DNA of 64,000 nucleotides. Origin: Ancylobacter koreensis. Its GTDB lineage: Bacteria > Pseudomonadota > Alphaproteobacteria > Rhizobiales > Xanthobacteraceae. The stretch's first letter is position 1, and each line of letters starts with the position of its first letter. The position numbers and the translations under genes were made by a program. The stretch is from contig NZ_JALKCG010000001.1 of NCBI RefSeq assembly GCF_023016525.1, forward strand, positions 992,001 through 1,056,000. The letters are read 5' to 3'. Below, in pieces: positions 1 to 64,000 of this stretch. A model generated the notes under the pieces. It ran no database searches, was not told where the DNA came from, and saw only the letters and a list, made by a program, of their open reading frames with translations.

Positions 1-860
1 TCGTCCCAGTCGGCATGGTCGGAGAGGATGAGCGGCAGCTCGACGCCGTTCTGCCGGGCGCGGGCGCGAATGCGCATCCAGCCTGAGGCGAAGGCGGTGA
101 CCGGATCGGGGAAGCGGCGCGACCAGACGTCGGTCATCGCGCTGGGCGGGCAGATCACCACCGCGCCGGCGCGCTTGGCCGCCGGGGCGTCGCGGGCGGG
201 GCGGATGTCGCCGAGGTCGATGCCCTGCGCGCGGTAATACTCGGTCAGCCGCTCCATCGCGCCATGGATGAGGATGGGCCGTTCATGCCCGGCGGCGCGC
301 AGCAGCGCCATGACCCGCTGCGCCTTGCCGAGCGCATAGGCGCCGACGAGATGCGCGCGCTCGGGGAACAAAGCGAGCGAGGCGGTGAGCCTGGCGATCT
401 CGCGCGCCGGCGCGGGATGGCGGAACACCGGCAGGCCGAAGGTCGCCTCCGAGATGAAGACGTGGCAGGGCACCGGGGCGAAGGGCTCGGCGGTCGGGTC
501 GGCGCCCGGCTTGTAGTCGCCCGAGGCGACGATGGTGCAGCCGCGCCAGTCGAGTGCGATCTGCGCGCTGCCCAGTATGTGGCCGGCGGGATGGAAGGTG
601 ACGCCGACGCCGTTCACCTCGACGCGCGCGCCATAGGCCGCCGCCTGCGTCGTGCCCGCGAAATCCTCGCCATAGCGGATCGCCATGATGTCGAGCGTGC
701 GCCGGGTCGCCAGGACGGCGCCATGGCCGGCGCGGGCATGGTCGGAATGGCCGTGGGTGACGAGCGCCCGCGCCACCGGCCGCGTCGGGTCGATGAAGAA
801 GTCGCCGGCCGGGGAATAGAGCCCCTGCGGCGTGGAGTGGAGAAGCTCTTCCGGACGCAT
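1..860 (-). CDS. Ligase-associated DNA damage response exonuclease (MBL fold), 3' end outside window
   Basis: Metallo-beta-lactamase-fold nuclease of the family encoded beside an ATP-dependent DNA ligase, a DEXH helicase and PdeM; it is expected to trim DNA ends during repair. I translated it by hand because it has no stop inside the window. The protein starts MRPEELLHSTPQGLY, carries the metal-binding signature HGHSDHAR near residue 36, then HPAGHILGSAQ and SGDYKPG, all typical of the beta-CASP/MBL nuclease group. At least 286 residues are present and the C-terminus runs off the left edge. The ATG at 860 is the first in-frame start. The helicase and PdeM partners lie at 2.0-5.3 kb on the opposite strand; the ligase is probably just outside the window (inference). 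Confidence 0.88.
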   Translation of the reverse strand, partial: MRPEELLHSTPQGLYSPAGDFFIDPTRPVARALVTHGHSDHARAGHGAVLATRRTLDIMAIRYGEDFAGTTQAAAYGARVEVNGVGVTFHPAGHILGSAQIALDWRGCTIVASGDYKPGADPTAEPFAPVPCHVFISEATFGLPVFRHPAPAREIARLTASLALFPERAHLVGAYALGKAQRVMALLRAAGHERPILIHGAMERLTEYYRAQGIDLGDIRPARDAPAAKRAGAVVICPPSAMTDVWSRRFPDPVTAFASGWMRIRARARQNGVELPLILSDHADWD

Positions 861-933
861 CGCGGAAGATATATAGGGCGGCGCCCCGGTTTTCCGCGAG
901 AGGCCTCGCGGCGGTGTCCAGAGAACCACCCGC

Positions 934-1860
934 ATGAATGCAGGCAGGCTCATCCTCTCCTCCGGCGACCCGACCGTGGATCGCCGGATCGACTGGGCGC
1001 GCGCGCTGATGGAGGAGGGCAACCCCGCCGACGCCGCCGAACTGCTCGCCGAGGCGACCGCGCGCGCCGGCCATTACGCGCCCGGCTGGTTCCTGCTCGG
1101 CGAGGCCCGCGAGGCGGCGGGCGATGCGGCCGGCGCGCGGGCCGCCTTCGAGGGCGCGCTGGCGCAGGATGCCGGCGACACGCTGGGTGCCGCGCTGCGC
1201 CTCGCCCGGCTCGACGGCGCGGTGGCGGAGATGAGCGAAGCCTATGTGCGCGCGCTGTTCGACCAGTATGCCGACCGCTTCGACACCGCGCTGGCGCGGC
1301 TTTCCTATCGCGGGCCGGAGGTGATCGACGCCGCGCTGGAGGCGGCCTGCGCCGGGCTCGGCCGGCCCTATGCCTTCGCACGCGGGCTGGATCTGGGCTG
1401 CGGCACCGGGCTGGTGGCGCTGCGCATCGAGGCGCGGCTCGGCGCGATCGAGGGCGTCGACCTCTCGCCCAACATGATCGACCGCGCGGCAAGGCGCGGC
1501 GTCTATGAGCGGCTGACGGCCGGCGAGATGCTGGCCTTCCTTAAGGCGCGGCCGGCGTGCGACGTCGACCTGATCTTTGCCGGCGACGCCTTCTGCTACC
1601 TCGCCGAGCTCGGCCCTATCCTCATGGAGAGCCGCCGCGTGCTGGAGCCGGGCGGGCTTCTCGCCTTCACCACCGAGACGCATGAGGGCGAGAGCGTGTT
1701 GCTGCGCGACACGCTGCGCTACGCCCACGCGGTGGACCATGTGCATGCCGGGCTGGCGGCCGCCGGGCTGGGGCTGGTGCATCTGGCGGATGAATGGGTG
1801 CGCAAGGAGCACCAGACCCCGGTGCCGGGTATCGTCGTGGTGGCGCAGCGCGCGGAGTGA
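934..1860 (+). CDS. TPR-containing class I SAM-dependent methyltransferase
   Basis: Predicted methyltransferase of 308 residues with an N-terminal TPR-like helical part (about residues 20-95, alanine-rich, with repeated A-x-x-A-F patterns) followed by a Rossmann methyltransferase domain. SAM-binding motif I is LDLGCGTGL near residue 152, followed by the acidic strand GVDLSPNMI and a late motif EPGGLLAFTTE. This order matches the predicted TPR-methyltransferase group (COG4976-like). The substrate is unknown. It sits between the two divergent halves of the ligase-associated repair set, facing the helicase direction with about 190 bases between them, so a role in that system is possible but unproven. 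ATG at 934 gives the complete TPR part; the Shine-Dalgarno (AGAGAA) is weak. Confidence 0.85.
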   Translation: MNAGRLILSSGDPTVDRRIDWARALMEEGNPADAAELLAEATARAGHYAPGWFLLGEAREAAGDAAGARAAFEGALAQDAGDTLGAALRLARLDGAVAEMSEAYVRALFDQYADRFDTALARLSYRGPEVIDAALEAACAGLGRPYAFARGLDLGCGTGLVALRIEARLGAIEGVDLSPNMIDRAARRGVYERLTAGEMLAFLKARPACDVDLIFAGDAFCYLAELGPILMESRRVLEPGGLLAFTTETHEGESVLLRDTLRYAHAVDHVHAGLAAAGLGLVHLADEWVRKEHQTPVPGIVVVAQRAE

Positions 1861-1880
1861 GCGTGCGCCCCCCGCTTCCG

Positions 1881-1984
1881 CGTCATCCCGGCCGAAGCGA
1901 AGCGGAGAGCCGGGATCGCGCCCCGACACTGCTTCTTCCTGCCCGCGATCCCGGATCGGCCTGCGGCCGTCCGGGATGACGACC
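1881..1984. repeat. Dispersed palindromic repeat, type B
   Basis: Intergenic element built from inverted copies of a CGTCATCCCGG unit, with GATCCCGGATCGGCC and GGCCGTCCGGGATGACG at its right end. Similar units recur at 13540, 13753 and 36991. It lies between the methyltransferase and the helicase. It can fold into stable RNA or DNA hairpins; no coding potential is evident. Confidence 0.75.
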
Positions 1985-2046
1985 GAGGGAAGCTCTGCAA
2001 AGACGCGCCCCCTCGCAATTCGCCGCCGAGGCATTAGCTTCTCGCC

Positions 2047-4599
2047 GTGCCGATGGATGCCGCGCCTGCCCCCGACCTGCCCGACGATCTGCTGCCCGAG
2101 CCGTTCCGGCGCTGGTTCGCCGGGCGGGGCTGGGCGCCGCGCGCGCACCAGCTCGAACTGCTCGCCAAGGCGCGCGCGGGCCGCTCGGCCCTGCTGATCG
2201 CCCCGACGGGAGCGGGCAAGACGCTGGCCGGCTTCCTGCCGAGCCTCGTCGAGCTGTCGCAGCGGGCCCGTGCCCGCAACAGCGTGCGCCCGCCCGGCGT
2301 GCACACGCTCTACATCTCCCCGCTCAAGGCGCTGGCCGTCGACGTCGCCCGCAATCTGGAGCGGCCGGCGGCGGAGATGGACTTGGCCGTCCGCATCGAG
2401 ACCCGAACCGGCGACACGCCGGCCTCGCGCCGCCAGCGCCAGCGGCGTGACCCGCCCGACATATTGCTCACCACGCCGGAACAGATCGCCCTTCTGCTGG
2501 CTTCGGGCGACGGCGAGGCGCTGTTCGGCGATCTCCGCCGCATCGTGCTCGACGAACTGCACGCGCTGGCCGGCTCGAAGCGCGGCGACCTGCTCTCGCT
2601 CGGCCTCGCCCGGCTGCGGGCGCTCGCGCCGCAGGCGCAGACGGTCGGCCTCTCGGCGACGGTGGCCGATCCCGACACGCTGCGCCGCTGGTTGGTGCCG
2701 CAGGCTCGCGAGGGCGAGATGGGCGATGTGGTGATCGCGCAGGCCGGCGCGGCGCCGGAACTCTCCATGCTGGACAGCGTCGCCCATGTGCCCTGGGCCG
2801 GCCACACGGCGCGCCATTCGCTGAAGGAGATCTACGCGCTGATCGCGGCCAACACGACGACGCTGGTCTTCGTGAACACCCGCATGCAGGCCGAGCTGCT
2901 GTTCCAGGAGCTGTGGCACATCAACGACGCCAATCTGCCGATCGCCCTGCACCACGGCTCGCTCGATGTCTCGCAGCGCCGGCGGGTGGAGGCGGCGATG
3001 GGCGAGGGCCGGCTGAAGGCGGTGGTGTGCACCTCCTCGCTGGATCTGGGCATCGACTGGGGCGCGGTCGACCTCGTGGTGAATGTTGGCGCGCCGAAGG
3101 GTTCCTCGCGGCTGATGCAGCGCATCGGGCGCGCCAATCATCGGCTGGACGAGCCGAGCCGCGCCGTGCTGGTGCCGGCGAACCGCTTCGAGGTTCTGGA
3201 ATGCCGCGCCGCGCTGGAAGCGGTGCGGGCGGGCGCGCAGGACAGCGCGGTCATCCGCACCGGCGCGCTCGACGTGCTGGCGCAGCACGTGCTCGGCATG
3301 GCCTGCGCCGGCCCCTTCGCCGCCGACGACCTCTATGCCGAGGTGATTTCGGCCGAGCCCTATGCGGGTCTCGTCCGGCAGGATTTCGACGACGTGCTCG
3401 ATTTCGTCGCGACGGGGGGCTACGCGCTGCGCGCCTATGAGCGCTTCGCCCGCATCCGCCGCATGAAGGACGGGCGCTGGCGCGTCGCCAACCCGGAGGT
3501 GGCGCAGCAATACCGGCTGAATGTCGGCACCATCGTCGAGGCGAGCATGCTGAAGGTGCGGCTCGCCGGCGCCAAGTCGCGCTTCGGCGGCCGGGTGCTC
3601 GGCGAGGTGGAGGAATATTTCGTCGAGACGATGAGCCCCGGCGACACCTTCGTCTTCGCCGGCGAGGTGCTGGAGTATCTTGCCATCGTCGACGAGGAGG
3701 TGCGCGTCGCCCGCAGCAACGCGAAGGAGCCGAAGGTGCCCTCCTACGCCGGCGGCAAGTTCCCGCTCTCCACCTTCCTCGCCGCGCGGGTGCGCGCGCT
3801 GCTCGCCGATCCCGCCGGCTGGTCCGCCCTGCCGGGGCAGGTGCATGAATGGCTGGAGCTGCAGAAGCTGCGCTCGCGCCTGCCGGGCCGGGAGGACCTG
3901 CTGGTCGAGACCTTTCCGCGTGGCGGGCGCTACCACCTCGTCGCCTATCCCTTCGAGGGCCGGCTGGCGCACCAGACGCTCGGCATGCTGCTGACCCGCC
4001 GGCTCGACCGCGCCGGGCTGCACCCGCTCGGCTTCATGGCCAACGACTACGCGCTGGTGATCTACGGCGCGCGCGACATGTCGCTCGCTATTCAACAGGG
4101 GCGGCTCTCGCTCGACGCGCTGTTCGACGCCGACATGCTGGGCGACGACCTTGAGGACTGGCTCGCCGAATCTGCGCTGATGAAGCGCACCTTCCGGCAA
4201 TGTGCCGTCATCGGCGGGCTGATCGAGCGGCGCTTTCCCGGCCGGGAGAAGAACGCGCGGCAGGTGACGATGTCGACCGATCTCGTCTATGACGTGCTGC
4301 GCCGGCACGAGCCGGGCCACGTTCTGCTGCGCGCGGCCCGCGCCGATGCGGCCACCGGGCTTCTGGACATTCGCCGCCTCTCCGACATGCTCACCCGCAT
4401 CCGGGGGCGAATCGACCATGTGGCGCTGGAGCGGGTCTCCCCGCTCGCCGTGCCGGTCATGCTGGAGATCGGCCGCGAGATGGTGGCGGGCGGCGCCTCC
4501 GAGGCGCTGCTGGCGGAAGCCGAGGACGAACTGATCAGGGAGGCGATGGACGGTGCATCGGACGGCGGAAACGGCGCGGGAGACGGATGGCGGGCATGA
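2047..4599 (+). CDS. Ligase-associated DNA damage response DEXH box helicase (Lhr-like)
   Basis: Superfamily 2 helicase of 850 residues that would unwind or translocate on DNA during repair together with the neighbouring nucleases. Motifs in order: Walker A APTGAGKT near residue 53, YISPLKALAVD (motif Ia), TTPEQ, the DEXH box LDELHALAGSKRG near residue 170, SATVAD (motif III), then the second RecA domain with HHGSLD, TSSLDLGIDWG and QRIGRANH (motif VI). The roughly 400-residue C-terminal extension is the Lhr-core type winged-helix/accessory region. The start is GTG at 2047; an ATG two codons later (2053) is equally possible. It overlaps PdeM by 47 bases, which indicates one transcript. The family is known from operons with an ATP-dependent ligase. 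Confidence 0.92.
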   Translation: MPMDAAPAPDLPDDLLPEPFRRWFAGRGWAPRAHQLELLAKARAGRSALLIAPTGAGKTLAGFLPSLVELSQRARARNSVRPPGVHTLYISPLKALAVDVARNLERPAAEMDLAVRIETRTGDTPASRRQRQRRDPPDILLTTPEQIALLLASGDGEALFGDLRRIVLDELHALAGSKRGDLLSLGLARLRALAPQAQTVGLSATVADPDTLRRWLVPQAREGEMGDVVIAQAGAAPELSMLDSVAHVPWAGHTARHSLKEIYALIAANTTTLVFVNTRMQAELLFQELWHINDANLPIALHHGSLDVSQRRRVEAAMGEGRLKAVVCTSSLDLGIDWGAVDLVVNVGAPKGSSRLMQRIGRANHRLDEPSRAVLVPANRFEVLECRAALEAVRAGAQDSAVIRTGALDVLAQHVLGMACAGPFAADDLYAEVISAEPYAGLVRQDFDDVLDFVATGGYALRAYERFARIRRMKDGRWRVANPEVAQQYRLNVGTIVEASMLKVRLAGAKSRFGGRVLGEVEEYFVETMSPGDTFVFAGEVLEYLAIVDEEVRVARSNAKEPKVPSYAGGKFPLSTFLAARVRALLADPAGWSALPGQVHEWLELQKLRSRLPGREDLLVETFPRGGRYHLVAYPFEGRLAHQTLGMLLTRRLDRAGLHPLGFMANDYALVIYGARDMSLAIQQGRLSLDALFDADMLGDDLEDWLAESALMKRTFRQCAVIGGLIERRFPGREKNARQVTMSTDLVYDVLRRHEPGHVLLRAARADAATGLLDIRRLSDMLTRIRGRIDHVALERVSPLAVPVMLEIGREMVAGGASEALLAEAEDELIREAMDGASDGGNGAGDGWRA

Positions 4600-5278
4600 T
4601 GGTACGGCGGTGGCCCTGGCCGGCGTCGCGCTCGTGCTCGACGCCGCCGGCGCGCTGTGGTGGCCGGCCGAGCGCATGCTCATTGTCGCCGACCTGCATC
4701 TGGAGAAGGGCTCCTCCTTCGCCGCGCGCGGCGTGCCGCTGCCGCCCTATGACAGCCGGGCGACGCTGACGCTGCTCGCCCGCATCGTCGAGCGCCGGCG
4801 CCCGCGCACCCTCGTCGCGCTCGGCGACAGCTTCCACGATCGTGGCGGCGCCGATCGGCTGGCCGGCGAGGAACGCGCGACGCTGGCCGCGCTGATGCGC
4901 GGGTGCGAGATGGTGTGGATCGCCGGCAACCACGATCCCGATCCGGTGCCGGGGTTCGGGGGCATCTGCGCGGAGGAACTGCGTATCGGCCCGCTGACCC
5001 TGCGCCACGAGCCTGCCGTGGAGCCGGGGGAGGGCGAGATCGCCGGCCATTTCCACCCTGTGGCGCGGGTGGTGGTGCGCGGGCGCAGCCTGCGCCGGCG
5101 CTGCTTCGCCACCGACGGGCGGCGGCTCGTCATGCCTGCCCTCGGCGCCTATGCCGGCGGGCTCAATGTGCGCGACGCCGCGCTGGCCCGCCTGTTCGCG
5201 CCCGCCTATGAGGCGCATCTGGTCGGCGCCGCGCGCACCTACCGCATCGCCCACCACGCCTGCCTGCCGGACCGGTAG
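4553..5278 (+). CDS. pdeM: Ligase-associated DNA damage response endonuclease PdeM
   Basis: Calcineurin-like metallophosphoesterase of 241 residues, the fourth member of the ligase-associated repair set. Metal-binding motifs are visible in order: IVADLHLEKG (D-x-H), ALGDSFHD (G-D), WIAGNHDPD (G-N-H-D) and IAGHFHPVA (G-H-x-H). These are the four signatures of the phosphoesterase fold. The GTG start at 4553 lies inside the end of the helicase gene, an overlap of 47 bases, so the two are probably translationally coupled; a shorter in-frame GTG at 4610 is an alternative. It ends in a convergent arrangement with the SEL1 gene, with a hairpin between them. Confidence 0.9.
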   Translation: MHRTAETARETDGGHDGTAVALAGVALVLDAAGALWWPAERMLIVADLHLEKGSSFAARGVPLPPYDSRATLTLLARIVERRRPRTLVALGDSFHDRGGADRLAGEERATLAALMRGCEMVWIAGNHDPDPVPGFGGICAEELRIGPLTLRHEPAVEPGEGEIAGHFHPVARVVVRGRSLRRRCFATDGRRLVMPALGAYAGGLNVRDAALARLFAPAYEAHLVGAARTYRIAHHACLPDR

Positions 5279-5286
5279 AACGCAAA

Positions 5287-5308
5287 ATGCCCGGCCGGAG
5301 CCGGGCAT
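5287..5308 (-). terminator. Rho-independent terminator of the SEL1/PodJ-like gene
   Basis: Perfect 9-bp stem ATGCCCGGC / GCCGGGCAT with a four-base CGGA loop. On the minus strand it is followed directly by TTTT, so it serves the minus-strand gene ending at 5330. As a hairpin it can also limit read-through from pdeM on the other strand. Confidence 0.75.
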
Positions 5309-5329
5309 CGCGACACTTAGGGGATTGGT

Positions 5330-8300
5330 TCAGCGCGAGGCGGTCTGGCGCGGGGCGCCGTTGCTCCAGTCGGCCAGCGCGGTGTCGTTGGCCTTGGCGT
5401 CGACGGTGAGCGGCGCCCAGTGCTCGACGGCCTGCCGGGCGGCGGCGAGGCTGCGCGCGTCGAGCCGCGCCGCCATCTCGTCGCGCTTGGCGGCGGCCTC
5501 GCCGTCCCCGCGCGCGGCGGCCAGCGCAAACCAGCGCCACGCTTCCGAGGGGCTCGCCGCGACGCCGAAGCCGCGGGCATAGAGCACGGCGAGATTGTAC
5601 TGGCTGTCGCGGACGCCGCGCTCGGCGGCGCGGGTGAACCAGATCGCCGCCGTGCGGTAGTCGGGCTGGCCGTCGACGCCGGAGGCGAGCATCACGCCGA
5701 GATTGTGCATGGCGGCGACATTGCCGGCGGCGGCGGCCTGCTCATAGAGCTGGCGCGCCCGGCCGGCGTCGCGCGGCACGCCTTCCATGCCCTTCTCGTA
5801 GATGGTGCCGAGCCGATAGGTCGCCGGCACTGAACCATTGGCTGAGGCATAGCTGAACCATTCGGCGGCGCGCGCCGCGTTGGGGGCGACGCCTTCGCCC
5901 TCCATGAAGCGGCGGGCGATCTCGAAGGCGGCGGTCGGGTCGCCGGCCAGCGCGGCGGCGCGCAGCGTCTGGCTGGCGATGCCGCCAGGCAGCTCGCTCG
6001 GCAGCGACATGCTGGAAGGGCCGATGGGCGCTTCGGATTCCGGCGAAGCGGCCGGCGGGGTGGCCGGGGCCGCGGCGGGCGGGGCCACCTCGGGAGCGGG
6101 GGCGATCTGCGGTCGCGTGCCGCCCACCGAGCCGGTGATGTCCTCCGGCGCCGGGGTCGCGTTCGGCAGGGCCGGGCGCGCGCTCGGCGGCAGGACGGCG
6201 GTGGAGGAGAGCGCGGGCACGCCGGCGCGCAGCTGCCCCTCGCGCATCTGGGCGAGCAGGTGCCAGGAACCATAGGCCAGCGCCGAGCCGCACAGGCCGA
6301 TCAGCAGCATGGCGCGGATGCGGGCGAGCCAGCGGCCGGGCTTGCGGCGGTTGCGTTCGGCGATGTGGCTGCGCATCTCCGGCGGCACGGCGCCGGAAGG
6401 CTGCGCGGCGCGGCGGGCCTGCGCGATGAAGGCGGTGCGGGTCGGGGTGCCGGCGGCCGCGCGCGGCGCCTCGCCGGAAGCCGGCTTGCGGGTCGCGGCC
6501 TCGGCGTCGAGATCGACCGGGTGGAAATCGACATCGTCGTCGAAGGCGGTGACGACGCGCGGGCCGTCATGGCGCGCCACCGGGCGGGCGGCGGGTGCCG
6601 GTGCGGCGGCGTCCTGAGCCGGCGCGGCGGCGTGGGCGCGCAGGGCGACGGCGGCGTCGGTGGAGCGGCTGAGCTCCTCAAGCGCCGCGCGCATGAGCTG
6701 CGGCTCGAAGGGGCGCGGGATCGAGGCCGGCGGCGGGGCGAAGGCCACTTCCGGCGTCGGTGCGGGCACTTCCGGTTCCGGGGCGGGCTCCGGCGCAGGG
6801 ACGGGCGCGGGCGCGAAGCTCGCCGGGGCGGCGGCCTCGGGCACGGAGACCGGCGCAGGCAATGGCGCCGCCGCCTCATGCGCGGCTTCGATGCCCGCCA
6901 TCTCGCGCCGGATGCGGGCGGAGGGACCGTTCGGGCTGCCGCCCGGCGGGCGGGCGCGGGGGCCGGCGGCGAGGAAGGTGGCGCGGGTCTCTTCCATCTG
7001 GATGAAGAGGTCGTTCACCGCGCGCTCGATGCTGGAGAGCTGGCCAGCGATCTCGGCGCCGGCGACGGCCTTTTCGATGCGCTGCGTCAGTTCGCCGATC
7101 TGCCGGCCGAGCGCGTCGAAGCGCGGGGCTTCGTCGGGCATCGCCACCGGGCGCTCGATGCGCTCGATGCGTTCGGAGAGGCCACGGATCAACGTCTCCA
7201 TGCCAGCCGGCAGCTCGCGGCGGGCGCTGGCGAGGCCGTTCTGGATGGTGTCGAGGCGGCTGACCAGATCGTCCAGCGGAACAGGACCGGGCTGGCTGAC
7301 GATCTTGTCGGCCAGCGTGTCGATGCGGCGCTCCAGCGAGCCGAAGGCGGTGCGGATCGCGCGCTCCTCATTAGCGGCGATCTCGGAGACCTTTACCGCC
7401 AGCATGGAGACCTGCTCGGCCAGCAGGCGTACCGAATCCGAGGAGAGGGTGCGGGCCAGCAGGTCGCGGATCTCGGTCGCCTGCGCCTGCAGCCGGGCGA
7501 TGGTGGCGCCGTCCGCCGACTTGGCGCTGACGACATCGACCTTGCGCTCCAGCGTGTCGATGCGGCTGAGCAGCAGCGCGGGATGCTCGGGCAGCTTGAG
7601 CCCGCCGATCATGTCGCGCAGCGCCAGCAGCGTGGCGCGCAGCTCCTCGTCGCGCACGCCGGCGCGCTCCACCCGCTCGGCGAGCTGCTGCACGACGCGC
7701 TGGAGATCGTCCACCGCGCGGCGCGGCGCCACCGAGGCGAGCGACTGGCGCATCACGCCGAGCTCACCCTGTATCGCGACGAGCGTGTCGTTGGCCGGCC
7801 CCGGACGGGGAGTCGACGGTGCGGCCGCGTGGGCGGCGGGGGCGGGCGGAACGGGCGCGGGCTGGGCCGGCGCGGCAGGTGCCGCCGCGAGAGGTGCCGC
7901 TGCGAGAGGCGCCGCTGTAACCGGCGTGTGTGCCATCGGCGCTGGCGCGGCGGCGCGGGTGGGGAAGGGGCCGCCGGCGAAGGGATCGCGTACGAAGCGC
8001 TCGCTGATGGCGTCGCGCACCGGGGGACGCGCCTCGCGGGCCGGCATTTCGCGCGGCGTCTCGCGGTAGGCCGGTTCGCGAGGGGGCTCGCGGTAGGTGT
8101 GCTCGCGATAGGCCGGCTCCCGCGCGGATTCGTGGTGGCGCTGCCCGGCGTCGCGGTCGAGCTCGCTCTGGCGCGCGGCGATCTCCGCCACGGCGGCCTC
8201 GATGGCGTTCGGCGAGGGGGCAAAGCCGGGCGGGGCAAAGGGGGGCGGGGGAGCGAAGGCGGGACGGGCGGGCTCCGCAGGCGCCGGCTCATGCCGGGCC

Positions 8301-8794
8301 ATCTCGGCACGGGCGGCCTCGCGCGGGGCGATGAGATGCATCGCCTCCAGCCGCTGGTCGATCTCGCGGATGGCCGCCTGCAGCCGCTGGTCGGCATAGG
8401 TCGAGCCGGTGGAGGCCGGGGCCGGAGCGGGGGCGACGACGGGCGCCGGCTGCGGTTCGCTGAAGGGAGCGGGCTGGAGCGGGGCGGCGGGCGGCGCGCC
8501 GAAGGGCGCCTGGAGAAGGTCGGCGGCGCTGGGAATGGCGGGGGCCGCAGGAGCGTGCGGCGGCGCCACGGCGCCGAGCTGGTCGATCTTGCCGGCGAGC
8601 TGCTCGATGCGGCGCTGCAGCTCGGCGACGCTGCCCGGGCTTTCCCCACCCGGCGCGGAATTGCCGGCGGTGCCGATGAGCTGGCTGCGCAGCCATTGTT
8701 CCAGCGGCATGCCGGCGCGCTGCGCGGCTTCGCTCATGGCGCGCCAGGCTTCCGGAGCGATCTGCCCGGCCGTCGAAGGGGCCCCTTGCCTCAC
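5330..8794 (-). CDS. PodJ-like SEL1-repeat polar membrane protein
   Basis: Large protein of 1154 residues with the architecture of the alphaproteobacterial localization factor PodJ. It has a long cytoplasmic part rich in Ala/Pro with a central predicted coiled coil (about residues 340-640, with repeated leucine and arginine heptads such as LERRIDTLADKI), one membrane segment near residues 825-845 (MLLIGLCGSALAYGSW), then a periplasmic Pro/Ala linker and SEL1/TPR-like repeats (about residues 990-1120, motifs such as AAEWFSYASANGS and AAIWFTRAAERG). PodJ homologs organise cell poles. No C-terminal peptidoglycan-binding domain is seen. The GTG start has GGAGAG five bases upstream. The gene is single, with its own terminator. 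The family assignment rests on architecture only. Confidence 0.75.
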   Translation of the reverse strand: MRQGAPSTAGQIAPEAWRAMSEAAQRAGMPLEQWLRSQLIGTAGNSAPGGESPGSVAELQRRIEQLAGKIDQLGAVAPPHAPAAPAIPSAADLLQAPFGAPPAAPLQPAPFSEPQPAPVVAPAPAPASTGSTYADQRLQAAIREIDQRLEAMHLIAPREAARAEMARHEPAPAEPARPAFAPPPPFAPPGFAPSPNAIEAAVAEIAARQSELDRDAGQRHHESAREPAYREHTYREPPREPAYRETPREMPAREARPPVRDAISERFVRDPFAGGPFPTRAAAPAPMAHTPVTAAPLAAAPLAAAPAAPAQPAPVPPAPAAHAAAPSTPRPGPANDTLVAIQGELGVMRQSLASVAPRRAVDDLQRVVQQLAERVERAGVRDEELRATLLALRDMIGGLKLPEHPALLLSRIDTLERKVDVVSAKSADGATIARLQAQATEIRDLLARTLSSDSVRLLAEQVSMLAVKVSEIAANEERAIRTAFGSLERRIDTLADKIVSQPGPVPLDDLVSRLDTIQNGLASARRELPAGMETLIRGLSERIERIERPVAMPDEAPRFDALGRQIGELTQRIEKAVAGAEIAGQLSSIERAVNDLFIQMEETRATFLAAGPRARPPGGSPNGPSARIRREMAGIEAAHEAAAPLPAPVSVPEAAAPASFAPAPVPAPEPAPEPEVPAPTPEVAFAPPPASIPRPFEPQLMRAALEELSRSTDAAVALRAHAAAPAQDAAAPAPAARPVARHDGPRVVTAFDDDVDFHPVDLDAEAATRKPASGEAPRAAAGTPTRTAFIAQARRAAQPSGAVPPEMRSHIAERNRRKPGRWLARIRAMLLIGLCGSALAYGSWHLLAQMREGQLRAGVPALSSTAVLPPSARPALPNATPAPEDITGSVGGTRPQIAPAPEVAPPAAAPATPPAASPESEAPIGPSSMSLPSELPGGIASQTLRAAALAGDPTAAFEIARRFMEGEGVAPNAARAAEWFSYASANGSVPATYRLGTIYEKGMEGVPRDAGRARQLYEQAAAAGNVAAMHNLGVMLASGVDGQPDYRTAAIWFTRAAERGVRDSQYNLAVLYARGFGVAASPSEAWRWFALAAARGDGEAAAKRDEMAARLDARSLAAARQAVEHWAPLTVDAKANDTALADWSNGAPRQTASR

Positions 8795-9225
8795 CGTTCT
8801 CTCCGTCGCGTCGGCACCATGAGCGGCGGGAATCGCCGCGCCAGCTCTTCCGGCTGCCGGCGCAACTGTTTCGAATCTTGGTAAATGGCCAGTTAATGGG
8901 TACCGCCGGTCAGCCTTGGCGGCCCGGCGAGGCGCTTCCGAAACCGGAAATCCGGGCGGTAACGGAGCCCGCCGACACGGCCTTACATTGCCGGCAAGCG
9001 GATTGTGGGGGCGTGCCGGCCGGCTTTCCCTGCCGCCGGCCGTCTCGCATCATGACAGGGAATATCCTGATGGATCAGCCGGTTGACTGTCGGTTTAACA
9101 GTAAGTTGCCCTAACGTCGGGTGTGACTTTCTCCCCTAGCGGCAACCGCTCTGCGACAGTGCGTCAACATCGCTGACGCGCTGCACCAATTCACCCGGAC
9201 CAGATCCCCACCCGGAGTTGCCGAC
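8795..9225. other. Intergenic region between divergent SEL1 gene and MerR regulator
   Basis: About 430 bases without a credible gene. It must hold both divergent promoters. The only structured element I see is a short inverted repeat ACTGT-N7-ACAGT at 9086-9102, about 125 bases before the MerR start, preceded by TTGACT. It could be a regulator site, but with 5-bp arms this is weak. Confidence 0.5.
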
Positions 9226-9657
9226 ATGGACTTCACCTCCTTCGAAGCCGATCGCACTGCCGACGCCCACATCGCCCCCGCGGGCGAGCCGGCCTTCTTC
9301 ACCATCGGCGACCTCGCCCGTGAGTTCGACGTGACGCTGCGCGCCCTGCGCTTCTACGAGGACAAGGGCCTGCTGGCGCCGCGCCGCGAGGGCCTGACCC
9401 GGCTCTACAGCGCCGCCGAGCGCGCCCGCCTCGCCATCATCCTCAAGGGCAAGAAGCTCGGCTTCACCCTCGCCGAGATCAAGGCGATGGTCGCGCTGCG
9501 CGAAGGCGGCGTGGTGCCTCCGGGCGGCCTCGCCCTCACCCGCGAGAAGTGCGTCGAGCAGCTTGCGCTGCTCGAGCAGCAGAAGACCGAGATCGAGGAA
9601 GCGATCGGCGAGCTCCGCCAGATGGTCGCCGCCTTCACCACCCGCACGGCGGCCTGA
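9226..9657 (+). CDS. MerR family transcriptional regulator
   Basis: DNA-binding regulator of 143 residues. The winged-helix MerR signature runs from about residue 24 to 62: FFTIGDLAREFDVTLRALR followed by FYEDKGLLAPRREG and LYS. A helical dimerisation segment follows (CVEQLALLEQQKTEIEEAI). Apart from one cysteine at the start of that helix there is no cysteine cluster or large effector domain, so it is not an obvious metal or redox sensor of the MerR/SoxR type. The length fits the short alphaproteobacterial MerR group. The next gene is 194 bases away and codes for an isomerase; co-regulation is uncertain. Confidence 0.88.
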   Translation: MDFTSFEADRTADAHIAPAGEPAFFTIGDLAREFDVTLRALRFYEDKGLLAPRREGLTRLYSAAERARLAIILKGKKLGFTLAEIKAMVALREGGVVPPGGLALTREKCVEQLALLEQQKTEIEEAIGELRQMVAAFTTRTAA

Positions 9658-9851
9658 CCAGCCGCGCGCGGCCTTCCAACTCTCTCCTCCCCCGACCACC
9701 ACCGGCGGCGCCCTCTGGGCGCCGTTGGCGTTTGGGGAGGTCGAATCCCGGCGGGACGATTCCCCGGCACGGCAAAACGAACTAGCGTGCGAGCGGCGCC
9801 CCGCGCCGGATTCGCATCCGCCGTTCCCGTTTCGCTTGCCGAGTTGTCCGC

Positions 9852-10466
9852 ATGTCCCGCTCCATCGACTATTTCTTCTCGATCGCCAGTCCCTGGACCT
9901 TCATCGGTCACGCGCCCTTTCTCGACGTAGCGCGGCGGCACGGCGCGCGGGTGAATTTCCGCCCCGTCTTCCTCGGTGAGCTGTTCGCCGAGACCGGCGG
10001 CCTGCCGCTGGCCCGGCGTCACCCGGCGCGCCAGCGCTACCGGCTGGTGGAGCTGAAGCGCTGGCGCGAGGCGCGCGGCATCGACTTCCATGTCAGCCCG
10101 GCGCACTGGCCCTTCGACGCCAGCCATGGCGACCGCCTGATCATCGCCGCGCAGATCGACGGGCACGACGTGGCGCCGCTCGTCACGCGGCTCACCTCCG
10201 GCGTCTGGCAGCGGGAGGAAAACCTCGCCGATCCGGCCGTGCTGGCCGCCATCCTCGCCGAGCTCGGTCTGCCCGAGACGCTGCTGGAGGCCGCCGCCAG
10301 CGACCGCGCGGCCATCATCTACAAGGCCAACGAGGCCGATGCGGTGGAGGCCGACGTGTTCGGCGCGCCGGCCTATGTGCTCGACGGCGAGGTGTTCTGG
10401 GGGCAGGATCGCATCGAACTCATCGACCGCGCACTGGCGAGCGGGCGGGCGCCCTTCACGCCCTGA
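9852..10466 (+). CDS. 2-hydroxychromene-2-carboxylate isomerase family protein
   Basis: DsbA-fold/kappa-GST-like protein of 204 residues. Homologs isomerise 2-hydroxychromene-2-carboxylate to trans-o-hydroxybenzylidenepyruvate in naphthalene breakdown with glutathione as cofactor. The N-terminus IDYFFSIASPWTFIGH carries the S-P-(W/Y) motif that replaces the thioredoxin CxxC and binds glutathione. The C-terminal part has the family pattern EADAVEADVFGAPAYVLDG followed by FWGQDR. No other naphthalene genes are nearby, so the true substrate may be a different glutathione-dependent reaction. ATG at 9852 is chosen because it gives the standard N-terminus. Confidence 0.87.
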   Translation: MSRSIDYFFSIASPWTFIGHAPFLDVARRHGARVNFRPVFLGELFAETGGLPLARRHPARQRYRLVELKRWREARGIDFHVSPAHWPFDASHGDRLIIAAQIDGHDVAPLVTRLTSGVWQREENLADPAVLAAILAELGLPETLLEAAASDRAAIIYKANEADAVEADVFGAPAYVLDGEVFWGQDRIELIDRALASGRAPFTP

Positions 10467-10504
10467 GCGTCGCGCCCCGCGCGCCCGACCCGAGGAGGCC
10501 GACC

Positions 10505-11050
10505 ATGCGGCTGACCGTACCCGAGGTTCCCGCCCTGCTGGCGGGCGCCCTGCTGCTCGCGGGCCCCGCTGCTGCCCAGACCCGCGCCCAGCCTTCCGCC
10601 GAGTCGCGAATCGAAAGCCCGCGCTTCACCATGCTGCCGGTCGAGGACGGGCTGATGAAGCTCGACACACATACGGGCACGCTCTCCTTCTGCTCGATGA
10701 GGTCCGACGCCTGGGTGTGCGAGGCGGTGCCGGAGGACCGCGCCGCGCTGGAAGCCGAGATCGGCCGTCTGCACGCGCGGATCGCCGCGCTGGAGAAGGG
10801 TGGCGCGGGGGGCGGAACCGGCGGCGTGCCCGATATCATGGCGCCGCCCGAGGCCGCCCGTCCGGGCGAACCGCCCGCAGCCTCGCCGCCCGTCACCCCG
10901 CCGCCGGCGGCGGATGAGGACAGGCTGCCGCCGGAAGCGGAGAAGCGGCTCGACCAGGCGATGGACATGGCCGAGCGCGTGTTCCGCCGCTTCTTCGAGA
11001 TGGTCGACAGGCTGCGCGGCGATCCGCCCGCGCAGGGCCAGAGCCTCTAG
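10505..11050 (+). CDS. Conserved hypothetical secreted protein
   Basis: Protein of 181 residues that I do not recognise. It has a Sec-type signal peptide (MRLTVPEVPALLAGALLL, cleavage likely after AAA near residue 23), then a compact segment around residues 35-70 with two cysteines (SFCSMRSDAWVCEAV) that may form a disulfide. A short coiled coil follows (AALEAEIGRLHARIAALEK), then a Pro/Ala/Gly linker and an amphipathic C-terminal helix (RLDQAMDMAERVFRRFFEM). It begins 38 bases after the isomerase gene with GAGGAGG-like upstream sequence, so the two may be co-transcribed. It is periplasmic by prediction. Confidence 0.7.
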   Translation: MRLTVPEVPALLAGALLLAGPAAAQTRAQPSAESRIESPRFTMLPVEDGLMKLDTHTGTLSFCSMRSDAWVCEAVPEDRAALEAEIGRLHARIAALEKGGAGGGTGGVPDIMAPPEAARPGEPPAASPPVTPPPAADEDRLPPEAEKRLDQAMDMAERVFRRFFEMVDRLRGDPPAQGQSL

Positions 11051-11062
11051 CGGCGGCTGCTC

Positions 11063-12061
11063 TCAATAGGCCGTCACGAAGGCGTGGCTGCGCGCCAGCG
11101 CCTGATCGGTCAGCGTGCCGGGGAAGCCGATGAAGACGTGGCAGCCGCCGGGATAGACGGCGAGTTCCGCGCCATTGCCGGCGGCGAGCCAGCGCGGCGC
11201 CAGGAACAGCGTGTCGTCGAGCAGCGCGTCGCGCGTGCCGATGGAGAACAGTGCCGGCGGCAGGCCCTTGAGGTCGGCGTGCAGCGGCGAGATGTCGGGC
11301 AAGGCGAGGTCGCCGCCCTCGCGCAGATAATGGCCGACGAAGACGTTGATGTCGTTCGTGTTGAGCACCAGCGGCTCGTCGCCCCACATCCGCGCGCTGG
11401 GGGTCAGCGCGAGATCGTAGCAGCCGGCGGTGAGGTTGGCGCAGCGGAACGGGGCGCGACCGTGCCGGTCGCGCAGCCGCAGCAGCGTGGAGACCGCCAG
11501 ATTTCCGCCGGCCGATTCGCCGCCGATGGCGTAGCGCTCCGTGCCGAAGCGGGCCGGCCCCTCGCGCAGCAGCCACAGTGCGGCCGCCTCGCAATCGTCC
11601 GGCGCCGCCGGCCAGGGATGCTCGGGGGCGAGCCGGTAGTCGACCGAGACGACGGCGAAGCCGGTGCGCTCGACGAAGCGGTGGTTCAGCCCGTCATTCT
11701 CGCGCGCCGAGCCGAGGCACCAGCCCCCGCCATGGATGTGGAGATAGACGCCCTTCGCCGGCTCCGGCGGGGTGAGGATGCGCAGCGGCACCGGGCCGTG
11801 CGGGCCCTCGATCTCGATCACCTGCGCATAGGGGCTTTCCGGGCTGAGCGGGAAGGGGCCCTTGCCGTCCAGCCGCAGCTTGCGCAGCACCGCCATCGGG
11901 AACACCCAGCGGTCCGGGATGGCGCCGAGCGCCTTGACGATGGCGGCGTTCACCGCCCGCGTGTCGGGTGCGATGGCGGCCGGATCGAACAGGGCGGGGT
12001 CGATGGTGAGCGGGCCGGACGAGATTGCGGGCGCGGGTGAAGTCGACGGCAGGGAAGTCAT
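11063..12061 (-). CDS. Alpha/beta hydrolase, HSL/esterase family
   Basis: Predicted carboxylesterase of 332 residues, hormone-sensitive-lipase type. The oxyanion-hole motif HGGGW is at residues 110-114, the nucleophile elbow GESAGG places the serine at residue 183, and the likely acid and histidine lie in GTRDALLDD and GGCHVFIGF. No signal peptide is seen, so it is probably cytoplasmic. I start at ATG 12061 and not at the longer in-frame TTG (12082), because it is a standard start and leaves the N-terminus normal for the family. It converges on the secreted-protein gene with only 12 bases between them. The natural ester substrate is unknown. Confidence 0.87.
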   Translation of the reverse strand: MTSLPSTSPAPAISSGPLTIDPALFDPAAIAPDTRAVNAAIVKALGAIPDRWVFPMAVLRKLRLDGKGPFPLSPESPYAQVIEIEGPHGPVPLRILTPPEPAKGVYLHIHGGGWCLGSARENDGLNHRFVERTGFAVVSVDYRLAPEHPWPAAPDDCEAAALWLLREGPARFGTERYAIGGESAGGNLAVSTLLRLRDRHGRAPFRCANLTAGCYDLALTPSARMWGDEPLVLNTNDINVFVGHYLREGGDLALPDISPLHADLKGLPPALFSIGTRDALLDDTLFLAPRWLAAGNGAELAVYPGGCHVFIGFPGTLTDQALARSHAFVTAY

Positions 12062-12178
12062 GGGGCGGCGACGCTCCGTCAATGGCGGGGGAACGGTTTG
12101 TCATCGGGGATGGATCGGCCTATCCAAACCCAGCCGGCCCGCTTCGTCCAGCGCGCGGGCCGAAAAGAGGACGGCTCG

Positions 12179-12643
12179 ATGGCGCGAATCCGGCAAGGCG
12201 AGGTGCGCGAAAGCGGCGTGACGCGGCGCTTTGCGGGCTCTCTCACCGTGGACACGGACGGGCGCGGTTTTGTCGAGATCACCCGTGCGGTGGCCGGCTT
12301 TCTGGAGGGCATCGGCGCCCGCGAGGGCGAGGTCTCGCTGTTCTGCCGCCACACCTCGGCCTCGCTCACCATCCAGGAAAACGCCGATCCTGACGTGCGG
12401 GTCGACCTTTTGACCGCGCTCGACCGGCTGGCGCCCGAGCGTGCCGGCTGGGTGCACGACATGGAAGGGCCGGACGACATGCCCGCCCACATCAAGGCGG
12501 TGCTCACCGGGGTGAGCGTCGCCGTGCCCGTGATGGGCGGGCGGATGGCGCTCGGCACCTGGCAGGGGATCTATCTCGTGGAGCACCGGACGCGGCCGCA
12601 TCGGCGCGAATTGGTGGTGGCGTTTGTCGGCGAGGCCAACTAA
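12179..12643 (+). CDS. YjbQ/UPF0047 family protein (secondary thiamine-phosphate synthase type)
   Basis: Protein of 154 residues in the YjbQ family, some members of which show weak thiamine-phosphate synthase activity; the main cellular role is unclear. Family motifs are clear: CRHTSASLTIQENADPDVR with the conserved histidine and asparagine, GWVHDMEGPDDMPAHIK, and the C-terminal GTWQGIYLVEHR. An upstream in-frame ATG (12098) would add 27 residues with no family match. The chosen ATG has AAGAGGA seven bases ahead. The gene is divergent from the esterase. Confidence 0.87.
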   Translation: MARIRQGEVRESGVTRRFAGSLTVDTDGRGFVEITRAVAGFLEGIGAREGEVSLFCRHTSASLTIQENADPDVRVDLLTALDRLAPERAGWVHDMEGPDDMPAHIKAVLTGVSVAVPVMGGRMALGTWQGIYLVEHRTRPHRRELVVAFVGEAN

Positions 12644-12795
12644 AGGTCTTGAAACCCAGCGATGGGGCCGCCGCGAGGCGCCTGAGCGCCGCCCGCCAAC
12701 CCGCCGGCGCCGCGCTTGCCGTTACGGCTCCACCGCACCATGATCGCGGCGCGGATGTGTGCAGGGCGCATGTTCGCGCGGGAGGGCCGCTGCGC

Positions 12796-13464
12796 GTGGA
12801 CACGACGACGAGCTTCCGGCTGGTGATCGCCGACGATCATCCGCTGTTCCGGGGTGCGCTGCGCGAGGCGGTGGCGCGCCAGTTTAGCCAGGTGGAACTG
12901 TTCGAGGCCGGCGGCTTCGAGGAATTGCAGACGCTGCTGGAGCGCGAGAGCGACATCGACCTCGTGCTGCTCGACCTCACCATGCCGGGCGTGCGCGGCT
13001 TCTCCGGCCTCATGTATCTGCGGGCGCAATATCCCGGCATCCCGGTCGTGGTGGTCTCGGCCAATGAGGAGGCCGGCGTCATCCGCAACTGCATGGAATT
13101 CGGCGCCTCGGGCTTCATCCCCAAGACCAGCGCGGTCGAGACCATGCGCGAGGCGGTCGCCGCCGTGCTGGAAGGCCGCACCTGGACGCCGGCCGATGTC
13201 GACCTTTCCGGCGGCGCCGACAAGGAGACGCAGGCGCTGGTCTCCCGCCTCGCCACCCTGACGCCGCAGCAGGTGCGCGTGCTGATGATGCTGTCCGAGG
13301 GGCTGCTCAACAAGCAGATCGCCTATGAGCTCGGCGTCTCCGAGGCGACGGTGAAGGCGCATGTCTCTGCCATTCTCCAGAAACTCGGCGTCGAGAGCCG
13401 CACCCAGGCGGTGATCGCCGCCTCCAAGATCGAGGGCGGCACCTGGGCGCAGGCGGCGGGCTAA
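12796..13464 (+). CDS. LuxR/NarL-family response regulator, CrbR/ErdR-like
   Basis: Two-domain response regulator of 222 residues. The receiver domain covers about residues 6-125, with acidic residues in IADDHPLFRG and the phospho-acceptor Asp60 in LVLLDLTMPG. The C-terminal LuxR-type HTH covers about 155-215 (LTPQQVRVLMMLSEGLLNK, AYELGVSEATVKAHVSAIL). The GTG start is preceded by GGGAGGG; the longer ORF upstream has no family similarity. It converges on a symporter-fused hybrid kinase. In Vibrio and Pseudomonas this pairing (CrbS/CrbR, also MxtR/ErdR) controls acetyl-CoA synthetase and acetate use, so I infer that it is the cognate regulator. The CrbR assignment is by context. Confidence 0.82.
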   Translation: MDTTTSFRLVIADDHPLFRGALREAVARQFSQVELFEAGGFEELQTLLERESDIDLVLLDLTMPGVRGFSGLMYLRAQYPGIPVVVVSANEEAGVIRNCMEFGASGFIPKTSAVETMREAVAAVLEGRTWTPADVDLSGGADKETQALVSRLATLTPQQVRVLMMLSEGLLNKQIAYELGVSEATVKAHVSAILQKLGVESRTQAVIAASKIEGGTWAQAAG

Positions 13465-13539
13465 GACCGGGCCGCCCCGTCCAGCTCTTTCGTCATCGCG
13501 GCGGGCAGCAGGAGCCAAATCGCTCCCCACTCTCGGCAC

Positions 13540-13574
13540 GATCCCGGATCGGCCTTCGGCCGTCCGGGATGACG
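13540..13574. repeat. Dispersed palindromic repeat, type B
   Basis: Palindromic unit starting GATCCCGGATCGGCC and ending GGCCGTCCGGGATGACG, in the 341-base gap between the convergent regulator and kinase genes. That gap holds only repeats and no gene. Confidence 0.75.
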
Positions 13575-13610
13575 GGCTTTCTTTCGGGCCGCCCGATTGA
13601 AGGAGAACGC

Positions 13611-13704
13611 CGTCATCCCCGGGCTTGACCCGGAGATCCACGACTTCGTTGGCACTTGTACCCGGACCAAGACGTGGATGGCCGGGTCAAGCCCGGCCAT
13701 GACG
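13611..13704. repeat. Dispersed double-palindrome repeat, type A
   Basis: About 94 bases made of two back-to-back hairpins. The first is CGTCATCCCCGGGCTTGACC with its complement, ending in GATCCACG. The second begins CGTGGATGGCCGGG and ends GGCCATGACG. The outer ends are inverted copies of CGTCAT. Further copies occur at 30718, 34527 (reversed) and 40958. Confidence 0.82.
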
Positions 13705-13752
13705 GTGGTCGGGAGGGGCAGACTGGACCTCTTCGCCGTCCGATCCGGCACG

Positions 13753-13789
13753 CGATCCCGGTCCCGGCCTTCGGCCGTCCGGGATGACG
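13753..13789. repeat. Dispersed palindromic repeat, type B (third element in the gap)
   Basis: GATCCCGGTCCCGGCC followed by TTCGGCCGTCCGGGATGACG. It lies 17 bases downstream of the hybrid-kinase stop codon as read on the minus strand, so it may act as a transcript end or stabiliser for that gene. Confidence 0.7.
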
Positions 13790-13805
13790 GGGGATTGAGG
13801 AGCGC

Positions 13806-16800
13806 CTACTCCGCCGCCGCGCGCGTGGCGCGGCACTGGGCGAGCAGGGCGCGCAGCGCGGCCGGGCGCACCGGCTTGTTCAGCACCTCCATCTCGGTCG
13901 CGCGGGCGGTGTCGCGCACGCGCTTGGTGCGGTCGGCGGTGATCAGCACGGCCGGCAGCGACGGACCGAGCTTCCAGCGCAGCTGCTTGGCGGCGTCGAT
14001 GCCGTCGCCCTTGTCGAGATGGTAGTCGACCAGCAGGATATCCGGGCTGACGCGCTTCTCGCGGAGCATGGCCAGCGCCTCGCTGACACCCGGCGCCTTC
14101 AGCACCGTGCAGCCCCAGCCCGACAGCAGCGTCTCCATGCCGTCGAGAATGGCGGGGTCGTTGTCGATGCACATCACGGTGAGGCCGGCGAGCGTCGCCG
14201 CCGCCACCGCCGGGCGCTGCGAGGGCTCCTCGCGCGCCGGCATGGGCGGGGCGGCCGGCAGCTCGACCGAGAAGGCGGTGCCCCGGCCGGGCGTCGAGGC
14301 GAGTTGGAGCGGATGGTCGAGCACGCGGGCGATGCGCTCGACGATGGACAGCCCCAGCCCCAGCCCGCGCGCCGCCTTGGCGCCCTCGTCGAGCCGCTGG
14401 AATTCCTTGAAGATCAGCTTCTGCTTGGCGGGGGGCACGCCGATGCCGGTGTCGAACACCTGTACCAGAAGCCTGCCGCGCCGGTGCCGCACACCGACCA
14501 GCACGCGGCCCTTGGGCGTGTATTTGATGGCGTTGGAGACGAGGTTCTGCAACAGCCGGCGCAACAGCCGGCGGTCCGAGCGCACCGCCGCCGAGCTCGG
14601 CACGAAGATGAGCCGCAGGTTCTTCTCCTTCGCCAGCGGGGCGAATTCGAGTTCGAGCTGGCGGAAGATCTCGTCGATGCGCAGCGGGGCGATGTCGGGC
14701 TTGAGCGCGCCGGCATCGAGCCGGGAGATGTCGAGCAGCGCGCCGAGGATCTCCTCCACCGCCTCCAGCGAGGCGTCGACATTATGGGCGAGGCGGGTCT
14801 CCTCGCCCGCCTGCGCGCGCTCGACGAGGCTGGTGGCGTAGAGCCGGGCGGCGTTCAGCGGCTGAAGGATGTCGTGGCTGGCGGCGGCGAGGAAGCGCGT
14901 CTTGGAGATGTTGGCCTCGTCGGCCTCGGATTTCGCCTGGGCGAGCTGGGTGTTGAGCTTCTCCAGCGCCTTGGTGCGCTCACGCACGCGCCGCTCCAGC
15001 GTCTCGTTGGCGCGCTCCAGCGCCTCGGCGGCCTCCACGGTCGGGGTGATGTCGGTGAAGGTCACGACGACGCCGCCGTCCGGCATGGTGTTGACGCGCA
15101 CCTCCATCACCACGCCGCGCGGGGCGAGGCGCTCCTGGAAGGCGACGTTGCGGCGGGCGTAGCGCGCCAGCTTCTCGCGCACGATCTCCTCCACCGGCCC
15201 CGGCCCGAACTGGCCGCCGGCGGCGTTGAAGCGGATGATCTGGTCGATGCCGACGCCGATGCGCAAGATTTCCGGCGGCAGGTCCAGCATCTCGCCGAAC
15301 TGCCGGTTCCAGGTGACGAGGCGCAGGTCGCGGTCGAACACCGCGATGCCCTGGCGCACATGGTCGAGCGCGGTCTGCAGGATCTCGCGATTGTACTGGA
15401 TGGCGGCGGAGGCGTCGTCGAGCAGCTTCAGCGCCGCCTTGGTGGAGACGGTGCGCTTCCTCAGCATCAGCGACAGCACGAGCCGCGAGGAGGCGGCGCC
15501 GATGGCCGAGGCGAGCAGGTGCTCGGCATAGCGGATGAGCTGGAAATCCGCCTCGCGGCCGGAATCCAGCGTCACGCCGCGCATCGCCGAGATGCTCTCG
15601 AAGGAGGCACGGGTGCGCTCCTCCCCGAGATAGCGCGAGACGGTGGCGACGAGCTCGCCCACCGTGACCGGCGAGCGCCACAGCCGGAAGCTGGGCGCGG
15701 AGGGCGCATGGTCGCTCTCGACGAAGACGCTCGCCTGAAGACGCTCGATGGGGGTCGGCCGGCGCATCAGCGAGACGGCGAAGAACACCAGCACGTTGAG
15801 GGTGAGGCTCCACATCACGCCGTGCACCAGCGGGCTCGCCTGCACGCCGAGCAGCGCCTGCGGCCGCAGCGAGGCGAGGCCGAACGGGCCCTCGTGCAGC
15901 AGGGTGGTGTCGAACAGGCCGGCATCGGCGAGGTTGGGCAGCAGCAGCGTGTAGGCCCACAGGGCGATGCCGGCGGCGATGCCGGCCAGCGCGCCGAGCG
16001 CCGTGCCGCGCCGCCAGATGAGGCCGATGAACAGCGCCGGGCCGAACTGCGCCACCGCCGCGAAGGAGAGCAGGCCGATCTGCGCAAGCTGCGCCTCGCC
16101 GGTGACGCGGTAATAGAGATAGGCCGCGAGCAGTATGGCGAAGATGGCGATGCGGCGCACCGTGAGCAGGCGGTGGCCCATGTCCACATGGTCGGTCGGA
16201 GCGCCGGCGCGGCCGGCCTCGTCGCCCTCGCGCAGCCGCCGGCCGCGCACCATCAGCGGCATGAAGATGTCGTTCGACACCATCACCGCCAGTGCCACCG
16301 TCTCGACGATGACCATGGCGGTGGCGGCGGAGAGCCCGCCGACGAAGGCGACCAGCGCCATCGCGTGGGCGCCGACCGACAGCGGCAGGGTGACGACATA
16401 CATGTCGCCGTCGATGAAGCCGGGAGGGAAGGCGACGAGGCCGGCCACCGCGATGGGGATGACGAACAGGTTGATCAGCACGAGGTAGAGCGGGAACAGC
16501 CAGCGCGCCTTGCGGATTTCCTCCTCGGAAGTGTTCTCCACCACCGCGACGTGGAACTGGCGCGGCAGCAGCAGGATGGCGAGCGCCGAGAGCAGCGTCA
16601 TCGCCCCCCAGCTTCCCACCGAGAAGCCGTCGGTCAGCACCGGCAGCACGCCTCTCTCGGCGGCCTGCGCGAACAGGTCGAACGGGCCGGAGAACATGCC
16701 GAAGACGATGAACAGGCCGACCGCGATGAAGCTGACCAGCTTGACGATGGATTCGGTCGCCACCGCCAGCATCATGCCTTCCTGATGCTCGGTGGCGTCG

Positions 16801-17345
16801 ATGTGGCGGGTGCCGAACAGCACGGCGAAGACGGCCATCGCCACGGCGATGGTGAGCGCGAGGTCGCCGACCAGCGGGTAGTGCAGACCCAGCCCCTCGA
16901 AATCGCCGAGCATGGCGAGCAGCGAGGCGGACACCGCCTTCAGCTGGAGCGCGATATAGGGCAGCGAGCCGACGATGGCGACGCACGCCACCAGCGCGGC
17001 GACGCCCTGGCTCTTGCCGTAGCGCGCCGCCACGAAGTCGGCGATGGAGGTGATGTTCTGCGCCTTGGCGAGCCGCACCATGCGCAGCAGGAACGGCGTG
17101 CCGAAGCCGAAGACGAGGATCGGCCCGATATAGATGGTGAGGAAGTTGATGCCCTGGGTGGTGGCGAGGCCCACCGAGCCGAAGAAGGTCCAGGAGGTGC
17201 AGTAGACCGCCAGCGACAGCGAATAGATGTAGGGCCGCCCCTGCCGCCGGCGCGGCGGCAGCCGCCGGTCGCCGAAGCTCGCCACGGCAAACAGGAAGCC
17301 GATATAGACGAGCGCGACGGCGATGATGGTCCATGCCTGAAGCAT
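13806..17345 (-). CDS. Symporter-fused hybrid sensor histidine kinase, CrbS/MxtR/NahK-ErcS-like
   Basis: Membrane sensor of 1179 residues. Residues 1 to about 520 form a sodium:solute symporter (SLC5/SSS) domain with about 13 hydrophobic segments and the early motif YCTSWTFFGSVGLAT. A PAS-like segment follows around 650-760 (IAVFDRDLRLVTWNRQFGE), then a short coiled coil, the histidine phospho-acceptor His824 in ASHDILQPLNAARL, and an ATPase with NAIKYTP, DTGIGVPP and GLGLGLSI. A C-terminal receiver has Asp1107 in LLVDYHLD. The start at 17345 is preferred over 17363 because GGAG lies five bases ahead. The architecture matches CrbS, which senses or transports a small solute linked to acetate metabolism. 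The regulator that faces it ends 341 bases away. Confidence 0.88.
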   Translation of the reverse strand: MLQAWTIIAVALVYIGFLFAVASFGDRRLPPRRRQGRPYIYSLSLAVYCTSWTFFGSVGLATTQGINFLTIYIGPILVFGFGTPFLLRMVRLAKAQNITSIADFVAARYGKSQGVAALVACVAIVGSLPYIALQLKAVSASLLAMLGDFEGLGLHYPLVGDLALTIAVAMAVFAVLFGTRHIDATEHQEGMMLAVATESIVKLVSFIAVGLFIVFGMFSGPFDLFAQAAERGVLPVLTDGFSVGSWGAMTLLSALAILLLPRQFHVAVVENTSEEEIRKARWLFPLYLVLINLFVIPIAVAGLVAFPPGFIDGDMYVVTLPLSVGAHAMALVAFVGGLSAATAMVIVETVALAVMVSNDIFMPLMVRGRRLREGDEAGRAGAPTDHVDMGHRLLTVRRIAIFAILLAAYLYYRVTGEAQLAQIGLLSFAAVAQFGPALFIGLIWRRGTALGALAGIAAGIALWAYTLLLPNLADAGLFDTTLLHEGPFGLASLRPQALLGVQASPLVHGVMWSLTLNVLVFFAVSLMRRPTPIERLQASVFVESDHAPSAPSFRLWRSPVTVGELVATVSRYLGEERTRASFESISAMRGVTLDSGREADFQLIRYAEHLLASAIGAASSRLVLSLMLRKRTVSTKAALKLLDDASAAIQYNREILQTALDHVRQGIAVFDRDLRLVTWNRQFGEMLDLPPEILRIGVGIDQIIRFNAAGGQFGPGPVEEIVREKLARYARRNVAFQERLAPRGVVMEVRVNTMPDGGVVVTFTDITPTVEAAEALERANETLERRVRERTKALEKLNTQLAQAKSEADEANISKTRFLAAASHDILQPLNAARLYATSLVERAQAGEETRLAHNVDASLEAVEEILGALLDISRLDAGALKPDIAPLRIDEIFRQLELEFAPLAKEKNLRLIFVPSSAAVRSDRRLLRRLLQNLVSNAIKYTPKGRVLVGVRHRRGRLLVQVFDTGIGVPPAKQKLIFKEFQRLDEGAKAARGLGLGLSIVERIARVLDHPLQLASTPGRGTAFSVELPAAPPMPAREEPSQRPAVAAATLAGLTVMCIDNDPAILDGMETLLSGWGCTVLKAPGVSEALAMLREKRVSPDILLVDYHLDKGDGIDAAKQLRWKLGPSLPAVLITADRTKRVRDTARATEMEVLNKPVRPAALRALLAQCRATRAAAE

Positions 17346-17518
17346 GAGAACTCCGGGCGGCATGAGGCCGCGCCGCTTTTATGCGCCGCCCCGGCGCGGC
17401 TCGGCAAGTTGGGCGGCAGCTGGAGCGGCAAGCCGGTGCGGGCGGGGAGCGGGAGGGTTGCCGTCGGGCGCGGCGCGTATAACAGTGGCGCTACGGAAGT
17501 GCTCACAGGGGTATGGCG

Positions 17519-17947
17519 ATGAGCAAGGTTCTGAAGGAGTTCCGCGAGTTCGCGGTGAAGGGCAATGTCGTCGATCTCGCCATCGGCGTGATCATCGGCG
17601 CCGCCTTCGGCCAGATCGTGACCTCGATCGTCACCGACCTGTTCATGCCGATGGTCGGCGCAGTGTTCGGCGGGCTCGACTTCTCGAACTACTTCGTCGG
17701 CCTGTCCGCCAACGTGACCGCCAATTCGCTGGCAGCGGCGCGCGAACAGGGCGCGGTGTTCGCCTATGGCCACTTCCTCACCGTGGTGATCAACTTCCTG
17801 ATCATCGCCTGGATCCTGTTCATGGTGGTCAAGGGCATCAACCGGCTGCGCCGCAACGCCGCCTCCGAGCCGCCGCCGCCCGCGCCGCCCACCAAGGAGG
17901 AAGTGCTGCTGACCGAGATCCGCGACATCCTCGCCCGCAAGCCTTGA
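17519..17947 (+). CDS. mscL: Large-conductance mechanosensitive channel MscL
   Basis: Homopentameric inner-membrane channel that opens under membrane tension and releases solutes during osmotic downshock. The 142-residue length is standard. The N-terminus [20 protein letters not shown] is the amphipathic helix plus the start of TM1 ([18 protein letters not shown]), TM2 is [19 protein letters not shown], and the charged C-terminal helix ends [14 protein letters not shown] at 17519 is chosen over 17513 because AGGGG is seven bases ahead. The adjacent rhamnose genes are probably a separate transcript; an imperfect hairpin (AGCCTC / GAGGCT) follows at 17961-17979. Confidence 0.95.
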
Positions 17948-18084
17948 GACGTGAGCCGTGAGCCTCGCGGCGTGAGGCTTGCTGCGTGCAGCGGGCGGAT
18001 GCCGCCGGCATAGACCAACAGAAGGGTGGGACAGGCGCGCAAGAACGGCTAGAAGCGCGCAGGCCCCGCCGAGTGCATCGCGAC

Positions 18085-18660
18085 ATGACGACCTTCACCC
18101 GCCTCGCCATTCCCGAAATCGTGCTCGTCCAGCCGGTCCGGCACGGCGATGCGCGCGGCTATTTCTGCGAGACCTACAAGAAGCCGGAATTCGACGCCTT
18201 CGGCATCGACATCGCCTTCGTGCAGGACAATGAATCGCTCTCGCGCGAGGTGGGCGTGGTGCGCGGCCTGCATTTCCAGACCCCGCCGCAGGCGCAGGCC
18301 AAGCTGGTGCGCGCGGTGCGCGGGTCGATCTTCGACGTCGCCGTCGACATCCGCACCGGCTCGCCGACCTTCGGCAAATGGGTCGGCGTGACGCTGACGG
18401 CTGCGAGCGGCGACCAGCTCTTCGTGCCGCACGGTTTCGCGCACGGATTCTGCACGCTGGAGCCCGACACCATCGTCGCCTACAAGGTCGACGCGCCCTA
18501 TTCGCCCGCACATGACGCCGGCATTCGCTGGGACGACCCGGCCATCGGCGTCGACTGGCCGGTGGAAGCGGGCCGGGCGGTGCTCTCGGGCAAGGACCAG
18601 AAGGCACCGCTTCTGGCCGACTACGCCTCGCCCTTCGTCTATGTCGCGGCGGGCGCGTGA
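18085..18660 (+). CDS. rfbC: dTDP-4-dehydrorhamnose 3,5-epimerase
   Basis: Second step after dehydration in dTDP-L-rhamnose synthesis: epimerises C3 and C5 of dTDP-4-dehydro-6-deoxyglucose. The 191-residue cupin protein shows the expected blocks: [31 protein letters not shown] with the catalytic-base histidine, [18 protein letters not shown], and [14 protein letters not shown]. The ORF extends upstream to 17986 but family similarity begins at ATG 18085. First gene of rfbCBDA, whose members are separated by four bases or overlap, so they form one operon that feeds surface polysaccharide or glycosylation. Confidence 0.95.
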
Positions 18661-18664
18661 TCCC

Positions 18665-19756
18665 ATGAGCGAGATCGGCCACACCCGCGAAGTCGACGCG
18701 CCCGCGCAGCGCATCCTCGTCACCGGCGGCGCCGGCTTCATCGGCTCGGCGGTGGTGCGCCGTCTGGTGCGGCAGGGCCGGCAGGTGCTGACCTATGACA
18801 AGCTGACCTATGCCGGCAACCTCGCCTCGCTGGCCGAGGTGCACAATCTGCCGGGTCATCGCTTCGTGCAGGCCGACATCTGCGACGGGCAGGCGTTTCG
18901 CGCGGCGCTGGACGCGTTCCGTCCCGACCTCGTGATGCACTTGGCGGCCGAATCCCATGTCGACCGTTCGATCGACGGGCCGGGCGAGTTCATCCGTACC
19001 AATGTGCTGGGCACCTACACGCTGCTGGAAGAGGCGCTGCGCTACTGGCGCGCGCTCGACGCCCCGGAGCGCGGGCGCTTCCGCTTCCACCATATCTCGA
19101 CCGACGAGGTGTACGGCACGCTCGGCGACGAGGGGCTGTTCCGCGAGGACACGCCCTACCAGCCGAACTCGCCCTATTCGGCCTCCAAGGCCTCCTCCGA
19201 CCATCTGGTGCGGGCGTGGTTCCACACCTACGGGCTGCCGGTGGTGATGTCGAACTGCTCGAACAATTACGGGCCGTACCATTTCCCGGAGAAGCTGATC
19301 CCGCTCACCATCCTCAACGCGCTGGAGGGCAAGCCGCTGCCGGTCTACGGCCGGGGCGAGAATGTGCGGGACTGGCTCTATGTCGACGACCACGCCGCCG
19401 CGCTGGAGCTGATCGCCACGCGCGGCCGGCTCGGCGAGAGCTACAATGTCGGCGGCAACAATGAGCGCCGGAACATCGACGTGGTGCGCACCATCTGCGC
19501 CATCATGGACCGCGTGGTGCCCGATGCGAAGATCGGGCCGCGCGAAAAGCTGATCACCTTCGTCACCGACCGACCGGGCCACGACGCGCGCTACGCCATC
19601 GACGCGACCAAGCTGAAGGATGAGCTCGGCTGGGTGCCGACGCATGATTTCGAGAGCGGCATCGAGGCGACGGTGCGCTGGTATCTCGACAATGCCGCCT
19701 GGTGGGAGCCGCTGAAGGCGCGCTACGACCGCCAGCGCATCGGGCTCGCGCCATGA
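18665..19756 (+). CDS. rfbB: dTDP-glucose 4,6-dehydratase
   Basis: NAD-dependent short-chain (extended SDR) enzyme of 363 residues that converts dTDP-glucose to dTDP-4-keto-6-deoxyglucose. The NAD-binding motif is [10 protein letters not shown] near residue 20. The substrate part contains [25 protein letters not shown] with the catalytic Asp-Glu pair, and [10 protein letters not shown] with the catalytic Tyr and Lys. [18 protein letters not shown] and [13 protein letters not shown] are hallmark RfbB blocks. The ATG four bases after rfbC is the start; the ORF reading further upstream overlaps rfbC in another frame and is not used. The stop overlaps the next start (ATGA). Confidence 0.96.
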
Positions 19757-20661
19757 CGCGCGTGCTGCTGCTGGGCGCCGGCGGGCAGGTCGGGCGCGAG
19801 ATCGCGGCGCTGGCGCCGGGGCGCGTCGCGGGGCTGACCGCCTTTGACCGCGCCGGGCTCGACATCACCGACCCCGAGGCGCTCGGCGCCGCGCTGGCCG
19901 CCCATCGTCCCGACGTCGTGATCAACGCCGCCGCCTATACCGCCGTCGACAGGGCCGAGAGCGAGCCCGAGGCGGCGAACCTCATCAATGCCGAGGCGCC
20001 GGGCCTCATCGCGCAGGCCTGCGCGGCGCATGGCGCGCGGCTGATCCATCTCTCCACCGACTATGTGTTCGACGGCACGAAGGCCGGCGCCTATGTCGAG
20101 GACGATGCCGTGGCGCCGCTCGGCGTCTACGGCGCCTCGAAGGAAGCCGGCGAGCGCGCGGTGCGCGCGCGGCTGGAGGCGCATCTGATCGTGCGCACCT
20201 CCTGGGTCTACGGCATCTACGGCACCAATTTCCTCAAGACCATGCTGCGCCTCGCGGAAACGCGCGACCGCCTGACCGTCGTCGCCGACCAGCAGGGCTG
20301 CCCGACCGCGACGCGCGACATCGCCGAGGGGCTGCTCGCCGGCGCGGCGGCGCTGCATGAGGGGCGGCTGGGTCCGGGCACCTATCATCTCGCCGGCACC
20401 GGGATGACGACGTGGCACGGCTTCGCCAGCGTCATCCTCGCCCATGCCGCGACCCATACCGGCCGCCGCCCGGAGGTTGCGCCGATCACGACGGCCGACT
20501 ATCCCACCCCGGCGCGCCGGCCGGCCAATTCGCAGCTTTCGAGCGAGAAGCTGGCGGGCGCGCTCGGCTTCCGCGCCGCGCCCTGGCAGCGGCGCGCCGT
20601 CGAGGTGGTGGACGCGCTGCTCGGCGCGACGGCGCCGCAAGGATCGGGAAGGACCACATGA
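19753..20661 (+). CDS. rfbD: dTDP-4-dehydrorhamnose reductase
   Basis: NADPH-dependent reductase of 302 residues that finishes dTDP-L-rhamnose. The nucleotide-binding motif is [12 protein letters not shown] at the N-terminus, followed by the RfbD blocks [28 protein letters not shown] and [10 protein letters not shown] with the catalytic Tyr-x3-Lys, [17 protein letters not shown] and DQQGCPT. The start overlaps the rfbB stop by four bases and the end overlaps rfbA in the same way, so translation is coupled across the operon. Confidence 0.95.
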
Positions 20662-21530
20662 AGGGCATCATCCTCGCCGGCGGCTCGGGCACCCGGCTCC
20701 ACCCGATCACGCTGGTGGTGTCGAAGCAGCTTCTGCCGGTCTACGACAAGCCGATGATCTACTACCCGCTGACCACGCTGATGATGGCGGGGATACGCGA
20801 TATTCTGATCATCACCACGCCGCACGACAGCGGGCTGTTCCAGAAGCTGCTGGGCGACGGCACGCAGTTCGGCATCGCCCTCTCCTACGCCGTGCAGGAC
20901 AGCCCGCGTGGCCTCGCCGACGCCTTCATCGTCGGGCGCGATTTCATCGGCGCCGACAAGGTGGCGCTGGTGCTCGGCGACAATCTGTTCTTCGGCCATG
21001 GCCTTCCCGAACTGCTCGGCAGCGCGGCGGCACGCGAGACTGGCGCCACCGTGTTCGGCTATCCCGTGAAGGACCCCGAGCGCTACGGCGTCGTCGAGAT
21101 GGGCGCGGGCGGCAAGGTGCTCTCCATCGAGGAGAAGCCGCTGAAGCCGAAGTCGAACCTCGCGGTGACGGGGTTGTATTTCTACGACAACCGGGTGGTG
21201 GAGATCGCCGCGGGCCTCACGCCCTCGCCGCGCGGCGAGATCGAGATCACCGACGTCAACCGCGCCTATATGGAGCGCGGCGAACTGGACGTGCTGATGA
21301 TGGGGCGCGGCTTCGCCTGGCTCGACACCGGCACGCCGGAATCGCTTATCGAGGCCGCGCAGTTCGTGCAGATCCTGGAGAGCCGGCAGGGCCTGCGCAT
21401 CGCCTCGCCCGAGGAGGTCGCCTTCCGCGCCGGTTTCATCGACGCCGAACAGCTCGGCCGGCTCGGCGCGGCGCAGAGCAAGTCGCAATACGGCGCCTAT
21501 CTGCTCAACCTGGCGCGCGGCGAGCACTGA
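20658..21530 (+). CDS. rfbA: Glucose-1-phosphate thymidylyltransferase
   Basis: First enzyme of the pathway: joins dTTP and glucose-1-phosphate. The 290-residue length is normal. The N-terminus [18 protein letters not shown] is the nucleotidyltransferase signature, with [16 protein letters not shown] following, then [12 protein letters not shown] (metal and sugar binding) and [17 protein letters not shown]. It starts at the ATG that overlaps the rfbD stop and closes the operon. No sharp terminator is visible in the 129 bases that follow. Confidence 0.96.
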
Positions 21531-21659
21531 GCGCGCCGTACGCTTTCATCGTTTGCGCATCCATCGATTGCGCTCATCCCCGTCTCACGTCTTTTGATGA
21601 ATGGCGGGCGCCGGCTCGGCTATAGACTGGCGGTCCCTCGCTTCCTCACAGGTCCTTCC

Positions 21660-22868
21660 ATGTCCGCCGAATCCGCGCCCTTCGTCCCCTCTCCCTCGCT
21701 GCTCGACCACATCCGCCCGCAGGCGCTCTCGCTGCCGGAGAGCGGCATCGTCGAGGTGATGAATTACGGGCGCGGCCGCGAGGGGCTGATCCCGCTCTGG
21801 GCGGGCGAGGGCGACCTGCCGACGCCCTCCTTCATCAGCGAGGCGGCAACGCGCTCGCTGGCGGCGGGCGAGACCTTCTACACCTGGCAGCGCGGCATTC
21901 CCGAGCTGCGCGCGGCGATCGCCGGCTACATGCACCGCCTCTACGGCGTCACGGAGGATCCCGAGCGCTACTACGTCACCGGCTCGGGCATGCAGTCGAT
22001 CCAGATCGCGCTGCAACTCACCCTTTCCGCCGGCGAGGAGATCCTCATCCCCTCGCCGTCCTGGCCCAATGCGGCGGCGGCGGCCGAGGTGATCGGCGCG
22101 CGGCCGGTCTATGTGCCCTTCGCCTTCGACGAGGCGCGCGGCTTCTGGCTCGACCTCGACCGGCTGGAGAGCGCGGTGACGCCGCGCACGCGTGTGATCT
22201 TCATCAACTCGCCGGCCAATCCCACCGGCTTCGTCGCCCCGCTCGACACGCTGCGCGGCGTGCTGGACATCGCCCGCCGGCACGGGCTGTGGATCGTCGC
22301 CGACGAGATCTATGGCCGCTTCTTCTTCGAGGAGGGCGGCAGCGGGCTGGCGCCGTCCTTCCACGACATCATGGAGCCGGAGGACCGCATCCTCTTCGTC
22401 CAGACCTTCTCGAAGAACTGGGCGATGACGGGCTGGCGACTCGGCTGGATCGAGGCGCATCCCGCGCTCGGCCCGGTGCTGGAGAACCTGATCCAGTATT
22501 CGACCTCGGGTGTCGCCGCCTTCATGCAGCGTGCCGGCGTGGCGGCGCTGGAGCGCGGCGAGAGCTTCGTCGCCCACCAGATCGAGCGGGCGCGGCGCGG
22601 TCGCGACATCGTGGCGGCGGGGCTTTCCACCTCCAACCGCGTACGCTTCGCCTCGCCGCCCGGCGCCTTCTACATGTTCTTCGGCGTCGATGGCGAAGCG
22701 GACATGCGGGCGCTGGCGCTGAAGCTGGTGGACGAGGCCAATATCGGGCTGGCGCCCGGCACGGCCTTCGGCCCCGGCGGCGAAAACTACATCCGCATGT
22801 GCTTCGCGCGCGGCGAGGCGCAGATCAGCGAGGCCACCGCGCGCCTCGTGGGCTGGCTCAAGCGCTGA
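21660..22868 (+). CDS. PLP-dependent class I/II aminotransferase
   Basis: Cytosolic aminotransferase of 402 residues. Fold type I features are visible: FINSPANPTGFVAP (Asn that contacts PLP), IVADEIYGRFFFE (Asp-x-x-Tyr), and the lysine that forms the Schiff base in TFSKNWAMTGWRLGWIE, with a C-terminal NYIRMCFARG arginine that binds the substrate carboxylate. The substrate cannot be read from sequence; aspartate-type or aromatic substrates are both possible. ATG 21660 follows a CACAGG-like weak ribosome site; an upstream in-frame ATG at 21594 adds residues without similarity. It stands alone between rfbA and fixL. Confidence 0.88.
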   Translation: MSAESAPFVPSPSLLDHIRPQALSLPESGIVEVMNYGRGREGLIPLWAGEGDLPTPSFISEAATRSLAAGETFYTWQRGIPELRAAIAGYMHRLYGVTEDPERYYVTGSGMQSIQIALQLTLSAGEEILIPSPSWPNAAAAAEVIGARPVYVPFAFDEARGFWLDLDRLESAVTPRTRVIFINSPANPTGFVAPLDTLRGVLDIARRHGLWIVADEIYGRFFFEEGGSGLAPSFHDIMEPEDRILFVQTFSKNWAMTGWRLGWIEAHPALGPVLENLIQYSTSGVAAFMQRAGVAALERGESFVAHQIERARRGRDIVAAGLSTSNRVRFASPPGAFYMFFGVDGEADMRALALKLVDEANIGLAPGTAFGPGGENYIRMCFARGEAQISEATARLVGWLKR

Positions 22869-22929
22869 GCGCGAGCCCCGCGTGCAAAGGTAACTTGCGG
22901 CCGGCGGCCGGGCGACGCAAACTGGAATC

Positions 22930-24081
22930 ATGAAAGATTTCAGCGCCTCGCCCGAGCCGCACGGTGCCCCGACGGTTTCCGAAGCCCGGCTGCTGTCGGT
23001 GCTCGACACGGCGGCCGACGGCATCATCGTCATCGACGAGCGCGCGCGCATCCTCATCTTCAACAAGGCCTGCGAGCAGATGTTCGGCATTCGCGCCGCC
23101 GAGGCGGTGGGGCAGAACGTCAAGATCGTCATGCCGATCGAATACGCCGCCGATCACGACGAATATGTCGGCAGCTATATCCGCACCGGCGTGAAGAAGA
23201 TCATCGGCATCGGCCGCGAGGTGCGCGGGCGCCACGCCGACGGAACGGTGTTCCCGCTCGAATTGTCGGTGGGCGAGGCGGCGACGCCGGATGGGCGCCA
23301 GTTCATCGGCATCCTGCGCGACCTGCGCCCGCGCAAGGAGAGCGAGCAGCGCCTCGCCGACCTGCAGAGCGAGCTGGTGCACCTCGCCCGCGTCTCCGCC
23401 ATCGACGAGATGGGCGCCGCCATCGCCCATGAGCTGAACCAGCCGCTGACCGCGCTGATGCTCTATCTGCAGGCGATCCGGCGCGCGCACAGCCGCGGCA
23501 TCGACATCGTCACAGTGGCGGGCGACATCCTCGACAAGGCGGCCGGCGAGGCCGAGCGGGCCGGCCACATCATCCAGCGCATGCGCCAGTTCGTGGAGAA
23601 GCGCGATCCCGAGCGCCATGTGCGCCAGCTCGATCCGCTGATCGACGAGGCGATCGACCTGACCTTGCTCGGCCAGCGCCACCGCATCCGCATCGACCGC
23701 CAGCAGGCCCCTCGCCTGCCGCCGGTGTCGGTCGACCCGGTGCAGGTCCAGCAGATCGTCGTCAACCTCGTGCGCAACGCCATCGAGGCGGCGGCCGGCA
23801 CCGGCGATCCGGCGATCGTCATCCGCACCCGGGAGCACGAGGGCAGCGTGATCCTCGAAGTCGAGGATAACGGGCCGGGCATCGCGCCGGAGGCACTCGC
23901 CAAGCTGTTCGAGGCCTTCGCCAGCTCAAAACGTCGCGGCATGGGTCTTGGCCTTGCGATTTCGCGGACGATCGCACAGAACCATGGCGGGGATCTTCTC
24001 GTCGATCCGGGCGGCCATGGCCGGGGCGCATGCTTCTCGCTCGTCCTGCCGGCGGTGACGGCATCGTCGGAGATCGGGTGA
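22930..24081 (+). CDS. fixL: Oxygen-sensing PAS histidine kinase FixL
   Basis: Soluble sensor of 383 residues with one PAS domain (about residues 17-135) and a histidine kinase (about 150-380). The PAS domain carries the FixL heme signature: His76 in ADHDEYVGSY aligns with the heme-proximal histidine of Bradyrhizobium FixL, and Arg96 in IIGIGREVRG aligns with its distal arginine that contacts bound oxygen. The H-box is IAHELNQPLTAL with His167, followed by NLVRNAIEAA, VEDNGPGIAP and RRGMGLGLAIS. No membrane segment is present. It is followed by fixJ 12 bases later. Expected role: inactive with oxygen bound, phosphorylates FixJ at low oxygen. Confidence 0.92.
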   Translation: MKDFSASPEPHGAPTVSEARLLSVLDTAADGIIVIDERARILIFNKACEQMFGIRAAEAVGQNVKIVMPIEYAADHDEYVGSYIRTGVKKIIGIGREVRGRHADGTVFPLELSVGEAATPDGRQFIGILRDLRPRKESEQRLADLQSELVHLARVSAIDEMGAAIAHELNQPLTALMLYLQAIRRAHSRGIDIVTVAGDILDKAAGEAERAGHIIQRMRQFVEKRDPERHVRQLDPLIDEAIDLTLLGQRHRIRIDRQQAPRLPPVSVDPVQVQQIVVNLVRNAIEAAAGTGDPAIVIRTREHEGSVILEVEDNGPGIAPEALAKLFEAFASSKRRGMGLGLAISRTIAQNHGGDLLVDPGGHGRGACFSLVLPAVTASSEIG

Positions 24082-24092
24082 GGGAGCTGGGC

Positions 24093-24710
24093 ATGGCGCA
24101 GTTGGGAGAGGTCTTCATCGTCGACGACGATGCCGCGGTGCGCGACGCGCTGTCGCTGGTGCTGAGCCTCGAAGGCTACCATGTGCGCGGCTTCTCGGAC
24201 GGGGCAGCGTTCCTCTCCGTCGCCCGCACCCACGTTCCCTCCTGCATCGTGCTCGACGTGCACATGCCCGGCCGCTCGGGCCTCGACATCCTGAAAGAGC
24301 TGGAGGCCGACCGCTACCCCGCGCCGATCTTCATCATCTCGGGCCAGGGCGATATCCCGATGGCGGTCGACGCCATCCGCCACGGCGCGCTCGACTTCAT
24401 CGAGAAGCCGTTCGACGCCGACACGGTGGTGGAACGGGTGCGCGAGGCCATCGAGGCGCACAGCCGGCGCGGCTCCGCCGAGCCGGGCGACCTCTTGACC
24501 GCGCATTTCCCCGGCCACGACCTGCTGACCCCGCGCGAGCGCGAGGTGCTGGTGCAGATCGCCTCCGGCGCTTCCAACAAGGAGGCCGGGCGTACGCTGG
24601 CCATCAGCCCGCGCACCATCGAGGTGCACCGCGCGCGCATCATGGAGAAGCTCGGCGCCAAGAACGCCGCCGATCTCGTGCGCATCGTGCTCAAGGACAT
24701 GCGGGGCTGA
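24093..24710 (+). CDS. fixJ: Response regulator FixJ
   Basis: Partner of FixL, 205 residues. The receiver domain has Asp11/Asp12 in FIVDDDAAVRD, the phospho-acceptor Asp55 in CIVLDVHMPG, ISGQGDIPMAVDAI and the lysine of FIEKPFD. The LuxR-type HTH near residues 145-200 reads LTPREREVLVQIASGASNK, ISPRTIEVHRARIMEKLGA and KNAADLVR, the FixJ hallmark. It begins 12 bases after fixL with GAGGGAG ahead of ATG 24093. Phosphorylated FixJ is expected to switch on fixK downstream. Confidence 0.93.
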   Translation: MAQLGEVFIVDDDAAVRDALSLVLSLEGYHVRGFSDGAAFLSVARTHVPSCIVLDVHMPGRSGLDILKELEADRYPAPIFIISGQGDIPMAVDAIRHGALDFIEKPFDADTVVERVREAIEAHSRRGSAEPGDLLTAHFPGHDLLTPREREVLVQIASGASNKEAGRTLAISPRTIEVHRARIMEKLGAKNAADLVRIVLKDMRG

Positions 24711-24842
24711 ACCGCCACGCGTCTGGCGCGGCCCCGCGCGACGCGCATGCCATGCTGCCGCGCCTCGCGCCCTACGCATCCCTACGAATTGCTGCCGCCG
24801 CCGGTCTTTTCCACTTTCGACCGTAAAGGCGGGAGAGATTCA

Positions 24843-25190
24843 GTGCGCGTTCACGTGGTTGAGGACGATGCCGGGGTGAGCGATTCCCTCGCGCTGATCC
24901 TCCGAAATCTCGGTCACGAGGTGATCTCCTATTCCGATGCCGAGAGCCTGTTCAGGGCCGGCATGCCGGAGCCGGCGGATGCCGTCATCGTCGATCTCAG
25001 CCTGCCCGGCATACCGGGCGCCCAGCTCGTGCGCTGGCTGCTCGGCCTCGCCGCGCCGCCGCGCGTGGTGGTCATCACCGGCCAGTCGCAGGGCTTCATC
25101 GACCACCAGCTGCGCGGCCTCAAGCCGAGCTGGCTGGTGCGCAAGCCGCTCGACGTCGAGGCGATCACCCGCGCTTTGCCGGTGGGGTGA
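24843..25190 (+). CDS. Single-domain response regulator (orphan receiver) in the fix cluster
   Basis: Receiver-only protein of 115 residues with no output domain. The acid pocket is VVEDDAGVSD (Asp8/Asp9), the phospho-acceptor is Asp51 in AVIVDLSLPG, the conserved threonine is in VVVITGQ and the lysine in LVRKPLD, so it should be phosphorylatable. The GTG start has GGGAGAG ahead; the longer ORF upstream lacks similarity. It lies between fixJ and fixK in the same direction, 132 bases after fixJ. It could be a phosphate sink or an allosteric partner for FixL, or serve another kinase; the sequence alone does not decide this. Confidence 0.85.
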   Translation: MRVHVVEDDAGVSDSLALILRNLGHEVISYSDAESLFRAGMPEPADAVIVDLSLPGIPGAQLVRWLLGLAAPPRVVVITGQSQGFIDHQLRGLKPSWLVRKPLDVEAITRALPVG

Positions 25191-25264
25191 GCCCGCCGCG
25201 CGAGAAGCCGCGCGCCGGCGCGCGGCTCTCCCGCATCACCGTTTCCCCGCCCGCTTCCGGAAAG

Positions 25265-25272
25265 ACACTTAC
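25265..25272 (-). promoter_or_regulatory. Weak candidate FixJ half-site upstream of fixK
   Basis: On the minus strand this reads GTAAGTGT, six of eight matches to the rhizobial FixJ consensus GTAMGTAG. It lies about 72 bases upstream of the fixK start. The position is plausible, but a six-base match in GC-rich DNA could be chance. Confidence 0.3.
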
Positions 25273-25343
25273 GCAGCCCACCGAACTGCGCGGCGCGCGG
25301 GGGCGAACTAACGTCGCCTCAGGTTCAAGAGGTGGAGCGACAG

Positions 25344-25985
25344 ATGCGCCAGAACATTGACGAACGCACCGGCAGCCCGACGCGGCAGCCGTCCTTTGTC
25401 GAGAGCCACGTCCAGAACCTGCGGGTTGCCGCCCACGTCACCGTGCTGCACGAGGGCGATCCCGCCCGACGCATCATGGAAGTGGTCGAGGGTGCCGTGA
25501 TGCTCACCAAGCTGCTGCCCGACGGGCGCCGCCAGGTGGTCGAGCTGCTCGGCCCCGGCGACGTGTTCGGCCTCGCCCATGACGAGGCCTATGCCTGCTC
25601 CGCCGAGACGCTGACCCCCGCCACCATCACCACCCATGAGCGCAATGCGCTTGAACGCGATCCCGCGCTGGCCGCCCGGCTGCTGCGGCGCTTCGAGGCG
25701 CAGCTCTGCGTCATGCATTCGCACGCTCTCGTGCTCGGGCGCATGTCGGCGCTGGAGCGGGTCGCCTTCTTCCTGCTGCGCCTGATGCCGGACGGCATGG
25801 TGGGCGGTACGCTGCGCCTTGCCATGACCCGGCAGGAAATCGCCGATTTTCTCGGCCTGACGCTGGAGACGGTGAGCCGGGCCTTTTCCGAACTCAAGCG
25901 GCGCGGCCTCGTCGTGCTGCAGCGCGCCGACGAGGTGCGCATTCAGGATCGCAGCAGCATGCGCCGGCTCGCCGGCGCCGCCTGA
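25344..25985 (+). CDS. fixK: Crp/Fnr-family transcription factor FixK
   Basis: Regulator of 213 residues. The N-terminal cyclic-nucleotide-type beta-barrel (about residues 15-110) contains VLHEGDPARRIMEVVEGAV and LLGPGDVFG; a dimerisation helix follows, and then the Crp-type HTH TRQEIADFLGLTLETVSRAF with the DNA-reading E-x-x-S-R. The cysteine cluster of oxygen-sensing FNR/FnrN is absent, so it is a FixK-type protein that relays the FixLJ signal and does not sense oxygen itself. ATG 25344 has GGTGGAG ahead; an in-frame GTG at 25332 is an alternative. It is expected to act on TTGA-N6-GCAA-type boxes such as the one before hemN. Confidence 0.9.
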   Translation: MRQNIDERTGSPTRQPSFVESHVQNLRVAAHVTVLHEGDPARRIMEVVEGAVMLTKLLPDGRRQVVELLGPGDVFGLAHDEAYACSAETLTPATITTHERNALERDPALAARLLRRFEAQLCVMHSHALVLGRMSALERVAFFLLRLMPDGMVGGTLRLAMTRQEIADFLGLTLETVSRAFSELKRRGLVVLQRADEVRIQDRSSMRRLAGAA

Positions 25986-25993
25986 GGCGAAGG

Positions 25994-26011
25994 CCCGGCA
26001 TCGATGCCGGG
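25994..26011 (+). terminator. Hairpin directly after fixK
   Basis: Perfect 18-base palindrome CCCGGCATCGATGCCGGG nine bases after the fixK stop codon. It has no T-run and so may slow or stabilise the transcript and not terminate it alone; the stronger element is at 26090. Confidence 0.5.
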
Positions 26012-26089
26012 TGACGTGACGTCCCGAGTGGTCGGTCGACCAATCCCCTCCGAGGCACCCGTCCCGCGTGGACATGGCGGCTCAAGACT

Positions 26090-26122
26090 GGCGCCCCGCT
26101 CACGCTGGGCGCCTTTTCTTTT
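26090..26122 (+). terminator. Rho-independent terminator downstream of fixK
   Basis: Stem GGCGCCC / GGGCGCC with a ten-base loop, followed by TTTTCTTTT on the plus strand. This fits termination of fixK transcription before the convergent hemN gene, whose stop is at 26159. Confidence 0.75.
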
Positions 26123-26158
26123 GGGCATCCGTCCTTCCCGGCGGCCCCGGACCCCGCT

Positions 26159-27478
26159 TCACACCGCTGCCGAATGGCGTGCCGTCGCGGCTTGCAGACG
26201 GTGGTCGAGCGCTGCGGCGGCGAGGCGCACGAAGGGGCGGCCGACCGGCGTCATGGCGACGTGGCGGCCCTCTATGGTCAAGAGCCCGTCCGCCACGAGG
26301 TCGGCGAGCCGGGGCGCGGCGTCGGCCAGCGTCGGCGGGTCCAAGTCGACCTCGAGGTCGCACATCAGCCGCTCGATGAAGGCGCCGCGCTTGACGTCGT
26401 CGGCGGTGAAGGCGATGCCGCGCACGCTGGCGAAGCCGCCGGCGTCGATGGCGCGCTGGTAGGAGGCGATGTCCGGCGCGTTCTGGGTGAAGCCCTGCGG
26501 GAAGCGGCTGATCGCCGAGGCGCCCATGCCGATCAGCACGTCGGCGCGGTCGGCGGTGTAGCCCTGGAAATTGCGCCTGAGCCGGCGCGCGGCGGCAGCC
26601 TGTGCCAGCGGGTCATCGGGCCGGGCGAAATGGTCGAGGCCGATCCCGACATAGCCGTTCGCCAGCAGCACCTGCCGCGCCGCCTCGGACTGCTCCAGCC
26701 GCTCGGCCGGACCGGGCAGGCCGGCCTCGGCGATCATCTTCTGGTTCGGGCGCATCCACGGCACATGGGCATAGCCGAACAGGGCAAGCCGCTCGGGCGC
26801 GAGCAGGGCGGCGAGGCGCGTGGTGCGGCGCATGTCGCGCTCGCTCTGGTGCGGCAGGCCGTACATCAGGTCGAGATTGATCGAGGAGATGCCGGCCTCG
26901 CGCAGCAGGCGCATGGCGCGCTCCACCGTGGCGAAGGGCTGCACGCGGCCGATGGCGCGCTGCACATGGGCGCTGAAATCCTGCACGCCGAGGCTCACCC
27001 GGTCGACGCCGATGGCGGCCAGCGCGTCGGCGATCTCCGAATCGGTCTCGCGCGGGTCGAGCTCGAAGGCGTATTCGGCGAGCGCGTCGAGATTGAACGC
27101 CTCCGCCAGCCGGCCGCCGATCCGGCGCAGCGCATCCGCGCCGAGCAGGCTCGGCGTGCCGCCGCCGAAAGCGATATGGGTGACGGCGCGCCCGCCGACG
27201 GCGGCGGCCACCCGGTCGATCTCGCGCTCCAGCCGTTCGGCATAGGCCGCCACCGGCTCGTGCCGGCGCGTCGCCTTGGTGGTGCAGCCGCAATAGAAGC
27301 AGAGCGCCGGGCAGAAGGGCACGTGCAGGTAGAGCGAGAGCGTCGCCTCGCGCGGCAGCGAGGCCAGCCAGGCCGCGTGCTGCTCCCGGCCCACCTCCGC
27401 CGTGAAGTGCGGCGCGGTGGGGAAGGAGGTGTAGCGGGGCACGGCCCGCTCTGCGTGAATGAGGGTTGAACTATGCAT
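26159..27478 (-). CDS. hemN: Oxygen-independent coproporphyrinogen III oxidase
   Basis: Radical-SAM enzyme of 439 residues that oxidatively decarboxylates coproporphyrinogen III to protoporphyrinogen IX without oxygen. The iron-sulfur motif is CPALCFYC (Cys56, Cys60, Cys63) after YLHVPF. Further HemN blocks are PRYTSFPTAPHF at the N-terminus, FGGGTPSLL, ELDPRETD, SLGVQDFSAHVQRAIGR, NLDLMYGLPHQ and GIGLDHFARPDD. The ATG at 27478 is chosen because it gives the usual HemN start; there is no recognisable ribosome site before it. A FixK-type box lies upstream, so low-oxygen induction by FixK is likely. It is convergent with fixK. Confidence 0.94.
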   Translation of the reverse strand: MHSSTLIHAERAVPRYTSFPTAPHFTAEVGREQHAAWLASLPREATLSLYLHVPFCPALCFYCGCTTKATRRHEPVAAYAERLEREIDRVAAAVGGRAVTHIAFGGGTPSLLGADALRRIGGRLAEAFNLDALAEYAFELDPRETDSEIADALAAIGVDRVSLGVQDFSAHVQRAIGRVQPFATVERAMRLLREAGISSINLDLMYGLPHQSERDMRRTTRLAALLAPERLALFGYAHVPWMRPNQKMIAEAGLPGPAERLEQSEAARQVLLANGYVGIGLDHFARPDDPLAQAAAARRLRRNFQGYTADRADVLIGMGASAISRFPQGFTQNAPDIASYQRAIDAGGFASVRGIAFTADDVKRGAFIERLMCDLEVDLDPPTLADAAPRLADLVADGLLTIEGRHVAMTPVGRPFVRLAAAALDHRLQAATARHSAAV

Positions 27479-27512
27479 GCAGATGGTTTGACCCGGGCCG
27501 GCATTCGTCGCA

Positions 27513-27526
27513 TTGATCCCGCGCAA
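27513..27526. promoter_or_regulatory. FixK-type binding box upstream of hemN
   Basis: TTGA-TCCCGC-GCAA, a full match to the Bradyrhizobium FixK2 consensus TTG(A/C)-N6-(T/G)CAA. Its centre is about 41 bases upstream of the hemN start. Crp/Fnr activators usually bind about 41 bases before the transcription start, so the transcript could begin at or very near the ATG. The site also lies in the leader of the plus-strand transporter gene that begins at 27668. Confidence 0.6.
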
Positions 27527-27667
27527 ACCCCGCGCCACCTTTGCTTCGCGCAACCGGACACGGGCACCAGCGACGCCGTCTCCGCCTCTGCCTTCTGCCG
27601 CCTCCCGGCCTCCGCCTGTCGTCCCCGCCTCTTGCCCCCGCCTCTTGCCTGCGATGCTTCCTTTCCC

Positions 27668-28783
27668 ATGCCGCTGCCGTCCTTCCTGACCAAGTTCGCT
27701 GCCTCGCGCCGGCGAATCGCCTGGTATGCCGCCACGCTCGCGCTCGCCTTTGCCGGCGGCGGGCTGTTCGCCGGGCTGGCCATGCCGGCCGGCTGGCTCT
27801 CGGGATCGCTGGTGGCGACGGCGATCGCCGCCCTGCTCGGCGCGCCCATCGATATCGAGCCGCGCATGCGGCACGGGGTCTACATCCTGCTCGGCACCGC
27901 CATGGGCTCGACCATCACGCCGGACACGGTGCGGGGCATCACCACATGGCCGACGACGATGGCGGTGCTGGTCGCCTCGGTGCCGGTGATGATGGTCGCG
28001 GTGGTCGCCTATCTGGAAAAGGTCGCGGGCTGGGACCGGCGCAGCGCCTTCTTCGCCGCGACGCCGGGCGCGCTTTCCACCGTGCTGGCGATGGCGGAGA
28101 GTTCCGGCGCCGACACGCGGCGTGTGGTGTTCGGCCAGTCGCTGCGGCTCTTCGTGCTGGTGGCGCTGCTGCCGGCGGCGCTGGGCGGGCTCGGCCACCA
28201 GCCGGCCGGCACGCTGCCGGTGGACCCCGTGGTGCCGGACCTGACGACCTTCCTGCTCTCGGTCGGCGTCGGCATCGCCGGGGCGTTTCTGGCCGAGCGG
28301 GCGCGCTTTCCCGGCGGCGCCATGGTGGGATCCATGCTGGCGAGCGGTGTGGTGCACGGCGCCGGCCTCATCGAGGGGCGGCTGCCCGATCTCGTGCTCA
28401 TCGTCGGCTTCGTCGTGCTGGGCGCCAATACGGGTAGCCGCTTCGCCGGCACGAAGCTCGCCACGCTGCGCCGCTTCCTCGTCGATTCGCTGGTGGCGCT
28501 GGCCATCGCCACGGCGGTGTCCTTCGCCTTCGCGGCGCTGGGCGCCTGGCTGTCCGGGGAGCCGCTGGCGAAGGTGCTGATCGCCTATGTGCCGGGCGCG
28601 CTGGAGGCGATGACCATCATGGCCTTCGTGCTCGGCATCGACCCCGCCTTCGTGGCGGCGCACCACATTATGCGTTTCCTCGGGCTGGCGCTGCTGATCC
28701 CGCTGCTGGCGCGGCTGTTCTTCGGCCGGGCGCCGGTGCCCTCCGAGCGGGTCGAGATCGACCGCACCGAGCCGAAGGACTGA
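27668..28783 (+). CDS. AbrB-family (PF05145-type) membrane protein
   Basis: Integral membrane protein of 371 residues with about ten hydrophobic segments in two related halves, as in the AbrB/AmoA-like membrane family (unrelated to the Bacillus AbrB regulator). Typical blocks are MPAGWLSGSLVATAIAALLG, LLGTAMGSTITPDT, FFAATPGALSTVLAMAE in the first half and FPGGAMVGSMLASGVVHGA, YVPGALEAMTIMAFVLGID in the second. The repeated P-G-A-(L/E) loops are characteristic. The function is not established; transport is likely. ATG 27668 is chosen over the upstream in-frame ATG (27473), which would overlap the hemN start region. Confidence 0.8.
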   Translation: MPLPSFLTKFAASRRRIAWYAATLALAFAGGGLFAGLAMPAGWLSGSLVATAIAALLGAPIDIEPRMRHGVYILLGTAMGSTITPDTVRGITTWPTTMAVLVASVPVMMVAVVAYLEKVAGWDRRSAFFAATPGALSTVLAMAESSGADTRRVVFGQSLRLFVLVALLPAALGGLGHQPAGTLPVDPVVPDLTTFLLSVGVGIAGAFLAERARFPGGAMVGSMLASGVVHGAGLIEGRLPDLVLIVGFVVLGANTGSRFAGTKLATLRRFLVDSLVALAIATAVSFAFAALGAWLSGEPLAKVLIAYVPGALEAMTIMAFVLGIDPAFVAAHHIMRFLGLALLIPLLARLFFGRAPVPSERVEIDRTEPKD

Positions 28784-28793
28784 GGGGCGGCGC

Positions 28794-30020
28794 CTATTCC
28801 GCCGCCTGCGCGCGGGTGACGAAGGGCAGGCCGAGCCGGCTCCACACGTCGCTGAGCGCGGCGGCGAGCTGGGCGACCAGCGCGTCGTCGTGGAACGGGC
28901 CGGGCGTAATGCGCAGCCGCTCGGTGCCGCGCGGCACGGTGGGGTAGTTGATCGGCTGGATATAGATGCCGTGCTCGGCGAGCAGCATGTCGCTCGCCGC
29001 CTTGCAGGCTTCCGCGTCGCCGACCATGACCGGCACGATGTGCGTCTGCGTCACGATCTGCGGCAGGCCGGCGAGATCGAGCGCGCGCTTCACCTTGGCG
29101 ACCTGCGCCTGCTGGCGGGTACGCTCGGCGGCGGACGCCTTGAGATGGCGGACCGAGGCGGCGGCCGCCGCCGCGACGGCGGGCGGCAGGGCGGTGGTGA
29201 AGATGAAGCCGGGCGCATAGGAGCGCACGGCGTCCATCACCGCGCGCTTGCCGGCGATGTAGCCGCCGACCACGCCGAACGCCTTGCCCAGCGTGCCCTC
29301 GATCACGTCGACGCGGTGCATCACCCCGTCGCGCTCGGCAACGCCGGCTCCGCGCGGGCCGTACATGCCGACCGCGTGCACCTCGTCGAGATAGGTCATC
29401 GCGCCGTAGCGCTCGGCAAGATCGCAGATGGCGCCGATGGGCGCGACGTCGCCGTCCATGGAATAGACGCTCTCGAAGACGATCAGCTTGGGCCGGTCGC
29501 CGGCCTCGCGCAGCAGCTCTTCGAGATGGGCGAGGTCGTTATGGCGGAACACCTTCTTGTCCCGCCCGGCCTGCCGCACGCCCTCGATCATCGAATTGTG
29601 GTTGAGCGCGTCGGAGAGGATCACGCAATCGGGGATAAGCCTCGCCAGCGTGGCGATGCCGGTCTGGTTCGACACATAGCCCGAGGTGAAGACCAGCGCC
29701 GCGTCCTTGCCGTGCAGGTCGGCGAGTTCGGATTCCAGCGCGACGATGGCGTGGCTGTTGCCGGAAATGTTGCGCGTGCCGCCCGCGCCGGCGCCGGCCT
29801 GACGGGCGGTCTCGCACATCGCCTCGACCACGCTCGCATGGCAACCCATGCCGAGATAGTCGTTCGAGCACCAGATGACGATGTCGCGCTCGCCCTGCGG
29901 CGAGTGCCAGACGGCATGCGGGAAGCGCGCGGTGTCGCGTTCGATTTCGGCGAAGGTGCGGTAGCGACGCTCGTTCCTGAGCGTGTCGACGGCATCCTGG
30001 AAGAAACGTGCGTAGTCCAT
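28794..30020 (-). CDS. hemA: 5-aminolevulinate synthase
   Basis: PLP enzyme of 408 residues that condenses glycine and succinyl-CoA, the alphaproteobacterial entry into heme synthesis. Diagnostic parts: the N-terminus [54 protein letters not shown], the Schiff-base lysine in [14 protein letters not shown], and [16 protein letters not shown] near the end. I start at ATG 30020, which gives the family N-terminus; the ORF extends 19 codons further. With hemN and fixLJK close by, heme supply and oxygen signalling are grouped, but I see no convincing FixK box in front of hemA. Confidence 0.96.
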
Positions 30021-30168
30021 GGCGCATCCCGACTGTGGCCGCCACCTGCGATGGGGATCCGCATCGGGGTGGGGCACTGGGGCGCAACATGAACTTTGGA
30101 GGGGTTCCGATCAACCCGGCAAAGTCCCGACGCGGCGATCGGGCGCGCCTATCGGAAAAAGCCGCCGC

Positions 30169-30693
30169 TCACGTCTGCGCGAGCGCGCGCACCTGCGCCA
30201 GCGTCATCGGCAGGCTGGCGCGGCCGTCGAAATAGACGAAGCGCAGCGTGCGCCGACGCGAGACCATGGCGGCGGGCAGCGGGTCGTAGCGGAAGCTGCC
30301 GCCGCCCAGATGCGGCATCACCGCGCCGACATCGGTGGTCTCGCCGGTCTCCACCCGCAGCAGGCTGACTCTTGTGCCCTCGGCCGTCGCCGCGTCGAAG
30401 GGGATGCGGGCGAGGCGCAGGAAGCTGGTCGGGTCGCTCGCCGAAGCGAAGCCCTCGACGAAGGCCTTCTCGACGAGATCGAGATCGGGCTCGCCGTGCG
30501 AGGGCTCCTCCGGCTCCGGCCCGTGCGGCAGATGCGGGGTCTGCCACTGCGCCGCCGGGCGCGGCGAATGGCCGTGATTATGGCCGTGGGAATGAGCGTG
30601 CGAATGGGAATGCGCATGCGCGTGCGGGGCATCGTGGCCATGCGAATGCCCGCCCGCGCCGTGGTCGTGAGAATGGTCGTGGCCGCGGTGCAT
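30169..30693 (-). CDS. Histidine-rich protein, candidate metal-binding accessory protein
   Basis: Protein of 174 residues that I do not recognise as a named family. The first 43 residues hold 18 histidines in H-x-H runs (such as HGHDAPHAHAHSHSH), like the His-rich tails of HypB, CobW or SlyD that store nickel, cobalt or zinc. The remaining about 125 residues look folded: DLDLVEKAFVEGFASASD, LRLARIPFDAATAEGT and DGRASLPMTLAQVRALAQT. No signal peptide or membrane segment is present. It lies 134 bases downstream of the predicted guanidine hydrolase in the same direction, with a type A repeat between, and upstream of hemA. A role in metal delivery to the hydrolase is inference. Confidence 0.75.
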   Translation of the reverse strand: MHRGHDHSHDHGAGGHSHGHDAPHAHAHSHSHAHSHGHNHGHSPRPAAQWQTPHLPHGPEPEEPSHGEPDLDLVEKAFVEGFASASDPTSFLRLARIPFDAATAEGTRVSLLRVETGETTDVGAVMPHLGGGSFRYDPLPAAMVSRRRTLRFVYFDGRASLPMTLAQVRALAQT

Positions 30694-30717
30694 CGCGGTG
30701 CCTCCAATTTTCGCCGT

Positions 30718-30802
30718 CGTCATCCCCGGGCTTGACCCGGGGATCCACTTTTTCCCTGGCCGGTCCAAGACGTGGATGGCCGGGTCAAGCCCGGCCATGA
30801 CG
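30718..30802. repeat. Dispersed double-palindrome repeat, type A
   Basis: About 85 bases: CGTCATCCCCGGGCTTGACC hairpin, a short spacer, then the CGTGGATGGCCGGG...CCATGACG hairpin. It sits between the ureohydrolase and the His-rich gene, both read leftwards, so it would lie inside a shared transcript. Confidence 0.82.
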
Positions 30803-30827
30803 ACCAACAGATGCCTGCGACAATGGC

Positions 30828-32033
30828 TCAGTAGCTCACCGGCTTGTCGATGATGTGCTTGTGGCTGCCGAGCTTGCCGTGCGCCACCATGGAGCCGAGC
30901 GCCTCGACGACGACGCGCAGGCCAAACAGCGCCGTGATGTCGGAGGTGTCGTAGGGCGGCGAGACCTCGACCACTTCCAGCCCACACAGGCCTTCGGCGG
31001 CTACCAACCCGAGGATCTTCAGCGCCTCGCGCGGCAGGAAGCCGCCTGGCTCCGGCCAGCCGGTGCCCGGCACGAAGCCGCAGTCGATGCTGTCGACGTC
31101 GAAGGAGATGTAGACCGCGTCGGCGTCCTTCCAGGCGAGCTCCAGCGCGATCTCGGCGGTCTTCTCCAGCCCGATCTTCTCGATGTCGTCGATGGTCAGC
31201 ACGTTGGTGCCGCGCTTGCGCGCCTCCTGCACGCCGTAGCGCGGAACCTGCCAGCCGCCGATGCCGAGCTGGACGAGGTTCTTGGGCGAGACGTTCGGCA
31301 GGTTCGTCGCCCAGTACCAGGGCGTGGTGTGCATGCGCTCGTCGAGATCCTTTTCCTGGATGTCGATGTGGCGGTCGAAATGGATGATGCCGATGCGCTT
31401 GGAGGTGCATTCGGCGATTCCGCGCACGCAGGGAAAGCCGATGGAATGATCGCCGCCCAGCATGATCGGCAGCGCGCCGGAGGAGAAGACGTGGCTGACG
31501 CCCTTCGAGATCTGGTCGAAGCTCTTTTCGAGGTTCGCCGGAATGGTGAACACGTCGCCGGCGTCGCACAGCGTCATCTGCTCGCGCAGGTCGACGCCGA
31601 GCTCGTAATTATAGGGCGTGTAGAGCGCGGAGATGCGGCGGATGCCCTGCGGCCCGAAGCGCGTGCCGGGGCGGTAGGTGGTGCCGCTGTCGAAGGGAAT
31701 GCCCAGCACGGCGGCGTCGTATTTGCCGACATCGCGCACATTCTCGACATAGGGCGCCTTGAGGAAGGTGTTGATGCCCGCGAAGTGGGGCAGCTCGCCG
31801 CGCGCGAAGGTCGGGATCGACTTGTCGTTGATGGAATCGGCGCCGGGCAGGCCCATGTCGAGCGCCCATTGCTGCTCCTTGCGCCAGCCATTCTCGGAGA
31901 GGCCTTCCTCGGCCTCCAGCGCCTTCCAGCCCTGCATCCCCTTGATCTCGAAATTGGGATGGTGGCGGCGCAGGCGGCGGGGGGCGGGGACGAGGCCCGC
32001 AAAGCGGGTGGAACGCTGGGGGAAGTGACGCAT
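30828..32033 (-). CDS. Ureohydrolase, probable guanidine hydrolase (GdmH-like)
   Basis: Arginase/agmatinase-family hydrolase of 401 residues, cytosolic. Metal ligands are present: His196 in GGDHSIG, Asp220, His222 and Asp224 in HFDRHIDIQ, Asp312 and Asp314 in SFDVDSID. It differs from standard agmatinases (about 300-330 residues) by a long N-terminal extension, by DRHID in place of DAHTD, and by SIDCGFVPGTGWPEPGG in place of the usual ALDPAFAPGTGTPEPGG. The known nickel-dependent guanidine hydrolase of cyanobacteria is also a long ureohydrolase of about 390 residues. A guanidine-I riboswitch lies in its leader, which argues for guanidine (to urea and ammonia) and not agmatine as substrate. 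ATG 32033 has GGAG seven bases ahead. Confidence 0.85.
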   Translation of the reverse strand: MRHFPQRSTRFAGLVPAPRRLRRHHPNFEIKGMQGWKALEAEEGLSENGWRKEQQWALDMGLPGADSINDKSIPTFARGELPHFAGINTFLKAPYVENVRDVGKYDAAVLGIPFDSGTTYRPGTRFGPQGIRRISALYTPYNYELGVDLREQMTLCDAGDVFTIPANLEKSFDQISKGVSHVFSSGALPIMLGGDHSIGFPCVRGIAECTSKRIGIIHFDRHIDIQEKDLDERMHTTPWYWATNLPNVSPKNLVQLGIGGWQVPRYGVQEARKRGTNVLTIDDIEKIGLEKTAEIALELAWKDADAVYISFDVDSIDCGFVPGTGWPEPGGFLPREALKILGLVAAEGLCGLEVVEVSPPYDTSDITALFGLRVVVEALGSMVAHGKLGSHKHIIDKPVSY

Positions 32034-32131
32034 GCCGTGTCTCCATGGGCCCCTAAGTGGGCCGAAGGGTCCTTCGACGGCGCTGCGGCAGACCCCGGTT
32101 CGCGCCGGAAGATCTGCGCCGCGACCGCCGC

Positions 32132-32262
32132 CGCGCGAGCCTCCCGGGCTTTTGTCCCGCCGTGGACCCGGCGCAGGGAGCGACCGCCGGGCTGCCCCTC
32201 TCGGACCAGACGCGCCGCGCAGCCAAGGCCGCAGGCGCCGGAACCCTAGGGACATTTGCCCC
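32132..32262 (-). ncRNA. Guanidine-I (ykkC) riboswitch
   Basis: Read on the minus strand, the leader contains the conserved ykkC blocks in the right order: CTAGGGTTCCGG, a variable stem, CTGGTCCGAGAG with CAGC after it, a second variable stem, then ACGGCGGGACAAAAGCCCGG followed by GAG. These blocks are the guanidine-binding core. The aptamer ends about 100 bases before the ureohydrolase ATG. In the expression platform a GGCCC / GGGCC hairpin (minus strand, about 32046-32062) lies directly in front of the GGAG ribosome site, so translational control is plausible; no T-run terminator is seen. Confidence 0.88.
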
Positions 32263-32353
32263 AAACTAGAGCGGGCCGGCGCGAACGGGAAGCCCTGATA
32301 TGCGGCAGCACGGGGCATCGCCGCCGAAAACTTCGGCGGCGTCCGGCACGCGG

Positions 32354-33019
32354 CTATTTGGTGCCGAAGATGCGGTCGCCAGCGTCGCCGATGCCCGGCA
32401 CGATGTAGCCGTGGTCGTTCAGATGGCTGTCGACCGCCGCCGTGTAGACCGGCACGTCGGGATGGGCTTCCTGCATCGCCTTGATCCCTTCCGGCGCGGC
32501 GATGAGGCAGACGAACTTGATCGACTGGCAGCCCGCCGCCTTCACCTCGGACACCGCCGCCGCCGCCGAATTGCCGGTCGCCAGCATCGGGTCGAGCACG
32601 ATGGCGGTGCGCTCGGAGATGTCGCGCGGCAGCTTGAGATAATATTCGACCGCCGCCAGCGAGACCGGATCGCGGTAGAGGCCGATATGGCCGACCCGCG
32701 CCGCCGGCAGGATGTCCAGCATGCCTTCGAGGATGCCCCCGCCGGCGCGCAGCACCGAGACGAGGCAGAGCTTCTTGCCCGCCAGCATCGGCGCCTGCAT
32801 CGTCGTCAGCGGGGTGTCTATCTCGACCAGTTCGGTCGGCATGTCGCGCGTCACCTCATAGGCGAGCAGCATGCTGATCTCGCGCAGGAGCTGGCGGAAC
32901 TCGTTGGCCGGGGTGCGCGAGCGGCGCATCAGGGTGAGCTTGTGCTGGATCAGCGGGTGGTCGACCACCACGGTGTTGGCGGTCGGGGCGGCCTCTGTCG
33001 GGACGGTGGGCGCGTTCAT
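32354..33019 (-). CDS. upp: Uracil phosphoribosyltransferase
   Basis: Converts uracil and PRPP to UMP; 221 residues. The N-terminal variable arm is followed by [50 protein letters not shown], the PRPP-binding loop [16 protein letters not shown] and the C-terminal [13 protein letters not shown], all standard for Upp. ATG 33019 is the natural start; the ORF extends further upstream into the intergenic region. It is divergent from urc1, and in the yeast-type URC pathway uracil phosphoribosyltransferase (Urc6) is itself a required step, so here upp probably feeds uracil breakdown as well as salvage. Confidence 0.95.
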
Positions 33020-33108
33020 GGTCGCGGCTCTCTCAGGTCTGTGGCGCGGCGTGCGGCGACGGCCGACGCCCTCCTCCGGGGCAGGATAGCGCGAATTGCG
33101 ATACAAGA

Positions 33109-33134
33109 AATGGACCATTCCGTCCGAAATTTCG
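33109..33134. promoter_or_regulatory. Palindromic operator candidates between upp and urc1
   Basis: Two perfect palindromes lie in the 216-base divergent intergenic region: AATGGACCATT (33109-33119) and CGAAATTTCG (33125-33134). Their centres are about 16 bases apart. They are AT-rich against a GC-rich background. They could bind a regulator of the uracil genes; the regulator is not encoded nearby. Confidence 0.45.
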
Positions 33135-33235
33135 CTTCCCGCCGCCCGCCCCCCTTGCGGAGCGGGGGAATTCGCGCTCACATCCGTTGCTTGCAGCACG
33201 CCGGCAACGGTGCCGGATGCAGAAGCGAGCCAGAC

Positions 33236-34504
33236 ATGTCCGTCAATGCCAATGCAGGCGGTCGTTCCCGCAACCATATCGTCCTTACCTCGCACGGGGC
33301 GTCGACCGGCGTAAATGCCGATGCTCCGGCGCTAAACTGGGGTGCGCCGAACCCGGCCGAGCGCGGGCCGGTGGTCGCCACCCTCACCGATACGCAGCGC
33401 CGCAACGCCATCGGCGCCCATGCCGGCGGCTATTCGGTCTACCGCGCACTCGCCATCGCGGCCGGCGCGTTGCCGGCCGACTTCAAGGCGGACCTGACCA
33501 ACACCGCGCCGTCCGATCCGATAGGCCCGCACCCGCAATGGGGCGACCCGAGGCGCATCGTCTCGCTCGACCCCTATGGCCACATTGCCGGGCAGGTGTT
33601 CGCCGACGCCATCGCCGCCGGGCTCGACGTGCGCCCGAGCATCGCCATCACCCGCGCCCATATCGACATGCCGGAAATCCGCGACGCCATCCGCGCCGGC
33701 CGGCTGCGCATCGACGGCGACATCATCTCCTCCAGGGGCGACGTGCGCGTCACCAAGGCGGCGATCGATCCGGTGTGGTACCTGCCGGGCATCGCCGAGC
33801 GCTTCGGCGTCTCCGAGGGCGCGCTGCGGCGGGCGCTGTTCGAGCACACTGGCGGCATGTTCCCGGAGCTGGTGACGCGCGGGGACCTCAAGGTCTTCCT
33901 GCCGCCCATCGGCGGCATGACGCTCTACATGTTCGGCGACGTGGCCAAGATCGGCGACGGCGTGACCCCGCTCGCCTGCCGCGTGCATGACGAGTGCAAC
34001 GGCTCGGACGTGTTCTCCTCCGACATCTGCACCTGCCGGCCCTATCTCGCCCACGGCATCGAGATGTGCGTGGAGATGGCGCAGCAGGGCGGCGTCGGCC
34101 TCGTGGTCTACAACCGCAAGGAAGGCCGCGCGCTCGGCGAGGTGACCAAGTTCCTCGTCTACAACGCCCGCAAGCGGCAGGAGGGCGGCGACCTGCCCGA
34201 AACCTATTTCAAGCGCACCGAATGCGTCGCCGGGGTGCAGGACATGCGTTTCCAGGAGCTGATGCCGGACGTGTTCCACTGGCTCGGCATCGCCAAGATC
34301 GACCGCTTCGCCTCGATGAGCGACATGAAGTTCAACGCGCTGGCCCGGGCCGGCATCGAGGTGGTGGAGCGCGTGCCGATCCCCGACGAGCTGATCCCGC
34401 AGGATGCGCGCGTCGAGATGGAGGCGAAGGTCTCGGCCGGCTATTACGGCGTCGGCTTCCGCAGCCAGTACGACGAGACGCAGGGCCGTGCGCTGAAGGA
34501 ATAG
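33236..34504 (+). CDS. URC1-type GTP-cyclohydrolase-II-like protein of uracil catabolism
   Basis: Protein of 422 residues related to GTP cyclohydrolase II but longer, matching the URC1 group that acts in the URC uracil-degradation pathway. The RibA-like domain is in the C-terminal half: [19 protein letters not shown] with the three zinc cysteine/histidine positions, [27 protein letters not shown] (the R-x-E-G-R-x-x-G-like catalytic part) and a long tail. The N-terminal 200 residues ([35 protein letters not shown]) are specific to the URC1 group. ATG 33236 is chosen; the ORF continues upstream without similarity. The neighbours upp and urc4 support the pathway assignment. Confidence 0.88.
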
Positions 34505-34526
34505 GGTCTTCTTGCCCCCTTAGCAC

Positions 34527-34618
34527 CGTCATGGCCGGGCTTGACCCGGCCATCCACGTCTTGGTGCTGGCGCGGCGCTGCAAAGTCGTGGATCCCCGGG
34601 TCAAGCCCGGGGATGACG
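34527..34618. repeat. Dispersed double-palindrome repeat, type A (reverse orientation)
   Basis: CGTCATGGCCGGGCTTGACC hairpin first and the CGTGGATCCCCGGG...GGATGACG hairpin second, the reverse complement order of the other copies. It lies in the 168-base gap between urc1 and urc4, which are read in the same direction. Confidence 0.82.
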
Positions 34619-34672
34619 GTTGGTCTCTCTTCGCCGGGGAGAGGCCTTTTTTCACCGAGGATGCTGCCCGAC

Positions 34673-35914
34673 ATGACCGTGCCCGAACTCGCCGCCGAAC
34701 TCGCCGCCCTGCGCTCGCCCGCCGCCGTCCGCGCCCGCAGCCATCAGGTGCTCGACCATGTGCGCGCGGGGAAGTCGCCGCATTTCGCGCTCGACGAGGC
34801 GGCGCTGGACGCGGTGGCGGACTATGTGGCGCAGGTGACGCGGCAGGACTATCCCGCGCTCGACATCCCCTATCACAGCCGCTGGCGCCATTTCGACGCC
34901 GGCGGGGTCGCCCGCTGGGACGCGCTGAAGGCGCGGCTCGGCGCGGTCGGGCGGGACGACCTCGCCCGCCTGATGATCGATCTCGCCGTGGTGAGCGTGC
35001 TGCTCGACGCCGGGGCGGGCGATGCCTGGCGCTACCACGAGGAAGCGACCGGCCTCACCCTCGGCCGCTCCGAGGGGCTGGCGGTGGCGAGCCTGCGCAT
35101 GTTCGAGGCGGGAGGCTTCTCGTCCGATCCGGCGCAGCCGCTGCGCGCCGACGCGGCCGCGCTGATCGCTCTCGATGCGGGCACGCTCGCCCGGCATTTC
35201 CAGGTCTCCGACGCCAACCCGCTGGTTGGCCTCTCCGGCCGCGTGGCGTTGCTCAACCGGCTCGGCGCGGCGCTGGCCGCGCGTCCCGACCTGTTCGGCA
35301 GCGCGCCGGCGCGGCCGGGCGGGCTCTATGACGCGCTGGTGCCGCAGGCGCGGATCGGCCGGCTGCCGGCCGAGCGCATCCTGAGCGCGCTGCTCGACGG
35401 CATGTCGGTGATCTGGCCGTCCGGGCTGGAGGTGGCGGGCGTCTCGCTCGGCGATGTCGGCCGGCACCCGGCGGTGCGCGTCGCCGATCTCTCCGACCAG
35501 CTCGTACCGTTCCACAAGCTCTCGCAGTGGCTGACCTATTCGCTGCTGGAGCCGTTCGAGGCGGCCGGGCTTGCCGTCACCGATCTCGACGCTCTCACCG
35601 CGCTGCCGGAATACCGCAATGGCGGGCTGCTGGTCGATCTCGGCGCCATCGTGCCGCGCGCGCCCGTCGATCCCGCGCAGAAGCAGGCGGTGTCGTCCGA
35701 GCTGGTGGTGGAGTGGCGCGCGCTCACCGTCGCGCTGATGGACCTCCTCGCCGACCGGGTGCGCGCGCGGCTCGGCCTCGATGCCTCGCAGTTTCCGCTC
35801 GCCAAGCTGCTGCAGGGCGGCACCTGGACGGCGGGCCGCCGCATCGCCGCCGAGCGCCGCCCGCCCGCCGGCCCGCCCCCCATCGCCATCGACGCCGACG
35901 GCACGGTGTTCTGA
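34673..35914 (+). CDS. URC4/Urg3 family protein (DUF1688), uracil catabolism
   Basis: Protein of 413 residues of the URC4/Urg3 family, needed for uracil breakdown in the URC pathway; the exact reaction is not settled. Family blocks visible: RCxx-less N-terminus MTVPELAAELAALRSPAAVR, DIPYHSRWRHFDAGG, WRYHEEATG, SDANPLVGLSGRVALL, HPAVRVADLSDQLVPFHKLSQ (split here over two lines of the fold), WLTYSLLEPFEAAG and PEYRNGGLLVDLG. Cytosolic, no signal peptide. ATG 34673 is preferred over 34661 because CGAGG is then at a usable distance. It follows urc1 across a type A repeat. Confidence 0.88.
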   Translation: MTVPELAAELAALRSPAAVRARSHQVLDHVRAGKSPHFALDEAALDAVADYVAQVTRQDYPALDIPYHSRWRHFDAGGVARWDALKARLGAVGRDDLARLMIDLAVVSVLLDAGAGDAWRYHEEATGLTLGRSEGLAVASLRMFEAGGFSSDPAQPLRADAAALIALDAGTLARHFQVSDANPLVGLSGRVALLNRLGAALAARPDLFGSAPARPGGLYDALVPQARIGRLPAERILSALLDGMSVIWPSGLEVAGVSLGDVGRHPAVRVADLSDQLVPFHKLSQWLTYSLLEPFEAAGLAVTDLDALTALPEYRNGGLLVDLGAIVPRAPVDPAQKQAVSSELVVEWRALTVALMDLLADRVRARLGLDASQFPLAKLLQGGTWTAGRRIAAERRPPAGPPPIAIDADGTVF

Positions 35915-35931
35915 GGGACGAGGCGCGCCGT

Positions 35932-36897
35932 TCAATCCAGCCGCGCGCCGGACGCCTTCACGATCGGCGCCCATTTGGCGACTTCGCGCTTCACATGCTC
36001 GGCGAGCGCCTGCGGCGTCGAGCCGACGGTGACGGCGCTGAAATCGGCAAGGCGCGCCTGCACCTTCGGCTCGGCCAGCGCCTTGAGCGCGGCGGCGTTC
36101 AGCGTGTCGACGATGGCCGGCGGCGTTCCGGCCGGGGCGAACAGCGCGTTCCAGCTATAGGTCTCGTAGCCCGGCAGCGTCTCGGCGACGGCGGGCAGGT
36201 CGGGGAAGGAGGGCGCGCGGGTCAGCGTCGTCACGCCCAGCGCCTTCAGCTTTCCGCTCCTGATATAGCCCGAGGCGGTCGGCAGGTTGTCGAACATGAT
36301 CGGCACCTGGCCGGAGATCACGTCGACCAGCGCCGGCCCGGCGCCCTGATAGGGAATGTGCTGCATGTCCACGCCGGCCATCGACTTGAACAGCTCGCCG
36401 GAGAGATGGCCCGGCGTGCCGTTGCCGGCCGAGGCGTAGCTGTATTTGCCGGGATTGGCCTTCAGCTCGGCGATGAACTCCGCCAGCGTATTGGCGGGAA
36501 AGCCGGGATGCACCACCAGCGCGTTCGGGACGATGACCAGCAGCGAGACCGGCGCGAAGCCCGTGACCGGATCGTAGGGCAGGTTGCGGTAGAGCGCGGG
36601 GTTGAGCGCGTGGGTCGACACCGTGCCCATCATCACCGCGTAGCCGTCCGGCGGCTGCTTGGCGAGATGCGCGGTGCCGAGGCTGCCCCCGCCGCCGCCG
36701 CGATTTTCCACCACCACCGGCTGGCCGAGCGCCTTGGCCATGCCCTCGGCGACGAGCCTTCCGACCAGATCGGTCGAGCCGCCGGCGGGGAAGGGAATGT
36801 CGAGCGTCACCGGCCGCGTGGGGAAGACGACCTGCCCGGCGGCGGGGGAGACGGCGAGAAGCACGGCGAGCGCCGCGGCGAAGAACAGGCGATGCAT
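35932..36897 (-). CDS. TctC/Bug-family tripartite tricarboxylate transporter substrate-binding protein (copy 1)
   Basis: Periplasmic binding protein of 321 residues with a Sec signal peptide (MHRLFFAAALAVLLAV, cleavage near residue 21). Bug-family blocks: FPTRPVTLDIPFPAGGSTDL, VVVENRGGGGGSLG, NALVVHPGFPANTLAEFIA, YASAGNGTPGHLSGELFK, VDMQHIPYQGAGPALVDVIS and GQVPIMFDNLPTASGYI. Binding proteins of this type capture carboxylates or similar small molecules. It is closely similar to the next gene (copy 2), and no TctA/TctB genes are adjacent; the nearest set is at 59-61 kb. It converges on urc4 with 17 bases between. Confidence 0.9.
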   Translation of the reverse strand: MHRLFFAAALAVLLAVSPAAGQVVFPTRPVTLDIPFPAGGSTDLVGRLVAEGMAKALGQPVVVENRGGGGGSLGTAHLAKQPPDGYAVMMGTVSTHALNPALYRNLPYDPVTGFAPVSLLVIVPNALVVHPGFPANTLAEFIAELKANPGKYSYASAGNGTPGHLSGELFKSMAGVDMQHIPYQGAGPALVDVISGQVPIMFDNLPTASGYIRSGKLKALGVTTLTRAPSFPDLPAVAETLPGYETYSWNALFAPAGTPPAIVDTLNAAALKALAEPKVQARLADFSAVTVGSTPQALAEHVKREVAKWAPIVKASGARLD

Positions 36898-36990
36898 GGC
36901 GGGGCCCCCGGAACCTTCGCCATGATCCGCGATCCCGGGATGTCTGCAAGCCCGATCAGGGGGCGGGATGACGGCGTTCCCCTGATACAT

Positions 36991-37027
36991 CGCCATCCCG
37001 GACGGCCGCAGGCCGATCCGGGATCGC
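36991..37027. repeat. Dispersed palindromic repeat, type B
   Basis: CGCCATCCCGGACGGCCGC followed by AGGCCGATCCGGGATCGCG, between the two tandem TctC genes. Related fragments (GATCCGCGATCCCGGGATG at 36924, GGGCGGGATGACGGCG at 36961) flank it. Confidence 0.75.
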
Positions 37028-37086
37028 GTGACGTCGCCGAGGGCGATCCCGGCTCGCGCGGTGCTCGGCCGGGAGGACCGTTCAGC

Positions 37087-38061
37087 TCAGTCGAGCTGCG
37101 CGCCGGACGCCTTCACGATGGGCGCCCATTTGGCGATTTCCTTCTTCACGTGCTCGCCCAGCTCCTCCGGCGTCGAGCCGACCGGCGTGGCGCTGAAGTC
37201 GTTGAAGCGCGCGAGCACCTTCGGGTCCGTCAGCGCCTTGTTGGCGGCGGCGTTCAGCTTGGCCACCACCTCCGGCGGCGTGCCGGCCGGGGCGAAGATG
37301 GCGTTCCACGTATAGGTCTCGTAGCCCGGCACCACCTCGGCGATGGCCGGCAGGTCCGGGAAGGAGGCCACGCGCTTGGCGGTGGTCACGCCCAGCGCCC
37401 GCAGCTTGCCGCTCTTGATGTGGCCGGAGGAGGACGGGAGGTTGTCGAACATGATCGGCACCTGGCCGGAGATGACGTCGACCAGCGCCGGGCCGGCGCC
37501 CTGATAGGGAATGTGCTGCATGTCGACGCCGGCCATCGACTTGAACAACTCGCCCGACAGATGCAGCGGCGTGCCGTTGCCGGAGGAGGCGTAGGAATAC
37601 TTGCCCGGCTCCTTCTTGAGCAGGGCGATCAGTTCCTCGGTGGTCTTGGCGGGGAAGTCGGGATTGACCACCAGCACGTTCGGCACGATGGCGAGCAGCG
37701 AGACGGGGGCGAAGCTCGTCACCGGGTCGTAGGGCATCTTCTTGTAGAGCGCCGGGTTCAGCGCGTGGGTGGCGACCGTGCCCATGAGGATGGTGTAGCC
37801 GTCCGGCGTGGCCTTGGCGACCTGCGCGGCACCGAGATTGCCGCCCGCGCCGCCCTTGTTCTCGACGACGACGGGCTGACCCAGCTCGGCGCTCATGCGC
37901 TCGGCGATGAGGCGGCCGACCAGATCGGTGGAGCCGCCGGCGGCGAAGGGGATGACCAGCGTGACCGGCCGGGTGGGGAAATCCTGCGCGGCGGCGGGCG
38001 CGAGCGCCAGCGCGGAAGCCAGGAGCGGCCCTGCGGCGGCGGCGAGAAGCGTGCGGAACAT
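37087..38061 (-). CDS. TctC/Bug-family tripartite tricarboxylate transporter substrate-binding protein (copy 2)
   Basis: Periplasmic binding protein of 324 residues with a signal peptide (MFRTLLAAAAGPLLASALAL, then APAAAQ). The order of motifs is the same as in copy 1 downstream, often identical for long stretches (SGELFKSMAGVDMQHIPYQG occurs in both), with differences mainly in the N-terminal third and C-terminus. GGGAGG is seven bases before ATG 38061. The two genes are read in the same direction about 190 bases apart with repeats between, which suggests a tandem duplication followed by divergence and perhaps changed ligand range. Confidence 0.9.
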   Translation of the reverse strand: MFRTLLAAAAGPLLASALALAPAAAQDFPTRPVTLVIPFAAGGSTDLVGRLIAERMSAELGQPVVVENKGGAGGNLGAAQVAKATPDGYTILMGTVATHALNPALYKKMPYDPVTSFAPVSLLAIVPNVLVVNPDFPAKTTEELIALLKKEPGKYSYASSGNGTPLHLSGELFKSMAGVDMQHIPYQGAGPALVDVISGQVPIMFDNLPSSSGHIKSGKLRALGVTTAKRVASFPDLPAIAEVVPGYETYTWNAIFAPAGTPPEVVAKLNAAANKALTDPKVLARFNDFSATPVGSTPEELGEHVKKEIAKWAPIVKASGAQLD

Positions 38062-38372
38062 GAAGTGACCTCCCAATGGTGATACGCTGGAGCGCGTGAT
38101 GCGCAACGCGCGGGGACCTCTGCGGGTCCTTGTCGATGTGGCACAGTGCGGCATCGGGGCGGCCGGCTCAATGCTTCCTTGGTTGCCCCTGCGGCAGATC
38201 GGTCGTCAGGCCGACGATTGTATGTAATCCTCCGCCGGATTGTACCCGATCTGGGCAACGCAGGGTGGAGCTGCCCAATTCATGGGCGTCTTCGCCGAAG
38301 GGGGCGGAAACGGCGCGGCGCCGGGCGGTATCCGGCGCGGGCTTGGGCGGCGAGTGCGCGCCATTGCTCGAC

Positions 38373-38388
38373 TGGCATATCGCTTGCG
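38373..38388 (+). promoter_or_regulatory. Sigma-54 (RpoN) -24/-12 promoter candidate
   Basis: TGGCATATCGCTTGCG: GG at the -24 position and GC at -12 with exactly ten bases between, matching TGGCA-N6-TTGC. It lies about 46 bases before the ATG of the ABC ATPase. The 372-base region from 38062 holds no gene; upstream activator sites were not identified. Confidence 0.55.
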
Positions 38389-38433
38389 TTCCTTGACGTG
38401 CATCCGCAGCAGCAGGGGAGCTGTGCCGCCGAC

Positions 38434-39528
38434 ATGTCCAAGGGCGCCGACATCGAGCTCATCCATGTCACCAAGCGCTACGGCGCGGCCCTCGCGGTCG
38501 ATGCCGTGTCGCTGAAGATCCCGGCCGGCACCTATTGCTGCCTGCTCGGCCCGTCCGGCTGCGGCAAGACCACGACGCTGCGCATGATCGCCGGCCATGA
38601 GAGCATCACCGAAGGCGATGTGCGCCTCGGCCCGACGGTCGTCACCGACCTGCCGCCGGCCCGGCGTGGCACGGCGATGATGTTCCAGAGCTACGCCCTG
38701 TTCCCCCATCTCGACATCGTCGACAATGTCGCCTTCTCGCTGAAGATGAAGGGCGAGGAGAAGGCGAGCCGCCGGGCGAAGGCGATGGAGATGCTCAAGC
38801 TGGTGCAGCTCGACCATCTGGCCGAGCGGCGCCCCGCACAGCTTTCCGGCGGCCAGCAGCAGCGCGTCGCGCTCGCCCGCGCGCTGATTACCGATCCGCA
38901 GGCGCTCCTCCTCGACGAGCCGCTCTCCGCGCTCGACCCGTTCCTCAAGATCAAGGTGCGGCAGGAGCTGAAGAAGCTGCAGCTTCAGCTCGGCATCTCC
39001 TTCATCCACGTCACCCACAGTCAGGAAGAAGCGATGGCGCTCTCCGACCTGGTGGTGGTGATGAATGGCGGGCGCATCGAGCAGGCGGCCACCCCGCGCG
39101 AGGTGTTCAACCGGCCGGCCACCGCCTTCGTCGCCCGCTTCATGGGCGACCACAACGTGCTGGCGGGCCGCGTCACCGATGTGGCGGACGATGCCGTGAC
39201 CTTCGAAGTGCCGGGCGGCGCCTCCTTCCGTGCCCCCGCCGGGCCGGGGCTGGAGCCGGGCGCGCCGGTGGAGATCGCCGTGCGCACCGACCGGGTGCGG
39301 CTCGGCGCCGGCGCCATGGCCGGCTGCGGGCTGACCGGGCTCGTGCAGAACATCGAGTATCACGGCCAGAAGGTGCAGGTGGCCCTCGCCGCGCCGGGCG
39401 TCGACGAGTTCTCCGTGCAGGTGTCGGAGACCGCCTTCTTCGAGGCGCCGCTCGCCGTGGGCGACGCGGTGCCGATCGCCTGGACGCCGCAGGACGTGCA
39501 CATACTGGAGGCCTCGCCCTCGGCCTGA
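38434..39528 (+). CDS. ABC transporter ATP-binding protein, polyamine (PotA) type
   Basis: ATPase subunit of 364 residues. Walker A is GPSGCGKTT, the signature [15 protein letters not shown], Walker [12 protein letters not shown], and the switch histidine in [10 protein letters not shown]. The Q-loop is [13 protein letters not shown]-terminal TOBE-like domain (about 245-360) follows, as in PotA/FbpC transporters. ATG 38434 has GGGGAG about 12 bases ahead; a GTG at 38398 is possible. It is the first gene of a four-gene transporter operon (ATPase, binding protein, two permeases) and is preceded by a sigma-54-like promoter. Confidence 0.9.
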
Positions 39529-39606
39529 GCCGGCCGCCGCAAGCCTATGCCGACGCCTTCGTCCCTCACAGACGCAACACCGACCAGAGACGCTCGGGAG
39601 ACACCA

Positions 39607-40938
39607 ATGAGCCAGAAGACCACGGATCGCACCGGCGCCGCGGGCGCCAACAAGGCAGCGGGCAAGCAGGCGAAGGGCCTGAGCCGCCGCTCCGTGCTGA
39701 AGGGCGCCGCCGCGCTCGGCGGCCTCGCCGCCGGCAGCGGCGCCGTCACCGGCTTCCCCACCATCTGGGCGCAGAACCCGATCACGCTGCGCCAGTTCGG
39801 CACCGGCGTCTCGAACCTCAACGCCATCGCCGAGAAGTGCAAGGCGGACCTCGGCATCACGCTGCAGATGACCGCGCTGGATTCCGACGCGGTCTCCCAG
39901 CGCGTCGTCACCCAGGCCAATTCCTTCGACGTCGCCGACATCGAGTACTGGATCTGCAAGAAGGTGTTCCCGGCCGGCACGCTGCAGCCGATGGATGTCA
40001 AGAAGATCAAGTTCTACGACCAGATCGTGCCGATCTTCACCACCGGCAAGCTCACCCCCGAATCCAAGATCGCGCAGGGCACCGCGCCCAACACGGTGAG
40101 CTTCGTCGAGGGTGCGGACTCCAAGAAGTTCTCGCCCACCCCGACCCAGTGGATGACGCTGATCCCGACCATCTACAACGCCGACACGCTCGGCATCCGC
40201 CCGGACCTCGTCGGCCGTCCGATCAAGAACTGGAAGGACATTCTGGATCCCGCCTTCAAGGGCAAGACCTCGATCCTGAACATCCCGTCCATCGGCATCA
40301 TGGATGCGGCGATGATCTGCGAGAGCGCGGGCATCGCCAAATATGCCGACAAGGGCAACATGACGAAGGCGGAGATCGATACCACCATCGATTTCCTCAT
40401 CAAGACCAAGAAGGCCGGCCAGTTCCGCGCCTTCTGGAAGACCTTCGACGAGAGCGTAAACCTGATGGCCTCGGGCGAGGTGGTCATCCAGTCCATGTGG
40501 TCGCCGGCGGTGGCGGCGGTGCGCTCCAAGGGCATTCCCTGCGTCTACCAGCCGCTGGAAGAGGGCTATCGCGCCTGGGGCGGCGGCCTCGGCCTCGCCA
40601 AGCACCTCAAGGGCGCGCAGCTCGACGCCGCCTATGAATACATCAACTGGTATCTCTCCGGCTGGGTCGGCGCCTACCTCAACCGGCAGGGCTACTACTC
40701 CGCCGTGCTGTCCACCGCCGAGAAGTACATGACGCCGGACGAATGGGCGTTCTGGATGCTTGGCCAGCCGGCCAAGACGGACATTCTCTCGCCGGAAGGC
40801 AAGGTGATGTACACGGCCGGCGCGGTGCGCGACGGCGGCTCCTTCCAGGACCGCATGGGTGCAGTGGCGTGCTGGAACTCGGTGATGGACGAGGACCGCT
40901 ACATGGTTCGCCGCTGGAACGAGTTCATCGCCGCGTGA
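39607..40938 (+). CDS. ABC transporter substrate-binding protein, PotD/PotF-like, Tat-exported
   Basis: Periplasmic binding protein of 443 residues. Its N-terminus has a twin-arginine signal, SRRSVLKGAAALGGLAAG, so it is exported folded, perhaps with a cofactor or after binding. The mature part belongs to the spermidine/putrescine-type binding proteins (ADIEYWICKKVF, IPTIYNADTLGIRP, NWKDILDPAFKGKTSILN, GEVVIQSMWSPAVAAVRS, YEYINWYLSGWVG). GGGAG is seven bases before ATG 39607. The real ligand could be a polyamine, a guanidino compound or another cationic solute. It is followed by a type A repeat and then the permeases. Confidence 0.88.
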   Translation: MSQKTTDRTGAAGANKAAGKQAKGLSRRSVLKGAAALGGLAAGSGAVTGFPTIWAQNPITLRQFGTGVSNLNAIAEKCKADLGITLQMTALDSDAVSQRVVTQANSFDVADIEYWICKKVFPAGTLQPMDVKKIKFYDQIVPIFTTGKLTPESKIAQGTAPNTVSFVEGADSKKFSPTPTQWMTLIPTIYNADTLGIRPDLVGRPIKNWKDILDPAFKGKTSILNIPSIGIMDAAMICESAGIAKYADKGNMTKAEIDTTIDFLIKTKKAGQFRAFWKTFDESVNLMASGEVVIQSMWSPAVAAVRSKGIPCVYQPLEEGYRAWGGGLGLAKHLKGAQLDAAYEYINWYLSGWVGAYLNRQGYYSAVLSTAEKYMTPDEWAFWMLGQPAKTDILSPEGKVMYTAGAVRDGGSFQDRMGAVACWNSVMDEDRYMVRRWNEFIAA

Positions 40939-40957
40939 GGCGGGTCCGCTTTTGCGA

Positions 40958-41040
40958 CGTCATCCCCGGGCTTGACCCGGGGATCCACGTCTTTCCGCCG
41001 GAAGCCGGCGTGGATGGCCGGGTCAAGCCCGGCCATGACG
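40958..41040. repeat. Dispersed double-palindrome repeat, type A, inside the ABC operon
   Basis: CGTCATCCCCGGGCTTGACC hairpin, spacer, then the GTGGATGGCCGGG...GGCCATGACG hairpin. It fills most of the 127-base gap between binding protein and first permease, where a hairpin would raise the ratio of binding-protein to permease mRNA. Confidence 0.82.
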
Positions 41041-41065
41041 AACAGTTCGAGGTTCGAGGCCCCGC

Positions 41066-41917
41066 ATGACCCTCTCCCGGATCGCTCCCTATCTGCAGGC
41101 GACGCCGCTCACGGCGATCCTGGCGGCGTTCCTCGTGCTGCCGATCGCCACCATCGTGATGGTGAGCTTCTGGGATTACGATTCGATCCAGATCTTCCCG
41201 GCCTTCGTCTTCACCAATTACGAGGAGACGATCACCTCGCCGGTGACGTGGAGCATCTATCTCAACACGCTGAAATACACCGTCATCGTCTGGGCGGTGA
41301 CGCTCGTCATCGGCTTCTGGGTCGCCTACTACCTCGCCTTCCACATACGCTCGGCGACGGCGCAGATGGTGCTGTTCCTCGTCTGCACCGTGCCGTTCCT
41401 GACCTCGAACATCATCCGCATGATCTCGTGGATCCCCTTCCTCGGGCGCAACGGGCTGCTCAACCAGTCGCTCATGCAGATGGGGCTGATCGACCAGCCG
41501 CTGGAATTCCTGCTGTTCTCCGACTTCGCGGTGGTGCTCGCCATGGTGCACCTCTACACGCTGTTCATGGTGACGCCGATCTTCAACACGCTGATGCGGA
41601 TCGACCGCGCGCTGATCGAGGCGGCGCGCGATGCCGGGGCGAACGCCTTCCAGATCCTCACCAACGTCATCATCCCGCTGGCCAAGCCCGGCATCGCCAT
41701 CGGCTCGATCTTCGTCGTCACGCTGGTCATGGGCGACTTCATCACCGTGCGCTTCATGTCGGGCGGCCAGTCCGCCTCGGTCGGGCTGATGATGGCGAAC
41801 CAGATCGCGCTGCTGCAATACCCGGCGGCGGCGGCCAACGCGGTGATCCTGCTCATCCTCGTGCTGCTGCTGGTCGGCGGCATCCTGCGCATCGTCAACA
41901 TCCGCAAGGAGCTGTGA
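41066..41917 (+). CDS. ABC transporter permease, PotB type
   Basis: Inner-membrane permease of 283 residues with six predicted hydrophobic segments (first ILAAFLVLPIATIVMVSF, later VVLAMVHLYTLFMVTPIF). The cytoplasmic EAA loop is EAARDAGANAFQILTNVIIP, which docks on the ATPase. It follows the binding protein and overlaps neither neighbour; the next permease begins three bases after its stop codon. Works with the ATPase at 38434. Confidence 0.92.
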   Translation: MTLSRIAPYLQATPLTAILAAFLVLPIATIVMVSFWDYDSIQIFPAFVFTNYEETITSPVTWSIYLNTLKYTVIVWAVTLVIGFWVAYYLAFHIRSATAQMVLFLVCTVPFLTSNIIRMISWIPFLGRNGLLNQSLMQMGLIDQPLEFLLFSDFAVVLAMVHLYTLFMVTPIFNTLMRIDRALIEAARDAGANAFQILTNVIIPLAKPGIAIGSIFVVTLVMGDFITVRFMSGGQSASVGLMMANQIALLQYPAAAANAVILLILVLLLVGGILRIVNIRKEL

Positions 41918-41919
41918 GG

Positions 41920-42750
41920 ATGAACTCCGAACGCCGCGGCCTCGGCTTCTACGTGCTCACGGCCTTCTTCGTGCTGTTCGTGCTGTTCCTCTACGGCCCG
42001 ATGACGACGATCTTCATCCTCTCCTTCCAGGGCCCGAATGGCGGCCTCACCTTCCCGATGAACGGCGTCTCGCTGCGCTGGTTCGAGAACCTGCTGTTCG
42101 AGCAGCAGGCGGTGGGCGATTTCGGGGGCGCCTTCGCGCGCTCGCTCATCCTCGGCGTCATGACCATGCTGACCACGGTGGTCGTCTCGCTGCTGGCGGG
42201 CCTCGCCTTCCGCCGCCGCTTTCTCGGCTCGGGGCCGCTCTTCTACCTCACCATCGCCAGCCTGATCGTGCCCTCGATCCTGATCTCGCTCGGCATCGGC
42301 CTTGCCTTCCAGGTCGTCGGGCTGGAGCCCGCCTGGTACACTTCCGGCTTCGGCGCGCACCTCACCTGGACGCTGCCCTTCGGCCTCCTGATCATGTTTG
42401 CGGTCTTCAACCGCTTCAATCCAGCCTATGAGGAGGCCGCGCGCGACCTCGGCGCCACGCCCTGGCAGACCTTCGCCCATGTGGTGCTGCCGATCATCCT
42501 GCCGAGCCTGATCGGCGTCGGCCTGTTCGGCTTCACCCTCTCCTATGACGAGTTCGCCCGCACGCTGATGACCGCCGGCACCTTCAACACCCTGCCGCTG
42601 GAGATCTACGGCATGACCACCAACGTCACGACCCCGGTGCTCTACGCGCTGGGCACGGTGACGACGGTGTTCTCCATGGCCGTCATCCTCGTCTCTCTCG
42701 CCGCCATCGCGGTGCTGCGCAAGCGCCGCGCCCGCCGCATCGCCGGCTGA
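41920..42750 (+). CDS. ABC transporter permease, PotC type
   Basis: Second permease of 276 residues with six hydrophobic segments (first FYVLTAFFVLFVLFLYGPMT). The EAA loop is EEAARDLGATPWQTFAHVVLP. The ATG at 41920 lies three bases after the stop of the first permease and has AAGGAG ahead, so translation is coupled. Last gene of the transporter operon; no clear T-run terminator follows in the next 150 bases. Confidence 0.92.
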   Translation: MNSERRGLGFYVLTAFFVLFVLFLYGPMTTIFILSFQGPNGGLTFPMNGVSLRWFENLLFEQQAVGDFGGAFARSLILGVMTMLTTVVVSLLAGLAFRRRFLGSGPLFYLTIASLIVPSILISLGIGLAFQVVGLEPAWYTSGFGAHLTWTLPFGLLIMFAVFNRFNPAYEEAARDLGATPWQTFAHVVLPIILPSLIGVGLFGFTLSYDEFARTLMTAGTFNTLPLEIYGMTTNVTTPVLYALGTVTTVFSMAVILVSLAAIAVLRKRRARRIAG

Positions 42751-42909
42751 CGCGCGGGCCTTCCGCCCCGTCCGCGCCGGCGCGTGGATGTGATCGCGCG
42801 GACCGGCGATCAACGCCGCCGGATTTGCTAGGATGGCGCGCCGTCCCGGCCGGGGCGGCCGTCGCCGGCCCTTCGGGAGAGCCGGCGCTCAATGCGGGGG
42901 AGCCCAGTC

Positions 42910-43218
42910 ATGCGCCACATCCTTCTTTCCACCGTCCTGACCCTGTCCGTCGTCGCCCTGTCCGCCGCCTCCGTCCCGGCTGCCGCCCAGGAGACGCCGC
43001 GCTCCACCGGCATGAGTTGCTCGGCGGTGAGCGCGCTGGTGCAGCAGCGTGGCCAGGTGGTGTTCGACACCGGCGGCGGCGATCTGCGCCGCGTGGTGAA
43101 CAATCCCAGCCTGTGCAGCGCCCAGGACGGCGGCGCGCCGGTCTGGATTCCCTCGCAGGACCAGAGCCAGTGCCTCGCCGGCTATCGCTGCGAGGAACGC
43201 GAAGGCCACGGCAACTGA
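42910..43218 (+). CDS. Small secreted cysteine-containing protein, function unknown
   Basis: Protein of 102 residues with a Sec signal peptide (MRHILLSTVLTLSVVALSA, cleavage after AAA-Q near residue 27). The mature part has four cysteines (GMSCSAV, PSLCSAQ, QSQCLAGYRCEE), enough for two disulfides, and the segment VVFDTGGGDLRRVVNN. It resembles small conserved secreted proteins of rhizobia but I cannot name a family. ATG 42910 follows GCGGGGGAG, a fair ribosome site. A strong hairpin follows at 43232. Confidence 0.7.
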   Translation: MRHILLSTVLTLSVVALSAASVPAAAQETPRSTGMSCSAVSALVQQRGQVVFDTGGGDLRRVVNNPSLCSAQDGGAPVWIPSQDQSQCLAGYRCEEREGHGN

Positions 43219-43231
43219 GCGCTGGCCAAAG

Positions 43232-43253
43232 GCGGGCCGCCCGCGCGGCCCGC
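43232..43253. terminator. Hairpin between the secreted protein and tRNA-Thr
   Basis: Perfect 9-bp GC-rich stem GCGGGCCGC / GCGGCCCGC with loop CCGC. It lies between convergent transcripts and can serve either one; there is no long T-run on the plus strand (AGGGGGGCGTT follows). Confidence 0.6.
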
Positions 43254-43311
43254 AGGGGGGCGTTGTGCGAAGCTGGGGTCTTTTGCGGGATACCGTGAAG
43301 TGCCGGAACGA

Positions 43312-43386
<75 letters not shown>

Positions 43387-43646
43387 GCCGGCCGTCGGGC
43401 GGGCTGTGCCGCCAAGGCGCCGGACGTTTGCCACAGCGCGGCGGCGGGTGCAAGAGTCGGCGCCGCAATTCCCTCGTCCCTGTGCACGCCTTCCCGCCTC
43501 GCGTCCCTCCGTAGCGGCCCCGGTACCGCCGGTTCGCCGTGCCGCCCGGCCATCCGCGCGGAGGAGGGGGCACTCTTCCCTGGGGCGCGGGCCTTCTCTA
43601 TGGCTGGAACGATGCGGATGCGTTGGCGGCAGGTGGGGAGAGCGGG

Positions 43647-43832
43647 ATGAGCGGTTCCGGGGACGATGCGCGCGCCGAGCGCCTTGCCGCCGCGTTGCGC
43701 GAAAACCTCAAGCGCCGCAAGCAGCAGGCGCGCGGCCGGCAGGCCGAGGACCGGGTTGCTCCCGCCGGCGGCGCGGCGGACCGGAGCCCCGCTGCCGGGC
43801 CGGGCGAACCGCCCCGCGACGGCGGGGATTGA
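43647..43832 (+). CDS. Small Arg-rich conserved hypothetical protein upstream of murA
   Basis: Protein of 61 residues. The N-terminal half is a basic helix, [20 protein letters not shown], followed by a Gly/Pro/Ala-rich tail. Short proteins with this R[16 protein letters not shown] pattern are often encoded just before murA in rhizobia (from memory of the gene order). The ATG at 43647 has GGGGAG eight bases ahead. The longer reading upstream to 43539 is unlikely. Function unknown; nucleic-acid or ribosome binding would suit the charge. Confidence 0.7.
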
Positions 43833-44055
43833 GCCCGCCCGGCGGTTTTCGCACGCACGCTTCGGCGGCGGAGCCCGGCGCACGCGTTGTCCCGCCCCGC
43901 GACACGCGCTAGACCTGTGGGGAACAAGGGCGGCGGCGCCACGAATCGGCCCCATCGACCCGTCATGCCGCATCCGACGGCGACGGACCCGGCCGGCGCG
44001 CCCTGCGCGGCGGGGGCCCTGCGCGCCTCCCGGGCTGGAAGGAGACGACACTCTC

Positions 44056-45345
44056 ATGGACCGCATCCGCATCGTCGGCGGCAACCCCCTCAACGGGTCG
44101 ATCCCGATTTCCGGCGCCAAGAACGCCGCCCTGCCGCTGATGATCGCGGGCCTGCTCACCGACGAGAAGCTGGTGCTGGAGAATGTGCCGCGCCTCGCCG
44201 ACGTCTCGCTGCTCCAGCGCATCCTCGGCAATCACGGCATCGACATCACCGTCGCCGGCAAGCGGCGCGGCGACGACGCCTATGCCGGCCAGACGCTGGA
44301 GATCGACGCCCGCGTCATCGTCGACACCACGGCGCCCTATGAACTGGTTTCCAAGATGCGGGCGAGCTTCTGGGTCATCGGCCCGCTGCTGGCGCGCATG
44401 GGCGAGGCCAAGGTGTCGCTGCCGGGCGGCTGCGCCATCGGCACCCGGCCGGTCGACCTGCACATCGCCGCGCTGGAGGCGCTAGGCGCGCAGATCGACA
44501 TCGACGGCGGCTATGTGCTGGCCCGCGCCCCCAAGGGGCTGAAGGGCGGGCGCATCGTGTTCCCGAAGGTCACGGTCGGCGCCACCCATGTGGCGCTGAT
44601 GGCGGCGAGCCTGGCGGATGGCGAGACCATCATCGAGAACGCCGCGCGCGAGCCGGAGATCGTCGACGTCGCCGACTGCATCAACGCGATGGGCGGGCGC
44701 ATCGAGGGCGCTGGCACCTCGACCGTCCGCGTCGTCGGCGTGCCGCGCCTCAAGGGCGCGCGCCACTCCGTGCTGCCCGACCGCATCGAGACCGGCACCT
44801 ATGCGATGGCGGTGGCAATGACGGGCGGCGACGTGCTGCTCTCCGGCGCACGGGCGGACCTGCTCAGCACGGCGCTCGACACGCTGCGCGCGGCGGGCGC
44901 GGAGATCACCGTCTCCAACGAGGGCCTGCGGGTGAAGCGCAACGGCGCCGGCATCGCCCCCGTCGAGGTGACGACCGAGCCCTTCCCCGGCTTCCCGACC
45001 GATCTGCAGGCGCAGCTCATGGCGCTGACGACGCGCGCCGGCGGCACTTCGCGGATCACCGAGACGATCTTCGAGAACCGCTTCATGCATGTGCAGGAGC
45101 TTGCCCGCCTCGGCGCGCGCATCCATCTCGACGGCGAGACCGCCACCATCGAGGGCGTCGAGCGGCTGAAGGGCGCGCCGGTCATGGCGACCGACTTGCG
45201 CGCCTCGGTCTCGCTGGTGATCGGAGCGCTCGCGGCCGAGGGCGAGAGCATGATCCACCGGGTCTACCATCTCGATCGCGGCTTCGAGCGGCTGGAGGAG
45301 AAGCTCTCCGCCTGCGGCGCCGAGATCGAGCGCCTCGCCGGCTGA
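44056..45345 (+). CDS. murA: UDP-N-acetylglucosamine 1-carboxyvinyltransferase
   Basis: First committed step of peptidoglycan synthesis: transfers enolpyruvate from PEP to UDP-GlcNAc; 429 residues. Fosfomycin-target Cys126 is present in [15 protein letters not shown]. Other blocks: [38 protein letters not shown]-region [16 protein letters not shown], and the C-terminal [17 protein letters not shown] and [19 protein letters not shown] 44056 has AAGGAG about 12 bases ahead. The next gene, a DUF2948 protein, follows 116 bases later in the order usual for rhizobia. Confidence 0.97.
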
Positions 45346-45461
45346 TCGCGAGGGCCGGCAGGTCGCGTTCTAGGTACTGTTACGCGTCTGCTTCGCGCCC
45401 CCTTGCCGCAGCGGCGGGAAGGCGCCATCTGGGCGGCATAAGGCGTTGCGGAGATGAGAAC

Positions 45462-45944
45462 ATGGCCGGACTGAAGCTGGTCGCGCTCGATGGCGAGGAC
45501 CTCGCGGTCCTCTCGGTGCATTTGCAGGACGCGGTGGTGGCGGTGGGCGAGATGACCTACCTGCCGAAGGAGCGGCGCTTCGTGCTGCTCGCCAACCGCT
45601 TCGACTGGGAGAAGGCGATACAGGCCGAGGCGATGGCGGATGCCGACGCCCCGCTCGGTGCCGCTGCAGCGGCCGTCGGCCCCTGCGTGCGCCGCCGCGC
45701 GGGCCTGCGCTTCGAGCGGGTGCTGGGCGCGCGGGTGCGCGGCATCGACCTCACGAAGAAGCAGGGCATGCTCAACCTGCTGGCTCTGACCTATGAAGAA
45801 ATCGACGCGCCCTCGGGTACCGTCACCTTCCTGTTCTCCGGGGGCGGCGAGGTGCAGCTCGATGTCGAGTGCCTCGAAGCCGGGCTGGAGGATCTGGGAC
45901 CCGCCTGGGACGCGCGCGGCACGCCCTGCCACGAGGTGGAGTGA
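45462..45944 (+). CDS. DUF2948 family protein
   Basis: Conserved alphaproteobacterial protein of 160 residues, function unknown. Typical blocks: LKLVALDGEDLAVLSVHLQD, DAVVAVGEMTYLPKERRFV, LLANRFDWE, LRFERVLGARVRGIDL, LNLLALTYEEIDAPSGTVTF and the acidic end GGEVQLDVECLEAGLEDLG. No signal peptide or membrane segment. It lies between murA and hisD, a conserved position. Confidence 0.88.
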   Translation: MAGLKLVALDGEDLAVLSVHLQDAVVAVGEMTYLPKERRFVLLANRFDWEKAIQAEAMADADAPLGAAAAAVGPCVRRRAGLRFERVLGARVRGIDLTKKQGMLNLLALTYEEIDAPSGTVTFLFSGGGEVQLDVECLEAGLEDLGPAWDARGTPCHEVE

Positions 45945-46120
45945 GCCGGACCTGCGCCGCCGCCCGCGCCCGGCGCGCAAAGTCACGGCGCGCAAAGGCT
46001 CTTGTGTTCGGCGGTGCCGGTTGCGATAGGACGGGCTGACGGTCGCCCGCTCCGGCGCGCGGCGACGCGATGCCCCCGCGACCGCCATCACGCCCTTCAA
46101 GGCCGCCCGCAGGACACGAC

Positions 46121-47413
46121 ATGCCGATCCGCCTCGACACCCGCACCCCCGATTTCACGGAACGCTTCCGCGCCTTCCTCGGCACCAAGCGCGAGGTCTC
46201 GCAGGATGTGGCGCAGGCGGTGGCGCGCATCGTCGAGGAGGTGCGCCAGCGCGGCGACGCGGCGCTCATCGCGTTCTCCAGGACCTTCGACCGCGTGGAC
46301 CTTGCCACGCTCGGCATCCGGGTGACGCCGCAGGAGGTCGCGGCGGCGGTGACGCAATGCGATGCCGCGACGCTGGAGGCGCTCGCCTTCGCGCACGGGC
46401 GCATCCGTTCCCATCACGAGCGGCAGTTGCCAGAGAGCGGGCGCTATGTCGACGCGGCCGGCGTGGAGCTCGGCCATCGCTGGACGGCGGTGGACGCGGT
46501 GGGGCTCTACGTGCCGGGCGGCACGGCGGCCTATCCTTCCTCGGTGCTGATGAACGCGGTGCCGGCCAAGGTGGCCGGCGTCGAGCGCATCGCCATGGTG
46601 GTGCCGGCGCCCGACGGCGTGCTGAACCCGCTGGTGCTCGCCGCCGCCGATCTTGCCGGCGTCGACGAGATCTACCGCGTCGGCGGCGCGCAGGCCGTGG
46701 CCGCGCTGGCGTATGGCACCGAGACCATCGCCCCGGTGGCCAAGATCGTCGGCCCCGGCAACGCCTATGTCGCCGCCGCCAAGCGCCATGTCTTCGGCAC
46801 GGTCGGCATCGACATGGTGGCCGGCCCCTCCGAGGTGCTGGTGATTGCCGACGGGGCGCAGAACCCGGACTGGATCGCCGCCGATCTTCTGGCGCAGGCC
46901 GAGCACGACACCGCCGCGCAGTCGATACTGATGACGGACGATGCGGGCTTCGCCGATGCGGTGATCGCCGCCGTCGAGCGCCAGCTCGCGAGCCTGCCGC
47001 GCCGCGAGATCGCCACCGAGAGCTGGGACGAGTTCGGCGCGGTCATCACCATGGCCAGCCTCGACGAGGCGCCCGCGCTGTCCGACCGCATCGCCCCCGA
47101 GCATCTCGAAATCATCACGGAAGACGCCGAGGCGCTGGTGGCCCGCATCCGCCATGCCGGGGCGATCTTCATCGGCGCGCACACGCCGGAGGCCATCGGC
47201 GATTATGTCGGCGGCTCCAACCATGTGCTGCCGACGGCGCGCTCGGCGCGCTTCTCCTCCGGGCTCGGCGTGCTCGACTTCATGAAGCGCACCTCGATCC
47301 TCAAATGCGGGCCGGAGCAGCTTCGCGCGCTCGGCCCCGCGGCCATCGCGCTGGGCGAGGCGGAAGGGCTCGGCGCCCATGCCCGTTCGGTGGCGATCCG
47401 CCTGAACCTCTGA
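46121..47413 (+). CDS. hisD: Histidinol dehydrogenase
   Basis: Last two steps of histidine synthesis: oxidises L-histidinol to L-histidine with two NAD; 430 residues. Blocks: [70 protein letters not shown], the zinc and catalytic residues in [12 protein letters not shown] and [10 protein letters not shown], and [22 protein letters not shown] 46121 is chosen; upstream codons back to 46070 have no similarity. It is followed by the UPF0262 and phosphatase genes in one probable operon. Confidence 0.97.
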
Positions 47414-47423
47414 CGGATACGCC

Positions 47424-47918
47424 ATGGGCGAGGCCGATCCGCACGCCGCGACCCGCCGCCTGATCGCGGTGACGCTGGACAGTGCGTCCATCGGCCGTTC
47501 GAACAGCGATGTCGAGCACGAGCGGGCGATCGCGATCTACGACCTCATCGAGGACAACAGCTTCGCCCCGCTCGGCGACCCGCAACCCGGCCCGTACTGC
47601 CTCGCCATCGCGCTGATCGAAGGGCGCCTGAGGCTCGACGTCACGCGCGAGGATGGCGCGCCGGTGGTGCAGCATTATCTCTCGCTCAGCCCGCTACGCC
47701 GGGTGGTGCGCGACTATTTCCTCGTCTGCGAGAGCTATTATTCCGCCATCCGTACTGCGAGCCCCTCGCAGATCGAGGCCATCGACATGGGCCGGCGCGG
47801 CCTGCACAACGAGGGCTCCGAGCTGCTGCGCGAGCGGCTGAAGGACAAGGTGACCCTCGATTTCGGCACCGCCCGGCGTCTGTTCACGCTGGTCTGCGCC
47901 CTGCACTGGAAGGGCTGA
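47424..47918 (+). CDS. UPF0262 family protein
   Basis: Conserved alphaproteobacterial protein of 164 residues without known function. Blocks: [76 protein letters not shown] and [16 protein letters not shown]. Soluble by sequence. It begins ten bases after hisD, and the next gene starts two bases after its stop codon, so the three are one transcript. Confidence 0.92.
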
Positions 47919-47920
47919 GC

Positions 47921-48409
47921 GTGGAGTCCCCAGGGGCGCCCCTCACCGCCCACGCGCCGGGCGCCACCCGGCGCACCGAGCGGCCGCAATCGGTGCTGTT
48001 CATGTGCGGTCAGAACAGCGTGCGCTCGCCCATGGCCGCCGTGCTGGCGCGGCACCTGTTCGGCCGCTCGCTCTATGTCGGCTCGGCCGGCGTCATCAGG
48101 GGCGAGGTCGACCCCTTCGTCACCGCCGCCATCGACGAGGTGGGGCTCGACCTCTCCCGCCACCGTCCGCAGACGCTGGAGGAGCTGGAGGAGAATGAGG
48201 GGCTGGCCTTCGACCTCGTCATCACCTTGTCCCCCGATGCCCATCACCGCGCGCTGGAGCTGACCCGCACCAACGCCATCGACATCGAATACTGGCCGAC
48301 GCCCGACCCGACGCTCGTCACCGGCAATCGCGAGCAGCGGCTCGACGCCTACCGCGCGGTGCGCGACGAGCTGGAGATGCGCATCCGCACGCGCTTCCGC
48401 CCGCGCTGA
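47921..48409 (+). CDS. Low-molecular-weight protein-tyrosine-phosphatase-like protein
   Basis: Protein of 162 residues of the LMW-PTP/arsenate-reductase-like fold. The phosphate loop CGQNSVRS (C-x5-R-S) near residue 29 follows the strand SVLFM, and the likely acid loop is WPTPDPTLVTG. The C-terminal arsenate-reductase cysteines are missing, so a phosphatase is more likely than an arsenate reductase. GTG start, two bases after UPF0262. In related genomes this gene follows UPF0262 and precedes infA and maf; infA is absent here. Confidence 0.88.
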   Translation: MESPGAPLTAHAPGATRRTERPQSVLFMCGQNSVRSPMAAVLARHLFGRSLYVGSAGVIRGEVDPFVTAAIDEVGLDLSRHRPQTLEELEENEGLAFDLVITLSPDAHHRALELTRTNAIDIEYWPTPDPTLVTGNREQRLDAYRAVRDELEMRIRTRFRPR

Positions 48410-48529
48410 GCCTGCGCGATGCTGCCTGCGCGATGGGCGCCCGCAAAAACCGTTCAACTTTTCCGGCACATGCTCTAGCTTGCCGGCCGAAACGCACCGC
48501 CGGGCCGCCGGCGGAAGAGGAGTGACCGC

Positions 48530-49153
48530 GTGAGCGCCCGCCCGAAACTGGTGCTGGCCTCGGGCTCGCCGCGCCGCCTGGCGCTGCTGGCCCAGGCCGG
48601 AATCGAACCCGACGCCCTGCTGCCCGCCGACATCGACGAGACGCCCGAGCGCGGCGAGCTGCCCCGCCGCCTCGCCCTGCGTCTGGCGCGCGAGAAGCTC
48701 CTTGCCTCCGACGCGCGCCGCAAGGCCGCCGGCGAGCACGAGGGCGCCTATCTCATCGCCGCCGACACGGTGGTGGCGGTCGGCCGGCGCATCCTGCCCA
48801 AGCCCGAGGTCGCCGAGGAGGCCGAAGACTGCCTGCGCCTGCTCTCCGGCCGCGCCCACCGTGTCTATACCGGCCTCGCCCTGATGACGCCGAAGGGCGG
48901 CGTGCGCACCCGCCTCGTCGAGACCCGCGTGCGCTTCAAGCGGCTCTCCGGCGAGGAGATGACGGCCTACATCGCCGCCCGCGAATGGCAGGGCAAGGCG
49001 GGCGGCTACGCCATTCAGGGCATCGCCGGGGCCTTCGTGGTGAAGCTGGTCGGCTCCTATACCAATGTGGTCGGCCTGCCGCTCACCGAGGCGGTGGCGC
49101 TGCTCGCCGGCGAGCGCTTCCCCGTGCACCAGCGCTGGGGCAACCCCGAGTGA
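48530..49153 (+). CDS. Maf family nucleoside triphosphate pyrophosphatase
   Basis: House-cleaning enzyme of 207 residues that hydrolyses non-canonical or modified nucleoside triphosphates. Blocks: [19 protein letters not shown], the carboxylate motif [27 protein letters not shown], and the [16 protein letters not shown] with [12 protein letters not shown]-type end (here [12 protein letters not shown]). GTG start with AGAGGAG nine bases ahead. Its stop overlaps the yacG start (GTGA). Confidence 0.93.
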
Positions 49154-49365
49154 GCGCGGACGAGAAGGTGCCGGCCGGCGGGAAACCGTGCCCGATCTGC
49201 GGCAAGCCGCCGGCGGAGAAGTACAAGCCCTTCTGCTCCAGCCGCTGCGCCGATATCGACCTGCACCGCTGGCTCACCGGCGCCTACGCCATCCCCGTAA
49301 CCGAGGACGACGACGAGGACGGCGAGGAGCCCTCGCTCGCCCCGAAGCCCCCACGCGAGGGCTGA
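49150..49365 (+). CDS. yacG: DNA gyrase inhibitor / zinc-binding protein YacG
   Basis: Protein of 71 residues with the YacG zinc finger: PCPICGKP and [14 protein letters not shown] provide four cysteines. Members inhibit DNA gyrase by binding GyrB. The C-terminal tail is acidic ([12 protein letters not shown]), as usual. GTG start overlaps the maf stop by four bases, so the pair is coupled. The tRNA-Phe gene follows at 49687, a common order in rhizobia. Confidence 0.93.
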
Positions 49366-49619
49366 CCGGGGCGGTCTGCGTGGGGGAGGGGGCTGCTGCT
49401 GTGGCACAGCGAGAGGTACTCCCCGGGCTGTGGGTGTGGGCCGAGCCCCTGGCTCCGGCCACGGAGATGAGGCTCGGCGGAACATCCCTTCAGGCTGGCG
49501 TGCGAGGGCTGAAAAAGGTGTACGGCGTCGGGTTTCGGTGCGGCGTCGCGCTCGCCGATGCCGCTCGGATGTCTGTTGATCCCGCTGGGGACAGGCGCGA
49601 TTTTCCGGTTTCCGGCATA

Positions 49620-49648
49620 TGGACAGGGGGCGAGCGAGACTCTATAAC
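49620..49648 (+). promoter_or_regulatory. Sigma-70-type promoter of tRNA-Phe
   Basis: TGGACA (-35), exactly 17 bases, then TATAAC (-10), each five of six matches to consensus. It ends 38 bases before the tRNA. The 321 bases from 49366 to 49686 hold no gene that I can support. Confidence 0.7.
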
Positions 49649-49686
49649 CCGCCCGCTCCGCACGGCCCAAGGCCGATGCCGGCTAC

Positions 49687-49762
49687 GCCCAGGTAGCTCA
49701 GTTGGTAGAGCATGCGACTGAAAATCGCAGTGTCGGCGGTTCGACTCCGTCCCTGGGCACCA
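49687..49762 (+). tRNA. tRNA-Phe (anticodon GAA)
   Basis: 76 nucleotides: acceptor GCCCAGG pairs with CCTGGGC, D-arm TAGCTCAGTTGGTAGAGC, anticodon arm TGCGA-CTGAAAA-TCGCA with GAA, T-arm GGCGGTTCGACTCCGTC, discriminator A, encoded CCA. tRNA-Phe genes are frequent integration sites, and accessory genes begin just downstream. Confidence 0.96.
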
Positions 49763-50119
49763 TTTCCCCGCTTTAGGTGGCTCTAGAAAGCTCAAAAAAG
49801 CGGGAAATTTCCTCAACTGAGCTGAATTCGAAGCTCGCGGCGGCTCGCCGGGGCTCGTTGGCATTCGCGGATGCCAAAAATCGCGATGCCAGGAAGGCCG
49901 GCTTCGATACCGTTGACCGGCTTTGCAATCCGCCGGCCCAGAGCGTGGAGCAGCCGTTCAAGCCGCCACATGGAGGCCTTCGGCGAAGGACGTCTTGGCT
50001 GTGCTGTCGGCCCGTGCGGCCGGGCAAGTGTCGATTTCCGGCCAGCTCAGATCGCGGCCGAAAATCGACACTGTCGCAAGGTCCCGTCCGAGCCGGCCGT
50101 CCGTTTGGCCGGTTGCCCG
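49763..50119. other. Non-coding stretch downstream of tRNA-Phe
   Basis: 357 bases without a convincing gene. The start is clearly less GC-rich than the surroundings. Directly after the tRNA an imperfect inverted repeat TTTCCCCGCTTT...AAAAGCGGGAAATTT (49763-49813) could end the tRNA transcript. Short hairpins such as GGCATTCGCGGATGCC follow. No integrase motif is visible. Confidence 0.5.
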
Positions 50120-51145
50120 TCAGGCGCTCGCCAGCGCACTCGGCGCGTTCGCGCTGCGGCGCGGCGCGGCGGCCAGGACGCGCATCACGTCGAAAGCCGC
50201 CTGAATGGCGCCGGGGTTCGCCTTGCCCTGCCCGTAGATGTCGTAGCCGGTGCCGTGTGCCGGCGTGGCGATCGGGATCGGCATGCCCCCATGCACCGTG
50301 ACGCCGCGCGAGAAGCCCATCAGCTTCATCGCGATCTGCCCCTGGTCGTGGTACATGGTGACGATGGCGTCGACATCCTTCGCCCTGAGAAAGATGGTGT
50401 CGGCCGGGTACATGCCGACCACGGGCAGGCCAAGCGCGCGGGCCTTCTCCACCGTCGGGCCGATGATGTCGAGCTCCTCGCGGCCGAAGCTGCCATTCTC
50501 GCCATTATGCGGGTTGAGGCCGCACACGGCGATGCGCGGGGCGGCGACGCCGGCGCGGATCAGCGTCCCATGCACGAGGCGGATGGCGTCGAGGATGCGC
50601 TCCTCGGTGATGAGGCCGGAAACATCCTTCAGCGGCACATGGCTGGTGACGCGGCTGGTCCACAACCCGTCCAGCGTGTTGATCTCGCCGACCGGCCCGG
50701 GGGCCTTGAGCAACTCGGCGAACCAGTGGGTCTCGTCGGAATGGCCGATACCGGCCAGGTGCAGCCCATGCTTGTTCAGCGGCGCGAAGCACATGCCGTC
50801 GGTGATGCCGGCCATGGTGAGTTCGGCGGCCTTGCGCAGCGTGTCCAGCGCATAGCGCCCGCCCTTGGCGGTGGCGACGGCTCGCTCGAAAGGCGGCTCC
50901 GTCGCGCCGCGATAGTCAAGCAGCACCGGCACGCCGGGGGTGAAGGTCGGATGCCCATCCCCGTCGGCGAGGCGGTAGTCGAGGCGGACCCCCGCGATCC
51001 GAAGTCCCTCTTCCAGTTCGCCGCGGTCGGCGACAAGCAATATGTCGGCGGCCATGCGGTTTTCTTCGCGGGAGAGCAGGCGGGCGACGATCTCGGGGCC
51101 AATGCCGGCGGGATCGCCGAGAACGAGGGCGATGCGGGGCTTCAT
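50120..51145 (-). CDS. PdxA2-like 4-phospho-threonate/4-hydroxythreonine-4-phosphate dehydrogenase family protein
   Basis: NAD-dependent metal enzyme of 341 residues. Blocks: ALVLGDPAGIGPEIVARLL, APLNKHGLHLAGIGHSDETH (first metal histidine), GLNPHNGENGSFGREE, MYHDQGQIAMKLMGF (second), and IATPAHGTGYDIYGQGKANP (third). The family oxidises and decarboxylates a 4-phospho sugar acid or acts in vitamin B6 synthesis. The DUF1537 kinase that normally supplies the phosphorylated sugar acid in the PdxA2 pathway is not in this window. It is in the same direction as the SAF oxidoreductase 12 bases upstream, so they are one operon and a catabolic role is more likely than pyridoxine synthesis. Confidence 0.87.
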   Translation of the reverse strand: MKPRIALVLGDPAGIGPEIVARLLSREENRMAADILLVADRGELEEGLRIAGVRLDYRLADGDGHPTFTPGVPVLLDYRGATEPPFERAVATAKGGRYALDTLRKAAELTMAGITDGMCFAPLNKHGLHLAGIGHSDETHWFAELLKAPGPVGEINTLDGLWTSRVTSHVPLKDVSGLITEERILDAIRLVHGTLIRAGVAAPRIAVCGLNPHNGENGSFGREELDIIGPTVEKARALGLPVVGMYPADTIFLRAKDVDAIVTMYHDQGQIAMKLMGFSRGVTVHGGMPIPIATPAHGTGYDIYGQGKANPGAIQAAFDVMRVLAAAPRRSANAPSALASA

Positions 51146-51157
51146 GGAGCTTCTCCT

Positions 51158-52633
51158 TCAGACGGCGTGCTGGGACGGTTCACCGCCGCCCACGATGTGC
51201 GATTTCGCAGATGATGGGGCGTCCGCGGCGACCGGGTGGCTGGCTGCCACGCCGAAGAAGGCCGCGTCCTGGTAGCGGCGCAGGGTCAGCAGTTCGGAGC
51301 CTTCCTCCACCGCGATATCGGCCATGGTGACGAGTTGCCCGGCCGTCACGGGCCGGACCAGCGCGCGGTTGGCCGCGAGATAGAACGGCGCCGGCGCCTC
51401 CGGCGTCAGCGGCGCGGCCGGCACAAGCTCGGCCGAGGTGCCCTCGATCGTGTGGTGATGTCCGCCCATGGCGAGGGTGCCGCCCGCGGGCAGGTCCACC
51501 AGTGCCCGGGCGACCAGGTCGAGATGCGGGCACGGGTCCATGCCGCCGCCGGAGGCGCCGTGCAGCGCCGCGTCGAGGATCGTGGTCGCCGCTTCCAGCC
51601 CGAGCAGGTGGCGCGGCAGATAGAGCATGGCGGTGGCCCCGGAGCGGCTGACCACGTGGCCCTTCTCCGCCAGCATCTCCCAGGTCGCCCGGTCGGTGCA
51701 GCGCACCACCACGAACACGCCGCCGGCAAAGCTCGGCTCATGCGGCGCGCGCAGGCAATGGAACACGTCTATCCGCTCCTCGCCGGCGAGCAGGCCGCCT
51801 TCCTCGCGCCGCGCGAAGAGGTCCGGCACCTCGCCGATGCGGGCGATGGGGGCATGCAGGTCCGGCCGGTCGGGCCGGAAGCCGGTGGCGTTGCCGACGA
51901 TGAGAAGTTCGCACAGATCCGGCACGGCGCGCTGCGGCAGCATGGCGGCAACCGACGCACGGGCGGCGACGGTCTCGGTCACCGGACGGGCACCGAGGGC
52001 GAGATGTGCGGCCATTCCGGGGGCGGCGATGGAGCGGCCATTGCTGGTCAGTTCCTCGCCCGCCGCGTCGTACACGAAGTCGTATTCGCTCGACTTGCCG
52101 GCGGCGACGATCTCGAAGCCGAGCGTCTGCGCCCAGGTGACGAGACCGATCAGGAGGCTCGGCTGATCGCCATCCACCGGCGTCGCCACGACGCCGCGCT
52201 CCGCGGCCATGCGGGCGAGGCCGGGGCCGACGACGCTGTCGAGTTCCTTGGAAACCACGGCGAGGTGCTTGCCGGCCTCGATGGCGAGGCGGGCATGGCG
52301 TGCACCCGCCTCGGGATGGCCGGTCGCCTCCACCACCACCTCGACGGGCAGGTCGAGCACGATGGCGAGGTCTCCCGCCGCCACGAAGTCGCCGGCGGCG
52401 AAGGCGGCCTTTGCCTCGTCCGGGGTCGTGCAGACGTGGATGCGCGACGGCTCGATGCCGACCGAGGCGAGCGCTTCCGCCGCGATGGCGGCCTCCCGGT
52501 CCACCGCCACCCGGCAGCGCATCAGCGGCACGCGCAGCCCCTGTGCGAGGAAGCTGCGGCCGAAGCCGCCGGTGCCGATGACGCAGGTTTCGACCGGGGC
52601 CCGGTCGGCGGCGAAATAGCGATGGAAGTTCAT
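51158..52633 (-). CDS. Homoserine-dehydrogenase-like oxidoreductase with C-terminal SAF domain
   Basis: Protein of 491 residues. The N-terminus has a Rossmann NAD(P) motif, VIGTGGFGRSFLAQGL, then LDLPVEVVVEATGHPEAGAR and VVSKELDSVVGPGL, as in the homoserine dehydrogenase-like group. The last about 80 residues form a SAF domain (PFYLAANRALVRPVTAGQ, LVTMADIAVEEGSELLTLRR), the fold of antifreeze and FlgA-type proteins. Homologs are often misnamed flagellar FlgA. The reaction is unknown; an oxidoreductase of a sugar-acid or similar pathway is likely. ATG 52633 has GGAGAG eight bases ahead. It is divergent from a GntR gene with palindromic operators in between. Confidence 0.82.
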   Translation of the reverse strand: MNFHRYFAADRAPVETCVIGTGGFGRSFLAQGLRVPLMRCRVAVDREAAIAAEALASVGIEPSRIHVCTTPDEAKAAFAAGDFVAAGDLAIVLDLPVEVVVEATGHPEAGARHARLAIEAGKHLAVVSKELDSVVGPGLARMAAERGVVATPVDGDQPSLLIGLVTWAQTLGFEIVAAGKSSEYDFVYDAAGEELTSNGRSIAAPGMAAHLALGARPVTETVAARASVAAMLPQRAVPDLCELLIVGNATGFRPDRPDLHAPIARIGEVPDLFARREEGGLLAGEERIDVFHCLRAPHEPSFAGGVFVVVRCTDRATWEMLAEKGHVVSRSGATAMLYLPRHLLGLEAATTILDAALHGASGGGMDPCPHLDLVARALVDLPAGGTLAMGGHHHTIEGTSAELVPAAPLTPEAPAPFYLAANRALVRPVTAGQLVTMADIAVEEGSELLTLRRYQDAAFFGVAASHPVAADAPSSAKSHIVGGGEPSQHAV

Positions 52634-52771
52634 GCCTGATCTCTCCGCCGGCGGGGCATCGCCGGGACGGGATGAAGGCAGGCGGCGCACGGCGCGGCGC
52701 CGGCAGCTTGCCCTCGCTCCATTTCCTCGTTTGCGCCGCCTCTGCATCAGGCAGCTTCAATCACTCGTCTA

Positions 52772-52783
52772 ATTGCATGCAAT
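52772..52783. promoter_or_regulatory. GntR operator candidate 1
   Basis: Perfect 12-base palindrome ATTGCATGCAAT in the divergent promoter region. The same 10-base core recurs at 52837-52846; the two centres are 64 bases apart, about six helical turns. Confidence 0.72.
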
Positions 52784-52835
52784 AATGCGATGAAGTCAAG
52801 GGATATGGACGGCGAACGCAGGAGGTGCAACTGTA

Positions 52836-52847
52836 GTTGCATGCAAT
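52836..52847. promoter_or_regulatory. GntR operator candidate 2
   Basis: GTTGCATGCAAT, identical to site 1 except for one outer base. It overlaps the proposed GntR start codon (52841), so binding there would block the gene's own expression. Confidence 0.72.
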
Positions 52848-53554
52848 ATGCTCCTGATCCGCATCCCGACGAATCCCCGCTTGTGCCGGCGGCCGGCCTG
52901 CGCGGCCGCAGTGCCGCCCATGTCGCGGAACGGCTGCGCGACATGATCCTGGCCGGCGAACTGCCGCCGGGCGAGCGCCTGTCCGAGCGCATGCTGACCG
53001 AGGGGATGGGCGTTACCCGCACGCCGCTGCGCGAGGCGTTCAAGATACTGGAGGCCGAGGGCCTACTCGTCATTGCGCCCAATCGCGGGGCGCAGGTGGT
53101 CAAGCTCTCCCCCGCCGATGTCGACATGGCGATGGAACTGCTCGCGGGGCTGGAAAGCGTGGCGGCGGAACTTGCCTGCGCCCGCGGCACGGCGGAACAG
53201 TTCGCGCAGGTCGCGGCGCTTCATGCGCGCATGGTGGCCTGCCAGCGCGCGGGCGATCTGGTCGGCTATTTCCGCATCAACCAGAACATCCACCAGAACA
53301 TCGTCGACTGCGCCCATAATCCGGCACTGTCGCGCGTCTACCGAGCCGAGAGCGCGCGTGTGCGGCTCTATCGCTTTGCCGGCAACCGGGTGAGCGCGCG
53401 CTGGAGCCGGGCGGTGATGGAGCACGAACAAATCCTGCTCGCCTTGCAGCAGCGGCAGGGCCCGCTGCTGCGCGAGTTGCTCCGTGTCCACCATCTCAAT
53501 GGCTGGCGCGTCACCCGCCTTGTGCTGGAGAACGAGGTGCAGCCCGACCTCTGA
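52841..53554 (+). CDS. GntR family (FadR/FCD type) transcriptional regulator 1
   Basis: Regulator of 237 residues from the chosen start. The winged HTH is in the first 100 residues (HVAERLRDMILAGELPPGER, LSERMLTEGMGVTRTPLREA, FKILEAEGLLVIAPNRGAQV), followed by an all-helical FCD ligand domain with metal-site residues (FRINQNIHQNIVDCAHNPAL, RAVMEHEQILLALQQ). Starts at 52790 and 52805 are also in frame. I prefer 52841 because AGGAGG precedes it (14 bases) and because operator 2 would otherwise lie inside the coding region. It likely represses itself and the divergent oxidoreductase/PdxA operon until a pathway acid binds. Confidence 0.85.
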   Translation: MQYAPDPHPDESPLVPAAGLRGRSAAHVAERLRDMILAGELPPGERLSERMLTEGMGVTRTPLREAFKILEAEGLLVIAPNRGAQVVKLSPADVDMAMELLAGLESVAAELACARGTAEQFAQVAALHARMVACQRAGDLVGYFRINQNIHQNIVDCAHNPALSRVYRAESARVRLYRFAGNRVSARWSRAVMEHEQILLALQQRQGPLLRELLRVHHLNGWRVTRLVLENEVQPDL

Positions 53555-53560
53555 GCCGCT

Positions 53561-54343
53561 CTACTTCCCCTGCCACTTCGGCAGCGCCTTGGTACGGGCG
53601 AGGAAGGTCTCCACACCGAGGCGGAAATCCTCGCTGCCATAGACCTCGGAGACGATGTCCTCGATGTCCGGCAGATTTTCCAGCGCCAGCTTGCGTATGG
53701 TCGCCTTGCTGGCGCGCGTGGTCAGCGGGGCATTCTCCGCCGCCCGGCGGCACAGCGCGTCGAGTTCGGCATCCATCGCCTCAGGCTCGACGATCTTCAG
53801 CAGGAAGCCGCTGTCGCGCATTTCCTCGGCGGTGACGATCTCGCCCAGCAGCACCATGCGCTTGGCGACCGGGATGCCGATGGCGCCGCCGATCCGCGCC
53901 ATGGAGAGCGCGGAGAGGCAGTTGCCCAGCGTGCGGCCGATCGGCGAGCCGAAGCGCGCGCCGGGCGTCGCGAGGCGGAAATCGCAGGCCGAGGCGATGT
54001 TGAGCCCGCCGCCCACCGCCCAGCCGTCCACCACGGCGACGGTCGTCACCGGAATGGCGTCGACCGCCGCCATGCACTCGTCGATCCGGTGCTCATAGGC
54101 GATGCCGTCGGCGCCGCTGGTGAACTTGGTGAAGCCGGAAATGTCGGTGCCCGAGACGAAGGCCTTGCCGCCGACGCCCCGGAACACTGCGACGCGGATC
54201 GAGGGATCGGCGGCGATGGCGAGCGCGGCGTCGCGCAGGCCGAGCCACATCTCGGTGGTCAGCGCATTGTGCGCGCCCGGATTGTTGAAGCGAACGAAAG
54301 CGGTCTCGCCGACCTTCTCGAAATCAATGCACGGAGGGCTCAT
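53561..54343 (-). CDS. Crotonase/enoyl-CoA hydratase family protein lacking both usual glutamates
   Basis: Protein of 260 residues with the crotonase fold: the oxyanion regions are GKAFVSGTDISGF and VDGWAVGGGLNIASACD, and the C-terminal helix carries KATIRKLALENLPDIED. In rat hydratase the catalytic glutamates sit in GGGCELAMMCD and FGQPEI. Here these positions read GGGLNIASACD (Asn115) and FGSPIGRT (Ile135/Gly136), so standard hydration is unlikely and another crotonase chemistry (isomerisation, hydrolysis or C-C bond cleavage) should be considered. Its start overlaps the stop of the CoA-transferase gene (TGATG), so the two are coupled and probably act on the same CoA ester. Confidence 0.88.
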   Translation of the reverse strand: MSPPCIDFEKVGETAFVRFNNPGAHNALTTEMWLGLRDAALAIAADPSIRVAVFRGVGGKAFVSGTDISGFTKFTSGADGIAYEHRIDECMAAVDAIPVTTVAVVDGWAVGGGLNIASACDFRLATPGARFGSPIGRTLGNCLSALSMARIGGAIGIPVAKRMVLLGEIVTAEEMRDSGFLLKIVEPEAMDAELDALCRRAAENAPLTTRASKATIRKLALENLPDIEDIVSEVYGSEDFRLGVETFLARTKALPKWQGK

Positions 54344-55530
54344 CACGCGGTCTCTTTCGTGGTGGCGGGCGCCAGAAGGCCCTTTTCCGTCAGTTCGCGG
54401 CGGATTTCGTCGCCATGCTCGTTCAGCAGCGGCGGCGGCAGGCGGATTTCCTGCGGCGTGGCGCTCAGCTTCACCGGGAAGCCGAGCGCACGGAACTCGC
54501 CCTCGACAGGGTGCGGCACCATCTGCACCATCTCGCGAGCCTTCGCCTGCTCGCTGACCACCGCCTCGCCATAGTCGAGGATGGGGGCCGTGGGTACGCC
54601 GGCCTCCATCAGCAGGTCGATCCATTCCTGCCGCGTGCGGGTGAGGAAGGTCGGCGCCAGCGTCTCCATCAGCGCGATGCGGTTCTGCACGCGCCCCGCA
54701 TTGGTGGAGAAGCGTGCATCCTGCTGCAGTTCCTCGCGCCCGAGCACCTTGAGGAAGGTGAGCCACAGCCCCTGATTGGCGGCGCCGATGACGAACCAGC
54801 CGTCGGAAGCTTCGACCGCCTGGTAGGGCGCCGACATGCGGTTGGCCGAGCCGATGGGGGTCGGCGACGCGCCGGTGCCCCACAATTCGGTGGTCTCCCA
54901 GACCGACAGCGCAAGTGCCGCCTCGAACAGCGAGGCGTCGACATACTGTCCCTCGCCCGAGGCCTGCCGGCCGATCACCGCGCTCAGCACGGCGTAGGCG
55001 GTGAACAGGCCGGCGCCGAGATCGGCCACGGCGATGGAGTTCTTTGCCGGCTCCATACCGGGGAAGCCGTTCGAGGAAAGGACGCCCGAGACGGCCTGCG
55101 CGATCAGGTCGAAGCCCGGCCGCTGCGACCATGGCCCGGTCTGGCCGAAGCCGGAGATGCTGGCATAGACGAGGCGCGGGTTGAGCGCCTTCAGCGTTGC
55201 GTAGTCCATGCCCAGCCGCGCCGCGACGCCGGGGCGGGCGTTCTCGATCAGCACGTCGGCGGTCTTCACCAGTGCGTAGAGCACCTCGCGGTCCTCGGAG
55301 GACTTGAGGTCGAGGGTGATGGAACGCTTGTTGCGGTTCAGCGCGAGGAAGCCGGGGCTGTCGGAGCCCTTCAACCGGAAGCCCATGGAATGGCGGGTGG
55401 AATCGCCGGTGCCCGGGGGCTCGATCTTGATGACGTCGGCGCCCATATCCGCCAGCAGCATGCAGCAGAACGGCCCGGCCATTACCTGCGAAATGTCGAG
55501 CACCCTTATGCCCGCAAGAGGCAACGCCAT
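54343..55530 (-). CDS. CaiB/BaiF (class III) CoA-transferase
   Basis: CoA-transferase of 395 residues that moves CoA between carboxylic acids. Blocks: LPLAGIRVLDISQVMAGPF, LLADMGADVIKIEPPGTGD, FLALNRNKRSITLDLKS, ISGFGQTGPWSQRPGFDLIA with the catalytic aspartate, SGEGQYVDASLFEAALAL, and the end domain LMEAGVPTAPILDYGEAV. GGAGGG is eight bases before ATG 55530. It is the first gene of a two-gene operon with the crotonase; the promoter (TTGACA, 17 bases, AT-rich -10) overlaps a perfect palindrome at 55678. Confidence 0.92.
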   Translation of the reverse strand: MALPLAGIRVLDISQVMAGPFCCMLLADMGADVIKIEPPGTGDSTRHSMGFRLKGSDSPGFLALNRNKRSITLDLKSSEDREVLYALVKTADVLIENARPGVAARLGMDYATLKALNPRLVYASISGFGQTGPWSQRPGFDLIAQAVSGVLSSNGFPGMEPAKNSIAVADLGAGLFTAYAVLSAVIGRQASGEGQYVDASLFEAALALSVWETTELWGTGASPTPIGSANRMSAPYQAVEASDGWFVIGAANQGLWLTFLKVLGREELQQDARFSTNAGRVQNRIALMETLAPTFLTRTRQEWIDLLMEAGVPTAPILDYGEAVVSEQAKAREMVQMVPHPVEGEFRALGFPVKLSATPQEIRLPPPLLNEHGDEIRRELTEKGLLAPATTKETA

Positions 55531-55677
55531 GATCGAAACCCTCCGTTCTTCCCTGACTTCTGAATTTCCGGGGGCCGGCATGCGCGCCTTCGCGACACCG
55601 GAACCCAGGAGCGTGGCGTCTTGTCCTGGCGGGAGACGGGCCTGTCGCCCTCCACGCCGCCGGGCGCCTATGTCTAT

Positions 55678-55709
55678 ATCATATATGATCTTGACGTTGA
55701 CACTGTCAA
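55678..55709 (-). promoter_or_regulatory. Promoter with overlapping GntR-type operator for the CoA-transferase operon
   Basis: On the minus strand: TTGACA (-35, 55709-55704), 17 bases, ATATAT (-10, 55686-55681). The perfect 12-base palindrome ATCATATATGAT (55678-55689) covers the -10. A repressor bound there would block RNA polymerase. The same palindrome occurs at 62912. Confidence 0.72.
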
Positions 55710-55749
55710 ACGCCGGGTTGGCGAAACCCATGCGGCGAGAGGCGTTTTT

Positions 55750-56535
55750 TCAGCGCCGCCGGCGGCCGCGGCCGCCGCGTGCGGCCCGTCCGTCGTCCAC
55801 CGGGTCCGTGGCGGGCTGGCGTTCCTGCTCCGCAAAGGCCGCGTCCATCCGCTTCTGCGAAGCGACCAGATGCGCGCGCATCGCTTCCTCGGCAGCCGTC
55901 GGGTCGCGGGCGAGCAGCGCGTTGATGATGGTCTCGTGCTCCTTCACCGCCTCGGTCTGCGCGTTCGTCTTGTAGAGGAAGCGGAAGATGTGGAGGTGGA
56001 CATGCAGGCCCTCGATCGTCTCCGCGACGAAGCGGTTACCGCTCGCCCGGGCGACGAGGTCATGCAGCCGGGCATCGCCCTCGGCGAACTGGGCATAGGC
56101 GAGCTCGTCGCCGTTCTGCACGCGCTCCATCTCCTCGGCGAGCTTGGCGAGCGCGCGCAACGCGTTTGCGTCGGCGCTCTCGGCGGCCCAGGCGGCGGCC
56201 TTCGGCTCGATCAGCTGGCGCAGCGCGAAAAGCGCGTTGATTTCCTGCCGCGTCAGAAGGTCGGCGGCGCGGAAGCCGACATTGGGCGTCTTGTAGGCGA
56301 GCTTCTGCGCCTCAAGGAGCGTCAGCGCCTCGCGGATAGGCGTCTGGGAGATCTGCAGCTCCCGCGCCAGCGCTTCGATGCCGATATGCTGGCCGGGCGC
56401 GATCTTCATCGTCACGAGCATCGAGAGAAGCTGCTCATAGGCCAGTTCGACCAGCGTCTGCGGATAGACGGGACGCCTCTCGTCGAGCGCGACCAGCCGG
56501 GCGAAGGAGAGCGGCTCCTGATTATTGGCAACCAT
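55750..56535 (-). CDS. GntR family (FCD type) transcriptional regulator 2
   Basis: Regulator of 261 residues. The winged HTH (about residues 25-95) reads LVELAYEQLLSMLVTMKIAP, HIGIEALARELQISQTPIRE and ALTLLEAQKLAYKTPNVGFR. The FCD domain follows (FALRQLIEPKAAAWAAESAD, FAEGDARLHDLVARASGNRF, EHETIINALLARD). The C-terminal tail is very basic (DDGRAARGGRGRRRR). ATG 56535 is chosen over 56574, which would extend into AT-rich upstream DNA. It lies between the CoA-transferase operon and the aldehyde dehydrogenase, all on the minus strand, and is the best candidate for the ATCATATATGAT palindromes. Confidence 0.86.
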   Translation of the reverse strand: MVANNQEPLSFARLVALDERRPVYPQTLVELAYEQLLSMLVTMKIAPGQHIGIEALARELQISQTPIREALTLLEAQKLAYKTPNVGFRAADLLTRQEINALFALRQLIEPKAAAWAAESADANALRALAKLAEEMERVQNGDELAYAQFAEGDARLHDLVARASGNRFVAETIEGLHVHLHIFRFLYKTNAQTEAVKEHETIINALLARDPTAAEEAMRAHLVASQKRMDAAFAEQERQPATDPVDDGRAARGGRGRRRR

Positions 56536-56662
56536 TAGAATCAGCCCCAGCTTGTAACGATATAGGATATACAATCCTTTCGTCGGCGAAGCGAAGGATC
56601 GGAGCCGCAGGCCGGCCGCTTCGCCCCGACGCCGGCTCGCGCCGGGGCCGGGGCGGGAACGG

Positions 56663-58171
56663 CTACCAGCTCACCGCGATGTACTTGGCCTCGGTGAATT
56701 CGAGCAGGCCGTGATGGGCGCCCTCGCGCCCGAGACCGCTCTGCTTCACGCCGCCGAAGGGCGCCGCGGGGTCGGAGACGAGGCCGCGATTGAGCGCGAC
56801 CATGCCGTACTCCAGCCGCTCGGAAATCTGCATGCCGACCTTGAGGTCGCCGGTATAGACATAGGCGGAAAGGCCGTACTCGGTGTCGTTGGCCATGCGG
56901 ATGGCGTCCTCGACATCCTTAAAGGGCACCACGGCGGCGACCGGGCCGAAGATTTCCTCGCGGATCAGCGTGGCGTTCAGCGGCACGTCGGCCAGCACGG
57001 ACGGCGGATAGAAGAAGCCCGCACCCTCGGCCGCCTTGCCGCCGAGCTTCACCTTGGCGCCCTTGGCCACGGCGTCGTCGACCAGCGAAGTGATCTTCTC
57101 GATCGCCGCGCGGTTGATCATGGCGCCGCACTGGGTGGTGCTGTCGGTGCCGGCGCCGAGCTTGAGCGCGCCCATCTTCTCCACCAGCTTCTCGACGAAG
57201 GCCGGGTAGATGCCTTCCTGCACATAGAAGCGGTTGGCGGCGGTGCAGGCCTCGCCCGCATTGCGCATCTTGGCGATCATCGCGCCCTCGATCGCCGCGT
57301 CGAGGTCGGCGTCGTCGAGCACCAGGAACGGGGCGTTGCCGCCGAGCTCCATCGAGGAGTTGATGACGTTGTGCGAGGCCTCGCGCAGCAGGATCTTGCC
57401 GACCTCGGTGGAGCCGGTGAAGGAGAGCTTGCGCACGCGCATGTCGCGCAGGATGGCGCTGCACAGCGGGCCGGGATCGGAGGTGTTGACGATGTTGACG
57501 ACGCCGGCCGGCACGCCGGCGCGGCGCAGGATCTCGCCCACCGCCAGCGCGGTCAGCGGCGTCTCCTCGGCCGGCTTCAGGATGCAGGTGCAGCCCGCCG
57601 CCAGCGCCGGGGCGATCTTGCGGGTCGCCATCGCCGCCGGGAAGTTCCACGGCGTGATCAGGAGCGAGATGCCGATCGGCTGGTACTGCACGACGATGCG
57701 GTTGCCGCCGGCCGGCGCGATGGCGAGGTCGCCATTGATGCGCACGGCTTCCTCCGCGTACCAGCGGAAGAACTCGGCGGCGTAGAGCACCTCGCCGCGC
57801 GCGTCCGGCAGCGCCTTGCCATTCTCCAGCGAGATGATCTGCGCCAGCCAGTCCGCGTGCTCCAGCATCGCCTGAAAGCAGCGATGGAGCACATTGGCGC
57901 GGGCGCGCGGAGGCGTCGCGGCCCAGGAGGCGGCGGCTGCTGCGGCGGCGTCGACGGCGGCGAGGCCGTCCGCCACGGTCGCGTCGGCGACCGAGGTCAG
58001 CACGTCGCCGGTGGAGGGGTTGAGGACGTCGATCCGCTTGCCGCCGGTGCCGGCGGTCCACTTGTCCGCGATGAGCAGGTCGGTCGGGATGGCAAATCCG
58101 CCCTTGGCGTCCGGCACCGTGAAGGTGTGGCCGGCGTCGATCGGGTTGAGGCTCGCAGTGCTGCTAGACAT
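56663..58171 (-). CDS. NAD(P)-dependent succinate-semialdehyde-type aldehyde dehydrogenase
   Basis: Aldehyde dehydrogenase of 502 residues, close to the GabD group. Blocks: TPWNFPAAMATRKIAPALAA, LKPAEETPLTALAVGEI, the cofactor-linked FTGSTEVGKILL, the glutamate in MELGGNAPFLVLDDAD, the catalytic cysteine in NAGEACTAANRFYVQ, and EEIFGPVAAVVPF. This pattern is typical of succinate-semialdehyde and glutarate-semialdehyde dehydrogenases. It follows the iron alcohol dehydrogenase by 18 bases, a pair suited to oxidising a hydroxy acid via its semialdehyde. No signal peptide. Confidence 0.9.
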   Translation of the reverse strand: MSSSTASLNPIDAGHTFTVPDAKGGFAIPTDLLIADKWTAGTGGKRIDVLNPSTGDVLTSVADATVADGLAAVDAAAAAAASWAATPPRARANVLHRCFQAMLEHADWLAQIISLENGKALPDARGEVLYAAEFFRWYAEEAVRINGDLAIAPAGGNRIVVQYQPIGISLLITPWNFPAAMATRKIAPALAAGCTCILKPAEETPLTALAVGEILRRAGVPAGVVNIVNTSDPGPLCSAILRDMRVRKLSFTGSTEVGKILLREASHNVINSSMELGGNAPFLVLDDADLDAAIEGAMIAKMRNAGEACTAANRFYVQEGIYPAFVEKLVEKMGALKLGAGTDSTTQCGAMINRAAIEKITSLVDDAVAKGAKVKLGGKAAEGAGFFYPPSVLADVPLNATLIREEIFGPVAAVVPFKDVEDAIRMANDTEYGLSAYVYTGDLKVGMQISERLEYGMVALNRGLVSDPAAPFGGVKQSGLGREGAHHGLLEFTEAKYIAVSW

Positions 58172-58189
58172 GTCGTTCCGTCCTGGTGA

Positions 58190-59413
58190 TCAAAGGTCGC
58201 GCAACGCGGCGCGCTGGCCGGTGAAGGCGGCCTGGGTGATGTGGAGCATCGCGGCGAGGTCGAGCGGGCGCGGGTTGTTCTTGACCAGCCGCTCGGCCTT
58301 GAGGGCACCGGCGGCGACGTCGTTCTCATGGCCTTCGCCCAGGCCCAGCGCCTGCAGCGAGCGCGGAATGCCGATCTCGGCGAAGAGCTGCGCCACCTCG
58401 TCGATGAAGAGCTGCGAGCGCGTCTCGACGCTCATCGAAGCGGTGCCCAGCCCGACGACCTCGGCGAGCTCGGCGAATGCCTGCGGGTTGGCGGAGCGGT
58501 TGAACTGCATGACGAAGGGCAGCAGCGCGCCGACGCCGTCGCCATGCGAGGTGTGGGTAAGATTGCCGACCGGATATTGCAGCGCGTGCGCCGCCGCCGT
58601 GCCGGCCGTGCCGAAGGCGCAGCCCGCCGCCAGCGACGCGAGCATGAGCCCTTCGCGCGCCTCGATGTCGCTGCCGTCCTTGCAGGCGCGGGCGAGGTAG
58701 GCGAACACGTTGACCACCGCCAGCTTGGCGAAATGGTCGGAGAGCAGGTTCTTGCCGATGAAGACATGCTGCTCGGTGAGCAGCGGCTCGGCCGGGCGGG
58801 TCTTGCTGGTGAAGGCCTCGACCGCATGGGCGAGGGCGTCGGCGCCGGAGCAGGCGGTCAGCCCGCGCGGGCAGGTGAGCGTCAGCTCGGGATCGCAGAC
58901 CGCCATGTAGGGGATGATGTAGGGGCTGGCGACGCCGATCTTGGTGCCGCGCACCTTGTCGAGCACCACGGCCACGGGGGTGACCTCCGAGCCGGTGCCC
59001 GAGGTGGTCGGCACGGCGATCAGCGGGACCACCGGGCCGGGCACGGCGAACTCGCCATAATATTTGCTGACCTCGCCGCCATGGGTGATCAGCACCGAGA
59101 CCACCTTGGCGAGGTCGATGCAGCTGCCGCCGCCGATGCCGATGACGACGTCCGGCTTGAAGTCGGCGACGCTCGCCACGCAATCGTCGATACAGTCGAG
59201 CGGCAGGTCGGCGATGGTGCGGTCATACACCCGCGACTCCACGCCGTGCGCCGTCAGGTCCTCGATGAGGGCGGCGAACTCGGGGAGCTGCGAAAGCCGC
59301 GCATCGGTGCACACCAGGGCACGCCGCCCGATGCGCGCCGCCGCCGTGCCTATGGCGTGGCGCTGACCGTTGCCGAAGAGGATGGTGTGGGGCAGGCGCA
59401 GGGCTCCGAACAT
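58190..59413 (-). CDS. Iron-containing (group III) alcohol dehydrogenase
   Basis: NAD-dependent metal alcohol dehydrogenase of 407 residues. Blocks: VIGIGGGSCIDLAKVVSVL (NAD binding), AVPTTSGTGSEVTPVAVV, SGADALAHAVEAFTS (metal Asp and His), HALQYPVGNLTHTSHGDGVG (two more metal histidines) and RSLQALGLGEGHEND. Related enzymes oxidise 4-hydroxybutyrate, lactaldehyde or other small alcohols. Next to a semialdehyde dehydrogenase, a 4-hydroxybutyrate-type dehydrogenase is a sensible first guess. It follows TctA by 61 bases in the same direction. Confidence 0.9.
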   Translation of the reverse strand: MFGALRLPHTILFGNGQRHAIGTAAARIGRRALVCTDARLSQLPEFAALIEDLTAHGVESRVYDRTIADLPLDCIDDCVASVADFKPDVVIGIGGGSCIDLAKVVSVLITHGGEVSKYYGEFAVPGPVVPLIAVPTTSGTGSEVTPVAVVLDKVRGTKIGVASPYIIPYMAVCDPELTLTCPRGLTACSGADALAHAVEAFTSKTRPAEPLLTEQHVFIGKNLLSDHFAKLAVVNVFAYLARACKDGSDIEAREGLMLASLAAGCAFGTAGTAAAHALQYPVGNLTHTSHGDGVGALLPFVMQFNRSANPQAFAELAEVVGLGTASMSVETRSQLFIDEVAQLFAEIGIPRSLQALGLGEGHENDVAAGALKAERLVKNNPRPLDLAAMLHITQAAFTGQRAALRDL

Positions 59414-59474
59414 GGCTCACTCGTTCGTTCAAGGTGGGACGGCGGCGCGGCCGCCGCCGATGATGTCGCCGGTC

Positions 59475-61004
59475 TCAGGCGTGCCGGCCGTCGCCCGCCT
59501 CGGCTGCGTTCCCCTTGCCGAGGACCGCGCCGGCGAAGCGGCTGATGAAGGGCAGAAGCAGCAGCAGGATGCCGATGGCCATCATCGTCGCCACCAGCGG
59601 CGTCTCGAAGAAGACGCTGAGCGAGCCGCCGGAGGAGAGCATCGACTGGCGGAACGCGTCCTCCGCCTTGTCGCCGAGCACCACCGCCAGCACGAAGGGG
59701 GCGAGCGGGTAGTCGAGCTTCTTGAAGGCGTAGCCGACGATGCCGAAGGCCAGCGCCAGCCAGATGTCGAACATGTGGTTCGCCACCGTATAGGCACCGA
59801 TCACGCAGATGATGGCGATCAGCGGCCCGACCACGGTGAAGGGCGCGCGCAGGATGAAGGCGAACAGCGGAACGGTGGCGAGTACGAGCACCACGGCGAT
59901 CAGGTTGCCCATATACATCGAGGCGATCAGTCCCCACACGAAGTCCGGGCGGGTGGAGAACAGCATCGGGCCGGGGTTGAGACCCCAGATCATCAGGCCG
60001 CCCATCATCACCGCGGCGGTCGCCGACCCCGGCACGCCGAGAGCCAGCATGGGCAGCAGGGCGCAGGAGCCGGCCGAGTGGTCGGCGGTCTCCGGGGCGA
60101 CGATGCCCTCGGGCTCGCCCTTGCCGAAATACTTGCCGCGGCGCGAGAAACGGCGGCCGAGCGCGTAGCTCATGAAGGAGGCGGCGGTCGGGCCGCCCGG
60201 CGTGATGCCCATCCAGCAGCCGATCAGCGCGCTGCGCACGATCGTCACCCAGTAGCGCGGCATCTCCGCCACCGTGCGGAAGATGGTGGACAGCTTGAGC
60301 TTGGCCTTCACGCCCTCGAACTTGTAGCCCTCGTCGATGGTGAGCAGCAGCTCGCCGATGCCGAACAGGCCGATGACGACGACCAGGAAGGAGATGCCGT
60401 TCGACAGTTCGCGAAGGCCGAAGGTCAGGCGACCCTCGCCGGAGATCGTGTCCATGCCCACCGTCGCCACCGCGAAGCCGAGCATGATCGAGACCAGCGT
60501 CTTGAAGGGCGAGCCGCCGGCCATGCCGATGAAGCTGGCGAAGGCCATGAAATAGACGGCGAAATATTCCGGCGAACCGAAGCGCAGGGCGAAGTTCGCC
60601 ACCCAGCTCGACAGCAGCGTGATGACCAGCACGCCCACCAGCGCGCCGATGCCGGCGGAGGTGAAGGCGAGGGTGAGGGCGCGCACCGCCTCGCCCTGCT
60701 TGGCCATGGGATGGCCGTCGAAGGTGGTGGCGACGGAAGAGGGCTCGCCGGGAATGTTGAACAGGATGGAGGTGGTCGAGCCGCCGAACAGCGCGCCCCA
60801 GTACATCGACGTCAGCAGGATGATCGCCGAGATCGGGTCCATGGTGAAGGTCAGCGGCAGCAGCAGCGACACGCCGTTGGGCGCGCCGAGCCCCGGCAGC
60901 ACGCCGACGACGAGGCCGAGCAGAACGCCCAGCACCATGATCATGACGTGGTGGGTGGTGAGGGCGATGGCGAAGCCATCCATCAACTGGCCGAAGTTAC
61001 CCAT
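59475..61004 (-). CDS. Tripartite tricarboxylate transporter permease TctA
   Basis: Large membrane subunit of 509 residues with about 11-12 hydrophobic segments. The family hallmark is near the start: VVGVLPGLGAPNGVSLLLPL, YWGALFGGSTTSILFNIPGE and PSSVATTFDGHPMAKQGEA. A second repeated half follows (GIGELLLTIDEGY, ITPGGPTAASFMSYALGRR, ALGVPGSATAAVMMGGLMIW). It moves the substrate captured by the TctC protein into the cell, driven by an ion gradient. Same direction as TctB, 28 bases downstream. Confidence 0.95.
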   Translation of the reverse strand: MGNFGQLMDGFAIALTTHHVMIMVLGVLLGLVVGVLPGLGAPNGVSLLLPLTFTMDPISAIILLTSMYWGALFGGSTTSILFNIPGEPSSVATTFDGHPMAKQGEAVRALTLAFTSAGIGALVGVLVITLLSSWVANFALRFGSPEYFAVYFMAFASFIGMAGGSPFKTLVSIMLGFAVATVGMDTISGEGRLTFGLRELSNGISFLVVVIGLFGIGELLLTIDEGYKFEGVKAKLKLSTIFRTVAEMPRYWVTIVRSALIGCWMGITPGGPTAASFMSYALGRRFSRRGKYFGKGEPEGIVAPETADHSAGSCALLPMLALGVPGSATAAVMMGGLMIWGLNPGPMLFSTRPDFVWGLIASMYMGNLIAVVLVLATVPLFAFILRAPFTVVGPLIAIICVIGAYTVANHMFDIWLALAFGIVGYAFKKLDYPLAPFVLAVVLGDKAEDAFRQSMLSSGGSLSVFFETPLVATMMAIGILLLLLPFISRFAGAVLGKGNAAEAGDGRHA

Positions 61005-61032
61005 GGCGCGTCTCCCGTTTTTCTTTTCTTGT

Positions 61033-61539
61033 TCAGTAGATGCCGAAATATTCGAGGATCGGCCCCTTGAGCAGCGGAACCATGAACAGCTTCTCGAAGA
61101 CGATGAAGTTGGCCGCGACCACGATCACCGTAGTGAGCAGGCTGCTGTAGAGACGGAAGCCGGCTGCGAAATACATGGCGTAGAAGATGTAGAGCGCCAT
61201 ACCGATGTAGAGGCCGAGCCACGCGGAGATGGCGGTCATGGCGACGATCGGCAGGAAGAAGGCGGCGAGCGTGCGCAGGCCCGGCCCGTTGATGAAGGAG
61301 TCGGCATGACCGGACTCGCCGGCAGGGCCGGCGGCCAGGCTCTTCCAGGCGACCTGGCCCAGCGTGGCCGTGCTGCCGATCAGGATCAGGCAGCCGATGG
61401 CGAAGGGGAAATAGCCGGGCTTGGGGCCGCTTTCGGTCCAGCCGATGCCGTTCTCCATGGCGCCGTAGCACACGGCGGCGCCTGCCAGCGCGGTCACCAG
61501 GGCTGTCGCGACTTCCATGGCATTGCGCGAGATATTCAT
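61033..61539 (-). CDS. Tripartite tricarboxylate transporter subunit TctB
   Basis: Small membrane subunit of 168 residues with four hydrophobic segments, of which the last three are LRTLAAFFLPIVAMTAISAW, LGLYIGMALYIFYAMYFA and TTVIVVAANFIVFEKLFMVP; the first is near ALVTALAGAAVCYGAMENGI. The position between the binding protein and TctA is standard. It is weakly conserved in sequence in general, so the call rests on topology, length and position. Confidence 0.88.
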   Translation of the reverse strand: MNISRNAMEVATALVTALAGAAVCYGAMENGIGWTESGPKPGYFPFAIGCLILIGSTATLGQVAWKSLAAGPAGESGHADSFINGPGLRTLAAFFLPIVAMTAISAWLGLYIGMALYIFYAMYFAAGFRLYSSLLTTVIVVAANFIVFEKLFMVPLLKGPILEYFGIY

Positions 61540-61577
61540 ACCAGCTGCTCCACCAGGCCAACTGCTTCACCGGTCGA

Positions 61578-61600
61578 GACGCGGGGTCAGGCCCCGCGTC
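61578..61600 (-). terminator. Intercistronic hairpin between tctC and tctB
   Basis: Perfect 9-bp stem GACGCGGGG / CCCCGCGTC with a five-base loop and no T-run, 38 bases after the binding-protein stop as read on the minus strand. Such hairpins after a binding-protein gene commonly raise its mRNA relative to the permease genes. Confidence 0.6.
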
Positions 61601-61638
61601 CCGCACGTGCTTAAGGGCGAGTTCTCAACAGCGACGCG

Positions 61639-62658
61639 TCACTGGCTCGGGAGGAGCCAGCCATTCGCCTTGTAGATCTCGTTGTAGTTGGCAATCTGCT
61701 GGTCGAGGAACGCCTTATACTTGTCGCCGGTCTGAAAATCGACGATCTGGACGTTGCGCGCCGCGTATTCCTTGAACTCCGGCGTATCCATGACCTTCTT
61801 CATCAGGTCGGTGTAGTAGGCAGCAGCCTCGGCGGGAGCGTCCTTGCCCATCCACACGGTGCGCGGCTGGAGGAAGTTCTTCACGTCGATACCCGCCTCG
61901 ACGCAGGTCGGGATGTCGGCCCAGCTCATGCCGTCAGCGACGACGGTCTTGTCGGCAAGGCGCTCGCTGGTGAAGACGCAGAGCGGCTTCTGGTTGCCGG
62001 CCTTCCACTGCTCGAGGCTCTCGCTCGGGTTGTTGGTGTTGGCCTCGATATGGCCGCCGGCGACCTGGATCGCCGCTTCGCTGCCGCTCTTGTAGGGGAT
62101 GTAGGCGATGTCGGTGCCGGTGGCGCGCTCGATCAGCGTGACCACGGTCTCGTCGGCGTCCTTCGCCTTGGCGCCCGCCGCGCGGATCTTGCCCGGGGCG
62201 GCCTTGGCCTTGTCGACGAACTCCTTGGCGGTGTTGATGCCGGAAGCCTTCGGGTTCGACCACAGGATGAAGACGTCGGACACCATGGCGGCGAGCGGCT
62301 TCAGGTCGCTATAGGCGTAGTTCACCTTGGTGGTGAGCGGCAGGACGTAGGCATCCTGCGTGCCGAAATAGACCTTGTAGGCGCTGTCCGGATTGTCCTT
62401 GGCGTAGGCGAAGGCTTCCGAGCCGCTGCCGCCGGGCTTGTTGACCACGAGGAGCGGGACCTTCACCAGGTTGTTCTTGGTGATCGCGGCCTGTACGACG
62501 CGGGTGAAGATGTCCGAGCCGCCGCCCGGACCGGCCGAGACGACCAGCTCCACGGGACGGTCCGGCTGCCATTCTGCAAGGGCTGCCCCCGGCATGGCGA
62601 AGCCGCAGCCCAGCGCCAAAGCCACCATGGCGCCTGCATGAGAAATGCGAATTGTCAT
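61639..62658 (-). CDS. Tripartite tricarboxylate transporter substrate-binding protein TctC
   Basis: Periplasmic binding protein of 339 residues with a signal peptide (MTIRISHAGAMVALALGCGF, cleavage after ALA near residue 29). Blocks: DRPVELVVSAGPGGGSDIFT, LLVVNKPGGSGSEAFAYAK, AYIPYKSGSEAAIQVAGGHI and DIPTCVEAGIDVKNFLQPR. It is distant from the two orphan copies at 36-38 kb. GGGAGGAG is a strong ribosome site before ATG 62658. First gene of the operon tctC-tctB-tctA-alcohol dehydrogenase-aldehyde dehydrogenase; its promoter holds the ATCATATATGAT palindrome. Confidence 0.93.
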   Translation of the reverse strand: MTIRISHAGAMVALALGCGFAMPGAALAEWQPDRPVELVVSAGPGGGSDIFTRVVQAAITKNNLVKVPLLVVNKPGGSGSEAFAYAKDNPDSAYKVYFGTQDAYVLPLTTKVNYAYSDLKPLAAMVSDVFILWSNPKASGINTAKEFVDKAKAAPGKIRAAGAKAKDADETVVTLIERATGTDIAYIPYKSGSEAAIQVAGGHIEANTNNPSESLEQWKAGNQKPLCVFTSERLADKTVVADGMSWADIPTCVEAGIDVKNFLQPRTVWMGKDAPAEAAAYYTDLMKKVMDTPEFKEYAARNVQIVDFQTGDKYKAFLDQQIANYNEIYKANGWLLPSQ

Positions 62659-62911
62659 GTCTTCTCCTCCCAGATTCCTGCGTGGCGCAAACATTGCCCA
62701 AGCGGTTTTCGTGAGCCGGAAAGTGCCCGCCGCCCGTGGATCGGACGCCTGGCGGGTCTCCGGCTCAATTCCCCTGATGGCGATCGGGCTTGCGGCCGTC
62801 CTGGCCGAAGTTCCGGCGCTCCAAGGATTGTTGTTGGCGAGGCTCGAAAGCGCCGCAGATCGTTCAACCAGGCCGGTTCGCCCTGCTCGCGGGGCCAACC
62901 GGCATCCGTGT

Positions 62912-62950
62912 ATCATATATGATCTATGATAATTTGCACGGAAAGATCAA
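62912..62950 (-). promoter_or_regulatory. Promoter and GntR-type operator of the tctC operon
   Basis: The perfect palindrome ATCATATATGAT at 62912-62923 is identical to the site at 55678. On the minus strand TTGATC (62950-62945), 17 bases and ATAGAT (62927-62922) form a possible promoter that the palindrome overlaps. An extra half-site, ATGAT, lies next to it (62926-62930). The region 62659-63093 holds no gene and also contains the promoter of the divergent sugar-binding protein. Confidence 0.68.
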
Positions 62951-63093
62951 GCCCTGTGCGGCGGTCTTTGCCCGTGCCCTTGGCGCAAAAAGTCAAACAG
63001 TATGACTATTCAGCCGCGGTCTCTTGTGCCATAGATTCCCCCGTCCAGAAGCGTCCGAGACGTGGCGCGCAGACGACTTCACGGGAGAACGCC

Positions 63094-64000
63094 ATGAAAT
63101 TCAAAGCTTTGCTGCTTGCGACCGCCTTGTCCGGCACGCTGTTCTCCGTCGGCGCCCATGCCGCGGAGCTGACGGTCGGCTTTTCGCAGATCGGTTCGGA
63201 ATCGGGCTGGCGCGCCGCGGAGACCACGGTCTCCAAGGCCGAGGCCAAGAAGCGGAACATCAATTTCAAGATCGCCGACGCCCAGCAGAAGCAGGAGAAC
63301 CAGATCAAGGCCATCCGCTCCTTCATCGCGCAGGGCGTGGATGCGATCTTCCTCGCGCCGGTCGTGGCGACCGGCTGGGACTCGGTGCTGAAGGAGGCCA
63401 AGGAGGCCAATATCCCGGTCGTGCTGCTCGACCGCGACATCGACCCCTCGGGCAAGGAACTTTACCTGACCGCCGTGACGTCCGACAGCGTCGCCGAGGG
63501 CAAGGTCGCCGGCGAATGGCTGGTGAAGGCCGCGGCCGGCAAGCCGTGCAACGTGGTCGAGCTCCAGGGCACGGTCGGCGCCTCGGTCGCGACCAACCGC
63601 AAGAAGGGCTTCGAGGACGGCATCGCCGGCGCCTCGAACGTCAAGATCGTGCGCAGCCAGACCGGCGACTTCACTCGTGCCAAGGGCAAGGAGGTGATGG
63701 AGAGCTTCATCAAGGCCGAAGGCGGCGGCAAGAACATCTGCGCGGTCTATGCGCATAATGACGACATGATGGTCGGCGCCATCCAGGCGATGAAGGAAGC
63801 CGGCCTCAAGCCGGGCACCGACGTGCTCACCGTGTCGATCGACGCGGTGCCGGACATCTTCAAGGCCATGGCGGCGGGCGAGGCCAACGCCACGGTCGAG
63901 CTGACGCCGAACATGGCCGGCCCGGCCTTCGATGCCGTCGTCGCCTACAAGGCCAAGGGCACGGTTCCCCCGAAGTGGATCCAGACGGAATCGAAGCTCT
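63094..64000 (+). CDS. ytfQ: YtfQ-like galactofuranose/sugar ABC transporter substrate-binding protein, 3' end outside window
   Basis: Periplasmic binding protein, 302 residues visible, cut by the right edge. The signal peptide is MKFKALLLATALSGTLFSVG with cleavage after AHAA near residue 24. The mature part follows E. coli YtfQ almost block by block: LTVGFSQIGSESGWRAAETT, DAQQKQENQIKAIRSFIAQG, APVVATGWDSVLKEAKEA, NVVELQGTVGASVATNRKKG, GDFTRAKGKEVMESFIKAE and CAVYAHNDDMMVGAIQAMK. YtfQ binds galactofuranose. The ATPase and permeases are expected to follow outside the window. I translated it by hand because it has no stop here. Confidence 0.9.
   Translation, partial: MKFKALLLATALSGTLFSVGAHAAELTVGFSQIGSESGWRAAETTVSKAEAKKRNINFKIADAQQKQENQIKAIRSFIAQGVDAIFLAPVVATGWDSVLKEAKEANIPVVLLDRDIDPSGKELYLTAVTSDSVAEGKVAGEWLVKAAAGKPCNVVELQGTVGASVATNRKKGFEDGIAGASNVKIVRSQTGDFTRAKGKEVMESFIKAEGGGKNICAVYAHNDDMMVGAIQAMKEAGLKPGTDVLTVSIDAVPDIFKAMAAGEANATVELTPNMAGPAFDAVVAYKAKGTVPPKWIQTESKL

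Follow-up and report, generated by a model that had tools for sequence, protein, structure and literature searches.

Riboswitch-controlled guanidine hydrolases (GdmH) have already been published, as far as the available text of three papers goes (PMC8390497, PMC11410670, PMC12186494). In Synechocystis, the gdmH operon encodes nickel-delivery proteins that are required for activity, according to the accessible part of PMC12186494. The available portion of PMC11410670 reports that N. inopinata lacks nickel chaperones, and its authors call the nickel loading of the guanidinase unclear. The same portion gives the metal ligands of this enzyme as H182, D207, H209, D211, D299, and D301, and its markers, which are proposed specificity residues, as T105, H222, W313, and E344. 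Guanidinases under riboswitch control are thus known, and what would be new is the nickel route of the alphaproteobacterial guanidinases.

The locus described here lies in the window, which is the whole 64,000-nucleotide stretch of DNA that was analysed, from the soil bacterium Ancylobacter koreensis (Xanthobacteraceae). Its riboswitch-GdmH system adds one more member to a kind already known. The riboswitch-gdmH pairing named in the initial annotation holds up and is nothing out of the ordinary; the locus is of interest for a companion gene and a lost importer. The gene downstream of gdmH, which was absent from that annotation, is its conserved companion, and its product is named here GHP (GdmH-linked histidine-rich protein). 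The features of the locus are as follows.

32139..32260, minus strand: guanidine-I (ykkC) riboswitch aptamer, from the RF00442 match and compensated pairs
32034..32138, minus strand: presumed expression platform, the stretch from aptamer to start codon, read from the sequence
32041-32044, minus strand: GGAG (Shine-Dalgarno), 7 nt ahead of the gdmH ATG
30828..32033, minus strand: gdmH, predicted guanidine hydrolase (guanidinase) of 401 aa, ureohydrolase family, from PDB matches, PF00491, metal ligands, and markers
30716..30804, no strand assigned: palindromic repeat with two 38-nt arms between gdmH and GHP, from a repeat search
30169..30693, minus strand: GHP, 174 aa, candidate nickel-delivery factor, from linkage and composition
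30166..30185, minus strand: terminator-like hairpin at the GHP end, from a consensus scan

It is proposed, with a probability of roughly 0.8, that these elements form a guanidine-controlled catabolic or detoxifying unit in which the riboswitch would govern GdmH, GHP would deliver nickel, urease would take over the urea, and the importer has been lost. Free guanidine would bind the guanidine-I aptamer in the leader and switch the downstream gene on, a direction that is taken from the known behaviour of the guanidine-I class. GdmH, predicted from homology and marker residues to be nickel-dependent, would split guanidine into urea and ammonia, and a urease encoded elsewhere in the genome would convert urea into ammonia and CO2. 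The His-rich tail of GHP probably binds Ni2+, and its C-terminal domain probably docks on GdmH. Judging from linkage, composition, and the lack of HypA, GHP would stand in for the HypA/HypB-type loaders of the Synechocystis enzyme. In Ancylobacter, the ABC importer that usually lies between the riboswitch and gdmH would have been lost from the operon.

Riboswitch, probable guanidinase, and the possible fate of urea

The initial annotation had placed the ykkC/guanidine-I blocks in the ureohydrolase leader and named a covariance search of the leader as a check. The Rfam search of the whole window gave an RF00442 match above threshold at 32260-32139 on the minus strand (80 bits, gathering score 63, E 1.2e-12). 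The aptamer is complete, with model positions 1-107 covered, and a local RF00442 search (E 9.8e-15) found the conserved blocks intact, as that annotation had it. A genome-wide Rfam search showed that this aptamer is the sole guanidine-I riboswitch of the 4.06 Mb genome. An alignment was made of 16 leaders with the riboswitch right next to gdmH, one from the window and 15 from relatives. Of the 35 predicted pairs, 12 had compensated changes, meaning that both sides were altered and the pair was kept in at least one sequence. At the level of sequence, the 32260-32139 aptamer is confirmed as a guanidine-I riboswitch, and guanidine binding and control of the downstream gene are predicted for it.

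The mode of control was sought in the stretch between the aptamer and the start codon. An intrinsic terminator was rejected as the expression platform, since the consensus scan found no terminator-like site on the minus strand between the aptamer and the gdmH ATG. The folding of the leader was not above that of shuffled sequences in stability (z 0.18; z -0.68 for the 32034..32138 stretch), and for this reason no switching structure is proposed. Transcriptional control is given for the guanidine-I class in the available text of PMC11410670, whereas no intrinsic terminator was found in the window leader. Control of gdmH is guessed to be translational or Rho-dependent.

Among all PDB sequences, the closest to the 401-residue enzyme was the Synechocystis guanidinase (7esr/7oi1; 541 bits, E 1.2e-161), followed by the N. 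inopinata guanidinase (9fek; 525 bits, E 1.6e-156). The third match was a guanidinobutyrase with 177 bits (E 6.6e-51), and the top chain named agmatinase reached E 2e-39. When 12 alphaproteobacterial homologues were aligned against the PDB, solely 7esr/7oi1 and 9fek were found at E<=1e-60. The Pfam Arginase family (PF00491) spans residues 106-379 of 401, and this late start shows that the long N-terminal extension noted earlier is real. All six metal ligands, which the initial annotation had described as kept, were located by hand-mapping on the PDB alignment (H196, D220, H222, D224, D312, and D314). The four marker residues were found in the same way (T119, H235, W326, and E356). The residues equivalent to T119 and W326 define an "inferred guanidinase" in the available part of PMC11410670. 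When related proteins were scanned for the T and W motifs with a regular expression, 97 of 98 matched, the single miss being a Rubrobacter protein, and 50 pattern matches in viral contigs included no GdmH relatives. The enzyme carries the motifs DRHID and SIDCGFVPGTGW. The earlier description of DRHID and SIDCGFVPGTGW was right as to their presence, and it erred in calling them unusual, because in the PDB alignments both solved guanidinases carry HFDRHVD and FVPGTGWPEPGG. The DRHID and FVPGTGW motifs are, as judged from these alignments, the ordinary GdmH signature. By homology, it is near certain that the enzyme is a guanidinase, as had been suggested earlier in place of agmatinase, and very probably it converts guanidine into urea and ammonia.

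Within the N-terminal extension of GdmH, an HHP motif was also observed at about residues 19-28 (window 32033-31950, minus strand). It is present in 96 of 98 GdmH proteins, the remaining two being undecided owing to the anchor used, and is invariant in the 12 aligned proteins. As a docking site for GHP, the motif was rejected, because it is non-discriminating and also occurs in one Rubrobacter protein without a GHP-like neighbour in its record.

Urease alpha and UreG genes are encoded on another contig (C14) of the same genome, so urea can go further. A genome-wide comparison with TIGR02712 found no urea/guanidine carboxylase over the cut-off; the best match had 561 of the required 1304 bits, and the partial matches, nine in number, fell mainly on the biotin-carboxylase end. 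Since urease genes are present and no carboxylase exceeds the cut-off, hydrolysis followed by urease is the route visible in the genome. The earlier statement that no guanidine carboxylase lies nearby thus extends to the genome as a whole at this cut-off, and the statement that no small multidrug exporter lies nearby agrees with the genes identified between about 27.5 and 41 kb. It is a fair inference that hydrolysis is the main guanidine response here.

Importers near gdmH

Gene order was compared in the best 80 of 578 related loci, which belong to close relatives, so that counts over them are not independent; Fisher tests on these counts take no account of relatedness and carry no weight here. 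A complete ABC importer, with an NMT1-type binding protein, a permease, and an ATPase, lies upstream of gdmH in 60 of these 80 loci. The arrangement of the window, in which the riboswitch lies within 400 nt of gdmH and the importer is absent between them, was found in 15 of the best 80. Fourteen of these importer-free loci are Ancylobacter-type, and the other belongs to Hansschlegelia (L086). The riboswitch motif was recognised by sequence upstream of gdmH in 76 of the 80. Two of the four motif-less loci (L088 and L109) are cut off upstream, and the other two (L080 and L105) have room and contain none by Rfam. The Rfam search was run on six of the 80 loci and agreed with the motif calls, two with and four without. 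In A. gelatini (L045), the importer is retained at the same chromosomal place. On the simplest reading, the importer was lost within Ancylobacter and separately in Hansschlegelia. The unusual feature of the window locus is this missing importer. Such repeated loss would allow guanidine use and guanidine detoxification to be compared in nature.

Other transport genes are found in the window and the genome. PotA/PotD-like importer genes lie at 38422-40938 on the plus strand and beyond, forming a PotABCD-like set 7-9 kb from gdmH on the other strand. The window PotD shares 89-94% identity with a gene upstream of gdmH in 14 Ancylobacter-type loci; in 11 Mesorhizobium loci, a gene with 74-80% identity to it is found about 4.6 kb downstream of gdmH. 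It is possible that these genes, which occur near gdmH in two arrangements, encode an importer of guanidine or of a guanidino compound. A second importer set (G000:C11:86701-89557; L152 6771-9557) is 50-59% identical to the guanidine-operon importer and is without a guanidine-I riboswitch. The best SBP relative in the window genome is 50% identical, with a permease and an ATPase adjoining, and the genes around it are presumably of a purine-type catabolic kind. This importer set is taken for a paralogue of the gdmH-operon importer. Adjoining the riboswitch at 32357-35914 are genes for a uracil phosphoribosyltransferase, a GTP cyclohydrolase II-like protein, and DUF1688. They recur in Ancylobacter-type loci and are taken by us to be URC uracil-degradation genes.

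GHP, its linkage to gdmH, and alternative readings

In 79 of the best 80 of 578 loci, gdmH is followed directly, in the same orientation, by GHP; in the exception (L098), a copy lies 8.2 kb off on the opposite strand. The median gap between the two genes is 10 nt across these 79 loci, 59 of which have a gap of 30 nt or less. In the window, the gap is 137 nt and holds the palindromic repeat. This repeat also occurs near 13676, at 34525-34620, and at 40958-41012 of the window, looks REP-type, and is probably outside the mechanism. The consensus scan found no terminator-like site between gdmH and GHP on the minus strand. It returned four sites against 1.3 (sd 1.3) in shuffles, one of the four (30254-30240, minus strand) lying inside GHP. 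There is weak evidence that gdmH and GHP may form one transcription unit.

The co-occurrence of the two genes was followed in three samples of genomes. In the sample of Alphaproteobacteria (n=385), gdmH (E<=1e-100) was found in 11 genomes and GHP (E<=0.001) in 13, and all 11 are within the 13. The two GHP-like matches without gdmH at this threshold are a fragment (G322) and a gene beside a broken importer gene (G561). In the family sample (n=198 genomes, 12 of them of the genus of the window), gdmH and GHP occurred in one identical set of 13 genomes; two extra GHP matches at E 5e-4, which cover 27 and 76 of 160 positions, are probably due to chance. The phylum sample (n=398) had gdmH in seven genomes, with GHP beside it in all seven. 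The three samples overlap; pooled, they contain 27 different gdmH genomes, all Alphaproteobacteria, and GHP is present in 27 of 27. GHP without gdmH occurs in few genomes. Outside this class, two Rubrobacter plasmids with gdmH have no GHP-like neighbour annotated. The linkage of GdmH and GHP could come from merely travelling together. At the G561 locus (L133, contig C49), the GHP-like frame has its His-rich stretch at the C-terminal side and adjoins a truncated importer binding-protein gene without gdmH, so that either a guanidine operon has decayed there or the assembly is at fault.

GHP starts with MHRGHDHSHDHG... and consists of a His-rich tail (residues ~1-45) and a conserved C-terminal domain (residues ~70-170). 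It had no family match in Pfam (E<=1), NCBIfam, or PHROG, and is thus not assigned to the HypA or HypB families by Pfam or NCBIfam. In two Rhodobacterales plasmid records it is labelled "hypothetical protein", and in the open-access literature no paper was found on a His-rich protein beside gdmH. The tail has a median of 17 His in 86 homologues, with 1 to 27 among the rows listed, the start codons of the more distant homologues being guessed in this count. Short tails have 1 His in 14 residues (L131) or 3 His in 16 (L129). The tail is nearly lost in some relatives, and therefore bulk nickel binding is not the essential part everywhere. Alignment A1 consists of 51 of the 79 gdmH-adjacent copies and the window copy, and in it no His or Cys of the C-terminal domain is invariant. 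Four loci were left out of the GHP sequence set (L034 and L046, where the frame runs into the next gene; L066, with a run of N; and L093), and L092 was misanchored. In the structural model, the C-terminal domain is predicted with high confidence as a helix-helix-beta fold (mean pLDDT 93-97 for residues 71-120); the disordered tail lowers the mean pLDDT of the whole model to 75. A GHP profile gave five matches among PDB sequences, with a best E of 0.79. Foldseek returned 327 matches for the model at E<=10 and none at E<=0.001, the best (0.026) being a mitoribosome assembly chain.

A known nickel loader was sought in the window genome, which is 99.31% complete in 19 contigs, so that a gene missing from it is not absent beyond doubt. 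HypA was not found there, by a search that gave a match in 7 of 14 control genomes. Among the gdmH genomes, HypA was absent from 21 of 27 and present in 6. The window genome has seven PF02492 matches. NCBIfam names the top five as one UreG and one CobW over the cut-off and three CobW-like proteins below it; no HypB over the cut-off was found among these five strongest GTPases (best 65.7 of 121.2 bits, the UreG). The two weakest matches (L120 and L121) are presumably Era and MeaB. A HypA/HypB loader was accordingly rejected for this genome, with HypA not found and none of the five named GTPases over the HypB cut-off. Permeases of the HupE/UreJ family are linked to nickel uptake. Among the best 80 of 578 loci, 32 have such a gene no more than 1.5 kb downstream of gdmH and 9 have one no more than 2 kb upstream; the window gdmH locus has no HupE neighbour. 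From linkage, composition, and the lack of a known loader, it can be inferred that GHP may be a nickel-delivery factor dedicated to GdmH. The tail can be reduced, invariant His or Cys residues are missing from the domain, and HypA occurs in six of the gdmH genomes, which argues that the domain matters in its own right; most simply, its role would be docking on GdmH.

Alternative readings concern the enzyme, the source of guanidine, and the role of GHP. An agmatinase, arginase, or guanidino-acid hydrolase behind a riboswitch that only reports by-product guanidine is highly improbable. Close relatives do carry the automatic label "agmatinase family protein", but among the solved ureohydrolases the two guanidinases are by far the nearest to the window enzyme, which has both T119 and W326, the residues that the available text of PMC11410670 requires. 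It also does not reach the NCBIfam agmatinase models (157.6 against 174.3 bits for TIGR01230, 208.2 against 302 bits for NF002564) and falls below the formimidoylglutamase and arginase cut-offs. Together with the PDB scores and an identity of 33-38% to the four other ureohydrolases of the genome, these cut-offs led to the rejection of an agmatinase or arginase identity. On another reading, the Ancylobacter unit would detoxify guanidine made inside or leaking in, rather than use guanidine as imported nitrogen. Consistent with this, 15 of the best 80 of 578 loci, of which 14 are Ancylobacter-type, have no importer between riboswitch and gdmH, and the only guanidine-I riboswitch of the genome stands at gdmH. 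However, the related importer elsewhere (SBP 50% identical) or the PotABCD-like set 7-9 kb off could carry guanidine, and urease is present in the genome. Detoxification is a tentative reading, held at somewhat less than even odds.

As for GHP, it may instead belong to GdmH as a subunit, activate or stabilise that enzyme, or store nickel, with the His tail as a secondary metal buffer. What is common to all homologues is the C-terminal domain and not the tail, which can shrink to a single His (L131), and neither His nor Cys is invariant in the domain; both points speak for this alternative. Against it stand the median of 17 His, the HupE/UreJ genes that neighbour gdmH in a total of 41 among the best 80 of 578 loci, and the lack of HypA in 21 of 27 gdmH genomes, and it is rather unlikely. 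Slightly favoured overall is the reading of GHP as the first of a new class of GTPase-free, dedicated nickel-delivery proteins, with a variable His-rich tail and an unclassified C-terminal domain, which would load alphaproteobacterial GdmH in place of HypA/HypB and hence would serve as a marker gene for guanidine hydrolysis there. N. inopinata is reported to lack nickel chaperones and the two Rubrobacter plasmids have no annotated GHP-like neighbour, and therefore some GdmH proteins manage without. By tracking gdmH, GHP would give a handle on the nickel-loading question raised for the N. inopinata guanidinase in the accessible text of PMC11410670. Its absence would also be a likely reason for under-metallated guanidinases when these are expressed alone, and its gene would be a marker that separates guanidinases from "agmatinase family protein" annotations.

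Comparison with described systems

UreE, HypB, and SlyD are nickel metallochaperones with variable His-rich tails. GHP resembles them in being small and cytosolic-looking, in having a His-rich tail whose length varies, and in being encoded beside a nickel enzyme. Unlike them, it has no sequence family match, no significant fold match, and no GTPase domain.

Synechocystis sp. PCC 6803 has a GdmH (Sll1077) with the same motifs as the window enzyme. Its operon, like that of most alphaproteobacterial relatives, has a guanidine-I riboswitch upstream and NitT/SsuA-type ABC transporter genes, according to the available parts of PMC8390497 and PMC12186494. The accessory genes there are hypA and hypB (PMC8390497, available text), whereas the window operon has neither and HypA is absent from the genome. 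The window operon also differs in having no transporter genes, and it has GHP instead. The N. inopinata locus resembles the window in its guanidine-I riboswitch, its GdmH-type enzyme (9fek), a urease elsewhere, and no HypA/HypB-type loader reported in the available text of PMC11410670. In contrast to the window, an APC permease adjoins its riboswitch, and GHP is unmentioned in that text. The metformin hydrolase operons (MefH/DmgH), as described in the accessible part of PMC11399263, are similar in encoding nickel-dependent ureohydrolases with a HupE gene downstream; they differ in that the enzyme is heteromeric, acts on another substrate, and needs for its activation HypA/HypB encoded beside it.
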